A stretch of DNA of 64,000 bases from Microbacterium sp. cf332 (GTDB lineage Bacteria > Actinomycetota > Actinomycetes > Actinomycetales > Microbacteriaceae), in the NCBI RefSeq assembly GCF_900102175.1, contig NZ_FNKN01000002.1:496001-560000 (forward strand). The letters are read 5' to 3'. Shown here one piece after another: positions 1 through 64,000 of the stretch. Under the pieces are notes generated by a model. The model did no database searches. It had not been told where the DNA came from and was given only the letters and a program-made list of their open reading frames with translations. Numbering within the stretch: position 1 is the first letter of the stretch; each line of letters starts with the position of its first letter. The translations under genes were made by a program, and so were the position numbers.

Positions 1-1
1 C

Positions 2-331
2 CGTCAGAGCCTGCCGCCGCGGACGGCACATGGCACCGCGGTGCCGTCGATGATCGCGGTATCGGACCCCGCCGTCGTCGTCGAGGCGATCAAGCTCGCC
101 GAGGACGGGAGCGGCGACCTGGTGGTGCGTCTGTACGAGGCCCACGGCGATCGGGCCGCCGCTACGCTGAGCACGACGATCGCCTGGGACGGGGTCGAGA
201 CCACCGACCTGCTCGAGCGCCCGATGCCGGGAACGGCCGTGTCATCGGTGTCCGACCGTGCCGTGGATCTCGTCCTCCGACCGTTCGAGCTCGTGACGCT
301 GCGCTTCCGCTCGCCGCGGCCCGCCGCGTGA
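2..331 (+). CDS. alpha-mannosidase (GH38), C-terminal end only
   Basis: The 5' part lies outside the window; an open frame runs from base 2 to the TGA at 329-331. The visible about 109 residues look like the end of the C-terminal beta-sandwich of bacterial GH38 alpha-mannosidases: the family pattern of valine-rich strand, EAIKLAEDGSGDLVVRLYEA, then a strand ending LRPFELVTLRF. None of the catalytic residues is in view. The following alpha-galactosidase lies 44 nt downstream on the same strand, suggesting a shared operon for breakdown of mannose/galactose-containing glycans. Confidence 0.75.
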   Translation, partial: RQSLPPRTAHGTAVPSMIAVSDPAVVVEAIKLAEDGSGDLVVRLYEAHGDRAAATLSTTIAWDGVETTDLLERPMPGTAVSSVSDRAVDLVLRPFELVTLRFRSPRPAA

Positions 332-375
332 CCGGCGGCTTCCGCCTGACGACCCGACCCGACCAAGGAGAACTC

Positions 376-2592
376 ATGGCCGAGAGCGCGCCGACCCCGG
401 TCCCCGTTCCGACCGATGCCTACCTGCACCTGACCGCGGCCGGCGTCAGCGTCGTCATCGATGCGACGCACGGGCGGCTGCCCGCCATCCTGCACTGGGG
501 AGTCGGGCTCGGCCCGCTGAGCGAAGAGGACGCCGCGGCGCTCGCGCTCGCCGCCGTCGAGCCGACGCCGGGCAACGTCGTCGACGTGCCGGTGCGCGTC
601 GCCATCCTCCCCGAGCATCACGCCGGGTGGGAGGGCAAGCCGGGCATCGTCGGCCACCGCGAAGGAGCCGCCTGGTCGCCCCGGTTCGCGGCGGACGCCA
701 TCGCCGTCGCGGGCGTGGAGCCGGCGCAGACGCGGACCGACGGACGGCTCGTCGAGACGGGCGCGGCCGTCGTCACCGTCGACGCGACCGACGAGGTCGC
801 CGGGTTGGGGCTGCAGCTCGAGATCGAGCTGCTCGCGAGCGGCCTCCTGCGCGCGCGAGCGACCCTGCGCAACACGGCGGCGGGCACCTACTCCGTCGGC
901 GACGTCACGCTCGCGCTGCCGATCCCGGTGCGGGCCCGCGAGATCCTCGACTTCTCCGGCCGGTGGAGCCGGGAGCGTGTTCCGCAGCGCCGCGACCTCG
1001 TCGTCGGCATCCACGAGCGCGAGGGCCGCAAGGGTCGCACCGGACCCGACGCGGCGACGGTGCTGAGCGTCGGCACGCCGGGGTTCGGCTTCCGGTCGGG
1101 CGACGTGTGGGGCATCCACGTCGGCTTCAGCGGCAACCATCGCCACTACGCCGAGCGGCTGTCGGCCGGCGCGCAGGTGATCGGCGGTGGCGAGCTGCTG
1201 CTTCCCGGCGAGGTGCGACTCGGCGAGGGTGAGAGCTACCGGTCGCCCTGGCTCTACGGTGCGTTCGGCGAGGGTCTCGACGACCAGGCGCACCGCTTCC
1301 ACCGGTTCCTGCGCAGCCGCGAGACCCACCCCGCGTCCTCGCGCCCGGTCACGCTGAACGTCTGGGAGGCCGTCTACTTCGATCACGACGCCGACCGCCT
1401 CATCGATCTGGCCGAACGAGCCGCGGCCCTGGGCGTCGAGCGCTACGTCCTCGACGACGGCTGGTTCACGGGACGCCGCAACGACCACCGCGGACTCGGG
1501 GACTGGACCGTCGACCCGGACGTCTGGCCTCGCGGTCTCCATCCGCTCGTCGACCGGGTGACGTCGCTCGGGATGCAGTTCGGCCTGTGGTTCGAGCCCG
1601 AGATGATCAACGAGGACAGCGAGCTCGCGCGGGCGCATCCCGAGTGGATGATGCAGACGGGCGAACGAGTGCCGGTGCCGGGCCGCGACCAGCAGGTGCT
1701 CAATCTCGGCATCCCGGACGCGTACCGATACGTGCTCGACGCCATGACCGCGATCCTCACCGAGTACAACATCTCCTACATCAAATGGGACCACAACCGC
1801 GACCTCGTGGATGCGGGAACGGCGCCCGACGGGCGGGCGGGCGTGCACGAGCAGACCCTCGCGGCATACCGGCTGATGGACGAACTCAAGCGGCGGTTCC
1901 GGGGCCTCGAGATCGAATCGTGCTCGTCGGGCGGAGCCCGGGTCGACCTCGGCGTGATCGAGCGCACCGACCGCGTGTGGGTGAGCGACTGCATCGACCC
2001 GCTCGAGCGTCAGCAGATGATGCGCTGGACGATGCAGCTCATGCCGGCGGAGCTGCTTGGCTCGCACATCGGTTCCGGTGTCAACCACACCACCGGTCGG
2101 GCGCACGCCCTGTCGTTCCGCGCGGGTACGGCACTGTACGGGCACTTCGGCATCGAGTGGGACCTCGCGAAGGCCACGGCGGAGGAGAACGCCGACCTCA
2201 CCGAGTGGATCCGGTTCTACAAGGAGCACCGTGCCCTCCTCCACCGCGGCGAGATGATGCGCGCGGATGAGATCGATCCCGCCTTCCAGGTCTACGGCGC
2301 CGTGGCCGCGGACCGCTCGGAGGCGCTCGTCTTCCTCGCCTTCCTCACACGGTCGGTCGTCTCGCCGCGGGGCCGGTTCACGATCCCGGGTCTCGATCCC
2401 GACAGGCGGTACCGGGTCTCGCCGGTGACCGTCGGCACCGCCGACCCCGGACGGGCCGACCCGCCCTGGTACTCCGATGGCGCGGGCGTCGTGATGAGCG
2501 GACGAGCACTCGCCACGTCGGGGCTGCACCTGCCGGGGTCGTTCCCCGAGCGGGTGGTGCTCCTGCGGGTCACGGAGCATCCGCACGGCTGA
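376..2592 (+). CDS. alpha-galactosidase, GH36
   Basis: 738 residues, the usual length for bacterial GH36 enzymes, which release terminal alpha-linked galactose from raffinose-type sugars and galactomannan. The GH36 motif series is intact: WEAVYFDHD, YVLDDGWF, WFEPEMIN, IKWDHNRD (predicted nucleophile D472) and VWVSDCIDP (predicted acid/base D538). An N-terminal beta-supersandwich domain precedes the TIM barrel. No signal peptide is seen, so it should be cytoplasmic. I chose ATG 376 because AAGGAG lies at 365-370; a GTG at 328 overlapping the upstream stop would add 16 residues and has no comparable site. Confidence 0.93.
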   Translation: MAESAPTPVPVPTDAYLHLTAAGVSVVIDATHGRLPAILHWGVGLGPLSEEDAAALALAAVEPTPGNVVDVPVRVAILPEHHAGWEGKPGIVGHREGAAWSPRFAADAIAVAGVEPAQTRTDGRLVETGAAVVTVDATDEVAGLGLQLEIELLASGLLRARATLRNTAAGTYSVGDVTLALPIPVRAREILDFSGRWSRERVPQRRDLVVGIHEREGRKGRTGPDAATVLSVGTPGFGFRSGDVWGIHVGFSGNHRHYAERLSAGAQVIGGGELLLPGEVRLGEGESYRSPWLYGAFGEGLDDQAHRFHRFLRSRETHPASSRPVTLNVWEAVYFDHDADRLIDLAERAAALGVERYVLDDGWFTGRRNDHRGLGDWTVDPDVWPRGLHPLVDRVTSLGMQFGLWFEPEMINEDSELARAHPEWMMQTGERVPVPGRDQQVLNLGIPDAYRYVLDAMTAILTEYNISYIKWDHNRDLVDAGTAPDGRAGVHEQTLAAYRLMDELKRRFRGLEIESCSSGGARVDLGVIERTDRVWVSDCIDPLERQQMMRWTMQLMPAELLGSHIGSGVNHTTGRAHALSFRAGTALYGHFGIEWDLAKATAEENADLTEWIRFYKEHRALLHRGEMMRADEIDPAFQVYGAVAADRSEALVFLAFLTRSVVSPRGRFTIPGLDPDRRYRVSPVTVGTADPGRADPPWYSDGAGVVMSGRALATSGLHLPGSFPERVVLLRVTEHPHG

Positions 2593-2634
2593 GAGGCTGC
2601 GGCCGGGCCCGTCGGCGACGATCGGCGGGCTCGT

Positions 2635-2663
2635 TTGCGGGGCGCGCTGCCCTCGCCTACGCT
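2635..2663 (+). promoter_or_regulatory. sigma70-type promoter of the beta-glucoside operon
   Basis: TTGCGG (2635-2640) and TACGCT (2658-2663) are separated by exactly 17 bp. The predicted transcript starts near 2670, right at the first base of the antiterminator element. Confidence 0.6.
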
Positions 2664-2669
2664 GAACGT

Positions 2670-2697
2670 GGCTTGTTACCGGTTCCCGGGCAATACC
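2670..2697 (+). promoter_or_regulatory. ribonucleic antiterminator (RAT) of LicT/BglG type
   Basis: The 28-nt element starts GGCTTGTTAC and ends GGGCAATACC, with a short CGG/CCG distal stem closed by a 3-nt loop. It matches the known sac/bgl/lic RAT pattern (GGATTGTTAC, 3-bp stem, GGCAAAACC) at nearly every conserved position. It sits between the promoter and a gene encoding a LicT-type RNA-binding protein. A competing hairpin follows: 2699-2705 pairs with 2712-2718, and ATACC 2693-2697 can pair with GGTAT 2732-2736, which overlaps the Shine-Dalgarno of the next gene. There is no U-tract, so control could act on translation rather than termination. Confidence 0.7.
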
Positions 2698-2741
2698 GAT
2701 CCGTCGGAGTAGACGGATTCACCGTCCCAGAGGTATCGCCC

Positions 2742-3566
2742 ATGATCGTCCGCCGTGTGCTCAACAACAGCGTCGTCGACGCCCTCGACGACGCGATGCG
2801 CGAGGTCATCGTGCTCGGTCGCGGGATCGGCTTCCGCGCTCAGCCGGGCGACACGATCGACGCGACGGCGATCGAGAAAGTCTTCCGGCTCGACGACAGC
2901 GCTCAGGGCAGCCGACTGGCGCAGGTCGCGGCCGACGTGCCGGCCGAGATCCTCGCCGTGACCGACGAGATCGTGACGCTCGCACGCGAGCAGCTCACCG
3001 AGAAGCTCAGCGATTCGGTCTACGCCGCGCTCGCCGACCACATCGCCTTCGCGGTGCACCGCGTACGCGAGAACATCGACCTCGCGTCGGCGCTCGAGGC
3101 CGATGTGCGCCGCTTCTACCCGAAGGAATACGCGGTCGCCAGCAACGCGCTGCCGCTCGTCGAGGCCGCCACCGGGGTCGCGATGCCGGTGGCGGAGGCC
3201 GCGAACATCGCACTGCACCTCATCACCGCCGAGGTGGGCGGCGGTGACGGATCGGCGGCGGCCCTGACGAGCTTCACGCAGGACGTCCTCGACATCGTCC
3301 GGCTGCACTTCGGCATCGTCTACGCCGACGACGACCCCGCGTACGCCCGGTTCGCCACGCACGTCCGCTACTTCGCGCAGCGCGTGCTCGCCGGCACCGT
3401 GATCGAGCGCGACGACGATGAGCTGATGGCCCTGCTGCGCCGCCAGCTGCCCCACGTCTTCGCGGCGATCGACCGTATCGAGGCCTACGTCCGCGAAGCC
3501 CACCACCACACGATGACCTCGACCGAGAAGGTCTACATCGCCATGCACGTCAGTCGCTTCGTCTGA
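2742..3566 (+). CDS. licT: BglG/LicT-family transcription antiterminator
   Basis: 274 residues with the family's three-domain order: CAT RNA-binding domain (about 1-56), PRD1 (about 70-165) and PRD2 (about 170-274). H100 and H106 in PRD1 and H269 near the C-terminus fall at or near the positions of PTS-phosphorylated histidines in LicT. Such proteins bind RAT RNA and, depending on phosphorylation by HPr and EII, allow expression of beta-glucoside genes. ATG 2742 follows AGAGG at 2729-2733; an earlier ATG at 2673 would lie inside the RAT and is rejected. It heads the operon with the PTS permease and phospho-beta-glucosidase and probably controls its own mRNA. Confidence 0.92.
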   Translation: MIVRRVLNNSVVDALDDAMREVIVLGRGIGFRAQPGDTIDATAIEKVFRLDDSAQGSRLAQVAADVPAEILAVTDEIVTLAREQLTEKLSDSVYAALADHIAFAVHRVRENIDLASALEADVRRFYPKEYAVASNALPLVEAATGVAMPVAEAANIALHLITAEVGGGDGSAAALTSFTQDVLDIVRLHFGIVYADDDPAYARFATHVRYFAQRVLAGTVIERDDDELMALLRRQLPHVFAAIDRIEAYVREAHHHTMTSTEKVYIAMHVSRFV

Positions 3567-7001
<3,435 letters not shown>

Positions 7002-7037
7002 GTCGCGACGCGGCGTCGGCCGTCACCCGTCGCACAT

Positions 7038-7084
7038 GACGCGACCCGCCGCATCCGGATCGATCGGATGCGGCGGGTCGCGTC
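7038..7084. terminator. bidirectional hairpin terminator between bglA and argG
   Basis: Perfect 20-bp inverted repeat (7038-7057 and 7065-7084, arm GACGCGACCCGCCGCATCCG) around a 7-nt loop, in the gap between two convergent genes. There is no clear U-tract, as is common in high-GC actinobacteria. Confidence 0.75.
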
Positions 7085-7105
7085 GTACGGGGGCGGTTCG
7101 CCGGG

Positions 7106-8707
<1,602 letters not shown>

Positions 8708-9541
8708 TCAGCCCTTCGTGACGGGGACGACCAGGCCGCCCCAGGTCTCGTTCTCGAAGTCGGCGACCTCCGACGAGGTCAGCAGGTCGTAGAGCGCGAC
8801 GATGCGGGGGTCGTCCTTCAGGTCGGGACGGGTCGCGAGCACGTTGTAGTAGGGGCTGCCCTCGCCCTCGGTGAGGATCGCCTGGTCGGCCGTGAGGCCT
8901 GCGGGCAGCGCGAAGCTGATCGTGACGAAGGCGGCGTCGACGTCGGGCACCGCCTGCGGCAGCGTCGCGTTCTCGATCTCCTGGAACTGGAAGTCGCGCG
9001 GGTTGTCGGTGATGCCGGTGAGGTCGGCGACGTCGTCGGAGACCTCGATGAGACCCTCCTGCGCGAGCAGCTTGAGCGCGCGGCCCTCGTTGGTCGGGTC
9101 ATTCGGGATGGCGATCGTCGCGCCGTCCTCGAGGTCGTCGAGGCTGTCGACCTTGTCCGAGTAGAACGCGGCCGACGGCAGGTAGGCCTCGCCGACGCTG
9201 ATGAGGTCGGAGCCGGTGTTGGTGTTGAAGTTCTCGAGGAACGTCGAGTTCTGGAACAGGTTCGCGTCGATCGAGCCGTCGACCAGCGCCGTGTTGGGGG
9301 TGTTGTAGTCGGTGAACGGCACGAACTCGATCGTGAGTCCCAGCTCGGCGGCGCCGTTCTCGGCGATGTGGTTGAGGATGTCGCCCGCCGGGGTCTGCAG
9401 CGCGCCGACCTTGATGGTGCCGAGGCTGTCGCCGTCGGCGTCGCCCGAGTCGGATGCCGGCGAGCCGGCGCAGCCGGCGAGCAGAAGCGCGGCCGAGGCG
9501 ACGGCGGCGAGGAGGAGCGGGGTGCGTGCGGTACGGGACAT
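8708..9541 (-). CDS. metQ: methionine ABC transporter, substrate-binding lipoprotein (NlpA/MetQ)
   Basis: 277 residues with a signal peptide and lipobox LLLAGC, so it is a lipid-anchored extracellular receptor. The mature part matches NlpA/MetQ, for example the TIKVGAL start and the FVPFTDYNTPNTALVDGSIDANLFQN region. ATG 9541 follows a GAGAGGA ribosome site; an upstream ATG at 9565 lies before that site. It is the last gene of metN-metI-metQ, 75 nt after metI. Substrate is inferred from the family: methionine, perhaps its D-form or sulfoxide. Confidence 0.9.
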   Translation of the reverse strand: MSRTARTPLLLAAVASAALLLAGCAGSPASDSGDADGDSLGTIKVGALQTPAGDILNHIAENGAAELGLTIEFVPFTDYNTPNTALVDGSIDANLFQNSTFLENFNTNTGSDLISVGEAYLPSAAFYSDKVDSLDDLEDGATIAIPNDPTNEGRALKLLAQEGLIEVSDDVADLTGITDNPRDFQFQEIENATLPQAVPDVDAAFVTISFALPAGLTADQAILTEGEGSPYYNVLATRPDLKDDPRIVALYDLLTSSEVADFENETWGGLVVPVTKG

Positions 9542-9616
9542 GGAGGGTTCCTCTCGGGATGACATGCGGTGCTGGCGGTGCTGAGGAGCGGTGCTGGCGG
9601 AGCGTGGGTGAGCGGG

Positions 9617-10360
9617 TCAGGCGGTGCTGCGGGCGTCGGCCCGCTGCATTCGGGCGCTCGACGCGGCCGTGCGGGCTCGGGGCGAGCGGCGGGCGAGACG
9701 ACGCGCGCCCCAGCTCGCGAGGCCCTGCAGCACCATGACGATCGCGAAGATCACGACGATGACGCTGACGATGTGGATCCAGCTGTACTGCTGGTACCCG
9801 TAGCGGATGGCGACGTCACCGAGGCCGCCGCCCGCGACAGTGCCGACCATCGCCGAGAAGTTGATGATCGAGGTCACGGTCGTCGACAGGCCGAGCAGCA
9901 TCGCGGGCGCTGCCTCGGGCAGCAGCACCTTGGTCACGAGCTGCCAGCGGCTCGCCCCCAGCGAGGCGGCGACCTCGAGCAGGCCGTCGTCGACTTCCTT
10001 GATCGCGATCTCGACCATGCGGGCGAAGAACGGGATGGCGACGACCGAGAGCGGCACGATCGCCGCGGTCGGTCCGATGAAGGTGCCGACGATGAGGCGC
10101 GTGAACGGGATCAGCGCGACCATCAGGATGATGAACGGCACCGAGCGGCCGAGGTTGACGATGAAGTCGAGCACGCGATTGACGACGACGCCGGTGCGGC
10201 GCGAGCCGAACGGGGTCGCGAGGAAGCGTCCCTGCTCGGTGCCGACGAGCACCACGCCGAGGGGCAGGCCGATGACGATCGTCGCGAGCAGGGCGACGCC
10301 GACCATGTAGAGGGTCTGACCCGTCGCGACGAGCAGCAGGGTGAGCAGTTGCTCGTTCAT
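9617..10360 (-). CDS. metI: methionine ABC transporter permease
   Basis: 247 residues with about five membrane segments and the binding-protein-dependent permease (EAA) loop around EVAASLGASRWQL. It pairs with MetN and MetQ for methionine uptake. The start ATG at 10360 overlaps the metN stop by ATGA. The C-terminal 30 residues are Arg/Ala-rich and probably cytoplasmic. Confidence 0.92.
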   Translation of the reverse strand: MNEQLLTLLLVATGQTLYMVGVALLATIVIGLPLGVVLVGTEQGRFLATPFGSRRTGVVVNRVLDFIVNLGRSVPFIILMVALIPFTRLIVGTFIGPTAAIVPLSVVAIPFFARMVEIAIKEVDDGLLEVAASLGASRWQLVTKVLLPEAAPAMLLGLSTTVTSIINFSAMVGTVAGGGLGDVAIRYGYQQYSWIHIVSVIVVIFAIVMVLQGLASWGARRLARRSPRARTAASSARMQRADARSTA

Positions 10361-11388
10361 GCGGCATCCCCTCGGTCGGTCGCGGGGCCGGCGCCCGCGG
10401 GGATGACGGCGCCGATCCCGCGCAGCACGTCGACGATGAGCCCCTGTCCGCGCAGGTCGGCGATGACGGCGGATGCCGCGGCCGCGGGCACCTCGAGGCG
10501 GGTGCGGCCGGCCTGCGTGCCGGCGATCTGTTCGACGAGAGCGCCGAGCAGCGAGACGTCGACCTCGTGCTCTCGCGCGATCCGGGCGATGACGGGACGG
10601 TCGGCGGTGCCGCCGGCGAAGGTGATGTCGATGACCGTCGCGCTCGGGTCGGCCCCGACAGGGATGGGTCCGAGCGGGAAGAGCTGCGAGGTGAGGCGCG
10701 AACCGGGTGTGCGGATGACGTCGGTCAGGCGGCCGCTCTCGATGATGCGCCCGTGCTCGAGGAGCGCGGCCGAGTCGCACGTCGACTTCACGACATCCAT
10801 CTCGTGCGTGATGAGCAGGACCGTCAGCCCGAGCTCCGCGTTGATCCGGCGGTAGAGGTCGAGGATGGCGGTCGTGGTCTCGGGGTCGAGCGCGCTCGTC
10901 GCCTCGTCGGACAGCAGCACGCTCGGCCCGCTCGCGAGGGCGCGCGCGATGCCGACGCGCTGCTGCTGGCCGCCCGACAGCTCGTGCACGGCCGCGTCTG
11001 CGCGGTGTCCGAGCCCGACGAGGTCGAGCATCTCCTGCGCGCGGGCGCGACGGCGGGCCTTCGACGTGCCGTCGAGCTCGAGTGCGAGCTCGACGTTGCC
11101 CCGCACCGACCGGCTGCCCAGCAGGTTGAAGCGCTGGAAGACCATGCCGATGCGCCGACGTGCCGCGCGCAGGCTGCTCGCGTCGAGGGCGGTCAGATCG
11201 ACGCCGTCGACGACCACCCGGCCTGTATCCGGGCGCTCGATGAGGTTGACCATCCGGGCGAGGGTGCTCTTTCCCGCGCCGGATTGGCCGACGATGCCGA
11301 AGATCTCCCCCGAGGGGATCTCCAGCGAGACGTCGTCGACGGCGGGTACGCCGGCGTACGTCTTCGATACGTGCTCGAGCGCGATCAC
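10357..11388 (-). CDS. metN: methionine ABC transporter ATP-binding protein
   Basis: 343 residues. Walker A GQSGAGKST is at residues 34-42, followed by the LSGGQQQR signature and a DEATSALDPE Walker B region. The C-terminal about 100 residues form the NIL domain that in MetN senses methionine and inhibits transport. GTG 11388 has GGAAAGG upstream. It begins the metNIQ operon. No S-box-like riboswitch was recognised in the 228-bp gap upstream. Confidence 0.93.
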   Translation of the reverse strand: MIALEHVSKTYAGVPAVDDVSLEIPSGEIFGIVGQSGAGKSTLARMVNLIERPDTGRVVVDGVDLTALDASSLRAARRRIGMVFQRFNLLGSRSVRGNVELALELDGTSKARRRARAQEMLDLVGLGHRADAAVHELSGGQQQRVGIARALASGPSVLLSDEATSALDPETTTAILDLYRRINAELGLTVLLITHEMDVVKSTCDSAALLEHGRIIESGRLTDVIRTPGSRLTSQLFPLGPIPVGADPSATVIDITFAGGTADRPVIARIAREHEVDVSLLGALVEQIAGTQAGRTRLEVPAAAASAVIADLRGQGLIVDVLRGIGAVIPAGAGPATDRGDAA

Positions 11389-11616
11389 GGTCGGCCTTTC
11401 CGGAGGTCTGCGCCGTCGGGTGGTCGGCGTCACCCCCGAGTTTCCCGCCCCCGGCGCCCCGCACCGAATTCCCGTTACCCCAGATGTCGCTGCGGCTTGC
11501 GGTCACGCGGTCGCGACCCGTCGCGCGAGCCGGCACCGAGCCGGCGGCGGACGGACGGTCGGATGCTGCGGACGTTCGGTCGGGCGCGCGCTCTCCGGTG
11601 CGGTCAGGATCGGATC

Positions 11617-12825
11617 ATGACCTCGACCGCATCCATCCCCCTCGCCGCGCGACCCGCCGAGCCCATGAGGTACGGCGGCCTCGTCGTCGTCATGCTCATG
11701 GGGTTCCTCGTGGTCACCGCGGAGTTCCTTCCCAATGGCGTCCTGACCGAGATGGCCGCAGGCCTCGGGGTGACCCCGGGGCAGGCGGGTCAGTCGGTGA
11801 CGATCACGGCGCTCGCCGGTCTCCTCGTGGCTCCGACGATCGGGCTGATCTTCCCGCGCCTCGACCGCCGCGCTCTGCTCGTCGGGGCGGCGGTCGCGGC
11901 ATCCCTGTCGAGCATCGTCGTCGCGCTGTCGCCGCACCTGATCACGATCCTCGTCGCCCGTTTCTTCCTCGGCGCCGCGATCAGCGCGTTCTGGTCGATG
12001 TCGATCACCGTGGCAGCCCGCCTGGCGGGCCCCGATCGCATCGGCCGGGCGATGATGTTCACCTCGGCGGGGGTGTCGCTCGCGACCGTGGCCGGTGTGC
12101 CGCTCGGAGTGCTGCTCAGCGAGGTGCTCGACTGGCGCATCGCCTTCGCCGTCGTCGGGGCCGCCACCGCGGTCGTCGCGCTCGCCGTCCGTCTGACCCT
12201 GCCGGCGGTGCCCGCCGCGGCCGCGTCGAGCCTGCGCCCGCTCGTCGACTCGTTGCGCCGTCCCGGCATCGCGGCGGGCATGCTCGGCCACGTCCTGATC
12301 GTGCTCGGTCACTTCCTGGCGTACACCTACATCCGACTGGCCCTCGAGCGCGTCCCCGACGTCGGCGCCGAGACGATCGTCGTGCTGCTCGCCGTGTTCG
12401 GCGCGGGCGGCCTCATCGGCAACCTCGTGATCGGGATGCTGGTCGACCGGGCCTTCCGGGTGCTGGCGGTCACGGCCCCCGTCGTCATCGCCGTCGCGAT
12501 CGCCCTGCTCGTGGTGATGCCCGCGTCGATCCCGCTCGTCGTGCTCGCCGTGTTCGTGTGGGGGTTCTTCTTCGCCTCGTGGCTCATCATCGTCAACACG
12601 TGGGTGGGGCACCGGCTGCCGGATCGCCTCGAGGCCGGCGGCAGCCTCACCGTCACCGGGTTCCAGCTCGCGATCATGATCGCGGCGGGTCTCGGCGGCG
12701 TGCTCGTCGACCTGACGGGTGTCGTGGCGGTCGACCTCGTGGCGCTGGTGCTGCTGGGTGCGGGTGCGGCGCTGTTCGGCTGGGTGGTTCGCGGTCACGT
12801 CGCGGCGCGGCCGGGACACGAGTGA
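11617..12825 (+). CDS. MFS transporter (AraJ/DHA1-type efflux family)
   Basis: 402 residues with twelve predicted membrane segments. It has the DHA1 style LVVTAEFLPNGVLTEMAAGLGVT first helix and FPRLDRRALL cytoplasmic loop typical of sugar/drug efflux permeases such as AraJ. Substrate unknown. ATG 11617 follows AGGATCGG. It is divergent from metN and convergent with the AraC-type regulator, which may control it. Confidence 0.85.
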   Translation: MTSTASIPLAARPAEPMRYGGLVVVMLMGFLVVTAEFLPNGVLTEMAAGLGVTPGQAGQSVTITALAGLLVAPTIGLIFPRLDRRALLVGAAVAASLSSIVVALSPHLITILVARFFLGAAISAFWSMSITVAARLAGPDRIGRAMMFTSAGVSLATVAGVPLGVLLSEVLDWRIAFAVVGAATAVVALAVRLTLPAVPAAAASSLRPLVDSLRRPGIAAGMLGHVLIVLGHFLAYTYIRLALERVPDVGAETIVVLLAVFGAGGLIGNLVIGMLVDRAFRVLAVTAPVVIAVAIALLVVMPASIPLVVLAVFVWGFFFASWLIIVNTWVGHRLPDRLEAGGSLTVTGFQLAIMIAAGLGGVLVDLTGVVAVDLVALVLLGAGAALFGWVVRGHVAARPGHE

Positions 12826-12882
12826 CCCGCGACCGCTGACCCGCGAGCGGGACGCGGCGGGTTCGGTGTCGCTGCGGGGCCG

Positions 12883-13764
12883 TCAGCGCAACGACGGCGC
12901 CGCGTCCCGGACCCGCCACAGCGACGGCGCGACTCCGGTGAAACGGCGGAACGCGCGGCTGAAGCCCTCGTCGGAGCCGTAGCCCAGGGTGCGCGAGGTC
13001 TCCGAGACAGAGGCGCCCGATTCGAGCAGGTCCTTCGCGTGCCGCATCCGGACCTCGGTCACGTAGCTCGCCGGCGACCGGCCGTAGGCGCGGCGGAACC
13101 GGGCCGCGAACACGGTGCGCGACATCGCGCTGAGGCTCGCGAGCTGGTCGATCGTCCAGTCGCGTCCGGGCTCGGCGACGACCGCCTCGGCCGCGCGGCT
13201 GAGGAAGGGGTCTGTCGTGGGAGCGGGCCAGGCCGATGCGCCGGCCGAGCGAGCGGCCCACGCGCGGATCGCCGACAGCAGCACCGTCTTCACCATCATC
13301 CGGCAGATGACGGCGTCGCCCGATCGGCCGTCGGCGACGTCGACGCCGAGGTGCGCGACGAGCGCGGCGGCCGCCGGCTCGAGGCCGACGAAACCGTCGA
13401 TGAAGACGAAGGGCGGCAGCGGGGTGACCGCGGCGAGCGACACGTCGGCCGGCACGACGGTCAGCTCGGCGCCCGACTGCGAGGTGAGGGTGATGGGCCG
13501 GCATCCCAGGCTCATGAAGGCGTCACCGGCCAGGAGCGTGCGCGGGCCCGCTCCGGTCGCGGCGTCGGGGCCGGCGGCGCCGACGGTGCAGCTGGTTCCG
13601 GATGCCGGGGCGCCGGTCAGCTCGCCGGAGCGCACGTAGACCAGCGTCGCATCGCCGACGCCGAGCTGCAGCGACTCTCCCGGGGCGAGGCTCGCGCGGT
13701 GTGCGCGGCCCGGACGGATGTCGAGGGACGACAGGGCCTGCTCGAGAGCGATCGACGGGGTCAC
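12883..13764 (-). CDS. AraC-family regulator with cupin-type sensor
   Basis: 293 residues. The N-terminal about 190 residues resemble the cupin_6 ligand-binding domain seen in AraC regulators next to MFS genes. The C-terminal about 100 residues hold two helix-turn-helix motifs (IDQLASLSAMSRTVFAARFR and VSETSRTLGYGSDEGFSRAF). GTG 13764 is the first start in frame. Convergent with the MFS gene 57 bp away; control of that gene is an inference from position. Confidence 0.88.
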   Translation of the reverse strand: MTPSIALEQALSSLDIRPGRAHRASLAPGESLQLGVGDATLVYVRSGELTGAPASGTSCTVGAAGPDAATGAGPRTLLAGDAFMSLGCRPITLTSQSGAELTVVPADVSLAAVTPLPPFVFIDGFVGLEPAAAALVAHLGVDVADGRSGDAVICRMMVKTVLLSAIRAWAARSAGASAWPAPTTDPFLSRAAEAVVAEPGRDWTIDQLASLSAMSRTVFAARFRRAYGRSPASYVTEVRMRHAKDLLESGASVSETSRTLGYGSDEGFSRAFRRFTGVAPSLWRVRDAAPSLR

Positions 13765-13833
13765 GCTTCGATCAACGCCGCGCTGCGCGGGCTCATTCCG
13801 CCGAGCACCGCGCGGGTGTCGCCCGCGGTGGGG

Positions 13834-14796
13834 TCAGCGGCGGGCGGCGAGCTCGCGGAAGTACCGGGAGTTCGCGGCCTGCCGGCCGCTGCTCCATTCG
13901 TGGTCGATGGCCGCCGGCTTCTGACGTGCGTGCGCGAGGTCGACGCGGCGGGTGTCGGTCAGCACGACGTCGACGGGCAGGTCGGTCGCCTTGACCTCGA
14001 GGGGCACGTCGAGGAACTGGCACTCGTGCACGAGGGCGACGACAGGCACCTCGGCCGTCACGAGCCCGAGCTCGAGCAGGATCGCCCATTCCAGGTCGAG
14101 ATATCCCTCGCCGCCGCCGACGTGCACGCCGTCCGCTGTGACGGCCACTGCGCCGGTCACGACGGCGTCGACGGCGCCGACCCGCGCCAGGTCGTCGAGC
14201 GACAGCAGGCGGCCGACCTCCTCGGCGCCGTCGAGGGTCGAGGCGAAACGCGCGTCGTCACGCAGGTCCTCGAGGAGCAGCATCCCTCGGCGTCCGCCGA
14301 AGACCGGCTGCACGAGGCGCACTCCCCGCGCGATCAGCTCGCGTCGCAGGGCGATGAGCGAGTTGTCGGGGGTGATGAAGACCGTGGACGCCGTCGCGAG
14401 GGCCGGGTGCGCCAGCGCCTCGGCGGTGGCGTGCTCCGAACCCGTGAAGTCCGGCACGAACATCGTGATGTCGAGGTCGAAGCGCGAGTCGGGCAGCGAG
14501 ACGGGCAGCAGCTGCTCGCGCACGGTCCGACGCACCTGCGTGTGCTTGTTGACGTAGGTGCCGCGACCGGGCTGGATGCGCAGCAGTCCTTCGCGCGCGA
14601 GCTCTTCGGTCGCGCGTCGCAGGGTGCCTCGCGAGACGCCGAGCCGGTCGGCCAGCTGCGCCTCGGGCGGCAGCGGCGACGTGTCGTCGATGTCCGTGCC
14701 CATCGCGATCGACCGGAGCGCTTCGAGGGCCTGACGGTGCAGCGGCGGCAGCGCCGCCGATCGGCCCGGGAGGGGCAGGATCGGTGGGGTGGTCAT
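13834..14796 (-). CDS. GntR-type HTH fused to a 5-formyl-THF cycloligase-like (COG0212) domain
   Basis: 320 residues. Residues about 15-75 are a GntR winged helix (LPPEAQLADRLGVSRGTLRR, then GRGTYV). Residues about 85-320 are homologous to the stand-alone cycloligase-like protein two genes upstream in the same operon: both share PDSRF, DF.G...ATA, VFITPDNS, LRRE, RRG, GY/GFxDLEW and VHxxQ. Usual GntR effector domains (FadR, UTRA) are absent, so the enzyme-like fold probably acts as ligand sensor. It is the last gene of the operon, 35 nt after the permease. ATG 14796 is the first start; GGAGAA lies upstream. Catalytic activity is not implied. Confidence 0.85.
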   Translation of the reverse strand: MTTPPILPLPGRSAALPPLHRQALEALRSIAMGTDIDDTSPLPPEAQLADRLGVSRGTLRRATEELAREGLLRIQPGRGTYVNKHTQVRRTVREQLLPVSLPDSRFDLDITMFVPDFTGSEHATAEALAHPALATASTVFITPDNSLIALRRELIARGVRLVQPVFGGRRGMLLLEDLRDDARFASTLDGAEEVGRLLSLDDLARVGAVDAVVTGAVAVTADGVHVGGGEGYLDLEWAILLELGLVTAEVPVVALVHECQFLDVPLEVKATDLPVDVVLTDTRRVDLAHARQKPAAIDHEWSSGRQAANSRYFRELAARR

Positions 14797-14831
14797 GGGG
14801 TGTTCTCCTCCGGCAGACCCGTGGTCCGATG

Positions 14832-16379
14832 CTAGCGGCGTCGCCGCATCACGCCGTCCTCGACAGCTTGGGCCAGCCCGTAGAGGGCGAGCGAGAGGGC
14901 TGCCACGACGGCTGCGATGAGCCACATCATGCGGTAGTCGAGCATGCCGCGGCTCTCGCTGAGCAGGCGGCCCAGCCCGGTGCCGGTGATGAACTGCTCG
15001 GCGATCAGCACCCCGGTCAGGGCGCGGGGGACGGCGAGGCGGATGCTCGCCAGCAGATACGGGAGCGCGTTGGGCACGACGACGGCGCCCAGCGTGCGCA
15101 GCCGGCCGGCGTCGACAGACCGCATGACGAGGAGCGGGCCCGCGGGGGCGGCGGCGAGGCCCTGCATGATCGTCACGAGGCTGGGGAAGAACGTCACCGA
15201 CACCGTCACCGCGACGATCGTCGCGGGTCCGCGACCGGAGACGAGAGCGATGAGCGGCGCGAGCGCGACCAGCGGCACGGTCTGGCTGATGAACGCGAAC
15301 GGCAGGACGGATGCGTGAAGCGCGGGGAACGTCGAGAACGCGACGGCGAGGACGAAGGCGAACACGATCCCGATGACGGCCCCGAGGCTCGCCGGTCCGG
15401 CGCTCTCGACCAGGGCGGCGGCCAGCCGTTCGCGGACCAGTTCCGAGCGGGAGCTGAAGAACAGCGAGTCGAGGACATCGGTCGGGGAGTTCATGAGCGT
15501 GGTGGGCAGACCGGTCGAGGCGATGAAGCCGTACCAGGCGACGATGAGGACGGTGATGCCGCCGAGGGTCCAGCCGAGGGTCCGCGCCCGCCCGCCGCGA
15601 CGACGGCCCTGATGCACATCCGTCGTCAGCAGCTTCTCGGTGCCGTCGCGAACGAAGCGGCGGGCGATGCCGACGACGCCGTAGAGCACGGCCGAGAGCA
15701 GTGTCGCCGTCAGCCCGATCGCCCACAGCGCGGCCGCGTCGCCGCGGCTCATCGTGCCGACCAGGTAGATGCCGAGCCCCCAGCGTCCGCCGAGGAACTC
15801 GCCGAGCACGGCCCCGAGCACCGCGGCCGGTGCGGAGATCTGCAGACCCGACAGGATCTCGGGGAGGGCGGCGCGCAGCCGAACGAGCACGAGGGCGCGC
15901 ACGGCGCCTCCGCCCGCCGAGCGCACGACGGCGACGGCCTCGCCCGGCGCGCTGCGCAGGCCGACCTGGGTGGCGACGTAGGTCGGGAAGAAGACCAGCA
16001 GCACGGCGAGGGCGATGGCGGGCCACGACCCGTCGAAGGCGATGTCGAGGATCGGCGCCGCGACGACCACCGGCAGGCAGAACAACACCACGAGCGTCGG
16101 CCGCAGCAGCCTCTCGATCGCCGGGACGAGCTGGCCCACGACGGCCAGGGCGACCGCGACGAGGTTGCCGATCGCGAAGCCCGCGGCGGCCACGCCGGTC
16201 GTGGCGAGCACGTGGGGCGGGTAGTCGGAGCGGTTCTCCCACCAGGCCGCGACGATCGCCGTCGGCGCGGGGAGCGCGCCGCCGGCGACGAGCCCGAGCC
16301 GGCCGGCCAGCTCCCACACGAGCACGATGAGCAGGGCCGTGGCCGTGATGCGCATCCGGTGCGCCGTCGTGGCTCTCAC
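14832..16379 (-). CDS. ABC transporter permease, two permease domains fused in one chain
   Basis: 515 residues, about twice the length of an SsuC/ThiX-type permease (about 250). Two binding-protein-dependent permease domains lie at about 60-250 and 300-510, joined by a basic cytoplasmic stretch (GRRRGGRARTLG) and a linking helix. One chain can therefore supply both membrane halves of the importer. GTG 16379 overlaps the ATPase stop (GTGA); ATG 16355 is an alternative start 8 codons later. Partners are the adjacent ATPase and NMT1-like binding protein. Confidence 0.87.
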   Translation of the reverse strand: MRATTAHRMRITATALLIVLVWELAGRLGLVAGGALPAPTAIVAAWWENRSDYPPHVLATTGVAAAGFAIGNLVAVALAVVGQLVPAIERLLRPTLVVLFCLPVVVAAPILDIAFDGSWPAIALAVLLVFFPTYVATQVGLRSAPGEAVAVVRSAGGGAVRALVLVRLRAALPEILSGLQISAPAAVLGAVLGEFLGGRWGLGIYLVGTMSRGDAAALWAIGLTATLLSAVLYGVVGIARRFVRDGTEKLLTTDVHQGRRRGGRARTLGWTLGGITVLIVAWYGFIASTGLPTTLMNSPTDVLDSLFFSSRSELVRERLAAALVESAGPASLGAVIGIVFAFVLAVAFSTFPALHASVLPFAFISQTVPLVALAPLIALVSGRGPATIVAVTVSVTFFPSLVTIMQGLAAAPAGPLLVMRSVDAGRLRTLGAVVVPNALPYLLASIRLAVPRALTGVLIAEQFITGTGLGRLLSESRGMLDYRMMWLIAAVVAALSLALYGLAQAVEDGVMRRRR

Positions 16380-17173
16380 GAGTCGAGAGCGGCCGCGTCG
16401 GCGACGCCGCTGGCACGGATCGCGGCGGAGAGCGTCGCCGAGACCCGGTCGCACAGGGCATGGAACGACGGATCGCTGAGCAGGGTCTGAGCGCGTGGGC
16501 GGGCGAACGGCACCTCGACGATCTCGTGGACGCGGCCGGGGCGCGAGCCCATCACGACGACGCGGTCGGCGAGGAAGACCGCCTCCGAGATGGAGTGGGT
16601 GACCATGACGGTCGTCGGCTGTCGTTCGAGCCAGATGCGCTGCAGTTCGCGGTTCATGTCGCCGCGAAGCAGCTCGTCGAGAGCGCCGAAGGGCTCGTCG
16701 AGCAGCAGCACCTGCGGGTCGAGGGCGAGCGACCGCGCGATCGACACGCGCTGCCGCATCCCACCCGAGAGCTGGCCGGGCCGCGCCTGTTCGAACCCGC
16801 CGAGGCCGACGAGACGGATGAGGTCGTCGATCGCGGTCCGGTCGACCGTGCGGCCCGCCGCCTCGAGCGTCAGCGAGATGTTGCGGCGCACCGAGCGCCA
16901 CGGCAGCAGCGACGGATCCTGGAAGGCGACGCCGACACGTCCCGCCCGGCGCAGCACCGATGGGCGCTCGCCGCCGATCGTGACCGTTCCGGCGGTGGGC
17001 TCGTCGAGGTCGCCGATGAGTCGCAGCAGCGTGGACTTGCCGCAGCCGCTCGCCCCGATGAGGGCCGTGAACGAGCCGGCCGGCAGCTCGAGGTCGACGC
17101 CGTCGAGCGCGAGCACGGCCGACGATCCGGTGCCGTAGATGCGCCGGAGGTCGCGGATCGCGATCGCCGTCAT
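16376..17173 (-). CDS. ABC transporter ATP-binding protein (SsuB/TauB/ThiZ type)
   Basis: 265 residues. Walker A GASGCGKST, signature LSGGMRQRVSIARSL, Walker B VLLLDEPFGALD and the switch histidine in VMVTHSISEAVFL are all present, as in nitrate/sulfonate/taurine/thiamin-pyrimidine importers. It overlaps both neighbours by 4 bp (ATGA with the cycloligase-like gene, GTGA with the permease), indicating coupled translation. Confidence 0.92.
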   Translation of the reverse strand: MTAIAIRDLRRIYGTGSSAVLALDGVDLELPAGSFTALIGASGCGKSTLLRLIGDLDEPTAGTVTIGGERPSVLRRAGRVGVAFQDPSLLPWRSVRRNISLTLEAAGRTVDRTAIDDLIRLVGLGGFEQARPGQLSGGMRQRVSIARSLALDPQVLLLDEPFGALDELLRGDMNRELQRIWLERQPTTVMVTHSISEAVFLADRVVVMGSRPGRVHEIVEVPFARPRAQTLLSDPSFHALCDRVSATLSAAIRASGVADAAALDS

Positions 17174-17916
17174 CGGCCGGCCTCCCGCTCCTGACGCAGC
17201 TCGACGATCGGCGGGAGGAACTCGTGCTCGCCGCCGGGGATGAGGTCCCAGAACACCTGCCCGGGGTCGCGGCCGTGACCTTCGACCCGGATGCGGCGCT
17301 CGGGGGTGATGATCCAGTCGACGGCGACGTCGTGGGCCTCGCCGGCGAGGTCCTCGTCGACGTACTGCTCGTCGTGCACGATGTCGACGACCTCGCTGCG
17401 ATCGTCGGTCAGGCCGATCTCGCTGAGCATCCCCCACTCGAGGTCGAAGAAGCCGTGGCCCTTCCCGAACCGGATGCCGTTGCGGCTGATGGCGCTGCCG
17501 CCGGTGACGAGCAGGCGCAGGGGAGCGCCGCCGCGCAGTTCGGCGAGCGTGCGCGGTGTCGCGTACCTGTCGAGGCCGTCGAGGGTGGCGGCGTAGCTGA
17601 TCTCGGCGTCGGGCACGACGCCCGGGGCGACCTCGAGGAAGCCGCGGCGGATGCCGTACGTGGTCACGAGCAGCGTCTTGCCCGCCCGCAGCGCTTCGCG
17701 CCGGAGCAGCTCCGTCGAGTTGTCGGGTGTGATGAAGACCCGGTCGGCGGCGCGCCAGGCGTCGAGCTCGAGGATGCGCGCGGTCGCGCGGTCGTTGCCC
17801 TCGAAGTCCGCGATGAAGGAGGAGAAGTCCCAGTGGAACCGCGAGTCGGGCCGCCCGACGCGCTCGAGCACGCTCCAGATGCGGTCGCGGTAGGCCTGTG
17901 TGGGGTCGGTGATCAT
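17170..17916 (-). CDS. 5-formyltetrahydrofolate cycloligase-like protein (COG0212 type)
   Basis: 248 residues, a little longer than true folate cycloligases (about 190). It carries the family's VFITPDNS, GIRRGFLE, GKGHGFFDLEW and VHDEQY segments. Known COG0212 paralogues are often clustered with thiamin genes and have no proven folate role; here the neighbours are an importer, not folate genes. ATG 17916 has AGGAGC 7 nt upstream; an in-frame ATG at 17934 lacks such spacing. It is a paralogue of the C-terminal domain of the GntR fusion in the same operon. Confidence 0.82.
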   Translation of the reverse strand: MITDPTQAYRDRIWSVLERVGRPDSRFHWDFSSFIADFEGNDRATARILELDAWRAADRVFITPDNSTELLRREALRAGKTLLVTTYGIRRGFLEVAPGVVPDAEISYAATLDGLDRYATPRTLAELRGGAPLRLLVTGGSAISRNGIRFGKGHGFFDLEWGMLSEIGLTDDRSEVVDIVHDEQYVDEDLAGEAHDVAVDWIITPERRIRVEGHGRDPGQVFWDLIPGGEHEFLPPIVELRQEREAGR

Positions 17917-17984
17917 GCGGAGCTCCTGGAACAAGGGGGAGGGGCGGACGCCGGCGGCGCCGGACGTCCGCCCGAGGGGGATCG

Positions 17985-18968
17985 TCAGTCGAACAGCGAC
18001 ATGTCGAACATGTCGGGGGTGGCCTCGATGTCGATGAGGGCGAGGGCGTCGATCGTGTCCTGGATGGACTCGTCGCTCATGCGGTAGAAGCCGTCGCCGC
18101 TCTCGATGAGGGGCTGCTGCGCGGCGTTGAAGAACTCCTCGTTCGCGATCGTGCGGCCGGTGCCCTCGAACCAGCTGTCGGCGAAGCGCGTCGGGTAGGC
18201 GGCGGGGTCGCGGAAGTTTTCCTCCCAGCCGCGCGAGCTGGCCTCGAGGAACGCCTTCACCGTGTCGCGGTTGCTCTCGAGGTATGAGCGGCTCACCACG
18301 ACGGTGTCGTTCGGGATGCGGTAGCCGGCGTCGTACAGCGTGAAGCTCTGCGCCTCGGCGCCCTGCTCGCCGATCGAGTACGGCACGTTCGTCACGAAGT
18401 CGAGGGTGGCGTCGACCTCGCCCTGCACGAGCGGGGTCGGGTCGTATGCGTAGGGGACGACGGTCACGTCGGCGGGGTCGATGTCGTTGACGGCGAGCAT
18501 CGCCTCGAAGGCCAGCCGGTTCACGTCGGGGACGGCGACGGTCTTGCCGACGAGGTCGGCGGCCGAGTCGATGCCCGATCCGACGAGGCTGACGACGCCG
18601 AGCGGGTTCTGCTGGTACTGCGCGCCGACAATCACGAGGTCGGCGCCCTGCTGCGAGATGGCCGAGATGGTCGTGTCGGGGCTCGTCAGCGCGATGTCGG
18701 CGTCGCCGGCGAGCAGGGTGCTCTCGGGGATGACGCTCGGCCCGCCCGGGAGATATTCGAGGTCGATGCCCGCCTCGTCGTAATAGCCGTTCTCGAGGCC
18801 GACGAAGTAGCCCATGAACTCGGCGTCGTTGATCCAGGACGACTGCAGGGTCACTGCGGTCGAGCCGTCGTCGCTCGTCTCGCCCGAGCCCGTGCTGCTG
18901 CAGGCTGCGAGGCCGAGCACGCCGAGCGTCAGGCCGGCGACGGCGATGGTCCGGATGGTGCGGGGCAT
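17985..18968 (-). CDS. NMT1/THI5-like ABC substrate-binding lipoprotein
   Basis: 327 residues. A signal peptide with lipobox LGLAAC is followed by a domain typical of NMT1/THI5 and SsuA-like receptors: WINDAEFMGYFVGLENGYY, PGGPSVIPESTLLAGDADIAL, and VAVPDVNRLAFEAML. These receptors bind thiamin pyrimidine precursors, pyrimidines, sulfonates or related small molecules; the exact ligand cannot be read here. ATG 18968 follows AGAGGAGC; an in-frame ATG at 19064 would place 32 extra residues before the signal peptide. It is the first gene of the minus-strand operon to 13834. A TACGCT box (19013 to 19008) with a weak ATTCCG 17 bp upstream is a candidate promoter. Confidence 0.88.
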   Translation of the reverse strand: MPRTIRTIAVAGLTLGVLGLAACSSTGSGETSDDGSTAVTLQSSWINDAEFMGYFVGLENGYYDEAGIDLEYLPGGPSVIPESTLLAGDADIALTSPDTTISAISQQGADLVIVGAQYQQNPLGVVSLVGSGIDSAADLVGKTVAVPDVNRLAFEAMLAVNDIDPADVTVVPYAYDPTPLVQGEVDATLDFVTNVPYSIGEQGAEAQSFTLYDAGYRIPNDTVVVSRSYLESNRDTVKAFLEASSRGWEENFRDPAAYPTRFADSWFEGTGRTIANEEFFNAAQQPLIESGDGFYRMSDESIQDTIDALALIDIEATPDMFDMSLFD

Positions 18969-19054
18969 GCGCGCTCCTCTGTTCGGGTGTGGGACCGGAT
19001 GTCGCCGAGCGTAGGCAGATCGGATGACGGCGGAATCACTCGTGCGTTTCATAC

Positions 19055-19078
19055 ATGTAAACATCTGAACGTCTATAC
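19055..19078. promoter_or_regulatory. candidate GntR operators between the importer operon and the deaminase gene
   Basis: Two short palindromic sites: ATGTAAACAT (19055-19064) and GTCTATAC (19071-19078). The second fits the HutC-subfamily GntR pattern GT-N-TA-N-AC exactly. They lie in the 143-bp divergent gap and overlap the TATACC candidate -10 of the deaminase gene. Confidence 0.45.
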
Positions 19079-19111
19079 CTATTGCAGAACGGCGGATGCC
19101 ATCATCGGGTC

Positions 19112-20125
19112 ATGCGATCCGTCATGACCTTGCCGAAGACCGAGTTGCACGTGCACATCGAGGGCACCCTCGAACCCGAACTCGCCTTCGCGCTGGCCGG
19201 GCGCAACCGCGTCGACCTGCCGTTCCCCGACGTCGACGCGTTGCGCGCGGCCTACGACTTCGACGATCTGCAGTCGTTCCTCGACCTCTATTACGCGACG
19301 ATGGCGGTGCTCCTGACCGAGCGCGACTTCACCGATCTCACCGTCGCCTATCTCGAGCGGGCCGCGGGTCAGGGCCTCGCCCACGCCGAGGTGTTCTTCG
19401 ACCCGCAGGCGCACACGAGCCGGGGCGTCGACCTGGCGGCCGTGATCGACGGGATCAGCGCGGGCCTCGAGATCGGACGCGAGCGGTGGGGGGTCTCGAG
19501 CGCCCTCATCCTCTGCTTCCTGCGAAACCTCCCGGCGGAGTCCGCGATGCAGACCCTCGAGCAGGCGATGAGCATCCGCGCCGACGCGATCGACGGCGTG
19601 GGCCTCGATTCATCCGAGGTGGGCTTTCCGCCGAGCCTCTTCGACGCGGTGTTCGCGCGCGCCGCGCAGCTGGGTCTGCGCAAGGTCGCTCATGCGGGCG
19701 AGGAGGCGCCACCCGCCTACATCCTCGAAGCGCTCGACGTCCTCGGGGTCGAGCGCATCGATCACGGTGTGCAGGCGGTCGTCGATCCGGCACTGCTCTC
19801 GCGCCTGGCGGACGAGCGGACGCCGCTGACGGTGTGCCCGCTCTCGAACGTCCGGCTGCGCGTCGTCGACGATCTCGCGCAGCATCCGCTGCGCGCGTTT
19901 CTGGAGGCGGGCGTTCTGGTGACCGTCAACAGCGACGATCCCGCCTACTTCGGCGGCTACGTGGGCGACAACTACGTCGCCGTTCGCGACGCACTCGCCT
20001 TGACCGATGCGCAGCTGGCGCACCTCGCGCGCAACGGCGTCGAGGCGAGCTGGGCGACGGCGGAGCGCAAGGCGGAGCTGCACGCGGCCATCGACGCGTG
20101 GGAGTCGGACGGGCGCCCCGCCTGA
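19112..20125 (+). CDS. adenine/adenosine deaminase family protein
   Basis: 337 residues of the metal-dependent adenosine-deaminase fold. Zinc ligands are visible: H13 and H15 (HVHIEG), the later KVAHAGEE histidine and the aspartates in NSDDPAYF. The FFDPQAHT segment is typical of the adenine deaminase (ADE) branch rather than true adenosine deaminases, so adenine to hypoxanthine is the likelier reaction. Start ATG 19112 or 19124 fits the family N-terminus; ATG 19082 is less likely. Divergent from the NMT1-like importer operon, so its substrate may arrive by that importer. Confidence 0.85.
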   Translation: MRSVMTLPKTELHVHIEGTLEPELAFALAGRNRVDLPFPDVDALRAAYDFDDLQSFLDLYYATMAVLLTERDFTDLTVAYLERAAGQGLAHAEVFFDPQAHTSRGVDLAAVIDGISAGLEIGRERWGVSSALILCFLRNLPAESAMQTLEQAMSIRADAIDGVGLDSSEVGFPPSLFDAVFARAAQLGLRKVAHAGEEAPPAYILEALDVLGVERIDHGVQAVVDPALLSRLADERTPLTVCPLSNVRLRVVDDLAQHPLRAFLEAGVLVTVNSDDPAYFGGYVGDNYVAVRDALALTDAQLAHLARNGVEASWATAERKAELHAAIDAWESDGRPA

Positions 20126-20153
20126 GCCGGCGTGCGTGTGTGCGCCGGGCGGA

Positions 20154-20822
20154 TCAGCCCAGCGAGATGCCCGTGATCGTCACCGCGGTCGCGGGCGCGC
20201 CGTCGGGGGCCCCGCCCTCCGCGCCCGCCGCCGCGACCTCGCGAACCACGGCCAGACCGGCCTCGTCGAGCTGACCGAAGACGGTGTACGAGGGGGGCAG
20301 CGGGGTGTCCTCGTACACGAGGAAGAACTGCGAGCCGTTGGTGTCGGCGCCAGCATTGGCCATCGCGACGGTTCCCGCGGGGTAGGTCTCGCTGCCGTCG
20401 AGCTCGTCGCCGTACCGGTATCCGGGGCCGCCGCGACCGGTCCCCGAGGGATCGCCGCACTGCAGCACGAAGATGCCCGAGGTGGTCAGCCGGTGGCAGG
20501 GCGAGTCGTCGTAGTAGCCCTGCTCGGCGAGCGAGACGAAGCTGCCGACGGTGCACGGGGTGCGGTCGGCGTCGAGGGTCATCGGGATGTCTCCGACAGA
20601 CGTCTGCAGCACGGCGGCGACCTCGCCGGAGACCTCCGCTTCCGCGGGCGGCGCCGTCGCGTCGCGCACGCCGCCGGCGGCCTCGACGTACGCGCACGCG
20701 CCCTCGGGAACCGAATCGGCCGTCGGCATCGTGTCGGCCGCATCCGGTGCGGCCGAGGAGGAGCAGCCCGCGAGGGCGAGGACCGACAGGACGAGCAGGG
20801 TGGAGCCGAGACGTGCGCGCAT
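20154..20822 (-). CDS. cyclophilin-type peptidyl-prolyl isomerase, lipoprotein
   Basis: 222 residues. Signal peptide with lipobox LALAGC, a 60-residue linker, then a cyclophilin core with HRLTTSGIFVLQCGDPSG, GGPGYRYGDE and ANAGADTNGSQFFL. It should assist folding of exported proteins on the outer face of the membrane. The ATG lies 6 nt after TAGGCT (20834 to 20829) with no Shine-Dalgarno sequence, consistent with a leaderless mRNA. Convergent with the deaminase gene. Confidence 0.9.
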   Translation of the reverse strand: MRARLGSTLLVLSVLALAGCSSSAAPDAADTMPTADSVPEGACAYVEAAGGVRDATAPPAEAEVSGEVAAVLQTSVGDIPMTLDADRTPCTVGSFVSLAEQGYYDDSPCHRLTTSGIFVLQCGDPSGTGRGGPGYRYGDELDGSETYPAGTVAMANAGADTNGSQFFLVYEDTPLPPSYTVFGQLDEAGLAVVREVAAAGAEGGAPDGAPATAVTITGISLG

Positions 20823-20980
20823 GTGCAGAGCCTACGGTCTCGGCGGTCACGGTTCGGGACGGCGGCCCGGACGTCGTCGGCGGTGGGGGCGCCGCCGCGC
20901 GGTCGGGCCTGGTCAGGTGGGCCGAGGGCTGGCACGATCGGACCGGGACGCCCGGAGACCGCGGGCCGGAAGGGATGACG

Positions 20981-21427
20981 ATGGCCGACGGAACGACCGG
21001 TGGCGCGGGCTTCTCCGACGAGGAGAAGGCGGCGATGAAGCAGCGCGCCGACGAGCTGCGCTCGACGAAGGGGCTCAAGGGCGCGGCGAAGCTCGCGAAG
21101 GAGCTCGAGGCGTGCATGACGGCGATCGAAGCGCTCGAGGGCATCGACGGCGAGGTGGCCCGCACCGTGCACCGGATCGTGTCGGAGGAGGCATCCGACC
21201 TCGACCCGAAGACGTTCTACGGCTTCCCCGCCTACGCGCGCGCGGGCAAGGTCGTGATCTTCGTGCAGCCCAAATCGAAGTTCGACACCCGGTACCCCAC
21301 GCTCAACTTCGACGAGACGGCGACGCTCGACGACGGGGCGATGTGGCCGACATCGTTCGCGATCGTCGAGGTGACGCCGGAGGTCGAGCGCCGGGTGCGC
21401 GAGCTGGTGCGCGCCGCGGTCGACTGA
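20981..21427 (+). CDS. DUF1801/YdhG-like small protein
   Basis: 148 residues. A charged helical N-terminus (FSDEEKAAMKQRADELR) leads to a domain with FYGFPAYARAGKVVIFVQPKSKF and LDDGAMWPTSFAI, the pattern of DUF1801-like proteins common in actinobacteria. Some relatives are called iron chaperones, but function here is unknown. ATG 20981 has GGAAGGG about 6 nt upstream; ATG 20975 is two codons earlier and too close to that site. Divergent from the cyclophilin gene. Confidence 0.72.
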   Translation: MADGTTGGAGFSDEEKAAMKQRADELRSTKGLKGAAKLAKELEACMTAIEALEGIDGEVARTVHRIVSEEASDLDPKTFYGFPAYARAGKVVIFVQPKSKFDTRYPTLNFDETATLDDGAMWPTSFAIVEVTPEVERRVRELVRAAVD

Positions 21428-21445
21428 GCGCCCGCGGCCCGATCC

Positions 21446-22126
21446 TCACGACAGGAGTGCCTCCGCGCGCAGAGTGAGCGCGATCGCGACGACCGTCGAC
21501 AGCAGGCCCGCGGCCAGCAGCAGGCCGGGATGCGCCAGCCCGACGACGATCTGCCGCGTGCGCGGGGCCTCGGCGAGGAAGTGCTCCGGGATGCGGTGGC
21601 GCGTGGGCACCGCCGACCAGCCGCGCAGCCGCGCGAGGTAGCCGGCGTAGCGGATGATCAGCACGCAGTAGAGCAGCACCGTCACGGGAGGCACGATCCG
21701 GGCGAAAAGCTGCGCCGCGGTCAGCCAGGCGGTCTCGATGTCGGTGCCGCTCTCGTCGGCCAGCTGCACGGCGATCGCTCCGCCGACGACGACCGAGCCG
21801 AGCCAGAACACGAAGGCGCTGAAGAGCGCCAGGAACCGGGCGAAGAAGTGGGCGAGGATCGACGGCTCGTACTCGAGGTGCGACCGGGGCGTCTGCGACA
21901 GGACGATCAGGGTCGCGATCAGCGGGGGCAGCGCAGCGGTGAGGCTGAGCACCGCGCGCAGCCAGCCCGGCCCGCCGAGCAGGTCGCAGACGACGAGCAG
22001 TGCCACGACGGCGATCATCCACACCAGGCCGAGCGCGGTGGGGTGGGACGTCACGAACGACGGGTGGCGCGACTCCAGCCGCGCCCCCGCCCGCTCGACC
22101 AGCCGTCGGCCCCGATCGTTCGTCAT
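21446..22126 (-). CDS. hypothetical integral membrane protein
   Basis: 226 residues with about five hydrophobic segments (near 33-53, 57-79, 95-125, 140-165 and 200-220) and an Arg-rich cytoplasmic N-terminus. No family recognised with confidence. ATG 22126 is preceded directly by an in-frame GTG at 22129; TACGAT (22140 to 22135) lies 5-8 nt before these, so the message may be leaderless. Confidence 0.65.
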   Translation of the reverse strand: MTNDRGRRLVERAGARLESRHPSFVTSHPTALGLVWMIAVVALLVVCDLLGGPGWLRAVLSLTAALPPLIATLIVLSQTPRSHLEYEPSILAHFFARFLALFSAFVFWLGSVVVGGAIAVQLADESGTDIETAWLTAAQLFARIVPPVTVLLYCVLIIRYAGYLARLRGWSAVPTRHRIPEHFLAEAPRTRQIVVGLAHPGLLLAAGLLSTVVAIALTLRAEALLS

Positions 22127-22455
22127 CACGGGCGATCGTAGCGCCGGCCGCTCTCGGCCGCTCTCGCCCGGGTGAGGAGTAGCCTGGGAGTGTGAGTACC
22201 GTCCGTCTGCCGATGCCCTCCGGGCGTGAGGGGGTCTCCGGCGCGCACAGCGCCGGTGGCACAGGCGCGGCATCCTTCGTCCTTCTCGCCGGTTGATCCG
22301 GCGCGCATCGCGTCGACATCCGTCCGCGGTGCGCCTCCCCCATTCCGGGCGCCATCGTTCGTCCCGGGGTGATCTGCGCTCGACTCCGCGCGCGGCCCGT
22401 CACGGCCGTCCGTGCCGCAGTTCGTGCGCGAACGCGTACTCAGACAGGACCCTCC
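22127..22455. other. 329-bp gap holding the structured leader of the FBP-type gene
   Basis: No ordinary gene is seen. On the plus strand there is a TAGCCT box (22180-22185), a possible 34-codon reading frame starting with GTG at 22192, and several GC-rich hairpins, for example GCCGG/CCGGC at 22288-22302 enclosing the frame's stop codon and a GGCGC/GCGCC stem around 22300-22340. The leader would be about 264 nt long before the start of the FBP-type gene. Confidence 0.5.
22192..22296 (+). CDS. possible leader peptide upstream of the FBP-type gene
   Basis: 34 codons from GTG 22192 to TGA 22294-22296. The start lies exactly 6 nt after TAGCCT, the spacing seen at other probable leaderless genes in this window. 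The peptide is Gly/Ser/Ala-rich and resembles no known protein. It may be translated only for regulation. The evidence is position and spacing alone, so confidence is low. Confidence 0.35.
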   Translation: MSTVRLPMPSGREGVSGAHSAGGTGAASFVLLAG

Positions 22456-22947
22456 ATGTTCGCTCTCACCGAGAAATCCATCCGCTCATCCTTCGTCAAC
22501 GTGTCGCTCCGCGAGCGCAACTCGATCGTCGTCCCGTCCGACCTCGGCGACGTCGACTGGTCGACCCGCGACTACTTCGGCTGGCGGGAGCCCAAGGCGC
22601 CCCTGCTCGGCTTCGTCGTCGCAGAGATCGACGGCGAGGCGGTGGGCCTGCAGCTGCGCCAGTCCGACCAGGCGACCCGGACGCGTCCGCAGTGCTCGTG
22701 GTGCTCCGACGTCACGCTGCCGAACGAGGTCGTGTTCTTCGCCGCCAAGCGCGCGGGCAAGGCCGGACGTTCCGGGAACACCGTCGGCACCCTCATCTGC
22801 GCGAGGTTCGAGTGCTCACGCAACGTCCGCCGCCTCGACCCGCCGCCCTACCTCGGCTTCGACGCAGCGGCCGCTCGCGACCGCCGGATCGAGGGGTTGC
22901 GCACCCACGTCGACGGATTCTTCCGCGACCTGCGCGACGGGGTCTGA
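22456..22947 (+). CDS. FBP-domain (EF-G-binding, FusB-like) zinc-finger protein
   Basis: 163 residues. It contains the treble-clef zinc finger of the FBP_C family: CSWC about residues 78-81 and a second cysteine pair in CARFECSRN. Staphylococcal FusB/FusC proteins with this finger bind elongation factor G and free stalled ribosomes. The actinobacterial version lacks the FusB N-terminal helical domain. ATG 22456 follows AGGA. A binding role at EF-G is inferred only from the finger. Confidence 0.78.
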   Translation: MFALTEKSIRSSFVNVSLRERNSIVVPSDLGDVDWSTRDYFGWREPKAPLLGFVVAEIDGEAVGLQLRQSDQATRTRPQCSWCSDVTLPNEVVFFAAKRAGKAGRSGNTVGTLICARFECSRNVRRLDPPPYLGFDAAAARDRRIEGLRTHVDGFFRDLRDGV

Positions 22948-22975
22948 CGGGTCGGGCCGGCGCGATGCCGCGCGG

Positions 22976-23542
22976 TCACGGGAGGAGGCGATCGACGAGC
23001 TCGCCGATCGCCGCGTCGGCGGACAGTCCCGTGTCGATCGGCGCGGTGAGGTGATCGAGCATCAGCCCATCGATCGCGTAGTGGAAGAGCGCGATCTCGG
23101 TTCGCTCTCCGGGAAGACCGGCAGCCGTGTGGAACGCGACGTCGTCGTGGAACGCCCGCTGTCGCCAGGCCGTCAGGGCCAGGGCGACAGCGGGCCGCCG
23201 TGCCGCTTCGAGCCGGAGCTCGAAAAGGGCGAGCGACACATGCGGGTCAGCGCTGAGCCGTCGCACGATGTCGCGCACGTACTCGGCGAACAGCGCCCGG
23301 TCCGGCACCCGGGCGGCGCGTGAAGCGATCGCTTCGGGGTCGGGCGTGAGGCGCTCGCCGATGCGGTCGACGAGCGCGGAAATCAGGTCGTCGCGCGTCG
23401 CGAAGTAGTTCGAGGTCGTGCCGCGCGGCATGCCCGCTGCGGCGTCGACGGCACGGTGAGTGAGCCCGCGAGCCCCTTCTCGAGCGAGCACCCGGATTCC
23501 GGCATCGGCGAGTGCGGAACGTCGTTCGTCGTTGCGGACCAT
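22976..23542 (-). CDS. TetR-family regulator
   Basis: 188 residues. N-terminal helix-turn-helix LTHRAVDAAAGMPRGTTSNYF, then an all-helical ligand domain. ATG 23542 lies 7 nt after TAGCAT (23555 to 23550) and fits a leaderless start; ATG 23551 would add three residues. Divergent from a RibD/DHFR-type reductase gene, with a palindrome in the 71-bp gap, so it probably represses that gene. Confidence 0.88.
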   Translation of the reverse strand: MVRNDERRSALADAGIRVLAREGARGLTHRAVDAAAGMPRGTTSNYFATRDDLISALVDRIGERLTPDPEAIASRAARVPDRALFAEYVRDIVRRLSADPHVSLALFELRLEAARRPAVALALTAWRQRAFHDDVAFHTAAGLPGERTEIALFHYAIDGLMLDHLTAPIDTGLSADAAIGELVDRLLP

Positions 23543-23586
23543 GCCGGTCATGCTATTGCAACCACGACTCCTGTTGTACTCTAACT

Positions 23587-23600
23587 ACGACATACGTCGT
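23587..23600. promoter_or_regulatory. candidate TetR operator
   Basis: ACGAC and GTCGT separated by ATAC form a perfect 5-bp-arm palindrome in the gap between the divergent TetR and reductase genes, a few bases before the reductase Shine-Dalgarno. Confidence 0.45.
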
Positions 23601-23613
23601 GATTGGAGAAGTG

Positions 23614-24189
23614 ATGAGAGACCTCGTGTATTACGTAGCCGTCAGCATCGACGGCTTCATCGCCGACCCGGACGGCGGGTTCGACGCGTTCACCGTCACG
23701 GGTGAGCACGACTCGGTGGTGCTCGGCGAGTACGCGGACGCGCTGCCTGCCCACGCACACGCCGCGTTGGGAATCGAACCGCCCAGGACCCGCTTCGACA
23801 CGGTCGTCATGGGGTGGAACACCCTCACCCCCGCGCTCGATGTCGGCGTCCCCAGTCCCTACCCGCATCTCCGTCAGATAGTCGCGAGCCGGCGGACCCG
23901 CGACGTCGACCCCGCGATAACCCTCACGGCGGACCCCCTCGCCACGGTCCGGAGCCTCAAAGCCGAGGATGGTCTCGACGTCTGGCTGTGCGGAGGCGGG
24001 CAGCTTGCAGGTGCGCTGCTGCCCGAGATTGACCGCATCGTCGTCAAGCGCCACCCCGTCGTGTTCGGCGCCGGCATCCGGATCTTCGACGGCGCGGCGT
24101 ACGAGCCGCGCACGTTCTCATTGACCCGTGCGCGCTCCTTCGAGACGGGCGTCGTCATCGAGGATTACGTCTCCGCGAGCGGGGCGTGA
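23614..24189 (+). CDS. dihydrofolate-reductase/RibD C-terminal family protein
   Basis: 191 residues. Family marks: YYVAVSIDGFIADPDGGFD at the N-terminus, DTVVMGWNTL, and the nucleotide-binding LDVWLCGGGQLAGALL. Members are NADPH-dependent reductases of pterin- or riboflavin-like compounds, or of unknown substrates. ATG 23614 follows GGAGAAG. Its divergent TetR neighbour suggests inducible expression, for example by a small toxic compound. Confidence 0.85.
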   Translation: MRDLVYYVAVSIDGFIADPDGGFDAFTVTGEHDSVVLGEYADALPAHAHAALGIEPPRTRFDTVVMGWNTLTPALDVGVPSPYPHLRQIVASRRTRDVDPAITLTADPLATVRSLKAEDGLDVWLCGGGQLAGALLPEIDRIVVKRHPVVFGAGIRIFDGAAYEPRTFSLTRARSFETGVVIEDYVSASGA

Positions 24190-24259
24190 ACGTCCGCGTC
24201 GCGAAGGAAACCGCCTGAGTCGCGCTCACCGGTGCCGCGGAGGACGGCAGGATGGAGCG

Positions 24260-24844
24260 ATGGAAGACCTGTACGCGCGTCTGCGCTCGCTCGAGGCGGA
24301 GCTGAATGACGCCGGCTACGAGGATGTGGCGGGTCAACTCCGAGATGCGGTTCTGGCGGGTGCGACGGGCACCGAGGTCCTGATGCGGGTGAGGTGGGTC
24401 CTGCGGAGCGACAGGGTGCGCGGTGCGCAGCCGCCGGCACTGAGAGCTCAGCTCGCGACCGTCTGGGCGGACATCGACGGGATGCTGCCCCGCTTCCCGG
24501 TCCGCTCCAAGGAACTGCTCGAGGAGTGGCTCGCGGACTTCCTCGCGGCCGAGGGTGTGCGCACCGCGTCGACCTTCAAGGTGGCCGAACAGGACGGCTC
24601 ACTGGGGCGGGATACGGGCCTCGTCACGATGATCCCGGTCGGTACCCCCATCGAGGTCTACATGGAGCCCGCCGGCCTCGATCGGTCCGATTGGAAGGTC
24701 ACGTTGACCGCGCGCGACGAGGACCTCAGGGTCGACGGGTGGCAGCTCGCCCGCTTCGCCGCCGAGATGCGGATCGCTTCCGAACTGTGCAGCTACCTCC
24801 AGTACCGCTCGATCAGGTGGGACCGGATGTCGGGTATGGGCTGA
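24260..24844 (+). CDS. hypothetical protein
   Basis: 194 residues, not recognised. The first about 60 residues (MEDLYARLRSLEAELNDAGY onward) look helical; the rest is mixed alpha/beta with an acidic centre. No signal peptide, membrane segment or motif. ATG 24260 has GGAG close upstream. It follows the reductase gene by 70 nt on the same strand. Confidence 0.6.
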   Translation: MEDLYARLRSLEAELNDAGYEDVAGQLRDAVLAGATGTEVLMRVRWVLRSDRVRGAQPPALRAQLATVWADIDGMLPRFPVRSKELLEEWLADFLAAEGVRTASTFKVAEQDGSLGRDTGLVTMIPVGTPIEVYMEPAGLDRSDWKVTLTARDEDLRVDGWQLARFAAEMRIASELCSYLQYRSIRWDRMSGMG

Positions 24845-24910
24845 CATCACAGCGGCCGCGACGCGACGAGAAGTCGCGCGCGGGGGTCGGCCACACCGTC
24901 CCGGGGGGCG

Positions 24911-25834
24911 TCACGCCTGTCGGCCGAGCCGCTCGATGATCGTGCGCGCGGGGTCGAGCTCGTACCGCTCGACCGACGCCGTCGACATGAAGCCCATGTG
25001 CGGCGTGACGATCGCCCGCGGGTGATCGCGCAGCGGATCGTCGGACACGGGTGGTTCGCCGTCGAGAACGTCGGCGGCATACCCGCTGAGCGCACCCGAG
25101 TCGAGGGCAGCACGCACGGCCGCGGTGTCGACGAGTTCGCCGCGCGAGACGTTGACGAGCAGCGCACCGCGGCGCATCGCCGCGACGCGTTCGCCGCCGA
25201 AGAGGCCGCGCGTCGCGTCGTCCACGGGGAGGTGGAGCGAGACGACATCCGCCGCCGCGACAAGGGCGTCGAGGTCGACGAGCTCGACGCCGTCGCTCGC
25301 CTCGGTCACGAACGGGTCGGTCGCGAGGATGCGGGCGAAGACGGGCCGCGCGAGGCGCGCGGTCTCACGGGCGATGCGTCCGAACCCGACGAGTCCGAGC
25401 ACGAGCTCACCGATCGGGCGAGGGTTGACCTCGAGGTCGACCGTCCAGCCGCCCCGGCGGACGACGCGGCGGCCCGCGGGCAGCTCGCGCAGCGCCGCGA
25501 GCATGAGGGCGAGCGCGTGCAGCGCGACTTCGCGGGTCGCGACCCCGCCGAGGCCGACGACGTCGACCCCCCGCTCGGCCGCTGCGGCGAGGTCGACCAT
25601 GTCGACGCCCGTCGACGTCGTGCAGACGAGGCGCAACGCCGCGAAGCGGTCGAACTCGGCCGAGCCGAAGGGCGCGAATCCGACGATCGCGGCGATCGCC
25701 TCAGCGGCTCGCGGGGGCAGCGGCGCGGTGAGCCCGTCATGCAGCACGACGACCTCGAAACCGGCGCGCTCGAGCAGCTCGACGCCGGGACGCACGTCGA
25801 GGTCGCCGACCTCGGTCACGACGACGACGCTCAC
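24911..25834 (-). CDS. D-2-hydroxyacid dehydrogenase
   Basis: 307 residues. The Rossmann fingerprint LGLVGFGRIARETARLA lies in the middle, followed by NVSRGELVDTAAVRAAL (catalytic Arg region), DVLDGEPP (Glu) and TPHMGF (catalytic His). It interconverts a 2-oxo acid and a D-2-hydroxy acid with NAD(P)H. It ends the eight-gene operon that begins at 33635. GTG 25834 overlaps the stop of the ThDP enzyme (GTGA), so the two are coupled and may share a 2-oxo-acid intermediate. Confidence 0.88.
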   Translation of the reverse strand: MSVVVVTEVGDLDVRPGVELLERAGFEVVVLHDGLTAPLPPRAAEAIAAIVGFAPFGSAEFDRFAALRLVCTTSTGVDMVDLAAAAERGVDVVGLGGVATREVALHALALMLAALRELPAGRRVVRRGGWTVDLEVNPRPIGELVLGLVGFGRIARETARLARPVFARILATDPFVTEASDGVELVDLDALVAAADVVSLHLPVDDATRGLFGGERVAAMRRGALLVNVSRGELVDTAAVRAALDSGALSGYAADVLDGEPPVSDDPLRDHPRAIVTPHMGFMSTASVERYELDPARTIIERLGRQA

Positions 25835-27480
25835 GACGCCTCCCGATCGCGATGGGTCGGGGCGAAGAGGCCGATCGCCTGCGGCAGCAGCACCACCGAC
25901 GGGCCCGGAGTCGCGAGCGCCTCGCGAAGATCGGCGGCGAGGGCGGTCGGGGTCGTCTGCACCGCGTGCGCGCCGAACGAACGGGCGAGAGCGACGAAGT
26001 CGGGCATGACGAGGTCGGTGGCCGTCGCGGCTCCGAACGCACCGTTCATGTACTCGGCGAGGATGCCGTAGCCGCCGTCGGCGACGATGAGCCACGTGAC
26101 GTCGAGGCCGAGCTGCAGGCACGTCGCGATCTCGCCGAGGCCGTACATGGCGCCGCCGTCGCCCGACACCGCGAGCACGGGTCTCGACCGGTCGGCGAAA
26201 GCCGCGCCGACGGCGGCCGGGAAGCCGTAGCCGAGGCCGCCGGCGCCCTGTGCGGTCGCGAAGCGGCCCGCACGGCCGTCCCATGCGGACCACGCCCAGT
26301 AGGCGATCATCGTCATGTCCCAGAAGCTGTCGGCGTCGTCCGGCAGCGCCTCGCGGATGGACGCGAGGATGCCCCGCTCGAGTTCGAATCCCTGCCCGTC
26401 GATGCGCGCGCGCACCGTCGCCGCGACTTCCGCGACCTCCGCGATGCGGCGGGCACGGCGCTCGGGGTCCGATGTCGACTCGAGCGCGGCGGCGATGCGC
26501 TCGAGCGCATCGCGCGCGTCGCAATGCAGCCCGAGGCCCGCATGGTTCGAGCCGATGACGCGCAGCTCCGCGTCGAGCTGGACGAGCCGCCCGCCGGGGC
26601 GGAGCGTGAAGTAGTTGCTCGACACCTCGCCCAGCGCGCTCCCGACCACGAGCAGCACGTCGGCGCTCTCGAGGTACTCGGTCGTCGCGATGTCCTCGAT
26701 CCACGCGCCGGCGGCGAGCGGATGCCCCGCGGGCACCGCATCCCGTCCGCTGAACGTCGAGAAGACGGGCGCGTCCAGCGCCTCGGCGACGCGCATCAGC
26801 TCGCCGCCCGCCGCCGCGCGGGCGGCTCCGCCACCGGCGAGGATGACCGGTCGCTCGGCGTCGTCGAGCTCGATCGCGGCCCGCGCGACGAGCTCGTCGC
26901 GTACGCGAGGTATCCGCGGTGCGATCTCGACATGCTCGACCGGCGGCACATCGTCGCCGACCGGCGCGAGCAGCACGTCCTGCGGGATCTCGACGAGCAC
27001 GGGCCCCTGGGGCACGGACGCGGCGAGCTCCCACGCCTCGATGAGCGCCGACGGGATCTGGGCGGCGTTGCGCACCGTCCAGCTGCCCTTCACGACCTGC
27101 GCGAACGCGGCCGACTGGTCATCGAGCTCGTGGAGGTGGCCGCGGCGGGCGCCCCCGAGCCCGTCGACGGGGATCTGCGCGGAGATCGCGAGCACGGGGA
27201 TCGACGAGCCGGCCGCCTCCATGAGTGCGGGGAGCGCCGTGAGCGCGCCCGGACCGGTCGAGAGCAGCAGGGGCGCGACCCCGCCGCCGACCCGAGCGAG
27301 TCCGTCGGCCATGAAGCCCGCGTTGTTCTCGACGCGAGCGGGCAGCAGCTCGATGGGCGCGCGCCGCAAGGCGTCGAAGAGCCCGAGGGCGTGCTGGCCG
27401 GGGATGCCGACGAGCCGGTCGACGCCGAGCGCCCGCAGCGTCTCGACCGCCACGTCGCCGCCGGTGCGCTCGTGCGTCAC
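25831..27480 (-). CDS. thiamin-diphosphate-dependent enzyme, acetolactate-synthase-like
   Basis: 549 residues with the three-domain order of the acetolactate synthase/2-oxoacid decarboxylase family. The cofactor-activating glutamate is E51 in ARVENNAGFMADGLAR. The ThDP motif GDGGAMYGLGEIATCL lies near residue 438 with IVADGGYG about 25 residues later. Because E51 is present it is not a typical glyoxylate carboligase. The operon also carries an amidinotransferase-fold enzyme and a carbamoylase, so decarboxylation of a guanidino-2-oxo acid (AruI-like) is one possibility. GTG 27480 overlaps the upstream stop by GTGA. Confidence 0.85.
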   Translation of the reverse strand: MTHERTGGDVAVETLRALGVDRLVGIPGQHALGLFDALRRAPIELLPARVENNAGFMADGLARVGGGVAPLLLSTGPGALTALPALMEAAGSSIPVLAISAQIPVDGLGGARRGHLHELDDQSAAFAQVVKGSWTVRNAAQIPSALIEAWELAASVPQGPVLVEIPQDVLLAPVGDDVPPVEHVEIAPRIPRVRDELVARAAIELDDAERPVILAGGGAARAAAGGELMRVAEALDAPVFSTFSGRDAVPAGHPLAAGAWIEDIATTEYLESADVLLVVGSALGEVSSNYFTLRPGGRLVQLDAELRVIGSNHAGLGLHCDARDALERIAAALESTSDPERRARRIAEVAEVAATVRARIDGQGFELERGILASIREALPDDADSFWDMTMIAYWAWSAWDGRAGRFATAQGAGGLGYGFPAAVGAAFADRSRPVLAVSGDGGAMYGLGEIATCLQLGLDVTWLIVADGGYGILAEYMNGAFGAATATDLVMPDFVALARSFGAHAVQTTPTALAADLREALATPGPSVVLLPQAIGLFAPTHRDREAS

Positions 27481-28748
27481 GATGCGTCGCTCGAGAGCGG
27501 GGCCGCGGGGGCTTCGGCCGCCGAGAGGTCGCCGGCCACGACGCGGCCGAGTACGGCCGTGAGCACCTCTACGCCCGCGAGCATGTCGGCATCCGACGTG
27601 AATTCGCGCTCGTTGTGCGAGATGCCGTCGACGCTCGGCACGAAGAGCATCACCGTCGGCACGCGCTCCTTCATGTTCGTCGCGTCGTGACCCGCCACCG
27701 TCGCCGAACGGCGGTGCGTGTACCCGAGACGCTCCGCCTCGGCCGCCGCGAGCAGGATGCCCTCCTCGAGGAACGGGCCGCTCGACCACTCGACGACCTT
27801 CACGATCTCGATGTCGACCTTCGCGAGCTGTTCGATCTCGCTCATGCGCTCGCGCAACCGCTCCACGGCGGTCTCGAGCGTGGCGCGTTCGGGCGACCGG
27901 ATGTCGACGAGCATCCGCACCTCGCGTGCGATCGCGACGGGGGAGTTCGGGTCGAGGTACATCTCGCTCACGGCGGTGTGCAGCTGCTCCGGCTCGAACC
28001 CGTCGATCAGGCGGCGCGCGGCGACGATCAGCTCGGCCGCGCCGTGCAGGGCGTCCTTGCGGTCGGCCATGCGGGCGGCTCCCGTGTGCGACTGCTCCCC
28101 GGTCACGACGACCTCGAGCTTGTGCGCTGTCCACGTCGTCGATACGAGGCCGATCGTCGTGCCGGTGTCCTCGAGCTCGCGGCCCTGCTCGACGTGTACC
28201 TCGAGGTACGCGGCGACGTCGAGACCGTCGAACGTCCCTCGGCCGTCGATCGCGTCGAGCGCCTCGGCGACGGTCGTGCCCGACGGGTCGGTCGTCGCGA
28301 GCGCCGTGTCGAGCGGCAGCATGCCCGTGAAGACGGCGCTGCCCATCATGCTCGGCTTGAACCTGCTGCCCTCCTCGTTGAACCAGTCGACGACCGCGAG
28401 GTTGAAGCGCGGCTCGGCGTCGCCCGCTGCGATCGCGGCGGCCGTGGCCCGCGCGGCATGGGCGCCGGCGAGCACGCCGTAGGCCCCGTCGTACCGGCCC
28501 GCGAGGGGCTGGCTGTCGAGGTGCGAGCCGACGACGACATAGGGCGCGCCGGGGACGGTCTCGATGAGCCCGAAGATGTTGCCGACGGCGTCCGTCCGCA
28601 GCGTGAAGCCGTTGTCGACGAGCCACGAGCCGAACCACGCGCGGTTCTCACCGTCGGCCGCGCTCGCGGCCTGACGCTCGACGCCGCCGCCGGGCGTCGC
28701 GCCGAAGGCGGACATCTGACCGAAGTCGGCGAGGAAGTCGCTCGTCAT
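27477..28748 (-). CDS. M20 Zn-dependent hydrolase (allantoate / N-carbamoyl-amino-acid amidohydrolase type)
   Basis: 423 residues. The metal and dimer motifs of the HyuC/AllC subfamily are intact: GSHLDSQPLAGRYDGAYGVL, NEEGSRFKPSMMGS, VHVEQG, QSHTGAARM and ISHNEREF. These enzymes remove a carbamoyl or ureido group from N-carbamoyl amino acids, allantoate or ureidoglycolate. It lies one base after the amidinotransferase-fold gene and overlaps the ThDP gene, so it should act on the same pathway, perhaps on a ureido product of the upstream enzyme. Confidence 0.9.
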   Translation of the reverse strand: MTSDFLADFGQMSAFGATPGGGVERQAASAADGENRAWFGSWLVDNGFTLRTDAVGNIFGLIETVPGAPYVVVGSHLDSQPLAGRYDGAYGVLAGAHAARATAAAIAAGDAEPRFNLAVVDWFNEEGSRFKPSMMGSAVFTGMLPLDTALATTDPSGTTVAEALDAIDGRGTFDGLDVAAYLEVHVEQGRELEDTGTTIGLVSTTWTAHKLEVVVTGEQSHTGAARMADRKDALHGAAELIVAARRLIDGFEPEQLHTAVSEMYLDPNSPVAIAREVRMLVDIRSPERATLETAVERLRERMSEIEQLAKVDIEIVKVVEWSSGPFLEEGILLAAAEAERLGYTHRRSATVAGHDATNMKERVPTVMLFVPSVDGISHNEREFTSDADMLAGVEVLTAVLGRVVAGDLSAAEAPAAPLSSDAS

Positions 28749-28749
28749 C

Positions 28750-29751
28750 TCAGCTCCAGTCCCGCGCGAGTTCCATCGTCGAGCAGTGCAGGCCGCCGCC
28801 GTTCTTCAGCATCTCGCGGAACTCAATTGGGATGATCTCGACCCCGTGCGCGTCGGCGAGCATCTCGGCGGTGCGCTCGAGGTGCGCCGGCATGATGGCG
28901 CGACGGCGATCGGTCACGAGCAGGTTCGTCGACCACTCCTCGTCGGGGTGGACGTCGACCGTCTCGATGCCGAGGTCCCAGAGCGCCGACATGTAGTCGT
29001 AGGGCGCGAGGCGGGGATTCACGAGTGCGAGATCGTCGTCGAGCATGACCGAGCACATGTCGAGGTGGATGAGGTAGCCGGGCAGGCTCACGGTCTGAAC
29101 GCGGATGCCGTAGGGCTCGAGGATCCGGCCGAGCTGGCGACCGCCCTCGGCGTTGCAGCGAACCGAGGTGCCGAAGAACGCGAGGTCGGGGCGCACCTTC
29201 ACGAAGCTCCCGCCCTCGGCCAGGCCCGCACCCGTGACCGTCCCGAGGATCGGCATCCCGGCGCCCGCGACGGTCGCGGCGATCGACTGCTCCTCGCTGC
29301 GCCGCATGCGCGGCGCGAGGCGCCCGATGATCGCGCCGCCGGGCACGGTGACGAGCGGGTCGCGGGTGTACACGGCTTTCGTGAAGCTCGGGTCGAGGTC
29401 GGGCGCGAACACGATCTCGACGCCCTCGGCCTCGAGCGCCGCGACGAAGCCGTCGTACTGCGCATTCACGAGGTCGAGGTCGGGAAGTTCCTCGCCGGTC
29501 CAGTACCACCGACGGTCGGGGTCGACGAACGCACCCATCTCGGCGTCGTAGGCGTCGGCCCGCACGGCCTGCAGGCCCGCGCTCGGGCGGCGCATCATGA
29601 CCGTGCGGAGCTTGCCGACCTCGTCGGCCGCGCCCCACTTGCGGCCCCAGACGTCCTCGATCTCGTCGTGGAAGGCAGGCAGGGCCTCAGGCCCCATCAG
29701 GTGGTGGAACCGGCCGTCCGAGACCTCCTTGGTGGAATCGATCGTGCTCAC
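28750..29751 (-). CDS. amidinotransferase-fold protein (AGAT/DDAH superfamily)
   Basis: 333 residues. The catalytic cysteine is C323 in NGGGLHCSTME, close to the GGGFHC motif of glycine amidinotransferases; H229 in YLIHLDM is the catalytic histidine and YTRDP (128-132) a substrate-binding segment. The superfamily works on guanidino groups: amidino transfer, or hydrolysis of arginine, methylarginine or agmatine. Which applies is unclear. GTG 29751 overlaps the ATPase stop (GTGA). Position between an importer and a carbamoylase supports a guanidino-compound substrate. Confidence 0.82.
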   Translation of the reverse strand: MSTIDSTKEVSDGRFHHLMGPEALPAFHDEIEDVWGRKWGAADEVGKLRTVMMRRPSAGLQAVRADAYDAEMGAFVDPDRRWYWTGEELPDLDLVNAQYDGFVAALEAEGVEIVFAPDLDPSFTKAVYTRDPLVTVPGGAIIGRLAPRMRRSEEQSIAATVAGAGMPILGTVTGAGLAEGGSFVKVRPDLAFFGTSVRCNAEGGRQLGRILEPYGIRVQTVSLPGYLIHLDMCSVMLDDDLALVNPRLAPYDYMSALWDLGIETVDVHPDEEWSTNLLVTDRRRAIMPAHLERTAEMLADAHGVEIIPIEFREMLKNGGGLHCSTMELARDWS

Positions 29752-30899
29752 GATGCGGCGCTTTCTGTGGTGGTGATGGAGGTGGTGGGTGCGGCACCGA
29801 TGCGTGTGACGACGGATGCGCGCGGAGACCAGTGCAGCGTGACGCGCGCGTCGACCACGACATCCGTGGGACGCGAGGCGTCCTCGCGGGAGATGAGCTC
29901 GACGCCCGTCGCCGTCCGCACGATGATCTTCCGCGAGTCGCCCGCGTAGACGATGCCGCGCACGGTGCCGTCGACGCGCGAGTGCGCCTCCGGCGCGGTG
30001 CCGGGCGCGGCGATGTCGACGAGCGACGGGCGCACCATGACGGCGACCGGATCGGCGCCGACCGCGGAGCCGTCGACGAGCAGCGGCGGTGAGAAGACGA
30101 CGCCGTCGGAGATCTCCAGCGTGCCGTCGCCGCGTACGTGACCACGGAAGAGGTTCGACTCGCCCACGAAGGCGGCGGCCGTGTCATCCGCGGGCCGGTG
30201 GTACAGCTCGTCGGGGGTGGCGAACTGCACGAGTCGGCCGTGGTCGAGGAGCGCGATGCGGTCGCTCATCGTGAGCGCCTCCTCCTGGTCGTGCGTCACG
30301 TTGATGACGGTGAGACCGAGCTCCCGGCTCAGGCGGCTGATCTCGAGCTGCAGGGCGTCGCGCAGGTTGCGGTCGAGCGCGCCGAGCGGTTCGTCCATGA
30401 GGAGCAGCCGGGGGCGGCTCACGATCGCGCGGGCGAGCGCGACGCGCTGCTGCTGCCCACCCGAGAGCTGCGTGATGCGGCGTCTACCGAACTCGGGCAG
30501 CCGCACGGCCTCGAGCGCCTCGGCGACGAGTCGGCGGCGCTCGGCCGACGGGACGCGGCGCATCCGCAGCGGGTAGGCGACGTTCTGCTCGACGCTCAGG
30601 TGGGGGAAGAGCGCGTAGTTCTGGAACACCATGCCGATGTCGCGCTTGTGCACGGGCACGTTGCGCAGCTCCTGGCCGTCGAGCAGGAGCGACCCCTCGT
30701 CGGCGTCGCCGAAGCCGGCGATGATGCGCAGCAGGGTCGTCTTGCCCGAGCCCGAGGCGCCGAGCAGCGTGACGAACTCGCCCGCCCCGATCTCGAGGTC
30801 GACGGCGTCGACGGCCGCGGTCGCGCCGTAGCGCTTCGTGATCGCGCGGACGCTCAGGGCGGCGCCGGGGGTGCGCGTTGCTTCGTTGGGACTCATCAT
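29748..30899 (-). CDS. ABC transporter ATP-binding protein, PotA-like
   Basis: 383 residues. Walker [11 protein letters not shown], signature [15 protein letters not shown], Walker B LLLMDEPLGALD and VTHDQEEAL are present. The C-terminal about 120 residues are a TOBE/MOP-like regulatory domain typical of spermidine/putrescine and iron(III) importers. ATG 30899 overlaps the permease stop (ATGA); a second ATG follows directly. Confidence 0.9.
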   Translation of the reverse strand: MMSPNEATRTPGAALSVRAITKRYGATAAVDAVDLEIGAGEFVTLLGASGSGKTTLLRIIAGFGDADEGSLLLDGQELRNVPVHKRDIGMVFQNYALFPHLSVEQNVAYPLRMRRVPSAERRRLVAEALEAVRLPEFGRRRITQLSGGQQQRVALARAIVSRPRLLLMDEPLGALDRNLRDALQLEISRLSRELGLTVINVTHDQEEALTMSDRIALLDHGRLVQFATPDELYHRPADDTAAAFVGESNLFRGHVRGDGTLEISDGVVFSPPLLVDGSAVGADPVAVMVRPSLVDIAAPGTAPEAHSRVDGTVRGIVYAGDSRKIIVRTATGVELISREDASRPTDVVVDARVTLHWSPRASVVTRIGAAPTTSITTTESAAS

Positions 30900-31708
30900 G
30901 AGCTCCTCGGGGTTCTCTGGCCGCGGCGGGCGAGTCGGGCACGGATGGGGCCGACGAGGGAGACGATCAGGGCGATCGCGAAGGTGACGACGGTGACGAT
31001 CAGCGCCACCGCCGAGACGGACGGCTCGACGCCGGACCGGATCTGCGTGTACATCAGCACGGGCAGCGTCTGGAAGCGCGCGTCGCTGAGGAACGTCGCG
31101 ACGACGACCTCGTCCCACGAGGAGATGAAGGCGAGCAGGCCGCCGACGACCGTCGCGGGTGCGACGAGCGGCAGGGTGATCGTGACGAGCGTCATGAACT
31201 GTCCGGCGCCGTGCACGCGCGCCGCCTCTTCGACGCGGGCGTCGAGCGTGCGCAGGAGCGCGAGCACGTTGACGAACACGTACGGCAGCCCGAGCACGCC
31301 GTGCGCGAGCGCCAGGCCGAGCACGTTGCCGGTAAGGCCGACGCGTACGTACACGAGATAGAACCCGACCGCGCCGACGACGAGGGGAAGGATCATCGGC
31401 AGCACCGAGACGGCCGTGAACACGGTCGAGATCGCGCCCCGGGCACGGGCGGCGCCGAGCGCGAGCGCGCCGCCCGCGATCATCGCGAACGCGGCGGCGA
31501 GCAGGCCGACGGCGAACGAGTTGCCGAAGGCGCGCATCCAGCGGCGGTCGCCGAGGATCTCGTCGATCCAACGCGTCGAGAATCCGTCGGGCGGGAACGT
31601 CACCTGGGTGCCGCTCGTGAAGGCCGTCGCGCAGATGATGATCGTCGGGAGGATCAGCAGCGCCGCGACGACGACGCCGATGACGCGCACCGTGATGCCG
31701 GCGTTCAT
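30896..31708 (-). CDS. ABC transporter permease, PotC-like
   Basis: 270 residues with six predicted membrane segments and the EAA loop (EEAARVHGAGQFMTLVTITLP begins it). It pairs with the PotB-like permease. ATG 31708 overlaps the end of that gene by 4 bp. Confidence 0.9.
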   Translation of the reverse strand: MNAGITVRVIGVVVAALLILPTIIICATAFTSGTQVTFPPDGFSTRWIDEILGDRRWMRAFGNSFAVGLLAAAFAMIAGGALALGAARARGAISTVFTAVSVLPMILPLVVGAVGFYLVYVRVGLTGNVLGLALAHGVLGLPYVFVNVLALLRTLDARVEEAARVHGAGQFMTLVTITLPLVAPATVVGGLLAFISSWDEVVVATFLSDARFQTLPVLMYTQIRSGVEPSVSAVALIVTVVTFAIALIVSLVGPIRARLARRGQRTPRSS

Positions 31709-32568
31709 GCTGAGTTCCTCTCGAGAGCGATGCCGAGGACCTTGCCGAGCCCGAGGAAGCGGGCGGTGACGGCGAGGATCACGATGACCGCCGCGAGTAG
31801 CAGCACGGCCATGGCCGACCCCACCCCCGTGTTGAGCAGCGTGTTCGTCTGCTCGACGATCGATTGCCCGATGACCTGGTTGCCCGCGCCGCCGAGCAGC
31901 TGCGGGGTGATGTAGAAGCCGAGCGTGAGCACGAAGACGAGGAGGCTCCCGGCCGCGAGTCCGGGGATCGAGAGCGGGAAGGTCACGCTCCAGAACGCGC
32001 GCGCACGTGTTGCGCCGAGGCCGTGGGCGGCGATCGCGAGATCGGGCGAGATGCCGCGCAGCTGCGAGTAGATGGCGAAGATCGCGAACGGCACGAGGAT
32101 GTGCGTCATCCCGATGAGGGTCGCTGCGGGCGTGCGGATGAGCCGGAGGGGTTCATCGATCAGCCCGATCGCCTGGAGCATCGTGTTCACGAGCCCGGTG
32201 TCGTTGAGCAGCACCTGCCAGGCGTAGCTGCGCACGAGCAGGCTCGTCCAGAACGACAGCATGAGGGCGATGAGGAGGATGCGCGAGAGGGTCTTGCCCG
32301 AGCGGGCCATGGCGTACGCGTAGGGGTAGCCGATGACCGCCGAGCTGATCGTCACGGCGAGTGCGAGCACCGCCGTGTTGCCGATCGAACGGATGAAGGC
32401 GGCCGACGCGAGGGCGTCGGCGAAGTTCTGGAACCCGGCGTCGAAGGCGCGTTGCACCACGATCGCGAGGGGGAGGATGAGCGCCAGGACGACGAAGAGC
32501 AGGCCGAGGAGGCCGACGCTGATCCACCAGCGCCGGCCCCCTCTCTCATCGGTCAGGACGCCACCCAT
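31705..32568 (-). CDS. ABC transporter permease, PotB-like
   Basis: 287 residues with six predicted membrane segments and a permease loop around AIAAHGLGATRARAFWSV. ATG 32568 overlaps the last 16 nt of the binding-protein gene in another frame, an unusually long overlap for this operon; no better start is seen downstream before the first membrane helix. Confidence 0.88.
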   Translation of the reverse strand: MGGVLTDERGGRRWWISVGLLGLLFVVLALILPLAIVVQRAFDAGFQNFADALASAAFIRSIGNTAVLALAVTISSAVIGYPYAYAMARSGKTLSRILLIALMLSFWTSLLVRSYAWQVLLNDTGLVNTMLQAIGLIDEPLRLIRTPAATLIGMTHILVPFAIFAIYSQLRGISPDLAIAAHGLGATRARAFWSVTFPLSIPGLAAGSLLVFVLTLGFYITPQLLGGAGNQVIGQSIVEQTNTLLNTGVGSAMAVLLLAAVIVILAVTARFLGLGKVLGIALERNSA

Positions 32569-33635
32569 GCGGACACGCTCTCGAGCACGTCGGCGCGGTT
32601 CTCGTTCCACCACTCGAAGTCGGGGATGATCGGCGCGGCGTCGCCGGTTCCCTCGTTCGAGGTCGGCACGTCGGCGAGCTTGTCTTCCGGGATCGTCGCG
32701 TGCGGGTTGCCGGGGCCGTAGGTGAGGTACTCGACCAGGTCGCCCGAGTGCTCGGTCGACGTGATGTAGGCGACGAGCGCCATGGCGTTGTCGAGGTTCG
32801 GGCTGTCGGCGGGGATGGTCACGTAGTCGGCCGACTGGATCTGTCCGTCCCAGGACATCGCGATCGGCTGACCCTCGCCGGTGGCCTGGGTCACCCGGGC
32901 GTTGTAGCACGCGCCTACGGTCGCCTCGCCCGAGGTCACGAGGTCGATGCACTCGGCGCCGCTCGTGATGAAGATGAGGTTGTCCTTGATCGGGTCGAGC
33001 TTCTCGAGCACGCGGTCGATGTCGAGCGGGTACAGCTCGTCACGGCTCACGCCGTCGGCGAGGAGGATCGCCTCGGCGAGGCCGAAGAAGCCCTCGCCGG
33101 CGTTGATCGCCCGCTTGCCCGGGAACGCGTCGGTGTCGAGCCAGTCGGCCCACGTCTGCGGGCCCGCGTCGCCGAAAGCATCGGTGTTGTAGGTGACGAC
33201 GGTCGAGTAGACGAACATCGGCACGCCCTTCGCCGTGACGGGCCACTGCCCGTCGAAGGCGTCGCACTCGACGATGTCGCAGTCGATGTCGGCGAGGCCC
33301 TCGTTCTCCTCGGTGAGTCCGAAGTCGAGGCCGGCCTCGGCGACATCCCACGTGACGTTGCCGCTCTCGATCATCTGGAGCAGCTTCGAGTTGTCCATCG
33401 AGGGGTCGAGGATGGCGTCGACTCCGGTCTCCTCGGAGAACGGGTCGAGCCACGCCGCCGTGATGGCGTCGCCGCCTGCGCCGCCGTAGCCGGCGAAGGT
33501 GACCTCGCCGCTCAGGCCGGAGTCGGCGTCGGAAGAGGACGAGGAGGGAGAGCCGGACGACGAACATGCCGTCAGGGCGAAGAGCGCGGCGGCGGTCGCC
33601 GCGGTGGCGGCGATCACGGTGCGGTGTCGGAGCAT
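32553..33635 (-). CDS. ABC transporter substrate-binding lipoprotein, PotD-like
   Basis: 360 residues. Signal peptide with lipobox LFALTAC, a Ser-rich linker, then a PotD/SBP_bac-type domain (GYGGAGGDAITAAWLDPFSEET, SGNVTWDVAEAGLDF, ITSGAECIDLVTSGEATVG). The ligand is probably a cationic or guanidino compound judging from the co-operonic enzymes. ATG 33635 follows GAAAGG; an in-frame ATG at 33785 lies before the signal peptide and inside the regulatory gap. First gene of the operon, divergent from the PucR-type regulator. Confidence 0.88.
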   Translation of the reverse strand: MLRHRTVIAATAATAAALFALTACSSSGSPSSSSSDADSGLSGEVTFAGYGGAGGDAITAAWLDPFSEETGVDAILDPSMDNSKLLQMIESGNVTWDVAEAGLDFGLTEENEGLADIDCDIVECDAFDGQWPVTAKGVPMFVYSTVVTYNTDAFGDAGPQTWADWLDTDAFPGKRAINAGEGFFGLAEAILLADGVSRDELYPLDIDRVLEKLDPIKDNLIFITSGAECIDLVTSGEATVGACYNARVTQATGEGQPIAMSWDGQIQSADYVTIPADSPNLDNAMALVAYITSTEHSGDLVEYLTYGPGNPHATIPEDKLADVPTSNEGTGDAAPIIPDFEWWNENRADVLESVSAWVAS

Positions 33636-33764
33636 GGCTGGCCTTTCACGGGTGTCGAGGTCATGCGGGGAGGCGGTTCGAAGAGGTCGCCTGGAGGAGC
33701 GCACGCCTATCCTGTTCATGTCACCGAGAGGCGCGGAATTGGATGAAACGCCTGTCTCGAGGCG

Positions 33765-33790
33765 CCGCGTTGGAGAGTTCTCCAACGCGG
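33765..33790. promoter_or_regulatory. 26-bp perfect palindrome in the divergent promoter region
   Basis: Arms CCGCGTTGGAGA (33765-33776) and its exact complement (33779-33790) flank the 2-bp centre GT. It lies between the PotD-like gene and the pucR-type gene and is a strong candidate operator. Confidence 0.6.
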
Positions 33791-33829
33791 AGGGCCTTTA
33801 TTTCGGCGCCGTTTCGTGGGCCGGCATCC

Positions 33830-33850
33830 GGTGTTTCGATCGGAAACACC
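33830..33850. promoter_or_regulatory. 21-bp perfect palindrome in the divergent promoter region
   Basis: Arms GGTGTTTC (33830-33837) and GAAACACC (33843-33850) flank GATCG. It is 41-61 bp before the regulator's start codon and differs in sequence from the first palindrome, so a second protein or a second type of site may be involved. Confidence 0.6.
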
Positions 33851-33890
33851 CCATGTGACGAACCGGTCGCAGAGACGAGGAGGGCGTGAG

Positions 33891-35300
33891 GTGAAGGTCA
33901 GCGAACTGCTCGCCGCTCCCGGGCTCTCGCTCACGATCGCGTTCTCCGGCGACGTCGATGTCGAGATCGAATGGGTGCACGCGGTCGACCGCTTCCCGGC
34001 ATCCGAGTTCATGTCGGGCGGCGAGGTCGCGCTCACGTCGGGGCAGTGGTGGCCGGCCGTCGCGGCCGAGGTCTACGTGCAGGATCTGGTCGAGGCGGGC
34101 GTCATCGCGCTCGGCTTCGGTCTCACGAAGACGATCACCGATCTGCCCTCGCAACTCCTCGCCGCGTGCGAGGCGCAGGGGCTCACGTTCTTCCTGGTGC
34201 CGATCGAGGTGCCGTTCATCCGGGTCATCAAGACCTTCGTGCAGGCCGAGCGTCGCACGTGGGAGCGACCCCTGCGCCGGCACCTCGACTACTACCGCAC
34301 CTTCGTCGCGGCGCTGCGCGAGGATCGCAGCCTCGCGTCGATGCTGTCGTCGCTCTCGAGCGGACTCGGCACGACGGTCGGTCTCGTCGCCGATCGCGAG
34401 GTCTCGGGTGTCGCGTCGGTCGAGGGGATGCACCCGATCCCGCTCGCGAGCGAAGGCGTCATCGACGCCGAGCTGTTCAGCGAGGCCGACCCGGCGAACT
34501 TCTCGGTCGAGCAGCAGGCCGTGCTCTCGGTCGGGGTGCCGTTCATCGCGTTGGAGGTCGAGCGCATCCGCTCGGTGAAGCGGACGGTCGACGGATACAC
34601 CCGCGAGCTGTTCACGTGGCTGCGCAGCGACGACCATGACGTCGTCACGGTGCTGGCCCGCCTGCGGTCGCTCGGCATCGAGGGTGCCTCCGACCTCGCG
34701 GTGCTGTCCGTCTGGCACGCGGATCCCGATGCCGTGCTCGTCGCGGTGCGGCGCGAAGCGGGCTCGTCGGCGGCCGCCGCCGCGCGCTTCGACGACGCCG
34801 TCCTCGTGTGCGTCGCGGGTGCCGACGTCGCCGACCGTATCGTCGCGGGCCTCCCTCGCGGCGCGTCGACCGGCCGCGGATCCTCGGGAGCGGCCGACCG
34901 GCTGAGGCTCTCGCTCATCCAGGCCGAGCACGCGCTGTCGCTGGCGCGACGCGCCGGCCCGGGGATGGTCATCGGTGCCGACGAGCTCAACAGCCCGTCG
35001 ACCATCATGTACTCCGAGGCGTCCGACCTCATCCGCGAGACCGGCGCGGCATTGCTTCGTCCGCTGCGCGAATACGACGAGGCGCGCGGCGGGCAGCTGC
35101 TGCACACGCTCGAGGTGTTCCTGCGCACGGGCGGACGCCTGAGCGTCGCGGCGAACGAGCTCTACGTCCACCCGAACACGCTGCGGCACCGCGTGCAGCT
35201 CATCGAGGACATCACGGGTCGCAACCTCGACTCGACGCGCGACCGCACCGACTTCGACCTCGCGATCGCGCTCGCCGACCGGGGCGGCCTCGAGGGCTGA
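33891..35300 (+). CDS. PucR-family transcriptional regulator
   Basis: 469 residues. An N-terminal purine-catabolism-regulator (PucR) domain (about 1-125) is followed by a middle region and a C-terminal PucR HTH_30 (GRLSVAANELYVHPNTLRHRVQLIEDITG). PucR proteins activate genes for purine, amine or amino-acid use. GTG 33891 has GAGGAGG upstream; an in-frame ATG at 33816 would run through a palindrome and is rejected. Divergent from the importer/catabolic operon, which it most likely controls. Confidence 0.9.
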   Translation: MKVSELLAAPGLSLTIAFSGDVDVEIEWVHAVDRFPASEFMSGGEVALTSGQWWPAVAAEVYVQDLVEAGVIALGFGLTKTITDLPSQLLAACEAQGLTFFLVPIEVPFIRVIKTFVQAERRTWERPLRRHLDYYRTFVAALREDRSLASMLSSLSSGLGTTVGLVADREVSGVASVEGMHPIPLASEGVIDAELFSEADPANFSVEQQAVLSVGVPFIALEVERIRSVKRTVDGYTRELFTWLRSDDHDVVTVLARLRSLGIEGASDLAVLSVWHADPDAVLVAVRREAGSSAAAAARFDDAVLVCVAGADVADRIVAGLPRGASTGRGSSGAADRLRLSLIQAEHALSLARRAGPGMVIGADELNSPSTIMYSEASDLIRETGAALLRPLREYDEARGGQLLHTLEVFLRTGGRLSVAANELYVHPNTLRHRVQLIEDITGRNLDSTRDRTDFDLAIALADRGGLEG

Positions 35301-35322
35301 CCCACCGGCGCGCCCGGTCGGT

Positions 35323-36510
35323 TCAGCCGGCGGCGCGGTCGAGCCGGCGCGCGGCGAGCGTCGCGAGCGCGGCCGCGAGGTCGCCGACCACCGCGTCGTC
35401 GAAGCGCACCCGCGGAGAGTGGTTCCACGCGGCGGGGTCGGCGTCGGCAGGCGACGCCGCGAGCAGCACGAACGCGCCCGGCACGGCCTCGAGCACGCGC
35501 GAGAAGTCCTCGGAGGCCATGAGCGGATCCGGCGCGATCGTGCTGCGCGCGACGCCGAACGTCTCGGCGAGCACGTCGTGCGCCCAGTCGGCCTCCGCGT
35601 CGTCGTTGACGAGCACGGGGTAGTCGGCCGAGAACTCGACGACGGCGCGGCATCCGTGTGCGGCGGCGACGGCGGTCGCGAGCCGCGCGACCTCCCCGCG
35701 CACGCGCTCGTCGGCCGCGCGCGAGAGCGTGCGCACGGTCGCGCCGAGTGACGCGGTTTCGGGGATGACGTTGATGGCATCACTCGCGGCGAGCTGCGTC
35801 ACCGTGATCACGACAGGGTCGAACACCGAGAAGCGGCGCGTGATCATCACCTGGAGCGCCGTCACGAGCTCCGCGATCGCGACGACGGGATCGATGGCGT
35901 CGTGGGGGCGTGAGCCGTGCCCGCCGACGCCGTGCAGTTCGATGCGCAGGTCGGCGACACCGGCCATGAGCGTGCCGCGCCGTGTGCCGAAGCGCCCGGC
36001 CGGTCCCGGCACGACGTGCGCGGCGTACGCGGCGACGGGCGCGGACCCGGATGCCTCGAGCACACCCTCCGCGATCATCGTCGCCGCACCGTCGTCGCCC
36101 TCCTCGCCGGGCTGGAACATGAGCACGACATCGCCCGCGAGGCGGTCTCGCGCGCCGGCGAGCAGTCGCGCGGCCCCCACGAGCCCCGCGGTGTGGAGGT
36201 CATGGCCGCAGGCGTGCATCGCGCCCGACGTCGACGCGTACTCGAGCCCGGTCTCTTCGGTGAGCGGCAGCGCATCCATGTCGGCCCGCAGCAGCACGGT
36301 CGGGCCGGGCCGCGCGCCGTGCAGCACGGCCGTGACCGACGTCGACGCCGCGCCCGTCGTGATCTCGAGGCCGAGTCCGTCGAGCGCGTCGAGCACGCGC
36401 CGCTGCGTGCGCGGCAGATCGAGGCCGACCTCGGGATCGCGGTGCAGGGCCCGTCGCAGCGCGACGAGCTCGGGCAGCAGAGCGGCGGCCCGAGGGACGA
36501 ACGCCGTCAC
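35323..36510 (-). CDS. M20D-type amidohydrolase (hippurate hydrolase/HipO-like)
   Basis: 395 residues. It shows the M20D metal motifs: RADMDALPL, HACGHDLHTA, FQPGEEGDDGA, and the C-terminal SEDFSR. The family removes acyl groups from N-acyl amino acids such as hippurate, indole-3-acetyl or acetyl conjugates. GTG 36510 overlaps the stop of the TIM-barrel gene (GTGA), so they form a two-gene operon. Convergent with the PucR-type gene 22 bp away. Confidence 0.9.
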   Translation of the reverse strand: MTAFVPRAAALLPELVALRRALHRDPEVGLDLPRTQRRVLDALDGLGLEITTGAASTSVTAVLHGARPGPTVLLRADMDALPLTEETGLEYASTSGAMHACGHDLHTAGLVGAARLLAGARDRLAGDVVLMFQPGEEGDDGAATMIAEGVLEASGSAPVAAYAAHVVPGPAGRFGTRRGTLMAGVADLRIELHGVGGHGSRPHDAIDPVVAIAELVTALQVMITRRFSVFDPVVITVTQLAASDAINVIPETASLGATVRTLSRAADERVRGEVARLATAVAAAHGCRAVVEFSADYPVLVNDDAEADWAHDVLAETFGVARSTIAPDPLMASEDFSRVLEAVPGAFVLLAASPADADPAAWNHSPRVRFDDAVVGDLAAALATLAARRLDRAAG

Positions 36511-37268
36511 ACGCTGCGCGCGAAGATGAGGCTCTGTGCGAGCGCGGCGTCGTCGTCGCCGACGTTGTACTCGATCGTGTACGACCGCACCGCCGGCATG
36601 TCGCGCAGCTGCGCGGCGAGCTCGGCCGCACCGACCGAATCGGCGAGCAGGGGGCCGCGCTCGGTGGCCGCGAGGTGCACGAGGCTGATGGCCTCCGCGT
36701 GCTGCCGCATCGACGCAACGGGGTCGATCTCCTCGACGACGACGTGGTACCAGTCGGCAAGAAGGCCGACGCGGTCGTCGTGGCCGATCATCGACCGCAC
36801 GAGCGCCGAATGGTCGAGCGTGTTCATGAGGAAGCTTTCGATCCGGCGCAGGCCCTCGAGCGCGATGCCGACGTCCGAGGGCGTGTCGGGCAGCACCTCG
36901 GCGATGGATGCCGCAGCGCGCTCGAGCCCGCGGATGCGCGGCTCGTCGGTCCACGGATCCTTCCGGCACGCGGGCAGCACGACGATCTGCGAAGCCCCGA
37001 GCTCGTGCGCCTGCTCGAGCGCGCCGCGGAGATAGGTCTGGGCCCGGGCGCGCGAGGCGGGATCGGGCGACCCGAGCTCGCTCTCGCTGTTCCAGGCCCA
37101 GCACATCGACGGCACGGCGAGCCCGGCGGCGGCGAGGTCGTCCTGCAGCGCCGCGATGTCGATGCCCGGGATGGCATCGAGTTCGATCGCGTCGAATCCG
37201 GCTGCGGCCGCGCGGCGGATAGCGGTCGGGCGGTCGCCGAGCACCCATTCACTGGCGCTGATGCGCAT
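36507..37268 (-). CDS. sugar phosphate isomerase/epimerase-like TIM barrel
   Basis: 253 residues of the AP-endonuclease-2/xylose-isomerase-like fold: acidic and histidine metal ligands around VGIALEGLRRIES, LLADWYHVVVEE and LVHLAATERG. Members isomerise or epimerise sugars, keto-sugars or inositols, and some cleave 3-keto-glycosides. ATG 37268 follows GGGAGAC. Divergent from a pyranose-oxidase-like gene and overlapping an amidohydrolase. Confidence 0.82.
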   Translation of the reverse strand: MRISASEWVLGDRPTAIRRAAAAGFDAIELDAIPGIDIAALQDDLAAAGLAVPSMCWAWNSESELGSPDPASRARAQTYLRGALEQAHELGASQIVVLPACRKDPWTDEPRIRGLERAAASIAEVLPDTPSDVGIALEGLRRIESFLMNTLDHSALVRSMIGHDDRVGLLADWYHVVVEEIDPVASMRQHAEAISLVHLAATERGPLLADSVGAAELAAQLRDMPAVRSYTIEYNVGDDDAALAQSLIFARSV

Positions 37269-37326
37269 GTCGTCTCCCTCGAGGGCCGCCCGCGGCGGCG
37301 ATGGTCGGCGGTATCGCCGCGAATTC

Positions 37327-37355
37327 TTTACGGGCGTTCAGATTATGTGTACGCT
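37327..37355 (+). promoter_or_regulatory. promoter of the flavin oxidase-tetR-isomerase operon with overlapping operator
   Basis: TTTACG (37327-37332) and TACGCT (37350-37355) are 17 bp apart. A near-palindrome, GCGTTCA (37334-37340) and TGTACGC (37348-37354) with one mismatch and a 7-bp spacer, fills the spacer and -10 box. This is the classic place for a repressor such as the TetR encoded in the operon. Confidence 0.55.
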
Positions 37356-37415
37356 CGGCGACACGTCAAGGCGACCCGGCCTCGACCTCGAATCGACCAC
37401 CGCAGGAGCAGCAGC

Positions 37416-38936
37416 ATGGCGACCCCCGACCTCCACGACGTCCTCATCGTCGGCAGCGGGATGATGGGAGCCGCCATCGCGCGGCAGTTGCGCGACGCCG
37501 ACCCGGGCATCCGCATCGCGATGATCGCCGGCGGCCCGACCGTCGGAGCGAAGGCCGGTCAGCACCTGCATGACGTCGAGGATCCGGAGGTCTGGGCGCA
37601 GTACAACCGCAAGGTGTCGTCGGGCGTGCAGGCGTTCTACACCGGCGTCAAGCCGAGCCAGGGCGTCGGCGGAAGCATGCGGGACGTCACCCCCGGCATG
37701 TACCACCTCACCTCCCTCGGCGAGAAGGCCGACGAGATGCCGAGTGCGACGGTCGCGTGGAACGCGGGCGGCATGGGCATCCACTGGACGGCCGCGACCC
37801 CCACGCCGTGGGGATCCGAGCTCGACCCTGTGCTCACGCCGGTTGAATGGGCGGACGCGATCGCCCGGGCATCCGACCTGCTCGAGATCAACCGCGAGCC
37901 GTTCCCGCTCACTCCCGCGGGCGAGACCGTCGCGCGGGAGCTGCGCGCGCACTTCGACGCCCGCCAGGCGCCCGGCCGCGAGGTGCAGAACATGCCCATG
38001 GCCGTCAACGACCGGGGCACGGGCCGCAAGGAGCGCACGAGCCCCTCGGTCATCTTCCCCGCGCTCGGCGACCCCGCGAGCGACGCGGCCTTCACCTTCG
38101 TCGCGAACAGCATGAGCACGTCGCTCATCCACGAGGGCGGGCGCGCGATCGGAGCCGTATGCCGCGACCTCGCGACCGACGAGACCTTCGAGGTGCACGC
38201 CGCGCATGTCGTCGTGTGCGCCGACGCCATCCGCACGCCCCAGCTGCTGTTCGCGTCCGGCATCCGACCCGCGGCGCTCGGCCGCTACCTCAACGAGCAC
38301 TACTTCCTCACCGGCCAGGTGATCGCCGACCCCGAGCGCATGGGGTTCGCGGTCGACGAGCTCACCCCGCCGACCGATCTCGAATGGGCGTCGGACTGCC
38401 TGTGGGTGCCCCAGAGCGATGACACGCAGCCCTTCCAGGTGCACATCATGACGAAGACGCTCGTCGACGAGCAGCACGCCCCCACCGGGTACGCGGTCGG
38501 CATCGAGTACTACATCCGCACCGAGGTGCAGCGTGACAACCGTCTCGAGTTCTCGGACACCGAGGTCGACGCCGCGGGCATGCCGCGCATCACGGTGCAC
38601 TTCACCTACACCGACGCCGATCGCGATGCCCTCGAGAGCGCTCGCGCCGACCAGATCGTCGCGGCGTCGCGCATGGGCGACTTCGACCCGGCGACCGAGT
38701 CGGCTGCGCTCGGCGCCGGCGGATCGCTGCACTACACGGGCACCGTGCGCATGGGTGCGGCCGACGACGGCACGAGCGTGTGCGATGTCGACGGCCGCGT
38801 ATGGGGCTTCGAGAACCTTTTCGTCGCGGGCAACGGCGTGGTGCCGACGTCGCTCGCGTGCAACTCGACCCTCATCGGGATGACGAGCGCCGTGCGCGCC
38901 GCCGACGCCCTGCTGCGGGATCTGGAGACGGCGTGA
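37416..38936 (+). CDS. GMC-type flavin oxidoreductase, pyranose-2-oxidase-like
   Basis: 506 residues. The FAD Rossmann motif GSGMMG is at residues 13-18. GGMGIHWTAATPTP around H123 matches the GGMSTHWTCATP motif of pyranose 2-oxidases, where the histidine binds FAD covalently. The C-terminal LHYTGTVRMG and NLFVAGNGVVPTSLACNSTL segments also match, though the usual THRMG histidine is replaced by Val. Relatives include bacterial C-glycoside 3-oxidases; it probably oxidises a sugar or glycoside at C2 or C3. ATG 37416 follows AGGAG. First gene of an operon with tetR and an isomerase gene. Confidence 0.82.
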   Translation: MATPDLHDVLIVGSGMMGAAIARQLRDADPGIRIAMIAGGPTVGAKAGQHLHDVEDPEVWAQYNRKVSSGVQAFYTGVKPSQGVGGSMRDVTPGMYHLTSLGEKADEMPSATVAWNAGGMGIHWTAATPTPWGSELDPVLTPVEWADAIARASDLLEINREPFPLTPAGETVARELRAHFDARQAPGREVQNMPMAVNDRGTGRKERTSPSVIFPALGDPASDAAFTFVANSMSTSLIHEGGRAIGAVCRDLATDETFEVHAAHVVVCADAIRTPQLLFASGIRPAALGRYLNEHYFLTGQVIADPERMGFAVDELTPPTDLEWASDCLWVPQSDDTQPFQVHIMTKTLVDEQHAPTGYAVGIEYYIRTEVQRDNRLEFSDTEVDAAGMPRITVHFTYTDADRDALESARADQIVAASRMGDFDPATESAALGAGGSLHYTGTVRMGAADDGTSVCDVDGRVWGFENLFVAGNGVVPTSLACNSTLIGMTSAVRAADALLRDLETA

Positions 38937-39535
38937 GCGGCACCCGCGGGCCGTACCGCACCGGTATCGAGACCCGGCGGGCGCTCGTCGAGCACGCGAT
39001 CCGCGTCTTCGGCGAGCACGGTTACCGCGGGGGCTCGCTTCGCATGATCGCCGAATCGGTCGGCGCTCCCGCGTCGCAGATCGTGAACCACTTCGGCAGC
39101 AAGGACGGCCTGCTGACGGCCGTGCTCGACCACTGGGACGCCCTTCAGGTGGCCGACGGCGGCCGGCGCGGGCTCGCCTACGTCGAGGAGCTCCGAACGC
39201 GCATCGCATACAGCCGCGACAACCCGACCTGGGTGGAGTTCTTCCTCACGCTCGGCTCCGAGGCGACGGCCCGAGACCATCCCGCACACGACTACTTCGT
39301 CGCACGCTACGCGCACATCGCCGACCGCCTGCAGGAGGAGATCCTGTACGCCGCGGCGTCCGACGAGATCGCACCGATCGACCCGAGCGCGGCGCGCGTC
39401 GAGGCCCAGCGCCTCAGCGCCATGATGGACGGCCTCCAGCTGCAGTGGCTCCTCGACCGCGAACTCGACCTCGTGGGCGCCTTCGACGACTACCTCGACG
39501 CCGTCATCGACCGCTGGCGTCGCCCCATCATCTGA
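38933..39535 (+). CDS. TetR-family regulator
   Basis: 200 residues. N-terminal helix-turn-helix GGSLRMIAESVGAPASQIVNHFGSKDGLL, then an all-helical effector domain. GTG 38933 overlaps the oxidase stop (GTGA). Being inside the operon, it probably controls its own promoter at 37327-37355, where a TetR-like near-palindrome lies. Confidence 0.87.
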   Translation: MSGTRGPYRTGIETRRALVEHAIRVFGEHGYRGGSLRMIAESVGAPASQIVNHFGSKDGLLTAVLDHWDALQVADGGRRGLAYVEELRTRIAYSRDNPTWVEFFLTLGSEATARDHPAHDYFVARYAHIADRLQEEILYAAASDEIAPIDPSAARVEAQRLSAMMDGLQLQWLLDRELDLVGAFDDYLDAVIDRWRRPII

Positions 39536-39559
39536 CCCACGAGAACGAAGGAGACGGCC

Positions 39560-40426
39560 ATGGCCATCCAGATCGGCATCCAGCTCTACTCGGTGCGCAA
39601 TTCGCTCGCCGCCGACCCCGAGGGCACGCTCAACGCGCTCGCCGACATGGGGCTCACCCGGCTCGAGGGTGCGAACCACCGCGCGCTCACCGAGGACGGC
39701 ATCGGCTTCGGCATCCCCGCCGACTTCCTCGCGCGCATGATGGAGGAGCGCGGCATCGAGATCATCGGATGCCAGATCAATCCGCTCGACCTCGACCGCC
39801 TGCCCGCCGTGCTCGACTTCCAGGAGCAGATCGGCAACCGTCGCATCGGGTGCGACATCGAGTTCTACCCCTACGGCGACCTCGAGTACGTGAAGCGCCG
39901 CGCCGACTTCTTCACCGAGGTCGGCCGCGTCGCCGCCGAGCGCGGGATGACGTTCTTCTATCACAACCACTACCAGGAGTTTCAGCGCTTCGGCGACCGC
40001 ACCGTCTACGAGCTGCTCATGGACTACACCGACCCCGACCTCGTGAAGTTCGAGCTCGACACCTATTGGGCGTACCGCGGCGGCGCGGACCCGATCGAGC
40101 TCTTCCGCACCTACCCCGACCGCTTCGTCATGAGCCACCAGAAGGATTTCCCGGCCGGCGCCGCACGCCCGCTCAACATGTACGAGGGGTCGGTCGCACC
40201 CGACGCGTCCATCGACATGCCGCTCTTCCTCGAGCTCGAGAAGCCCGAGGAGTTCGGCGAGGTCGGCACGGGCGTGCTGCCGATCCAGGACATCATCGAC
40301 GCGGCCGCGCAGCTGCCGAACTACGAGTACATGCTGCTCGAGCAGGACTACGCCCCCGGCGCCGAGCTCGACTCCGTGCGCCGTAGCGTCGAGGCGTTCT
40401 CGCGCTACGAGGGCATCACCCTGTAG
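39560..40426 (+). CDS. sugar phosphate isomerase/epimerase-like TIM barrel
   Basis: 288 residues, AP-endonuclease-2-type barrel. It begins IGIQLYSVRNSLAADPEGTL, and has metal-ligand regions GMTFFYHNHYQEF, VKFELDTYWAYRGGADP and a late glutamate in LLEQDYAPG. Sequence differs clearly from the other barrel at 36507-37268, so they should do different steps. ATG 39560 follows AAGGAG. Third gene of the oxidase operon; acting on the keto-sugar made by the oxidase is an inference. Confidence 0.85.
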   Translation: MAIQIGIQLYSVRNSLAADPEGTLNALADMGLTRLEGANHRALTEDGIGFGIPADFLARMMEERGIEIIGCQINPLDLDRLPAVLDFQEQIGNRRIGCDIEFYPYGDLEYVKRRADFFTEVGRVAAERGMTFFYHNHYQEFQRFGDRTVYELLMDYTDPDLVKFELDTYWAYRGGADPIELFRTYPDRFVMSHQKDFPAGAARPLNMYEGSVAPDASIDMPLFLELEKPEEFGEVGTGVLPIQDIIDAAAQLPNYEYMLLEQDYAPGAELDSVRRSVEAFSRYEGITL

Positions 40427-40442
40427 AAGCCGGGCTGCCCGG

Positions 40443-40718
40443 TCAGCGCGCCGTGTCGGTGGCCGCGGTGGCGGGCGCGAAGGCCTCAGCGGCGACGGTG
40501 TCGAGGGAGAGGTCGAGGCTGGTGGCGACGGCTGCGACGATCGCGAAGGAGGGCGTCGCGAGGCGGCCGGTCTCGATCTTCCGCAGCGTCTCCGGCGAGA
40601 CGCCGGCTGCGCTCGCGACGTCCGTGATCGACCGATCGCCGCGGGCGCGCCGCAGGACGAGGCCGAGGCGGCGGCCGCGGTCGCGTGCTTCCGGGGTCAG
40701 TGCCCGACGGACCATCAT
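40443..40718 (-). CDS. small XRE-family regulator
   Basis: 91 residues, almost all a lambda-repressor-like helix-turn-helix (SITDVASAAGVSPETLRKIETGR). ATG 40718 lies 6 nt after TACGAT (40730 to 40725) with no Shine-Dalgarno sequence, so the mRNA is probably leaderless; an ATG at 40853 would extend into the divergent gene. Divergent from a methionine aminopeptidase gene with palindromic sites between. Confidence 0.85.
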   Translation of the reverse strand: MMVRRALTPEARDRGRRLGLVLRRARGDRSITDVASAAGVSPETLRKIETGRLATPSFAIVAAVATSLDLSLDTVAAEAFAPATAATDTAR

Positions 40719-40730
40719 GCGCCCATCGTA

Positions 40731-40762
40731 GCGGTATAGTTTGACCGGTATTTGTATACCGC
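40731..40762. promoter_or_regulatory. candidate XRE operators and map promoter
   Basis: GCGGTATA (40731-40738) and TATACCGC (40755-40762) are perfect complements 16 bp apart; a third half-site GGTAT (40747-40751) pairs with ATACC (40756-40760) as a tighter palindrome. TATAGT (40735-40740) is a good -10 for the downstream aminopeptidase gene. Confidence 0.6.
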
Positions 40763-40778
40763 TTCGGAGGAGCTGCCG

Positions 40779-41549
40779 ATGATCGAGATCTTCGCACCGC
40801 ACGAGATCGACCGAGCCCGCGAGACGGGTGCGATCGTCGGCAGCATCCTGCACGAGCTGAAGTCGCGAGCGCGCGTCGGCGTCAACCTCCTCGAGATCGA
40901 CGAGTGGGCTCGCCGGCTCATCGCTGAGAACGGCGCGACCTCCTGCTACGTCGACTACGCCCCGTCATTCGGGAGCGGGCCGTTCGGCCACTACATCTGC
41001 ACGGCCGTGAACGACGCGGTGCTGCACGGGCTGCCGCACAACTATCGCCTCGCAGACGGAGACCTGCTCACGCTCGACCTCGCGGTGATCAAGAACGGCA
41101 TCGCCGCGGATGCCGCCATAAGCTTCGTCGTGGGCACGCCGCGCGACGCCGAAGCCCTCGCCCTGATCGACGCGACGGAGCGCGCGCTCGCTGCGGCGAT
41201 CGAGGTCGCCCGTCCGGGCAACCGGGTCGGCGACATCTCGCGCGCGATCGGCACCGTGCTCTCGGGCGCCGGCTACTCGATCAACACCGAGTTCGGCGGC
41301 CACAGCATCGGGTCGGTCATGCACGGCGACCTCCACATCCCCAACAGCGGGCGGCCGGGACGGGGCTACACGCTGCGTCCGGGGCTGCTCATCGCTATCG
41401 AGCCGTGGGTCATGGCCGACACCAAGGAGCTCGTCACCGACGCCGACGGGTGGACGCTGCGCAGCTCGACCGGATGCCTCACCGCCCACACCGAGCACAC
41501 GATCGCGATCACCGAGGGCGCGGCTGAGATCTTGACGCTGCCGCGCTGA
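40779..41549 (+). CDS. map: type I methionine aminopeptidase
   Basis: 256 residues. The five metal ligands are expected at the two aspartates in LTLDLAVIKNGIAADAA, the histidine in GGHSIGSVMHG, and glutamates in AIEPWVM and TEHTIAI. It removes the initiator methionine from nascent proteins. ATG 40779 follows GGAGGAG. It is not in a ribosomal-protein context, and pairing with a dedicated XRE regulator suggests a secondary, regulated copy. Confidence 0.9.
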   Translation: MIEIFAPHEIDRARETGAIVGSILHELKSRARVGVNLLEIDEWARRLIAENGATSCYVDYAPSFGSGPFGHYICTAVNDAVLHGLPHNYRLADGDLLTLDLAVIKNGIAADAAISFVVGTPRDAEALALIDATERALAAAIEVARPGNRVGDISRAIGTVLSGAGYSINTEFGGHSIGSVMHGDLHIPNSGRPGRGYTLRPGLLIAIEPWVMADTKELVTDADGWTLRSSTGCLTAHTEHTIAITEGAAEILTLPR

Positions 41550-41563
41550 CCCGGATCGGGCTC

Positions 41564-42283
41564 TCAGGTGGTCGGGCGCCCGGATGCCGCGCCGACGGCG
41601 CGCGCGCGACGCCGGGTGACCCAGACGGTGAAGAACCCGACTGCGACGAAGGCGATCGCGATGACGACGACGTAGGCGGCGACCATGCCCCATCCGCCCG
41701 GGTTGTTGGGGTTGAGGAACGGGTAGGGGTACCAGTACGGCTGCCCGTTGGCCGGGTTGGTGACGAGTGGGCCGCGGACGAGCGTGTACGCCACCCAGAG
41801 CAGCGGGAACGCGATCACGACCCACACCGTCTGCCACCGCAGCGCTCGCCGGCGTGTGCCGATCAGCAGATCCAGCAGCAGGAAGATCGGGCCGATCAGG
41901 TGCAGCACCTCGTTCGACCACGGCACGGGCTCCGAGCCCTGCGGCAGGGTGATGCCCCGCAGCAGCGTGTTGTAGACGATGCCGGTGATGACCATGTAGG
42001 TGGTCGCGCACGCGAGCGCGGCCGAGAGCCCGAGCGACGACGTGGCGCCCCGCGGGTCGCGCAGCGTCCGCAGGCCCGCCCATGCCAGCACGACCGCTGC
42101 GATGACGTTCGAGAGGATCGTGAAGAAGCTGAAGAAGTTCGCGAACACCGTGGCGACGTCGCCGCCGGTCTCGGCCGTGCGGGTCAACGACACCGTCAAT
42201 TGGGTCACGACGGCAGCGACGATCACCGCTGCCATGACGAGACGGGCCAGCGACCATGCGGTCTTCGGAGTGGAGGTGCTCAC
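41564..42283 (-). CDS. Pr6Pr-type integral membrane protein
   Basis: 239 residues with six predicted membrane segments. Marks of the Pr6Pr/FAR-17a-like actinobacterial family: FFTILSNVIAAVVLAW, VYNTLLRG, WSNEVLHLIGPIFLLLDLL and GQPYWYPYPFLNPN. Function unknown. GTG 42283 lies 6 nt after TAAGGT (42295 to 42290), consistent with a leaderless mRNA. Confidence 0.8.
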   Translation of the reverse strand: MSTSTPKTAWSLARLVMAAVIVAAVVTQLTVSLTRTAETGGDVATVFANFFSFFTILSNVIAAVVLAWAGLRTLRDPRGATSSLGLSAALACATTYMVITGIVYNTLLRGITLPQGSEPVPWSNEVLHLIGPIFLLLDLLIGTRRRALRWQTVWVVIAFPLLWVAYTLVRGPLVTNPANGQPYWYPYPFLNPNNPGGWGMVAAYVVVIAIAFVAVGFFTVWVTRRRARAVGAASGRPTT

Positions 42284-42399
42284 GAGGGCACCTTATCGCC
42301 GAGCCGCTCCGTGAACGTATGTGGCAGGGCGCCCGACGGCCGCGTGTCGGAGCGGTTAGCGTCGCGGTGCGGCGTCCGAGCTGCGGGGGAGGGAGTGCC

Positions 42400-43731
42400 A
42401 TGACCGGCGAACTCGAGAACGAGGCGCTGCAGTTCGTCCGCGACCTCATCCGTATCGACAGCGTCAACACGGGAGTGGCCGACACCATCGGCGACGGTGA
42501 GACGCGCGCGGCGCGCTACGTGCGGGAGCGTCTGGCCGAGGTGGGCATCGACTCGGAGCTCATCGAGCCGACACCGGGCCGCGGCTCGCTCGTGGCGCGT
42601 CTGCAGGGAAGCGACCCGGATGCCGGGGCGCTGCTCGTCCACGCGCACCTCGACGTCGTGCCGGTGGCCAAGGACGACTGGACGCACCCGCCGTTCGGCG
42701 CCGAGATCCACGACGGCTACCTGTACGGTCGCGGCGCGGTCGACATGAAGGACTTCGCCGGCACGATCCTCGCCGTCGCACGTCATTATGCGCGCGAGGG
42801 CATCGTGCCCCGGCGCGACCTGGTGTTCGCGTTCCTCGCCGATGAGGAGAGCGGCGGCGTGTGGGGCGCCGACTGGCTCGTGCGCCATCGCCCCGACCTG
42901 TTCGACGGCGTCACCGAGGCGCTCAGCGAGGTGGGGGGCTTCTCGGTTCCGCTCGACGTCGACCAGGGCTCGGCCGGGGGAGGGCGGCGAGCCTACCTCG
43001 TCGCCACGACCGAGAAGGGCGTCGCCGGCGCGACCCTCGTCGCGCGCGGTCGGGCCGGCCACGGTTCGCGCCCGACGGGTGATACCGCGGTGGTCCGCCT
43101 CGCGCGCGCCGTCGCGGCGATCGGCAGCCACCGGTTCCCGGTGCAGCGCACGGCGGCTCTCGAGGGCTTCCTCCGCGAGTTCGGGGCGGCTCGAGGGCTC
43201 GCCTTCACCGAGACCTCGCTCGAGGAAGACCTCGCCACGCTCGGCTTCGTCGACACCATCGTCGGCGCGTCGCTGCGCAACACCGTGACACCGACCGTCC
43301 TGCGCGGCGGCGAGAAGGTCAACGTTATTCCCGCCGAGGCGTCGGCCCTCCTCGACATCCGGCTGCTGCCGGGCCAGGACGACGCGCTCCGCAGCGAGCT
43401 GCGCGAGCTCGTCGGCGACGATGCCGACGTCGTCGAGGGCCGGTGGTGGTCGGCGACCGAGGCGCCGGCCGATGCGGCGCTGCTCGCCGTGCTGCAGGCC
43501 GCCGTCTCGGCGGAGGACGACTCGGGTGTGGTGGTGCCGTACCTGCTCCCCGCCAGTACCGACAACAAGCACTTCGCACGACTCGGCATCCACGGGTATG
43601 GATTCGTGCCTTTGCGTGTTGATCCTGACTTCGACGTGTTCGCGCAGTTCCACGCCGCCGACGAACGGGTGCCCGTCTCGGCCCTGTACTTCTGCGCACG
43701 CGTGACCGAGCGCATCCTGCGGTCTGCTTGA
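42400..43731 (+). CDS. M20-family peptidase (ArgE/DapE-like)
   Basis: 443 residues. Metal-site segments are HAHLDVVP, YGRGAVDMKDF, LADEESGGVWGADW and a late histidine in DNKHFARLG. It should cleave a small peptide or N-acyl amino acid in the cytoplasm; the substrate is unknown. ATG 42400 has GGGGGAGGGAG upstream. A GNAT gene follows after 12 nt. Confidence 0.88.
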   Translation: MTGELENEALQFVRDLIRIDSVNTGVADTIGDGETRAARYVRERLAEVGIDSELIEPTPGRGSLVARLQGSDPDAGALLVHAHLDVVPVAKDDWTHPPFGAEIHDGYLYGRGAVDMKDFAGTILAVARHYAREGIVPRRDLVFAFLADEESGGVWGADWLVRHRPDLFDGVTEALSEVGGFSVPLDVDQGSAGGGRRAYLVATTEKGVAGATLVARGRAGHGSRPTGDTAVVRLARAVAAIGSHRFPVQRTAALEGFLREFGAARGLAFTETSLEEDLATLGFVDTIVGASLRNTVTPTVLRGGEKVNVIPAEASALLDIRLLPGQDDALRSELRELVGDDADVVEGRWWSATEAPADAALLAVLQAAVSAEDDSGVVVPYLLPASTDNKHFARLGIHGYGFVPLRVDPDFDVFAQFHAADERVPVSALYFCARVTERILRSA

Positions 43732-43743
43732 GAGGACGATCCG

Positions 43744-44499
43744 ATGACCATCACCCCGCCCCAGGTTCGCGACGGCGTGGACGTCCGCGACAACGCCGCC
43801 TGGTACTCGCTCACGGGAGCCCACGCGCACCTCGCGATCGGCGACGACCTCGTGCGGCGGTACCCCGACGACGTCGCCGGCTTCGTCGGGGTGCGCACGT
43901 GGGACGATCCCGCCGTCTGGCGGTCGCTTGCGACCGTGGTCGGCTCCGGGAATGAGTTCAGCATCAGCTCGCCGGTGTCCGATCCGGGAGCCGCCGCCGA
44001 CGGTCCTGACCCGGTCGCCGCCGCGCCGGAGCTCCCGGCGGGCTGGATCGAGACGTTCCGCGGGGCGGGCGTGCAGCTCGTCGAGACCGACCGGCTGCGT
44101 CCGCGCCCGGACGACGAGGCGGTCGAGCTGGGTGAGGCGGACGTCGCCGATATGTTGGCGCTGGTCGAGCGAAATCGCCCCGGGCCGTTCCGGCAGCGGA
44201 CGGTCGTCCTGGGCAGATACGTCGGGATCCGCCGCGAGGGGCGATTGATCGCCATGGCCGGAGAGCGTCTGCAGCCGGGCGAGTGGACCGAGATCAGTGC
44301 GGTCGCCACCGACGAGGCCTACCGGCGGCAGGGGCTCGCGTCGCGCCTCGTGCTGGATGTGGCCTTCCACATCCACCAGCGGGGCGGGCGCGCCCTGATG
44401 CACGCGGCCGCCGCGAACGTCAACGCGATCGCCGGGTATGAGAAGCTCGGCTTCGAGCTGCGCCGACGCACCAGCTTCACGGGTGTTCGGATTCCCTGA
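43744..44499 (+). CDS. GNAT-family acetyltransferase
   Basis: 251 residues. The C-terminal half is a GNAT domain with the acetyl-CoA loop EISAVATDEAYRRQGLASRLV and NVNAIAGYEKLGFELRRR (FR47-like). The N-terminal half is less conserved. ATG 43744 follows GAGAGGACG. Probably co-transcribed with the M20 gene. Confidence 0.86.
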   Translation: MTITPPQVRDGVDVRDNAAWYSLTGAHAHLAIGDDLVRRYPDDVAGFVGVRTWDDPAVWRSLATVVGSGNEFSISSPVSDPGAAADGPDPVAAAPELPAGWIETFRGAGVQLVETDRLRPRPDDEAVELGEADVADMLALVERNRPGPFRQRTVVLGRYVGIRREGRLIAMAGERLQPGEWTEISAVATDEAYRRQGLASRLVLDVAFHIHQRGGRALMHAAAANVNAIAGYEKLGFELRRRTSFTGVRIP

Positions 44500-44543
44500 G
44501 CGCTCATTCCTCCCCAGGGCACGACCGGATCGGATCTCCGCGT

Positions 44544-44559
44544 TCGAATAAAACTTCGA
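44544..44559. promoter_or_regulatory. SOS-box-like palindrome before the DUF222/HNH gene
   Basis: TCGAAT-AAAA-CTTCGA has the layout of the actinobacterial LexA site (TCGAAC-N4-GTTCGA) with one change per half-site. It lies 35 bp before the start codon. Confidence 0.45.
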
Positions 44560-44593
44560 GTGTGATGTCAGACCCCAATGCCAAAATGGGAAC

Positions 44594-46030
44594 ATGGATG
44601 CGAGCGGCGGTGGTGGAGCGGGCGAGGTCTTCGACTCGCCGCACGGCGCTGCGTTCGCGGCCTACAGCGAGGCGCTCGTACTGGCGCACCACGCCGATGT
44701 CACATCGATCCGCGCCCTGGCCGAGCTCGGGCGATCGGCTTTGCGTGAGGCGCGCCGCGACGGAGTGCGCGGGATGGCGTCCGACATGGAGTTGCGCTCG
44801 GTGGCCGCCGAGGCGGCGGGGCTCGCGCGGCGGACGGATCGCCGTCTGCAGCGCGACATCGATCACGCCCTGACGATCGTCGACGACTTTCCCGCGGTGT
44901 TCTCCGCCTGGGAGTCCCGGCTCATCACGCGCGATCACGTCGAGGTCGTCGTGAAAGCGGGCGCCGTCCTGCCCGGGGAGGTGCGACCGGAGTTCGAGCT
45001 CGCCGCCATCGCGATCTGCGAGGGCGACATCGCGACCCGAGTCCGTCAACCGTTGCAGGTCCTCGCCGAGAAGATGCACGGACGCACGTTCACCGAGCGG
45101 CACCGCGAGGCAGCCGCGGACCGCTGCGTGCGGGTCTTTCCGGGCGCCGATGGGATGTCGAATCTCGTGGCGACGCTGCCGACGGTGATCGCGGCGGGGA
45201 TGTTCGACCGTCTCACGCAGATGGGGCACGCGGTGAAGGACGCCCGGGCGGATGCGGGCGCTGCGGCGGTGGGCGATGGCGCTGCGGCGGCGGATGCGAC
45301 GGCGGATGCCGCGGCGGAGCCCGATCTGCGGACGATGGACCAGCTCCGCGCCGACATCCTCGGCGACCTCATCCTCGCCCGCGCGCCCGTCGTCGACCCC
45401 ACCACCGGCACCGACCGGGCCGGCGGGTAGGGCGCGATCCGCGCACGCGTGCAAGTCGCCGTCACCGCGGAAACGCTCACTGGCGGCGACGAGCATCCGG
45501 CGGAGGTGGTCGGGGCGGGGTTGATCGACGCCGAGTCCGCCCGCCGCCTCGCGGGACAGACCCGCGAGTGGGACCGGCTGTTCGTGGATCCCGTCGCCCG
45601 CACCCCGGTCGAGGTCGACACGTACCGGCCGACCGCGGCGATGGCGAAGCTCCTGAAGGCCCGGGACCAGCACTGCCGGTTCCCCGGATGCCGCCTCGCC
45701 GCCATCCGCTGCGAGATCGACCACACCCGCGACCACGCCCTCGGCGGGCACACCCACCTCGCCAACCTCGCGCACCTGTGTCAGCGGCACCACTCGATGA
45801 AGCAGTTCACGCGGTGGCAGGTTCGGCAGCTCGGCGGGGGCGTTCTGGAGTGGACCTCACCGGGCGGCCGGATCTACCGCGAAGACGTCCCGATACCGGC
45901 CGTCTGCTTCACCACCGACACAGTGAGCGCGCGAGCCGGTGGACCGCCCGACCCGGCGGCCGAACCTCCGGGCGCCTCCGATCCGCCCGGTCCCATCGGC
46001 GGTCATCGCGGCGAGTCACCGCCGTTCTGA
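44594..46030 (+). pseudogene. DUF222/HNH endonuclease (13E12-repeat family), interrupted by one TAG
   Basis: The reading frame runs 479 codons with a single in-frame TAG at 45428-45430 (codon 279). Codons 1-278 are the DUF222 domain. After the stop the frame continues without shift into RARVQVAVTAETLTG and an intact HNH domain (CRFPGC, CEIDHTRDHALGGHTHL, LCQRHH). Relatives usually have a leucine there, so TTG to TAG is a simple explanation. Either a recent nonsense mutation, a sequencing error or a true split. Such proteins occur in many copies in actinobacteria; their role is poorly known. Confidence 0.82.
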
Positions 46031-46122
46031 CCGCCCTCGCAGGCTCCGAAAACCGACCAGTGACAGGGAGCGGTGCCACCGACCCGCGCTACTGGTGCGG
46101 GTGCGGTGCGGGTGGTGCTGTC

Positions 46123-47055
46123 TCAGCGCGTCGGGGCGATGGCGATCTTGCCGTGCACGTGTCGACTGCGCTGGTGCGCGACGGCGTCGCGGAATCGATC
46201 GAGACCGTAGACGGCGGCGACGGGGATCCGCAGCTCGCCGCCGGCGATCAGGGCGAGGAGGCGGGCGAGCGCGTCCGGGCGGGCATCGGAACCGTTCACC
46301 TGCAGCACCCCGGAGGGCGGGTCGTCGGCTTCGATGGTGACGACCCGCTGCGGCGGGATGCCGAGCTCCAGGGCCGTCTTCGCGGTGTCGATGCCGTGCA
46401 GGTCCGCCGCCGCAGCAAGCGCCATGCCGCCCGCGGCGAGATGGTGGGCGAGCCGAGCGGCGAGGTCGTCGCCGTAAGCCACCGGCTCGGCGCCCAACGA
46501 CCGGATGTGGTCGGCCGACGCGGCGGACCCCGTGCCGATCACCTGCACGCCGTCGCGCACGAGCAGCTGCGTCAGGATCGAACCGACCCCGCCGCCGGCG
46601 GCGCCGACGAGCACCGTCTCACCGGGTTGCGCCGACAGGGCGTCGGCGACGGCCGATGCGGTGCGTCCGGCGATGTCCAGCACCCCGGCCTGGAGATCCG
46701 AGACGCCGGCAGGCAGACGATGCAGGCTCGGGTGGGTCTCGTCGAGAGTGATCGATGTGGCGACGGCGCGGCCGCGCGCTCCGCCGAACACGCGGTCTCC
46801 CACGTCCCACCGCCGCACGGCCCCACCGACCTCGGCGACCGTGCCGGCGAAGTCGTTTCCGAAGCCCGAGGGCACGTCGATCCCGAAGACGGCGGCGAGC
46901 TCCGGAGACTCCACGATCTGCCAGTCCACCGGGTTGAGGCCCGCGACCGAGACGCGGATGCGCACCTCCGATTCGCGGAGCGGGGGGAGATCCCGATGCT
47001 CGAGGGCCAGACCGCTGACGTCACCGAATCGATCGAGCACAACCGCGGAGTCCAT
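46123..47055 (-). CDS. NADP-dependent medium-chain oxidoreductase (quinone oxidoreductase-like)
   Basis: 310 residues. An N-terminal GroES-like domain (AGLNPVDWQI, GNDFAGTVAEVG) is followed by a Rossmann domain with VLVGAAGGGVGSILTQLL. It lacks the zinc ligands of true alcohol dehydrogenases, fitting the quinone/enone reductase branch. Convergent with the broken HNH gene; same strand as the LysE-type exporter gene upstream. Confidence 0.86.
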   Translation of the reverse strand: MDSAVVLDRFGDVSGLALEHRDLPPLRESEVRIRVSVAGLNPVDWQIVESPELAAVFGIDVPSGFGNDFAGTVAEVGGAVRRWDVGDRVFGGARGRAVATSITLDETHPSLHRLPAGVSDLQAGVLDIAGRTASAVADALSAQPGETVLVGAAGGGVGSILTQLLVRDGVQVIGTGSAASADHIRSLGAEPVAYGDDLAARLAHHLAAGGMALAAAADLHGIDTAKTALELGIPPQRVVTIEADDPPSGVLQVNGSDARPDALARLLALIAGGELRIPVAAVYGLDRFRDAVAHQRSRHVHGKIAIAPTR

Positions 47056-47148
47056 GGATGGTGCAGCGGTCGCCGTCCCGGCGCTATTCCCCGGGCCTCC
47101 CCTGAACGTCGGGGGAGACGGTGTCCGCTTCCGCCCGCCCGGGTCCGG

Positions 47149-47781
47149 CTAGCTCTTCGCCCCCGCGAACGCGAGGGTGCCGCCGAGCCCGATCATCATC
47201 ACGCCGCCCGCCCCCGTCAGGGTCGACATCCGTCGCGGCGATCCGCCGAACCACGTCCGCGCCGTTCCGGCCGCCAGCGCCCAGATGCTGTCGCACGCCA
47301 GCGCGAGCACCTGGAACAGCAGACCGAGTGCGAGCAGCTGCATCCAGATCGGGCCCGCGTGGGGCGCGACGAACTGCGGCAGGACGGCGACGGAGAACGC
47401 GATCGTCTTCGGGTTGGTGATCCCCACGACGAAGCCCTGCGCCAGCAGGCGACCCGTCGAGGAGCGCTCGCCGCCCGGCGCCTGGATGTAGGCGTGACGG
47501 TGCCGGATCGCCTGCACGCCCAACCACACCAGATACGCGGCGCCGGCGAGCTTGATCACGGTGAACGCGACGACCGACGACGCGACGATCGCACCGACCC
47601 CGAACGCCACCGCGAGCACCGCCGGCACCGTGCCCAGCGCGTTGCCGACGACGCTCAGCACCCCGGCGCGGCGTCCCAGCGCGATCGAACGCCCGATGAC
47701 GAAGAGCACGCTCGGGCCGGGGATCACGATGATGACGACCGCGGCGAGCAGGAACGCCAGCAGGTTCTCGAACGGGATCAC
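47149..47781 (-). CDS. LysE/RhtB-family exporter
   Basis: 210 residues with about six membrane segments. Family marks: IPGPSVLFVIGRSIALGRRAG near the N-terminus and GFVVGITNPKTIAFSVAVLPQFV in the middle. Likely exports amino acids or similar metabolites. GTG 47781 lies 6 nt after TAGTGT (47793 to 47788) and has no Shine-Dalgarno sequence, so it is probably leaderless. Confidence 0.88.
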   Translation of the reverse strand: MIPFENLLAFLLAAVVIIVIPGPSVLFVIGRSIALGRRAGVLSVVGNALGTVPAVLAVAFGVGAIVASSVVAFTVIKLAGAAYLVWLGVQAIRHRHAYIQAPGGERSSTGRLLAQGFVVGITNPKTIAFSVAVLPQFVAPHAGPIWMQLLALGLLFQVLALACDSIWALAAGTARTWFGGSPRRMSTLTGAGGVMMIGLGGTLAFAGAKS

Positions 47782-47806
47782 GCGAGCACACTACTCCCGA
47801 GATGTT

Positions 47807-48814
47807 TCAGCCGTGGGGCGGGCGCTCGCCCGACCCTCGCCGGACGAGCGATGTCGCGATCTCGACCCGTCGCGGCGGCGCCGTCGGACGCTCGATCCGG
47901 TCGACCGCCAGCAGTGCTGCGGCGCGCCCGAGCGCGTGCGCGTCGTGTGCGACGACCGATATACCGAGCATCTCGGCGAGCTCGAAATCGTCGAAGCCGA
48001 TCAGCGCGCAGGGCGAGTCGAGGTCGCGCAATGCCTGCAGCGTCGCCGTCGTCGCCCGGTTGTTGCCCGTCACGATGGCGGTGGGCGGCTCGCTCGAACG
48101 CATCAGGTCGATGACGGCGTCACGCGTGCTCGCCGTCGGGTCGTCGCCCAGGCTCAACCAGCGGTCGGTCTCACCGACCCCGACCTCCGCGAGCGCGTCT
48201 CGGTACCCCGCCAGTCGCTCCCGCACCGTGTGCACCGAGGCCGGATTCGCGACGAATGCGATCCGTCGGTGCCCGAGAGCCGTCAGCGATCGCACGGCCT
48301 CGGTCATCCCCGCTCGGTTGGTGAGCAGCACCGTGTCGGAGAGCAGGTTCTCGAGCGGCCGGTCCACGCCGACGATCGGTGTGCCGAAGTGTCGTTCCCC
48401 CTCGAGGTACGACTGGTCGTCCGCGACCGGGATGAGCAGCAGCGCACGAACACCTTGCGACAGGACCGCGTCGACGACCCGCCGCTCGGTCTCGGCCGAG
48501 TCGTCCGTGGTCGCGAGCAGCATCGTGTAGCCGTGCTGCGCGAGCTCGTACTCGATGCCGCCGGCCACCGTGAAGTAGAACGGGTTCTGGATGTCGCCGA
48601 TGACGAAGGCGACGGTGTTGGTCACCCCGCCGCGCCGCAGATCCCTCGCGACCCGATTCGGGCGGAAGCGCAGTCGCTCCGCGGCGGCCCGCACGCGCTC
48701 CTGCGTATCGGCCCGCACCTGGTCGGACCCGTGGAAGACGCGCGAGACCGTCTTCGCGCTCACCCCGGCGAGCCGCGCGACGTCCTGGATCGTCGCCCGC
48801 GTCGGATTCGGCAT
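47807..48814 (-). CDS. LacI-family repressor
   Basis: 335 residues. Helix-turn-helix TIQDVARLAGVSAKTVSRVF with the hinge helix (RPNRVARDLRRG), then a periplasmic-binding-protein-like sugar-sensing domain. ATG 48814 has GGAGGGAG upstream; a TTG at 48835 would add seven residues. Divergent from the multiple-sugar ABC operon, and two similar 18-20-bp sites flank its promoter, so it most likely represses both. Confidence 0.92.
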   Translation of the reverse strand: MPNPTRATIQDVARLAGVSAKTVSRVFHGSDQVRADTQERVRAAAERLRFRPNRVARDLRRGGVTNTVAFVIGDIQNPFYFTVAGGIEYELAQHGYTMLLATTDDSAETERRVVDAVLSQGVRALLLIPVADDQSYLEGERHFGTPIVGVDRPLENLLSDTVLLTNRAGMTEAVRSLTALGHRRIAFVANPASVHTVRERLAGYRDALAEVGVGETDRWLSLGDDPTASTRDAVIDLMRSSEPPTAIVTGNNRATTATLQALRDLDSPCALIGFDDFELAEMLGISVVAHDAHALGRAAALLAVDRIERPTAPPRRVEIATSLVRRGSGERPPHG

Positions 48815-48827
48815 CCCCGCTCCCTCC

Positions 48828-48847
48828 GATGACAACGGTGGACATTC
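48828..48847. promoter_or_regulatory. LacI operator candidate, distal box
   Basis: GATGACAACGGTGGACATTC resembles the second box at 48904-48921 and lies directly before the lacI-type start codon, where binding would give autoregulation. Confidence 0.5.
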
Positions 48848-48864
48848 TATCGGCGGGGCGCTGC

Positions 48865-48893
48865 TTCACACATGGCGGGCCGGAGCGTAGAGT
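48865..48893 (+). promoter_or_regulatory. promoter of the multiple-sugar ABC operon
   Basis: TTCACA (48865-48870) and TAGAGT (48888-48893) are 17 bp apart. The predicted start lies just before the proximal LacI box. Confidence 0.55.
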
Positions 48894-48903
48894 GACGACG
48901 CTC

Positions 48904-48921
48904 GATGACAACGTTGACATC
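48904..48921. promoter_or_regulatory. LacI operator candidate, proximal box
   Basis: GATGACAACGTTGACATC is palindromic around the central CG (AACGTT) with one mismatched pair, as expected for LacI-family operators. It covers the region just after the predicted transcription start. Confidence 0.6.
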
Positions 48922-48947
48922 CGATGATCTGGGGCAGAGGAGCTTTG

Positions 48948-50548
<1,601 letters not shown>

Positions 50549-50552
<4 letters not shown>

Positions 50553-51892
50553 CTCAGCCCGACACCGCCCCCGTCCGCACCGGCGGGCTGGCCGACATCC
50601 GCAAGGCGTTCGGCAGCGGGCAATCCACCCTTCGGCAGTTCGGCATCCTCGGATCGCTCGTGCTGATCATCCTCGTCTTCCAGATCTGGACGAACGGCCT
50701 GACCCTGTCGTCGGGCAACCTCATCAACGCGATCAATCAGAACTCCTACATCCTGATCCTCGCGATCGGCATGGTGATGGTCATCATCATGGGCCACATC
50801 GATCTCTCGGTCGGGTCGGTCGCCGCCTTCACCGGCATCGTCGTCGCCAAGTCGATGGCCGACTGGAACCTGCCCTCGTACCTCGCGATCGTGCTTGGTC
50901 TCGTCGTCGGTGTGCTCATCGGCGCTTGGCAGGGATTCTGGGTCGCCTACGTCGGCGTGCCCGCGTTCATCGTCACGCTCGCCGGGATGCTGATCTTCCG
51001 CGGCCTCAACCAGATCGTCGGGCAGTCCACGACCCTCGCCGTGCCCGCGGACTTCCAGGTGATCGGCGCCGGCTACCTGCCCGAGCTCCCCTTCATCCCG
51101 TTGCCCTTCAACGTGCTGACCCTCGCGCTCGGCATCCTCGGGGCGTTGTGGATCGTGATCAACGAGATCCGCCTGCGCCGGCGCCAGGCCAAGACCGGAG
51201 CCGAATCGGCCCCGCTGTGGGTCTCGATCCTCAAGGTCGTCGTCGTGGGCGGTGTCATCCTCATCGCCGCCTACCTGTTCGCCACCGGGCGGCCGGGAAC
51301 CGGGTTCCCGATCTCGGGTGTCATCCTCGTCGCCCTCGTCATCCTGTATTCGTTCATCACCAACAACACGACCTTCGGCCGACGCATCTACGCGGTCGGC
51401 GGCAACCGTCTCGCTGCGACGCTGTCGGGCGTGAAGGACCGGCGCGTCGACTTCTTCGTGATGATGAACATGTCGGTGCTGGCCTCGCTCGCGGGCATGA
51501 TCTTCGTCGCCCGCTCGGGTGCCTCCGGACCGCAGGACGGCAACGGCTGGGAGCTCGACGCGATCGCGGCCGTCTTCATCGGCGGCGCCGCCGTCTCGGG
51601 CGGCATCGGCACCGTCATCGGTGCGATCATCGGCGGTCTCGTCATGGCCTTCCTCAACAACGGCCTCCAGCTCGTCGGCACGGGCGCCGACCTGGTCTCG
51701 GTCATCAAGGGAGTGGTGCTGCTGCTCGCCGTCGGCATCGACGTGCTGAGCAAGGCCACCGGGCGCCCCTCGATCATCGGCCTCTGGTCGGCCCGACGCC
51801 GCGCCCGCGCCGATGCCCCCACACCTCCGACGGTCCTGCCGACCGCCGGAACCAATGAGACCAGTCAGCCCGTCGATGCCGGTCGTCGATGA
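50549..51892 (+). CDS. gguB: multiple-sugar ABC transporter permease (GguB/MmsB/XylH type)
   Basis: 447 residues with about ten or more membrane segments and family motifs [25 protein letters not shown] and [28 protein letters not shown] 50549 overlaps the ATPase stop (ATGA). Confidence 0.91.
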
Positions 51893-51933
51893 CGACACCG
51901 CTCGCTGATGGCTCTCCGCACCGAAGAAAAGAG

Positions 51934-53061
51934 ATGAATGCAATGAAGAAGATCGCTCTCGCCGTCACCGCGCTCGCGGTCACGGCGCTGGCCCTGTCGG
52001 CGTGCTCGAACGCGCGCACCGACGCGGGCGCCGGCGGCGACGCCTCCGCCTCGGCGGGCTTCGCTGCCGACGCGACGATCGGCGTCGCCCTGCCCGACAA
52101 GACCAGCGAGAACTGGGTGCTCGCGGGCGACCTGTTCACGAAGGACCTCGAGGCCGCCGGTTTCAAGGCCGACGTGCAGTACGCGCCGGCATCCAACACG
52201 GTCGCCGAACAGCAGAACCAGATCTCCGCGATGATCACCAACGGTGCGAAGGTCATCGTCATCGGCGCGAAGGACGGCAAGCAGCTGGGCACCCAGCTGC
52301 AGCAGGCCGCCGACGCGGGCGTGAAAATCATCGCCTACGACCGGCTGCTGGAGAACAGCGAGAACGTCGACTACTACGTCGCGTTCGACAACTTCAAGGT
52401 CGGTCAGCTGCAGGGGCAGGCGCTGCTCGACGGGCTCGAGGCGCGCTCGGGCCACGGCGCGCCGTGGAACATCGAGCTGTTCTCGGGCTCGCCCGACGAC
52501 GCGAACTCCGCGGTGTTCTTCAACGGCGCGCTCGACGTGCTCCAGCCGAAGATCGACGACGGCACCCTCGTCGTGAAGTCGGGTCAGGACGAGATCGCGC
52601 AGACGGCGACCCAGGGCTGGAAGGCCGAGAACGCCCAGAGCCGCATGGACTCGATCCTGACGTCGACCTACAGCACCGACACGCTCGACGGTGTCCTGGC
52701 GCCCAACGACACCCTGGCGCGCGCCATCCTCACCTCGGTGAAGCAGGCCGGCAAGGACGTCACGACGTTCACGGTCACCGGCCAGGACTCCGAGGTCGAG
52801 TCGGTGAAGTCGATCATGGCCGGCGAGCAGTACTCGACCATCAACAAGGACACCACGCTGCTCGTCGAGCAGACGGTGAAGATGATCGGCGAGCTGCAGC
52901 AGGGCGAGGATGCCGATGTCAACGACACCGAACAGTACGACAACGGCGTGAAGGTCGTCCCGGCCTACCTGCTCGAGCCCGTGATCGTCACGAAGGAGAA
53001 CGCGGCAGAGGCGTACGCCAACGTCCCGAGCCTCCTCGAGATCGTGCAGGCGGCGCAGTAA
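51934..53061 (+). CDS. chvE: multiple-sugar-binding lipoprotein, ChvE-like
   Basis: 375 residues. Signal peptide with lipobox ALALSAC, then a type-I periplasmic-binding fold close to ChvE: IGVALPDKTSENWVLAGDLF, QISAMITNGAKVIVIGAKDG and IIAYDRLLENSENVDYYV. ChvE-type receptors bind glucose, galactose, xylose, arabinose and related monosaccharides; the ligand here is not fixed. ATG 51934 follows AGAAAAGAG; ATG 51943 is also possible. Last gene of the operon. Confidence 0.9.
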   Translation: MNAMKKIALAVTALAVTALALSACSNARTDAGAGGDASASAGFAADATIGVALPDKTSENWVLAGDLFTKDLEAAGFKADVQYAPASNTVAEQQNQISAMITNGAKVIVIGAKDGKQLGTQLQQAADAGVKIIAYDRLLENSENVDYYVAFDNFKVGQLQGQALLDGLEARSGHGAPWNIELFSGSPDDANSAVFFNGALDVLQPKIDDGTLVVKSGQDEIAQTATQGWKAENAQSRMDSILTSTYSTDTLDGVLAPNDTLARAILTSVKQAGKDVTTFTVTGQDSEVESVKSIMAGEQYSTINKDTTLLVEQTVKMIGELQQGEDADVNDTEQYDNGVKVVPAYLLEPVIVTKENAAEAYANVPSLLEIVQAAQ

Positions 53062-53077
53062 GCACCACGTCCCTCCG

Positions 53078-53112
53078 AACCGGCCCCCAGCCCTGCCGGC
53101 TGGGGGCCGGTT
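53078..53112 (+). terminator. strong hairpin terminator after the ChvE-like gene
   Basis: Perfect 15-bp stem (AACCGGCCCCCAGCC and its complement) with a 5-nt loop, 17 nt after the stop codon, followed by a partly T-rich stretch. Confidence 0.85.
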
Positions 53113-53241
53113 CCTCGTGTTACGCCGTATCTCTCTTCGTGTCGTCGTGTGAGCGGACGCCGCGACACCGGGTTCCTCCGAGACCTACTGTCGTGCGATC
53201 CGCAGCAGCCGCTGCTCCCGCGACGTCCCGAGGAGATCCGC

Positions 53242-54288
53242 ATGACCGACACCGTCCCGCGCGTCGACCGCGCCGGCGACGCCGTCCCCGCATCGGCGCC
53301 CGTCGACCTCGGCGACATCCCGGTCGTCCGCACGCGCCACTGGTTCCGGTGGGCCATCGCCGCGATCGTCGTGTTCGTCGTGGCCCAGTTCGTGTGGTCG
53401 CTCGTGACGAACGAGAACTACGAGTGGGACTACTTCGCGCAGTACTTCTTCTCCGACCCGGTGCTGCAGGGCCTCGGCCTCACCCTGGTCTACACCGCCG
53501 TCTCGGCGACGATCGGATTCCTGCTCGGCACGGTGCTCGCGCTCGCGCGGCTCGCCAAGTCGCCGCTGCTCAATGCCGCGGCGTGGGGCTTCATCTGGTT
53601 CTTCCGCTCGGTCCCCCTCGTCGTGCAGCTGGTCGTCTGGTACAACCTCGGCTACCTGTACCCGACGCTCGGACTCGGCACACCCTTCACGACCGACTTC
53701 TGGATCGTCGAGTTCCCGACGGTGCAGCTCATCAGCGCCTTCGCGGCGGGCGTGCTCGGCCTGAGCCTGCACCAGGCGGCCTACTCCGCCGAGATCATCC
53801 GCGGCGGCCTGCTCTCGGTCGACCAGGGCCAGCTCGAGGCGGCCGCCGCCCTCGGCATCCCGCCGCGTCGCCGACTCAGCCGGATCGTGCTGCCGCAGGC
53901 GATGCGGTCGATCATCCCCAACGCGACCAACGAGGTCATCGGGCTCGTCAAGGGGACCTCGGTGCTGTTCGTCATCGCGATCCCCGAGCTCTTCTACGCG
54001 GTGCAGGTGATCTACAACCGCAACAGTCGCGTCATCCCGCTGCTGCTCGTCGCGGTGGTCTGGTACACGATCATCACCACCGTCCTCAGCATCCTGCAGT
54101 ACTACATCGAGCGGCACTATGCCCGCGGCGCTGTGCGTGTGCTGCCGCCGACCCCGCTGCAGAAGGCGCGTCATTGGATCGCGGTGCAGTGGGCCCGGTT
54201 GGGCGACGACGCACCGGCGCCCCGCCCGCTTCCGGGGGCCGACGCGCCACCGGTCAGCACGCGTGCCACCCCCGGAGGAGAATCATGA
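53242..54288 (+). CDS. polar amino-acid-type ABC transporter permease
   Basis: 348 residues. A 60-residue cytoplasmic N-terminus precedes five to six membrane segments and the HisM/GlnP-type permease domain (LGLTLVYTAVSATIGFLLG, FFRSVPLVVQLV, EAAAALGIPPRRRLSRIVLPQAMR). A 55-residue Pro/Ala-rich C-terminal tail is unusual. ATG 53242 follows AGGAG. First of three genes with ATPase and binding protein. Confidence 0.9.
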   Translation: MTDTVPRVDRAGDAVPASAPVDLGDIPVVRTRHWFRWAIAAIVVFVVAQFVWSLVTNENYEWDYFAQYFFSDPVLQGLGLTLVYTAVSATIGFLLGTVLALARLAKSPLLNAAAWGFIWFFRSVPLVVQLVVWYNLGYLYPTLGLGTPFTTDFWIVEFPTVQLISAFAAGVLGLSLHQAAYSAEIIRGGLLSVDQGQLEAAAALGIPPRRRLSRIVLPQAMRSIIPNATNEVIGLVKGTSVLFVIAIPELFYAVQVIYNRNSRVIPLLLVAVVWYTIITTVLSILQYYIERHYARGAVRVLPPTPLQKARHWIAVQWARLGDDAPAPRPLPGADAPPVSTRATPGGES

Positions 54289-55052
54289 GCCGCGGCCTCG
54301 TCGAGATCCACAACGTCCACAAGAGCTACGGCGGGGTCGAGGTGCTCGGCGGCATCGACCTCACCGTCGAGCCGGGCGAGGTCGTCGCGATCCTCGGCGC
54401 CAGCGGCTCGGGAAAGTCCACGCTGCTGCGCACGATCAACCACCTCGAGACGGTCGACCGCGGCTCGGTCACCGTCGACGGCGAGCTCATCGGATACGAG
54501 CAGCGGAACGGGAAGCTCTACGAGCTGCGCGAGAAGGCGGTGCTCGAACGCCGCACCCAGATCGGCATCGTCTTCCAGAACTTCAACCTCTTCCCGCATC
54601 TCACGGCGCTCGAGAACGTCACCGAGGCGCCCATCGCCCTCGGCCGATTGTCGAAGGACGACGCTCGCGAGCTCGCCCTCGGCCTCCTCGACCGGGTGGG
54701 GCTCGGCGACAAGGCCGGTCACTACCCGCGGCAGCTCTCGGGCGGCCAGCAGCAGCGCGTCGCGATCGCGCGGGCGCTGGCGCTGAAACCGAAGGTGATC
54801 CTGTTCGACGAGCCGACGAGCGCGCTCGATCCCGAGCTCGTCGGCGAGGTGCTCGACGTCATCCGAGACCTCGCTCAGCTCGGAACGACCCTCATCATCG
54901 TGACCCACGAGATCGGCTTCGCCCGCGAGGTCGCCGACCGCGTCGTCTTCCTCGACGGCGGCCGGGTCATCGAGCAGGGTCCGCCCGCCGAGGTGCTCGT
55001 GACCCCGAAGCACCCGCGTGTGCAGGAGTTCCTCGCCAAGGTCCTCGCCTGA
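54285..55052 (+). CDS. polar amino-acid-type ABC transporter ATPase
   Basis: 255 residues. Walker [26 protein letters not shown], signature [15 protein letters not shown] and Walker [15 protein letters not shown], the GlnQ/HisP pattern. ATG 54285 overlaps the permease stop (ATGA). Confidence 0.93.
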
Positions 55053-55107
55053 GCTCCCCTCCATCCCGCTCCATCCGCACCCCACCCTTTCGAGAGAGAT
55101 CCACAGC

Positions 55108-56100
55108 ATGGCCATCAGCAAGAAGCAGGGCATCGCCGCCGGACTTGGCGTCGTCGCGGTCGCCGCGATCGTCGGCGGCATCGTCACCGCGGTCAACCTC
55201 AACCGGCCCGCCGAGGCCGAAGCCGCCGCCCCGGCGGCCACGACCGCGAACGTCGCGACCGACGACATCCACTGGGTGCACCTCGACGAGCCCGTCGCCG
55301 AGGCCGTCGCCGCCCTCGAGGCGAGCGGGTTCACCCCCGTCGAGGAGGGCAAGCTGACCGTCGCGCACTCCGCCTATCTGCCGCCCCTCGGCTACATCCC
55401 CGAGGGCGAGACCGAGGCCGCCGGCACCGAGCCGAACATCGGCTCGCTCGTCGCCGAGGCGCTGGGCCTCGAGTACAACCCCGTCGTCGTCGCGTGGGCC
55501 GACTGGCCCCTCGGCATCCAGTCGGGCAAGTACGACCTCATCACCTCGAACGTCACGGTCACGGAAGAGCGCAAGGAGCTCTACGACTTCGCGAGCTACC
55601 GCGAGGACCTGCTCGGCTTCTACGTCCGCGCCGACAGCGACATCGACACGATCGAGCAGGCCGCCGACATCTCCGGTCTGAAGATCGTCGTCGGCTCGGG
55701 CACGAACCAGGAGCAGGTGCTGCTCGCCTGGAACGAGGAGCTCGAGGCCGCCGGCGAGGCTCCCGCTGAGCTGCAGTACTACGACGACAACGCCGCCGCG
55801 GTGCTCGCGCTGCAGTCGGGACGCGTCGACGCCACCTTCGGGCCCAACGCCACGGCGGCGTGGTCCGCCCGCGAGACGGGCGACACGAAGCTCGTCGGCC
55901 TGGTGCCGGGCGGCTGGCCGCAGACCGCCAACATCGCCGCCGCGACCGCGAAGGGCAACGGGCTGATCGAGCCCGTGTCGATCGCCCTGAACGCCATCAT
56001 CGAGGGCGGTCAGTACGACGAGGTCCTCGAGACCTGGGGCCTCGAGTCGGAGCGCGTCGAGAAGAGCGAGATCAACCCTGCCGGACTCCCGAAGTCCTGA
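55108..56100 (+). CDS. family-3 ABC substrate-binding protein without lipobox
   Basis: 330 residues. The domain is an SBP_bac_3-type receptor (KLTVAHSAYLPPLGYIPEGE, VAWADWPLGIQSGKYDLITSNVTVTEERKELYDF). The N-terminus has a hydrophobic helix (about 10-30) ending in VTAVNLNRPAEAEAAAP with no cysteine, so it is not a lipoprotein. It is either secreted or held by an uncleaved helix, unlike the other ABC receptors in this window. ATG 55108 follows GAGAGAG. Third gene of the operon. Confidence 0.87.
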   Translation: MAISKKQGIAAGLGVVAVAAIVGGIVTAVNLNRPAEAEAAAPAATTANVATDDIHWVHLDEPVAEAVAALEASGFTPVEEGKLTVAHSAYLPPLGYIPEGETEAAGTEPNIGSLVAEALGLEYNPVVVAWADWPLGIQSGKYDLITSNVTVTEERKELYDFASYREDLLGFYVRADSDIDTIEQAADISGLKIVVGSGTNQEQVLLAWNEELEAAGEAPAELQYYDDNAAAVLALQSGRVDATFGPNATAAWSARETGDTKLVGLVPGGWPQTANIAAATAKGNGLIEPVSIALNAIIEGGQYDEVLETWGLESERVEKSEINPAGLPKS

Positions 56101-56130
56101 GCGGGTCGCGGTGAGAGGTAGCGTCGCATC

Positions 56131-57183
56131 GTGACATCGACCGCGACAGCGCTCACCATTCGGCTCGTCCGCACCGAGGAGTTCGATCGGGCGGGCGAGC
56201 TGACCGCTCGTGCCTACCAGCACAGTTACGGCGGGCTCTCCGGGCACTACCTCGCCTCGCTGCGCGACGTCGCGGTCCGCGTGCAGAGCGGAGACGTGTG
56301 GGTGGCCGTGGATGCCGCCGCGGGCGACCTCCTCGGGACGGTGTGGGTCGCCCGGCCCAACCGGCCGCTCGCCGACATCGCGCAGCCCGGCGAGACCGAC
56401 TTCCGTCAGCTCGCCGTCGCCCCCGAGGCGCGGGGGCGGGGCGTCGGCGAGGCGCTCACGCGGCACGTGATCGAGCTGGCCCGCGAGCGCGGTTCGCACC
56501 GCGTCGTCATGAACAGCGGACCCGAGATGACCGCGGCGCACGCGCTGTACGCCAAGCTCGGCTTCACGCGGCTCACCGAGCGCGAGGGGCGGATCGAGGT
56601 CGAGCCCGGCCGCTTCATCGAGCTGCTCGCCTTCGGATACGACCTCGAACCGCTCGCTGCGGCGCCCTCCGCCACCACCGGTCCGGCGCCGACCTGGCTG
56701 CTGGAGGAGGTCGACTACGCCGACGCGCGCGCCGTCGCGCTCCGCGCCGAGATGGACCGCGAGGTCGGGCCGCGCTACGCCGACCGGTTCGACGACGCCG
56801 ACCCCGAGGCCGCCGCCCGGTCCGCTCGCGCGTTCGCGATCGACCCCGCGACGATCGTGGCGACGGTGCTCGTGACGGATGCCGCGGGCACGGCCGTCGG
56901 CCACGGCGCGCTGCGCGACCTCGCGCACGACGGCACCCGCGACCTCGAGATCAAGCGCGTGTTCGTGCACCAGCGGGCGCGGGGCCTCGGCGCCAGTCGG
57001 GCGCTGCTCGCCGAGCTCGAGCGCATCGCGCGCGACCGGGGTGCGTCGCGCGTCATCCTGCAGACCGGCGACCGCCAGCACGACGCCGTCGTGCTGTACG
57101 AACGTCTCGGCTACACACCGATCCCGATCTACGCCCCGTACACCGAGTACGACTTCTCGCGCTGCTTCGCGAAGGCCCTCTGA
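56131..57183 (+). CDS. double GNAT acetyltransferase
   Basis: 350 residues with two GNAT domains. The first has the acetyl-CoA loop RQLAVAPEARGRGVGEAL (about 90-107) and LYAKLGFTRL. The second (about 200-350) has RVFVHQRARGLGASRALLAEL and LYERLGYTPIP. Substrate unknown. GTG 56131 lies 6 nt after TAGCGT (56119-56124) and has no Shine-Dalgarno sequence, suggesting a leaderless mRNA of its own despite following the importer operon. Confidence 0.87.
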   Translation: MTSTATALTIRLVRTEEFDRAGELTARAYQHSYGGLSGHYLASLRDVAVRVQSGDVWVAVDAAAGDLLGTVWVARPNRPLADIAQPGETDFRQLAVAPEARGRGVGEALTRHVIELARERGSHRVVMNSGPEMTAAHALYAKLGFTRLTEREGRIEVEPGRFIELLAFGYDLEPLAAAPSATTGPAPTWLLEEVDYADARAVALRAEMDREVGPRYADRFDDADPEAAARSARAFAIDPATIVATVLVTDAAGTAVGHGALRDLAHDGTRDLEIKRVFVHQRARGLGASRALLAELERIARDRGASRVILQTGDRQHDAVVLYERLGYTPIPIYAPYTEYDFSRCFAKAL

Positions 57184-57307
57184 GGCTCGCGGCCGACCCC
57201 GGTGCGTTCTCGCAGCACCATCGGCTGCGGATATCCATCCGTTGCGGGCTCGGCGACGAACACACTAAGCACGGTAGGAGTGATCTGCCGATCGAGAGGC
57301 GACAGCG

Positions 57308-58915
57308 ATGGCGAAATCAACCGCACCAGCGAATACGGCGAAGACCCGCCGCTGGGTCTGGGGCCTGTGGAGCGCACTCGCCGGCGTCGTCAGCGCCGCC
57401 GCGTTCCTGGCTGTCGCCGAGCTGATCGCGCTCCTCGTCGCGCGCGAGAGCAGCCCGATCCTCGCCGTCGGCGCGTTCGTGATCGACATCGTGCCGCAGC
57501 CCCTCAAGGAGTTCGCGATCTCGGCCTTCGGCTCGGCGGACAAGATCGTGCTGCTCGGCAGCCTGGGTCTCGCCGTCGTCGTCGCCGCCGCGATCGCCGG
57601 CATCCTGCAGTTCTTCGCGCGCCCCTTCGGGCTCGTCGTCATCGGCCTCGCCGGGGTGCTCTCGACCGCCGCGATCGTGACGCGCACCGGCGCGAGCCCC
57701 CTCGCGTTCGTGCCGCCCGTCGTCGGCATGCTCGTCGGGGCGTTCGTGCTCGTCCTCCTCATCACGCGCCTGCGTCGGTGGGCCGGCGAGCCGGGGGCGG
57801 TCGACGCCGACACTCCGGCGACGCCCGTCGCGGAGCAGCGCGGTCTCGGCCGCCGCTCGTTCCTGATCGCGACCGGCGGGGTCGGGCTCGCGGCCGTCGT
57901 CGTCGGCGTCGGCGCGCGCCTGTTGAACGCCACGACCGCTTCGATCGACGCGCTGCGCCGTGAGCTGGCGCTGCCCGAGCCGCGCTCGACCGTCACGATC
58001 CCCGAGGGCGCTGAGCTCGACGTCGAGGGCATCTCGCCGCTCATCACCCCGAACGCCGACTTCTACCGCGTCGACACCGCGCTCACCGTGCCCACGGTCG
58101 ACCCCACCACCTGGCGCCTGGTCATCGACGGCATGGTCGACCAGCGGGTCGAGCTGAGCTTCGACGATCTCGTCGGCATGGGGCTCGACGAGTACGCGGT
58201 GACCCTCACCTGCGTCTCCAATGAGGTCGGCGGCGGCCTCGTGGGCAATGCGATCTGGCAGGGCGTGCCGATCCGCGACATCCTGCGCATGGCAGGCCCG
58301 CAGTCGGGCGCCGACATGGTGCTCTCGACCAGCGTCGACGGCTACACGGCATCGACCCCGCTCGACGCCCTCACCGACGACTCGCGCGACGCGATCTTCG
58401 CCGTCGCGATGAACGGCGAGCCGCTGCCGCTCGAGCACGGCTTCCCGGTGCGCATGGTCGTCCCGGGCCTGTACGGCTACGTCTCCGCCACGAAATGGGT
58501 CACCGAGCTCAAGGTCACCACGTTCGAGGCGGATGAGGCGTACTGGACGCCGCGCGGCTACGCGGCGGAGGCGCCGATCAAGTTCTCGTCGCGCATCGAC
58601 ACCCCGCGCGTCGGCACCCCGGTCGCCGCCGGAACCGTCGCCGTCGCGGGCATGGCATGGGCGCAGACCGTCGGCATCGAGCGCGTCGAGGTGCGCATCG
58701 ACGACGGCGACTGGCAGGCCGCGACGCTCTCGACCCCCATCAACGCCGACACCTGGGTTCAGTGGGTGCTCGAGTGGCAGGCCGAGGCCGGCACGCACTA
58801 CGTCGAGGTGCGCGCCGTCAACAAGAACGGCGACACGCAGACCGAGGAGCGTGCGCCGATCGCGCCCGACGGCTCGAGCGGCTGGCAGCGCGTCCTCGTC
58901 ACCGTCAGCGCCTGA
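57308..58915 (+). CDS. membrane-anchored molybdopterin-dependent oxidoreductase (sulfite-oxidase fold)
   Basis: 535 residues. About five N-terminal membrane segments (20-160) precede a twin-arginine-like stretch (GRRSFLIATGG, about 177-187), a sulfite-oxidase-type molybdopterin domain, and a C-terminal Ig-like dimer domain. The molybdenum-ligand cysteine is C302 in TLTCVSNEVGG. PVRMVVPGLYGYVSATKWV is a cofactor-binding segment. The catalytic part should face outside. Physiological substrate unknown. ATG 57308 follows GAGAGG. Confidence 0.9.
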   Translation: MAKSTAPANTAKTRRWVWGLWSALAGVVSAAAFLAVAELIALLVARESSPILAVGAFVIDIVPQPLKEFAISAFGSADKIVLLGSLGLAVVVAAAIAGILQFFARPFGLVVIGLAGVLSTAAIVTRTGASPLAFVPPVVGMLVGAFVLVLLITRLRRWAGEPGAVDADTPATPVAEQRGLGRRSFLIATGGVGLAAVVVGVGARLLNATTASIDALRRELALPEPRSTVTIPEGAELDVEGISPLITPNADFYRVDTALTVPTVDPTTWRLVIDGMVDQRVELSFDDLVGMGLDEYAVTLTCVSNEVGGGLVGNAIWQGVPIRDILRMAGPQSGADMVLSTSVDGYTASTPLDALTDDSRDAIFAVAMNGEPLPLEHGFPVRMVVPGLYGYVSATKWVTELKVTTFEADEAYWTPRGYAAEAPIKFSSRIDTPRVGTPVAAGTVAVAGMAWAQTVGIERVEVRIDDGDWQAATLSTPINADTWVQWVLEWQAEAGTHYVEVRAVNKNGDTQTEERAPIAPDGSSGWQRVLVTVSA

Positions 58916-58940
58916 CCCCCGCCCGCCCGCCCTTTCCACC

Positions 58941-59010
58941 CCCCGTCGACTCGCCACGAACTGCGGATCCTGGCCCCGCCGCATCCGCCGTTCCTGGCGA
59001 CTCGACGGGG
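58941..59010. repeat. long imperfect inverted repeat between convergent genes
   Basis: Two 30-nt arms (58941-58970 and 58981-59010) match at 26 of 30 positions around a 10-nt loop; the outer part is CCCCGTCGA and TCGACGGGG. It may serve as a two-way terminator for the oxidoreductase and MFS genes, or be a mobile palindromic element. Confidence 0.6.
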
Positions 59011-59026
59011 TGGTGAGGGGAGCGGG

Positions 59027-60439
59027 TCACGGGGCGAGGGCGGGATGGGGTGGCGTCGCGTCGCCGCGGAGCGCGGGATGCAGCGCGGCCGCGAGCGACA
59101 GGGCGCTCGCGAGGGCGCAGACCGCGACCGCGGCCTGCAGCGAACCGGCCGTCGCCTGGCCGCCGGCGGTCAGCAGGATGCCGGTCGTCAGCGCCACCAG
59201 GAACGTCGCCGCCAGCCGCTGCGTCAGCTGCAGGAAGGATGCGGCGACACCGTGCAGTCGCGTCGACGCGAACGACAGCGTGAGCGCGCGGATCGGCGGC
59301 TCGACCAGCCCGCCGGCGAACCCGAGACCGATCTGCGCCGCGGCCGCGATCACGAGCAGCGGGCCGTCGTCGACGAGCGGTGCGCTGACCGCGATCGTCG
59401 CGAGCAGCAGGAGCTGGATCGTCAGCCCGAGCGCCACGGCCGTCGCGCCGATCCTCGCGAACACGCGCTGGCTCAGCAGGGAGGCCACGAGTCTGGCCAC
59501 CGCCCCCGGCGCGAAGAGCAGGGCGATCGCGATCGGTGTGAGCCCGGGCTGCTGCAGGAAGTACAGGGTCACCGCCGATGCGAAGGCCATACCGCTCCCG
59601 AACCACAGCAGGGCCGACACGTTGCCCGCGACGAATCCGCTCGAGCGCACGAGTGCCGGCGCGAACAGCGGGAGACGTCCCCGCCGGGCGTAGTGACGCT
59701 CCCACCCGATCAGGGCCAGGGTCAGCACGCCGGCGGCGGCCGCGACCCCCATCCCGGCGACGCCCGACAGGCCCGGCTCGACGACCGGCAGGGTGGCTGC
59801 CACGACGATCGCGCAGAGCAGAGCGATGCCGGGCAGGTCCAAGGCGACTCGGCGCCTCTCGGGGCGTGCCTCGCGGATCGGCCCGGGAAGCCCGCGCGCC
59901 CCGAGCGCGAGCGCCGCGATCACGAACGGCAGGGGCATCAGCAGCACGATGCGCCAAGCGCCGCCCGGCGGTGCGGCATCCGATACGAGAGCCGCCGCGA
60001 CCGGCCCGAGCAGTCCCGCGAAGGCCCCGGTCGCCGTGTAGGCACCGAGGGCGCGCAAGCGGGCGGAGCCGGTGAACAGGTCCTGGACGGTGCCCAGCAC
60101 CTGCGCACTGATGACACCCGCACCCAGGCCCTGGACGAAGCGGGCCGCCACCAACAGCCCGATCGATGGAGCCGTCACCGCCACGAGCCCGCCGACCAGG
60201 AAGACCGCCAGGCCGAGCACGAACAGCCGGCGCCGCCCGTACACGTCGCCCAGTCGGCCCGAGGGAATCAGCCCCAGGCCGAAGGTGAGGGAGAACGACG
60301 CGAGCAGCCACTGCACGCCGGCGGTCGACGCGTCGAGGGATGCCGCGACATCCGGCGCCGCGTACGTGATGACGGTCGCGTCGAACAGCGTCGCGAAGCC
60401 GGCCGCCAGGCACGCCCACAGCGCCGCCCGGGAACTCAC
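59027..60439 (-). CDS. MFS transporter, 14-helix drug-resistance type
   Basis: 470 residues with about 13-14 membrane segments. DHA2 marks: FDATVITYAAPDVAASLDAS first loop and GRLGDVYGRRRLFVLGL. Likely effluxes a small molecule. GTG 60439 overlaps the LLM-oxidoreductase stop (GTGA). Last gene of the minus-strand operon entering the window at its right edge. Confidence 0.88.
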   Translation of the reverse strand: MSSRAALWACLAAGFATLFDATVITYAAPDVAASLDASTAGVQWLLASFSLTFGLGLIPSGRLGDVYGRRRLFVLGLAVFLVGGLVAVTAPSIGLLVAARFVQGLGAGVISAQVLGTVQDLFTGSARLRALGAYTATGAFAGLLGPVAAALVSDAAPPGGAWRIVLLMPLPFVIAALALGARGLPGPIREARPERRRVALDLPGIALLCAIVVAATLPVVEPGLSGVAGMGVAAAAGVLTLALIGWERHYARRGRLPLFAPALVRSSGFVAGNVSALLWFGSGMAFASAVTLYFLQQPGLTPIAIALLFAPGAVARLVASLLSQRVFARIGATAVALGLTIQLLLLATIAVSAPLVDDGPLLVIAAAAQIGLGFAGGLVEPPIRALTLSFASTRLHGVAASFLQLTQRLAATFLVALTTGILLTAGGQATAGSLQAAVAVCALASALSLAAALHPALRGDATPPHPALAP

Positions 60440-61539
60440 GCGGGCACGGCCACCTGGTCGGCGGCGGCGGCCCGCGCCCGATCCGCGGCGGGGTCGCGCT
60501 CGGTCCACAGGTCTGTCGGCAGCTCGCGCCGAAGCACCGGGGCGACCTCTGTGGCGAAGCGATGCAGGATCTCCAGCTGGCGCGGGAAGGGCACCGTCGT
60601 AGGCAGGCTGATTGACTGCAGGTCGTGCCCCAGCCGACCGTGGAAACGTGCGATCTTGTCGATCACCTGCTGCGGCGTGCCGACGAGGGCCGGCCCGTCG
60701 GCGACGGCGTGCTCGATGTCGCGGAACGGGGTGTTGTTGCCCGGTACGTTCGTCGCGGCGACGAGCGCGTTGTACACCGGGCCGTAGGCCGCGACGGCCT
60801 CCTGGGTGGTGTCGGCGATGAAGAGCGCGCCCGACCCGGCGCCGACGAAGGCGCCGCGGGGATCGTGCCCGTGCCGGGCGAACTCGGCGCGGTAGTGGTC
60901 GACGAGCACGCCGTAGTTCTCGAGCGGTTGGATGGCGTTCGCGCTGAACAGCGGATCGCCGTACTGCGCGGCCAGCGCCGCCGAGAACAGGGTGGTCGCC
61001 GAGCCGTGCCAGACCCGCGGCGCACCGGCGAACGGGCGGGGGAGCGTCGTGACTTCCGTCAGCGGTCGCGTGTAGGGCGAGCCCGCCCACGACACGCCCT
61101 CGTGGCGCCAGAGGGTGCGCAGGAGCGCGTACTTGTCGGCCAGCAGCTCCCACTGATCGTCGATGTCGAGTCCGAACAGCGGGAACTGCGCGACCTCGTT
61201 CCCCTTTCCGATCGTGATGTCCAGGCGGCCGCGCGAGAGCTGATCGATCGTCGCGTAATCCTCGGCGACCCGAACGGGATCGAGGACCGACAGCACGGTG
61301 ACGCCCGAGTTGAGGCGGATGCGGCTGGTGCGCGCCGCGATCGCCGCGAGCAGCACGGTCGGCGAGGACGAGATGAAGTGGCCCGCGTGGCGTTCGCCCA
61401 CGGCGACGGCGTCGAGCCCCCATTCCTCTGCCCGGACCGCCTGCTCGACGGTCTCGGCGAACCGGTCGGCCGGCGACACCTGGTGGCCGGTGACGGGATC
61501 GGGGCGGTAGGGCACGATGTCGAGCAGCTGGAACCTCAT
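60436..61539 (-). CDS. LLM-class flavin-dependent oxidoreductase
   Basis: 367 residues of the luciferase-like monooxygenase fold: GLDAVAVGERHAGHFISSSPTVLLAAIAART, SRGRLDITIGKGNE, and a late VGTPQQVIDKI. It would use FMNH2 or F420H2; which one cannot be told. Overlaps both neighbours by 4 bp, so it works with the DUF1684 protein and the MFS exporter in one translational unit. Confidence 0.9.
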   Translation of the reverse strand: MRFQLLDIVPYRPDPVTGHQVSPADRFAETVEQAVRAEEWGLDAVAVGERHAGHFISSSPTVLLAAIAARTSRIRLNSGVTVLSVLDPVRVAEDYATIDQLSRGRLDITIGKGNEVAQFPLFGLDIDDQWELLADKYALLRTLWRHEGVSWAGSPYTRPLTEVTTLPRPFAGAPRVWHGSATTLFSAALAAQYGDPLFSANAIQPLENYGVLVDHYRAEFARHGHDPRGAFVGAGSGALFIADTTQEAVAAYGPVYNALVAATNVPGNNTPFRDIEHAVADGPALVGTPQQVIDKIARFHGRLGHDLQSISLPTTVPFPRQLEILHRFATEVAPVLRRELPTDLWTERDPAADRARAAAADQVAVPA

Positions 61540-62411
61540 CGCGACACCTCAGCGACGGCGCTCACGCGGGCCAGCGGCGTCTTCTCGCCCGCCTCGATGC
61601 CGATCGGCAACCGGTTCTCCGCCGGCGGCAGGGGGCACGTCGCGTGGTCGGTGTAGGCGCACGGCAGGTTCACGGCGCGGTTGAAGTCGATGACCGTCGA
61701 GCCGTCGGCGTCGGGCGCCGCGACCGAGACCGACCGGTTGGCGGCATAGGTCGTGAGTCCGCTCGTCGCGTCGGTGAACAGGACGAGCAGGCTTCCCGGC
61801 TCGGCATGCCCCGGGAAAGCGGTTAGCGAGAACGTCTCACTGCGCCACTCGAACTCCAGCACGCCCGGAGCGTCGTACACGTGGGTGAGCCCGTCGACGG
61901 CCGCGCCCACCGTGGTCGGACGGGGCTCGTCGAACGCCCGGAACCGCGCCGCGACCCGCCAGCGCGGATTGGGAACGTACGTGGGTGTGCCGGTGTACGA
62001 CGCCAGGAAGGGATGGTCGGGGCGCCGCGGACGCACGATCGTGTGACCGCCCCGCTGCGCGAGCTCGATCACCCCGGTGACGTCGCCGTCGACGAAGCCG
62101 AGGTTCACGCCGCCGCGCTCGGGGATCTCACCGAAGGCGTGCTCGCCGCGCAGCGTCTCGCCGTCGAGCTCGAGCGTCTCGCCGTCTGCCAGGCTCACGA
62201 CCGGCCCGCCCGGTCCGAGCGTCCACGTGCCGGGTGCGTCGGGCAGCGTGACGGCGGCATCGCCGAGCCAGTGCAGCCCCGTCACCGCGAGGAAGCCGTG
62301 GGGGTCGGCCCGCCGCGCCTCGTGCTCGCGGTGCCAGGTCTCCCAGTCGCGACCGAAGGCCGCGCGGTCGATCGTGCCGCCGGGGATGCGGTCATCGGTC
62401 GTCGTGCTCAT
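61536..62411 (-). CDS. DUF1684 protein
   Basis: 291 residues. Family marks: FLAVTGLHWL, PNPRWRVAARFRAFDEPR and the C-terminal DFNRAVNLPCAYTDHATCPLPPAENRLPIGIEAGEK, which is the most conserved part of DUF1684. Biochemical role unknown. Overlaps neighbours on both sides by ATGA. Confidence 0.87.
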   Translation of the reverse strand: MSTTTDDRIPGGTIDRAAFGRDWETWHREHEARRADPHGFLAVTGLHWLGDAAVTLPDAPGTWTLGPGGPVVSLADGETLELDGETLRGEHAFGEIPERGGVNLGFVDGDVTGVIELAQRGGHTIVRPRRPDHPFLASYTGTPTYVPNPRWRVAARFRAFDEPRPTTVGAAVDGLTHVYDAPGVLEFEWRSETFSLTAFPGHAEPGSLLVLFTDATSGLTTYAANRSVSVAAPDADGSTVIDFNRAVNLPCAYTDHATCPLPPAENRLPIGIEAGEKTPLARVSAVAEVSR

Positions 62412-63751
62412 GTGTTCTCCTGATCGTGGAAGGTGCGCACGACGTGGTCGAGCGCGTGGACGGTGAGGTCGAGCGAGGCGAGGTCGATGCGCTCGTTGTG
62501 GCCGTGGAACAGCCGGCGGAAGGTGCCGTAGTCCCAGCGTTCGCTGAGCACCCCGAACCCGTAGGCCGGAATGCCGCGCCGCCGGTAGAACCGGCCGTCG
62601 GTGCCGCCGATGCCGAGCATCGGAAGCAGCTCCGCCTGCGGGTAGGCCCGGCGCACGGCGCTGCCGAGCGCGGCGAACAGCGGGGTGTCGGTCGGCGAGA
62701 TCGTCGACTCGCCGAACCAGTCGCCCTCGATCTCGATGTGCTCGAGCAGGTCACCGAGCGCCTCACGCAGGTAGCCGTGCACGTCGTCGGGTGTCACGCC
62801 CGGCAGGATCCGGATGTCGAGCTGCACGGTCGCCTCGCCGGGGATGACGTTCGCCTTGTCGCCCGCGCGGACCACGTTGGGCGAGATGGTCGTGTGGGTC
62901 GAGGCGTGTGCGAATCCGTTCAGCTCGCCGAGCGCGTCGACGCCGTCGAAGAACCGGGCAGGGTCGGTCACCGCCGCGCCGACGTCGGGGTCGAGGTCGA
63001 GGGCATCGGCATACGCGCGCCACTGCGGGGTGATGACCGTCGGACCGCGGAAGCGCGCGAGCCGCGTCACCGCCTCCGCTGCGATCACGCCGGCGTTGCG
63101 GGTCCCCCACGGCGCGGATCCGTGCCCCGGCACGCCCCGCGCCCGCAGCAGGCGGCCGGCTCCGCCCTTCTCTCCCACCATGACTCCGAGCGACGGTGTC
63201 GAGCCGGCGTGCGCGCCGCCCGACTCGGTCAGGACGTAGTCGGCGTCGATGAGGTCGAGCCGGTGCTCGGTGAGCCAGCCGACACCGAACCTGCTGCCGC
63301 TCTCCTCGTCGGCCACGGCCGCGAACACGAGGTCGCCGCGCGGTCGGAAGCCGCTCGTCGCGATCGCCCGGGTGACGACGGCGTAGGCCGCGGTGAGGTT
63401 GAGCATGTCGATCGCTCCGCGTCCCCACAGCACACCGTCGACGATCTCGGCTCCGAACGGATCACGCTCCCAGCCGGCCGGCTCGACGGGCACGACATCC
63501 GTGTGGCCGACGAGCGCGAGCGACGGAGCGCCGCGGTCGGTGCCCTCGATCCGGACGATCAGCGACTGACGTCCCGGATGCGGTTCGACGACGACGCCTT
63601 CGACGCCGGAGCCGGCGAAGAACTCCTGCAGCGTGCGCACCTGGCGCCACTCCTGCCCCGAGTCGGGGGTGCCGTCGTTGACCGCGGCGTTGCGGATCAG
63701 CTGCTGCAGCAGCTCGGTCGTCTGCTCGGCGAGCCCCGGTGCTCCGCTCAT
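62408..63751 (-). CDS. M20-family peptidase
   Basis: 447 residues. Metal-site segments [40 protein letters not shown] and the late [21 protein letters not shown]. Immediately upstream on the same strand is a peptide-type ABC ATPase, so it probably hydrolyses an imported peptide or acylated amino acid. ATG 63751 overlaps the ATPase stop by ATGA. Confidence 0.9.
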
Positions 63752-64000
63752 GCGACGGCCTCTCGTGCGCGTCCGGGGATGGCGTTGATCAGGCGGCGCG
63801 TGTACTCCTCGCGCGGGTACGTCAGCACCGTGGCGGTCGCCCCCTGCTCGACGACGCGCCCCTTCTGCATCACCGCGACGCGGTCCGAGATCTCGCGCAC
63901 GACCGCGAGATCGTGGCTGATGAAGAGGTACGACACCCCGAGCTGCTGCTGCAGCTCGACGAGAAGGTCGAGGATCTGCGCCTGCACCGACACGTCAAGG
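63748..64000 (-). CDS. peptide/nickel-type ABC transporter ATPase, C-terminal fragment
   Basis: The frame runs off the window's right edge; about 83 residues are visible. [43 protein letters not shown] and the final [11 protein letters not shown] are typical of the DppF/OppF class. It ends one of the importer's ATPases and overlaps the M20 peptidase gene. Confidence 0.88.

Follow-up and report, generated by a model that had tools for sequence, protein, structure and literature searches.

Proteins of the BglG/SacY/LicT family are the textbook example of protein-directed transcription antitermination, and conserved PRD histidines are among their marks. The RNA element of these systems, the ribonucleic antiterminator (RAT), has the consensus GGnTTGTTAC...GGCAAnACC and folds into a hairpin with two asymmetric internal loops. 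Judged by its title, the work of Gordon et al. reportedly raises roles of RATs beyond antitermination; the proposal is said to have been one of elongation or stability and not of masking of the Shine-Dalgarno (SD) sequence. Among the matches listed in the literature search, most subscription papers lying outside it, no description of SD masking by a BglG/SacY/LicT RAT was found. In an excerpt of PMC4347634 the Bgl/Sac family is classed among the stabilising antiterminators, and the Rfam family bglG-cis-reg (RF03530), according to part of its entry, has been described from Bacillota as the leader of bglG/licT operons. RNA switches that act on the ribosome are described for Actinobacteria in two further sources, each represented by an extract: translational T-boxes, in which SD-masking hairpins lie upstream of ileS (PMC1262725), and ANTAR RNAs, which act on translation or transcription (PMC8164766).

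The licT operon and its RAT

The stretch of DNA that was analysed, called the window below, comprises 64,000 nt of the forward strand of Microbacterium sp. cf332 (GCF_900102175.1, NZ_FNKN01000002.1 positions 496,001-560,000; the host genome, G000, is 3.27 Mb), and all coordinates are positions in it. Near its beginning lies an operon in which licT comes first, followed by EIIBCA and GH1, with the following features:

2635-2640, + strand: -35-like hexamer TTGCGG, weak, recognised by eye, 17 nt before the -10-like hexamer
2658-2663, + strand: -10-like hexamer TACGCT, 6 nt before the RAT; TAnnnT stands at this spacing in orthologs
2670-2697, + strand: RAT, presumed LicT binding site (pattern match, fold, kept in orthologs)
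2742-3566, + strand: licT/bglG-type regulator gene, 274 aa, CAT_RBD and PRDs (domain search, alignment to LicT)
3580-3607, + strand: intergenic motif GGCGCGCTCAGGGACCTCCGCGTCAGCC, conserved between licT and EII in orthologous operons
3634-5538, + strand: PTS EIIBCA (domain search), presumably of beta-glucoside type
5535-7001, + strand: GH1 glycosidase (domain search), probably a 6-phospho-beta-glucosidase

Domain search of the licT product gave a CAT_RBD (E 4.5e-19) followed by a PRD match (E 6.8e-30) in two stretches, which is the composition of the BglG/SacY/LicT family. The four PRD histidines line up with the LicT chain 1tlv in the PDB alignment. As judged from these alignments, the sensor parts of the protein (CAT_RBD, PRDs and the four PRD histidines) are intact. 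The ATG at 2742 is likely the start of licT, because the CAT_RBD match begins at residue 1. The EIIBCA is taken to be of beta-glucoside type because the GH1 gene adjoins it. Directly upstream of the licT leader, on the same strand, a GH36 alpha-galactosidase gene is present (328-2592).

A preliminary description of this DNA had reported a near-perfect RAT, placed immediately after a good promoter and before a LicT-type gene. The RAT pattern was indeed matched without mismatch at 2670-2697 (GGCTTGTTACCGGTTCCCGGGCAATACC), 44 nt upstream of the licT ATG, and this was the sole match in the 64 kb when up to 3 mismatches were allowed. Shuffled sequences contained 0.03 matches on average, 3 of 100 shuffles having one. 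The best fold of the isolated element is close to the RAT hairpin (frequency 0.468), with 59 of 200 shuffles folding equally well, and its upper stem shows compensatory changes when the leaders are examined with RNAalifold. By its agreement with the consensus, its hairpin and the adjacent CAT_RBD/PRD gene the element is a RAT, and LicT is presumed to bind it.

The promoter fared differently, as the consensus scan found none at the licT leader. What stood of this part of the description is the -10-like hexamer: TAnnnT precedes the RAT by 6 nt in 7 of 8 leaders and by 7 nt in the eighth. Because this hexamer sits 6-7 nt upstream in all of them, the RNA is likely to start at the RAT or slightly upstream of it.

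No Rfam family reached its gathering score in the 64-kb window. Within 2600-2860 there was no match to any family up to an E-value of 10, and RF03530 was likewise absent at that level. The RF03530 test hardly discriminates, since the scores of Enterococcus loci, 24.8-44.3 bits, stay under the 80-bit cut-off, and since a RAT with a U-tract elsewhere in the same genome (L001) is unmatched too.

The competing helix and its conservation

The 3' arm of the RAT is complementary to the region immediately before the licT start codon. The elements of this second structure are:

2688-2697, + strand: RAT 3' arm GGGCAATACC, the anti-Shine-Dalgarno arm, pairs with 2732-2741
2698-2719, + strand: inner hairpin that brings the arms together, ATCCGTC (2699-2705) with GACGGAT (2712-2718), from folding
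2729-2733, + strand: Shine-Dalgarno AGAGG, 8 nt before the ATG
2732-2741, + strand: masking arm GGTATCGCCC, pairs with the RAT 3' arm, holds the GG of the SD and abuts the start codon

The helix between 2688-2697 and 2732-2741 consists of nine pairs and one mismatch (A2692.C2737), and its second arm spans the GG of the SD and ends at the base preceding the ATG. The preliminary description had paired ATACC (2693-2697) with GGTAT (2732-2736) over the AGAGG; these positions are correct and the pairing is longer than was described. As predicted from sequence and folding, the RAT and the masking fold are mutually exclusive and the latter covers the GG of the SD and reaches the start codon, which is the arrangement of a translational switch. 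Taken by itself, the window leader shows moderately unusual complementarity: within the last 12 nt, 24 of 50,000 shuffles had as many as 8 of 9 positions complementary, and the longest exact complementary run, 5 nt, was equalled by 906 of 20,000. The fold energies of five stretches around the leader are ordinary (z -0.12 to -1.97).

Orthologs were sought by protein, blind to the leader, in 285 sampled genomes of the genus. A match was present in 77 of them; seven matches are orthologs, 77-100% identical, and no other match exceeds 38%. All 7 leaders contain the RAT arm GGCAATAC[C/T] facing GGTAT[T/C]GCC just before the start codon. Four actinobacterial records (L005-L008), from a set of 16 loci of which the other 12 are Bacillota, match four of the seven in their leaders. 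The same RAT and masking arm, in front of a GTG start, were found elsewhere in the order, in a 51% identical ortholog from a different family (G822). Lack of RAT conservation in relatives had been named beforehand as an argument against the switch; the element is kept in each of these orthologs.

When seven leaders were compared position by position without gaps (G059 was dropped, being nearly identical to the window), the 9-nt masking arm was 97% identical. A 16-nt stretch whose end lies four bases upstream of the arm was 29% identical, which puts the neighbouring leader sequence at chance level. In the same operons the 9 nt that precede EII gave 50%, and third codon positions over licT codons 1-20 gave 68%. 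A gapped alignment reveals short shared blocks in the middle of the leader, such as GTC...GAC of the inner hairpin; the window and L005 have the same inner hairpin, and several orthologs have one of different sequence at the same place.

RNAalifold recovered the masking helix unprompted, together with the RAT upper stem. In the helix 97.2% of 72 cells pair, compared with 20-54% when it is slid by 1-3 columns, a control over which structures picked from sequences tend to win. The masking helix showed no covariation: both partners changed in 0 pairs and 7 of 9 pairs never vary, and the pair-shuffle control is uninformative because the pairs hardly vary. The A.C mismatch is carried by the window and G059. 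That no covariation is visible follows from the RAT arm, which hardly varies; if LicT fixes this arm its invariance is expected, and covariation hence gives no support.

An arm that is invariant but for one position, in a helix that does not covary, could also be kept for another reason, for instance as a translation enhancer or as the target of a protein or small RNA, and its match to the RAT would then be coincidental. Little credence is given to such a coincidence for the arm GGTATTGCC, since 8 or 9 of the 9 positions are complementary to the RAT arm in all 8 leaders, a level that 0-24 of 50,000 shuffles attained per leader, and since the arm is not kept before the EII of the same operons.

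As the RAT-bound fold gave an ambiguous picture of SD accessibility, the SD being still partly paired elsewhere in several leaders even with the RAT formed, opening energy was used as the measure. Opening the stretch from SD to AUG is predicted to cost 7.3-11.4 kcal/mol in the free RNA versus 3.5-7.9 kcal/mol with the RAT formed, and RAT formation lowers the cost by 1.5-6.5 kcal/mol in 8 of 8 leaders. Shuffles of the stretch from RAT to start gave an equal or larger gain in 2, 8, 1, 6, 19, 3, 1 and 1 of 200 cases for the eight leaders, the smallest gain (1.5 kcal/mol, 19 of 200) being that of L007. With 33 nt of coding sequence included, 8.5-10 pairs are expected between the RAT and the region before the start in each leader. 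Shuffles that keep the SD reached this pairing in 22, 15, 3, 3, 1, 5, 3 and 6 of 300 cases. The same test is weaker without coding sequence (114, 35, 4, 17, 12, 14, 8 and 25 of 300), when masking is weakest in the window (5.8 pairs, 114 of 300 shuffles as high). In the best fold of fragment 2690-2765 the masking helix is absent.

Two more distant orthologs deviate. They are among 18 genomes with CAT_RBD in 249 sampled genomes of the family. G366 and G367 are 50-51% identical to licT in protein sequence and keep the GGCTTG RAT, and the G367 leader is the same or nearly the same in two further genomes. Neither the masking arm nor its exact pairing was found in their leaders, and the T runs are 3 in G367 and 1 in G366. 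When folded, the SD pairs with the apical part of the RAT in G367 and, only if coding sequence is left out, with the RAT 5' strand in G366. RAT formation yields a gain of 1.9 kcal/mol in G367, equalled by 15 of 200 shuffles, and none in G366 (138 of 200). These two leaders speak against a universal rule and, at most mildly, for a common theme.

In the class, a covariance-model search of 394 genomes gave nothing convincing beyond the window (82.5 bits), the next best match scoring 28.1 bits; 64 genomes had a match at E up to 1, and weak members may be lost to the strict filters. At least one of the weak matches is the U-tract RAT of the same genome as the window (18.0 bits). Seven other matches (L209-L215) were dismissed, as none has a licT-like start.

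The intergenic motif between licT and EII, GGCGCG(C)[T/C]CAGG...CCGCGTCAGCC, recurs in all 8 orthologous operons, that of the other family (G822) included. It has 1 match in the own genome, and a near-repeat GCGTCAG lies within several copies. The motif was not seen 3' of licT in G366 or G367, and the folding of three stretches gave no clear support for an RNA structure in it.

U-tracts at other RATs of the order

Between the RAT end and position +15, T runs reach 2 and no more in all 8 leaders, the one at 2670 among them, as expected from the earlier remark that a U-tract is missing. An intrinsic terminator with U-tract overlapping the RAT is not present at the 2670 leader. RATs elsewhere in the order were collected from 396 sampled genomes, 65 of which have CAT_RBD; all these places except G615 and G170 were scanned. 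This upstream scan covered 133 loci, of which three (L060, L075 and L076) had a false anchor at a contig end, and it overlooked the G366 RAT, so that further RATs may be missed. From 46 loci picked by RAT sequence and not by U-tract, 45 GGAT-type RATs were drawn, many nearly identical to one another. In 45 of 45, one of them in the own genome, five or more consecutive T occur within 110 nt. The remaining locus (L113) lies outside the GGAT pattern and was left out; its U-tract is visible by eye.

These counts bear on the possibility that the leader works by ordinary transcription antitermination, the same hairpin stopping transcription just inside licT as a terminator that lacks a U-tract. The competing hairpin does have the usual RAT/terminator topology, and U-tract-free termination has been argued for in mycobacteria: going by the titles, Ahmad 2020 and Unniraman 2001 reportedly concern termination of this kind. 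Against it stands Czyz 2014, which is said, also by title, to hold that the mycobacterial polymerase requires a U-tract. A standard terminator is available yet unused at the licT leader, because the GGAT-type RATs, that of the own genome included, have T runs of at least 5. Moreover, a terminator does not account for a conserved arm that holds the GG of the SD and stops either directly at the start codon or one to two C short of it. We regard this explanation as unlikely. Non-canonical terminators are discussed in a section of PMC12288462.

The hairpin could instead be a cleavage site, for RNase III or otherwise, with LicT altering processing or decay of the RNA and not ribosome access. A precedent is NagY of Enterococcus faecalis, for which an excerpt of PMC12502629 states that optimal induction requires RNase III cleavage of the 5' UTR. 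A switch in stability is nevertheless very improbable here, as it leaves unexplained that in all 8 leaders the masking arm overlies the SD and adjoins the start codon.

RATs of both kinds, with U-tract and with SD masking, exist together in the own genome, in G059 (U-tract RAT L029) and in G822. In the own genome the former (L001, minus strand, 742 downwards, G000:C6:946564) is a textbook RAT with a terminator stem and seven T, and a second LicT-type gene precedes it. The genome also has a third CAT_RBD gene (L003/L252), 3' of a GH1 gene, near which no RAT was detected in the 8 kb read. G822 (L254) has two further RATs, at index 576 (+) and 6122 (-), with T runs of 5 and 6.

In family f3 a RAT variant, [T/C]GGGTGTTACTG...CAGGCATnACC, is found before CAT_RBD genes (L149, L151, L152, L153, L154, L159, L163, L164 and L166). 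None of these 9 leaders has a T run above 4. All 9 carry GCTC-RWYGAG-GAGC over the SD, a small stem that is formed in the best fold of 7. They were not adopted as the same switch, since no general RAT-SD exclusion is evident. A missing U-tract alone is therefore no proof of mechanism, because these nine leaders lack the SD-masking pairing as well.

Proposed operation and comparison with known systems

The comparative and thermodynamic evidence points to translational control. We consider it probable that the licT leader is a LicT-operated translational switch, in which binding of LicT would free the ribosome site. The suggestion in the preliminary description that the RNA switch might act on translation initiation is supported by the leaders of all 7 genus orthologs and of G822 from another family, which combine the RAT with the SD-masking arm and have no U-tract. 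The two structures, their mutual exclusion and their joint conservation follow from sequence and folding; in the following scheme we infer that LicT binds, that the PTS signals to it, that translation is what responds and that polarity reaches the downstream genes. Transcription would begin at the RAT. If there is no inducer, the PTS presumably keeps LicT inactive and the RAT would not be held. Its free 3' arm would then pair with GGTAT[T/C]GCC, from the GG of the SD to the start codon, and ribosomes would be excluded from licT. With a beta-glucoside present, active LicT would clamp the RAT and the arm would be withdrawn, allowing licT to be translated in a positive autoregulation. Reduced polarity would lead to expression of EIIBCA and GH1; control of EII needs polarity or another element because EII starts 67 nt after licT.

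Somewhat tentatively, the BglG/SacY/LicT proteins may be not only antiterminators: the RAT switch may have been rewired to translation in Actinomycetes with the RAT 3' arm as anti-SD, perhaps repeatedly, since the leaders of G367, G366 and the f3 RAT variant are without U-tracts and their SDs possibly lie in other structures. If this is true, the same protein-RNA lock would sit on ribosome access, which would mean that the output of the switch is easily exchanged while the sensor is retained. Genomes with both versions allow a side-by-side comparison of the outputs in one cell.

The closest known system is the RAT-terminator of LicT, BglG and SacY (bgl, lic, sac). It is alike in the sequence and fold of the RAT, in the adjacent regulator with CAT_RBD and PRDs, in the PTS EII and glycosidase downstream and in the RAT 3' end that is common to the competing hairpin. 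It differs in the U-tract that follows the hairpin there, whereas here the hairpin masks the SD up to the start codon. RF03530 is alike as a leader of bglG/licT operons and differs in that it has no match here. The RATs without terminators of Gordon et al. would, by the title, share roles beyond antitermination and are reportedly without SD masking. In the ANTAR systems, as far as extracts of PMC8164766 and PMC8934654 describe them, an antiterminator protein family likewise has RNA targets over ribosome sites in Actinobacteria, and the RNA-binding domain and the RNA motif are different. The actinobacterial ileS T-box, according to the excerpt mentioned above, resembles the licT leader in that a terminator-type switch has been turned into a hairpin over the SD; it differs in that the RNA there senses tRNA without an antiterminator protein. 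By analogy, translational T-boxes are a direct precedent for a rewiring of the RAT switch.
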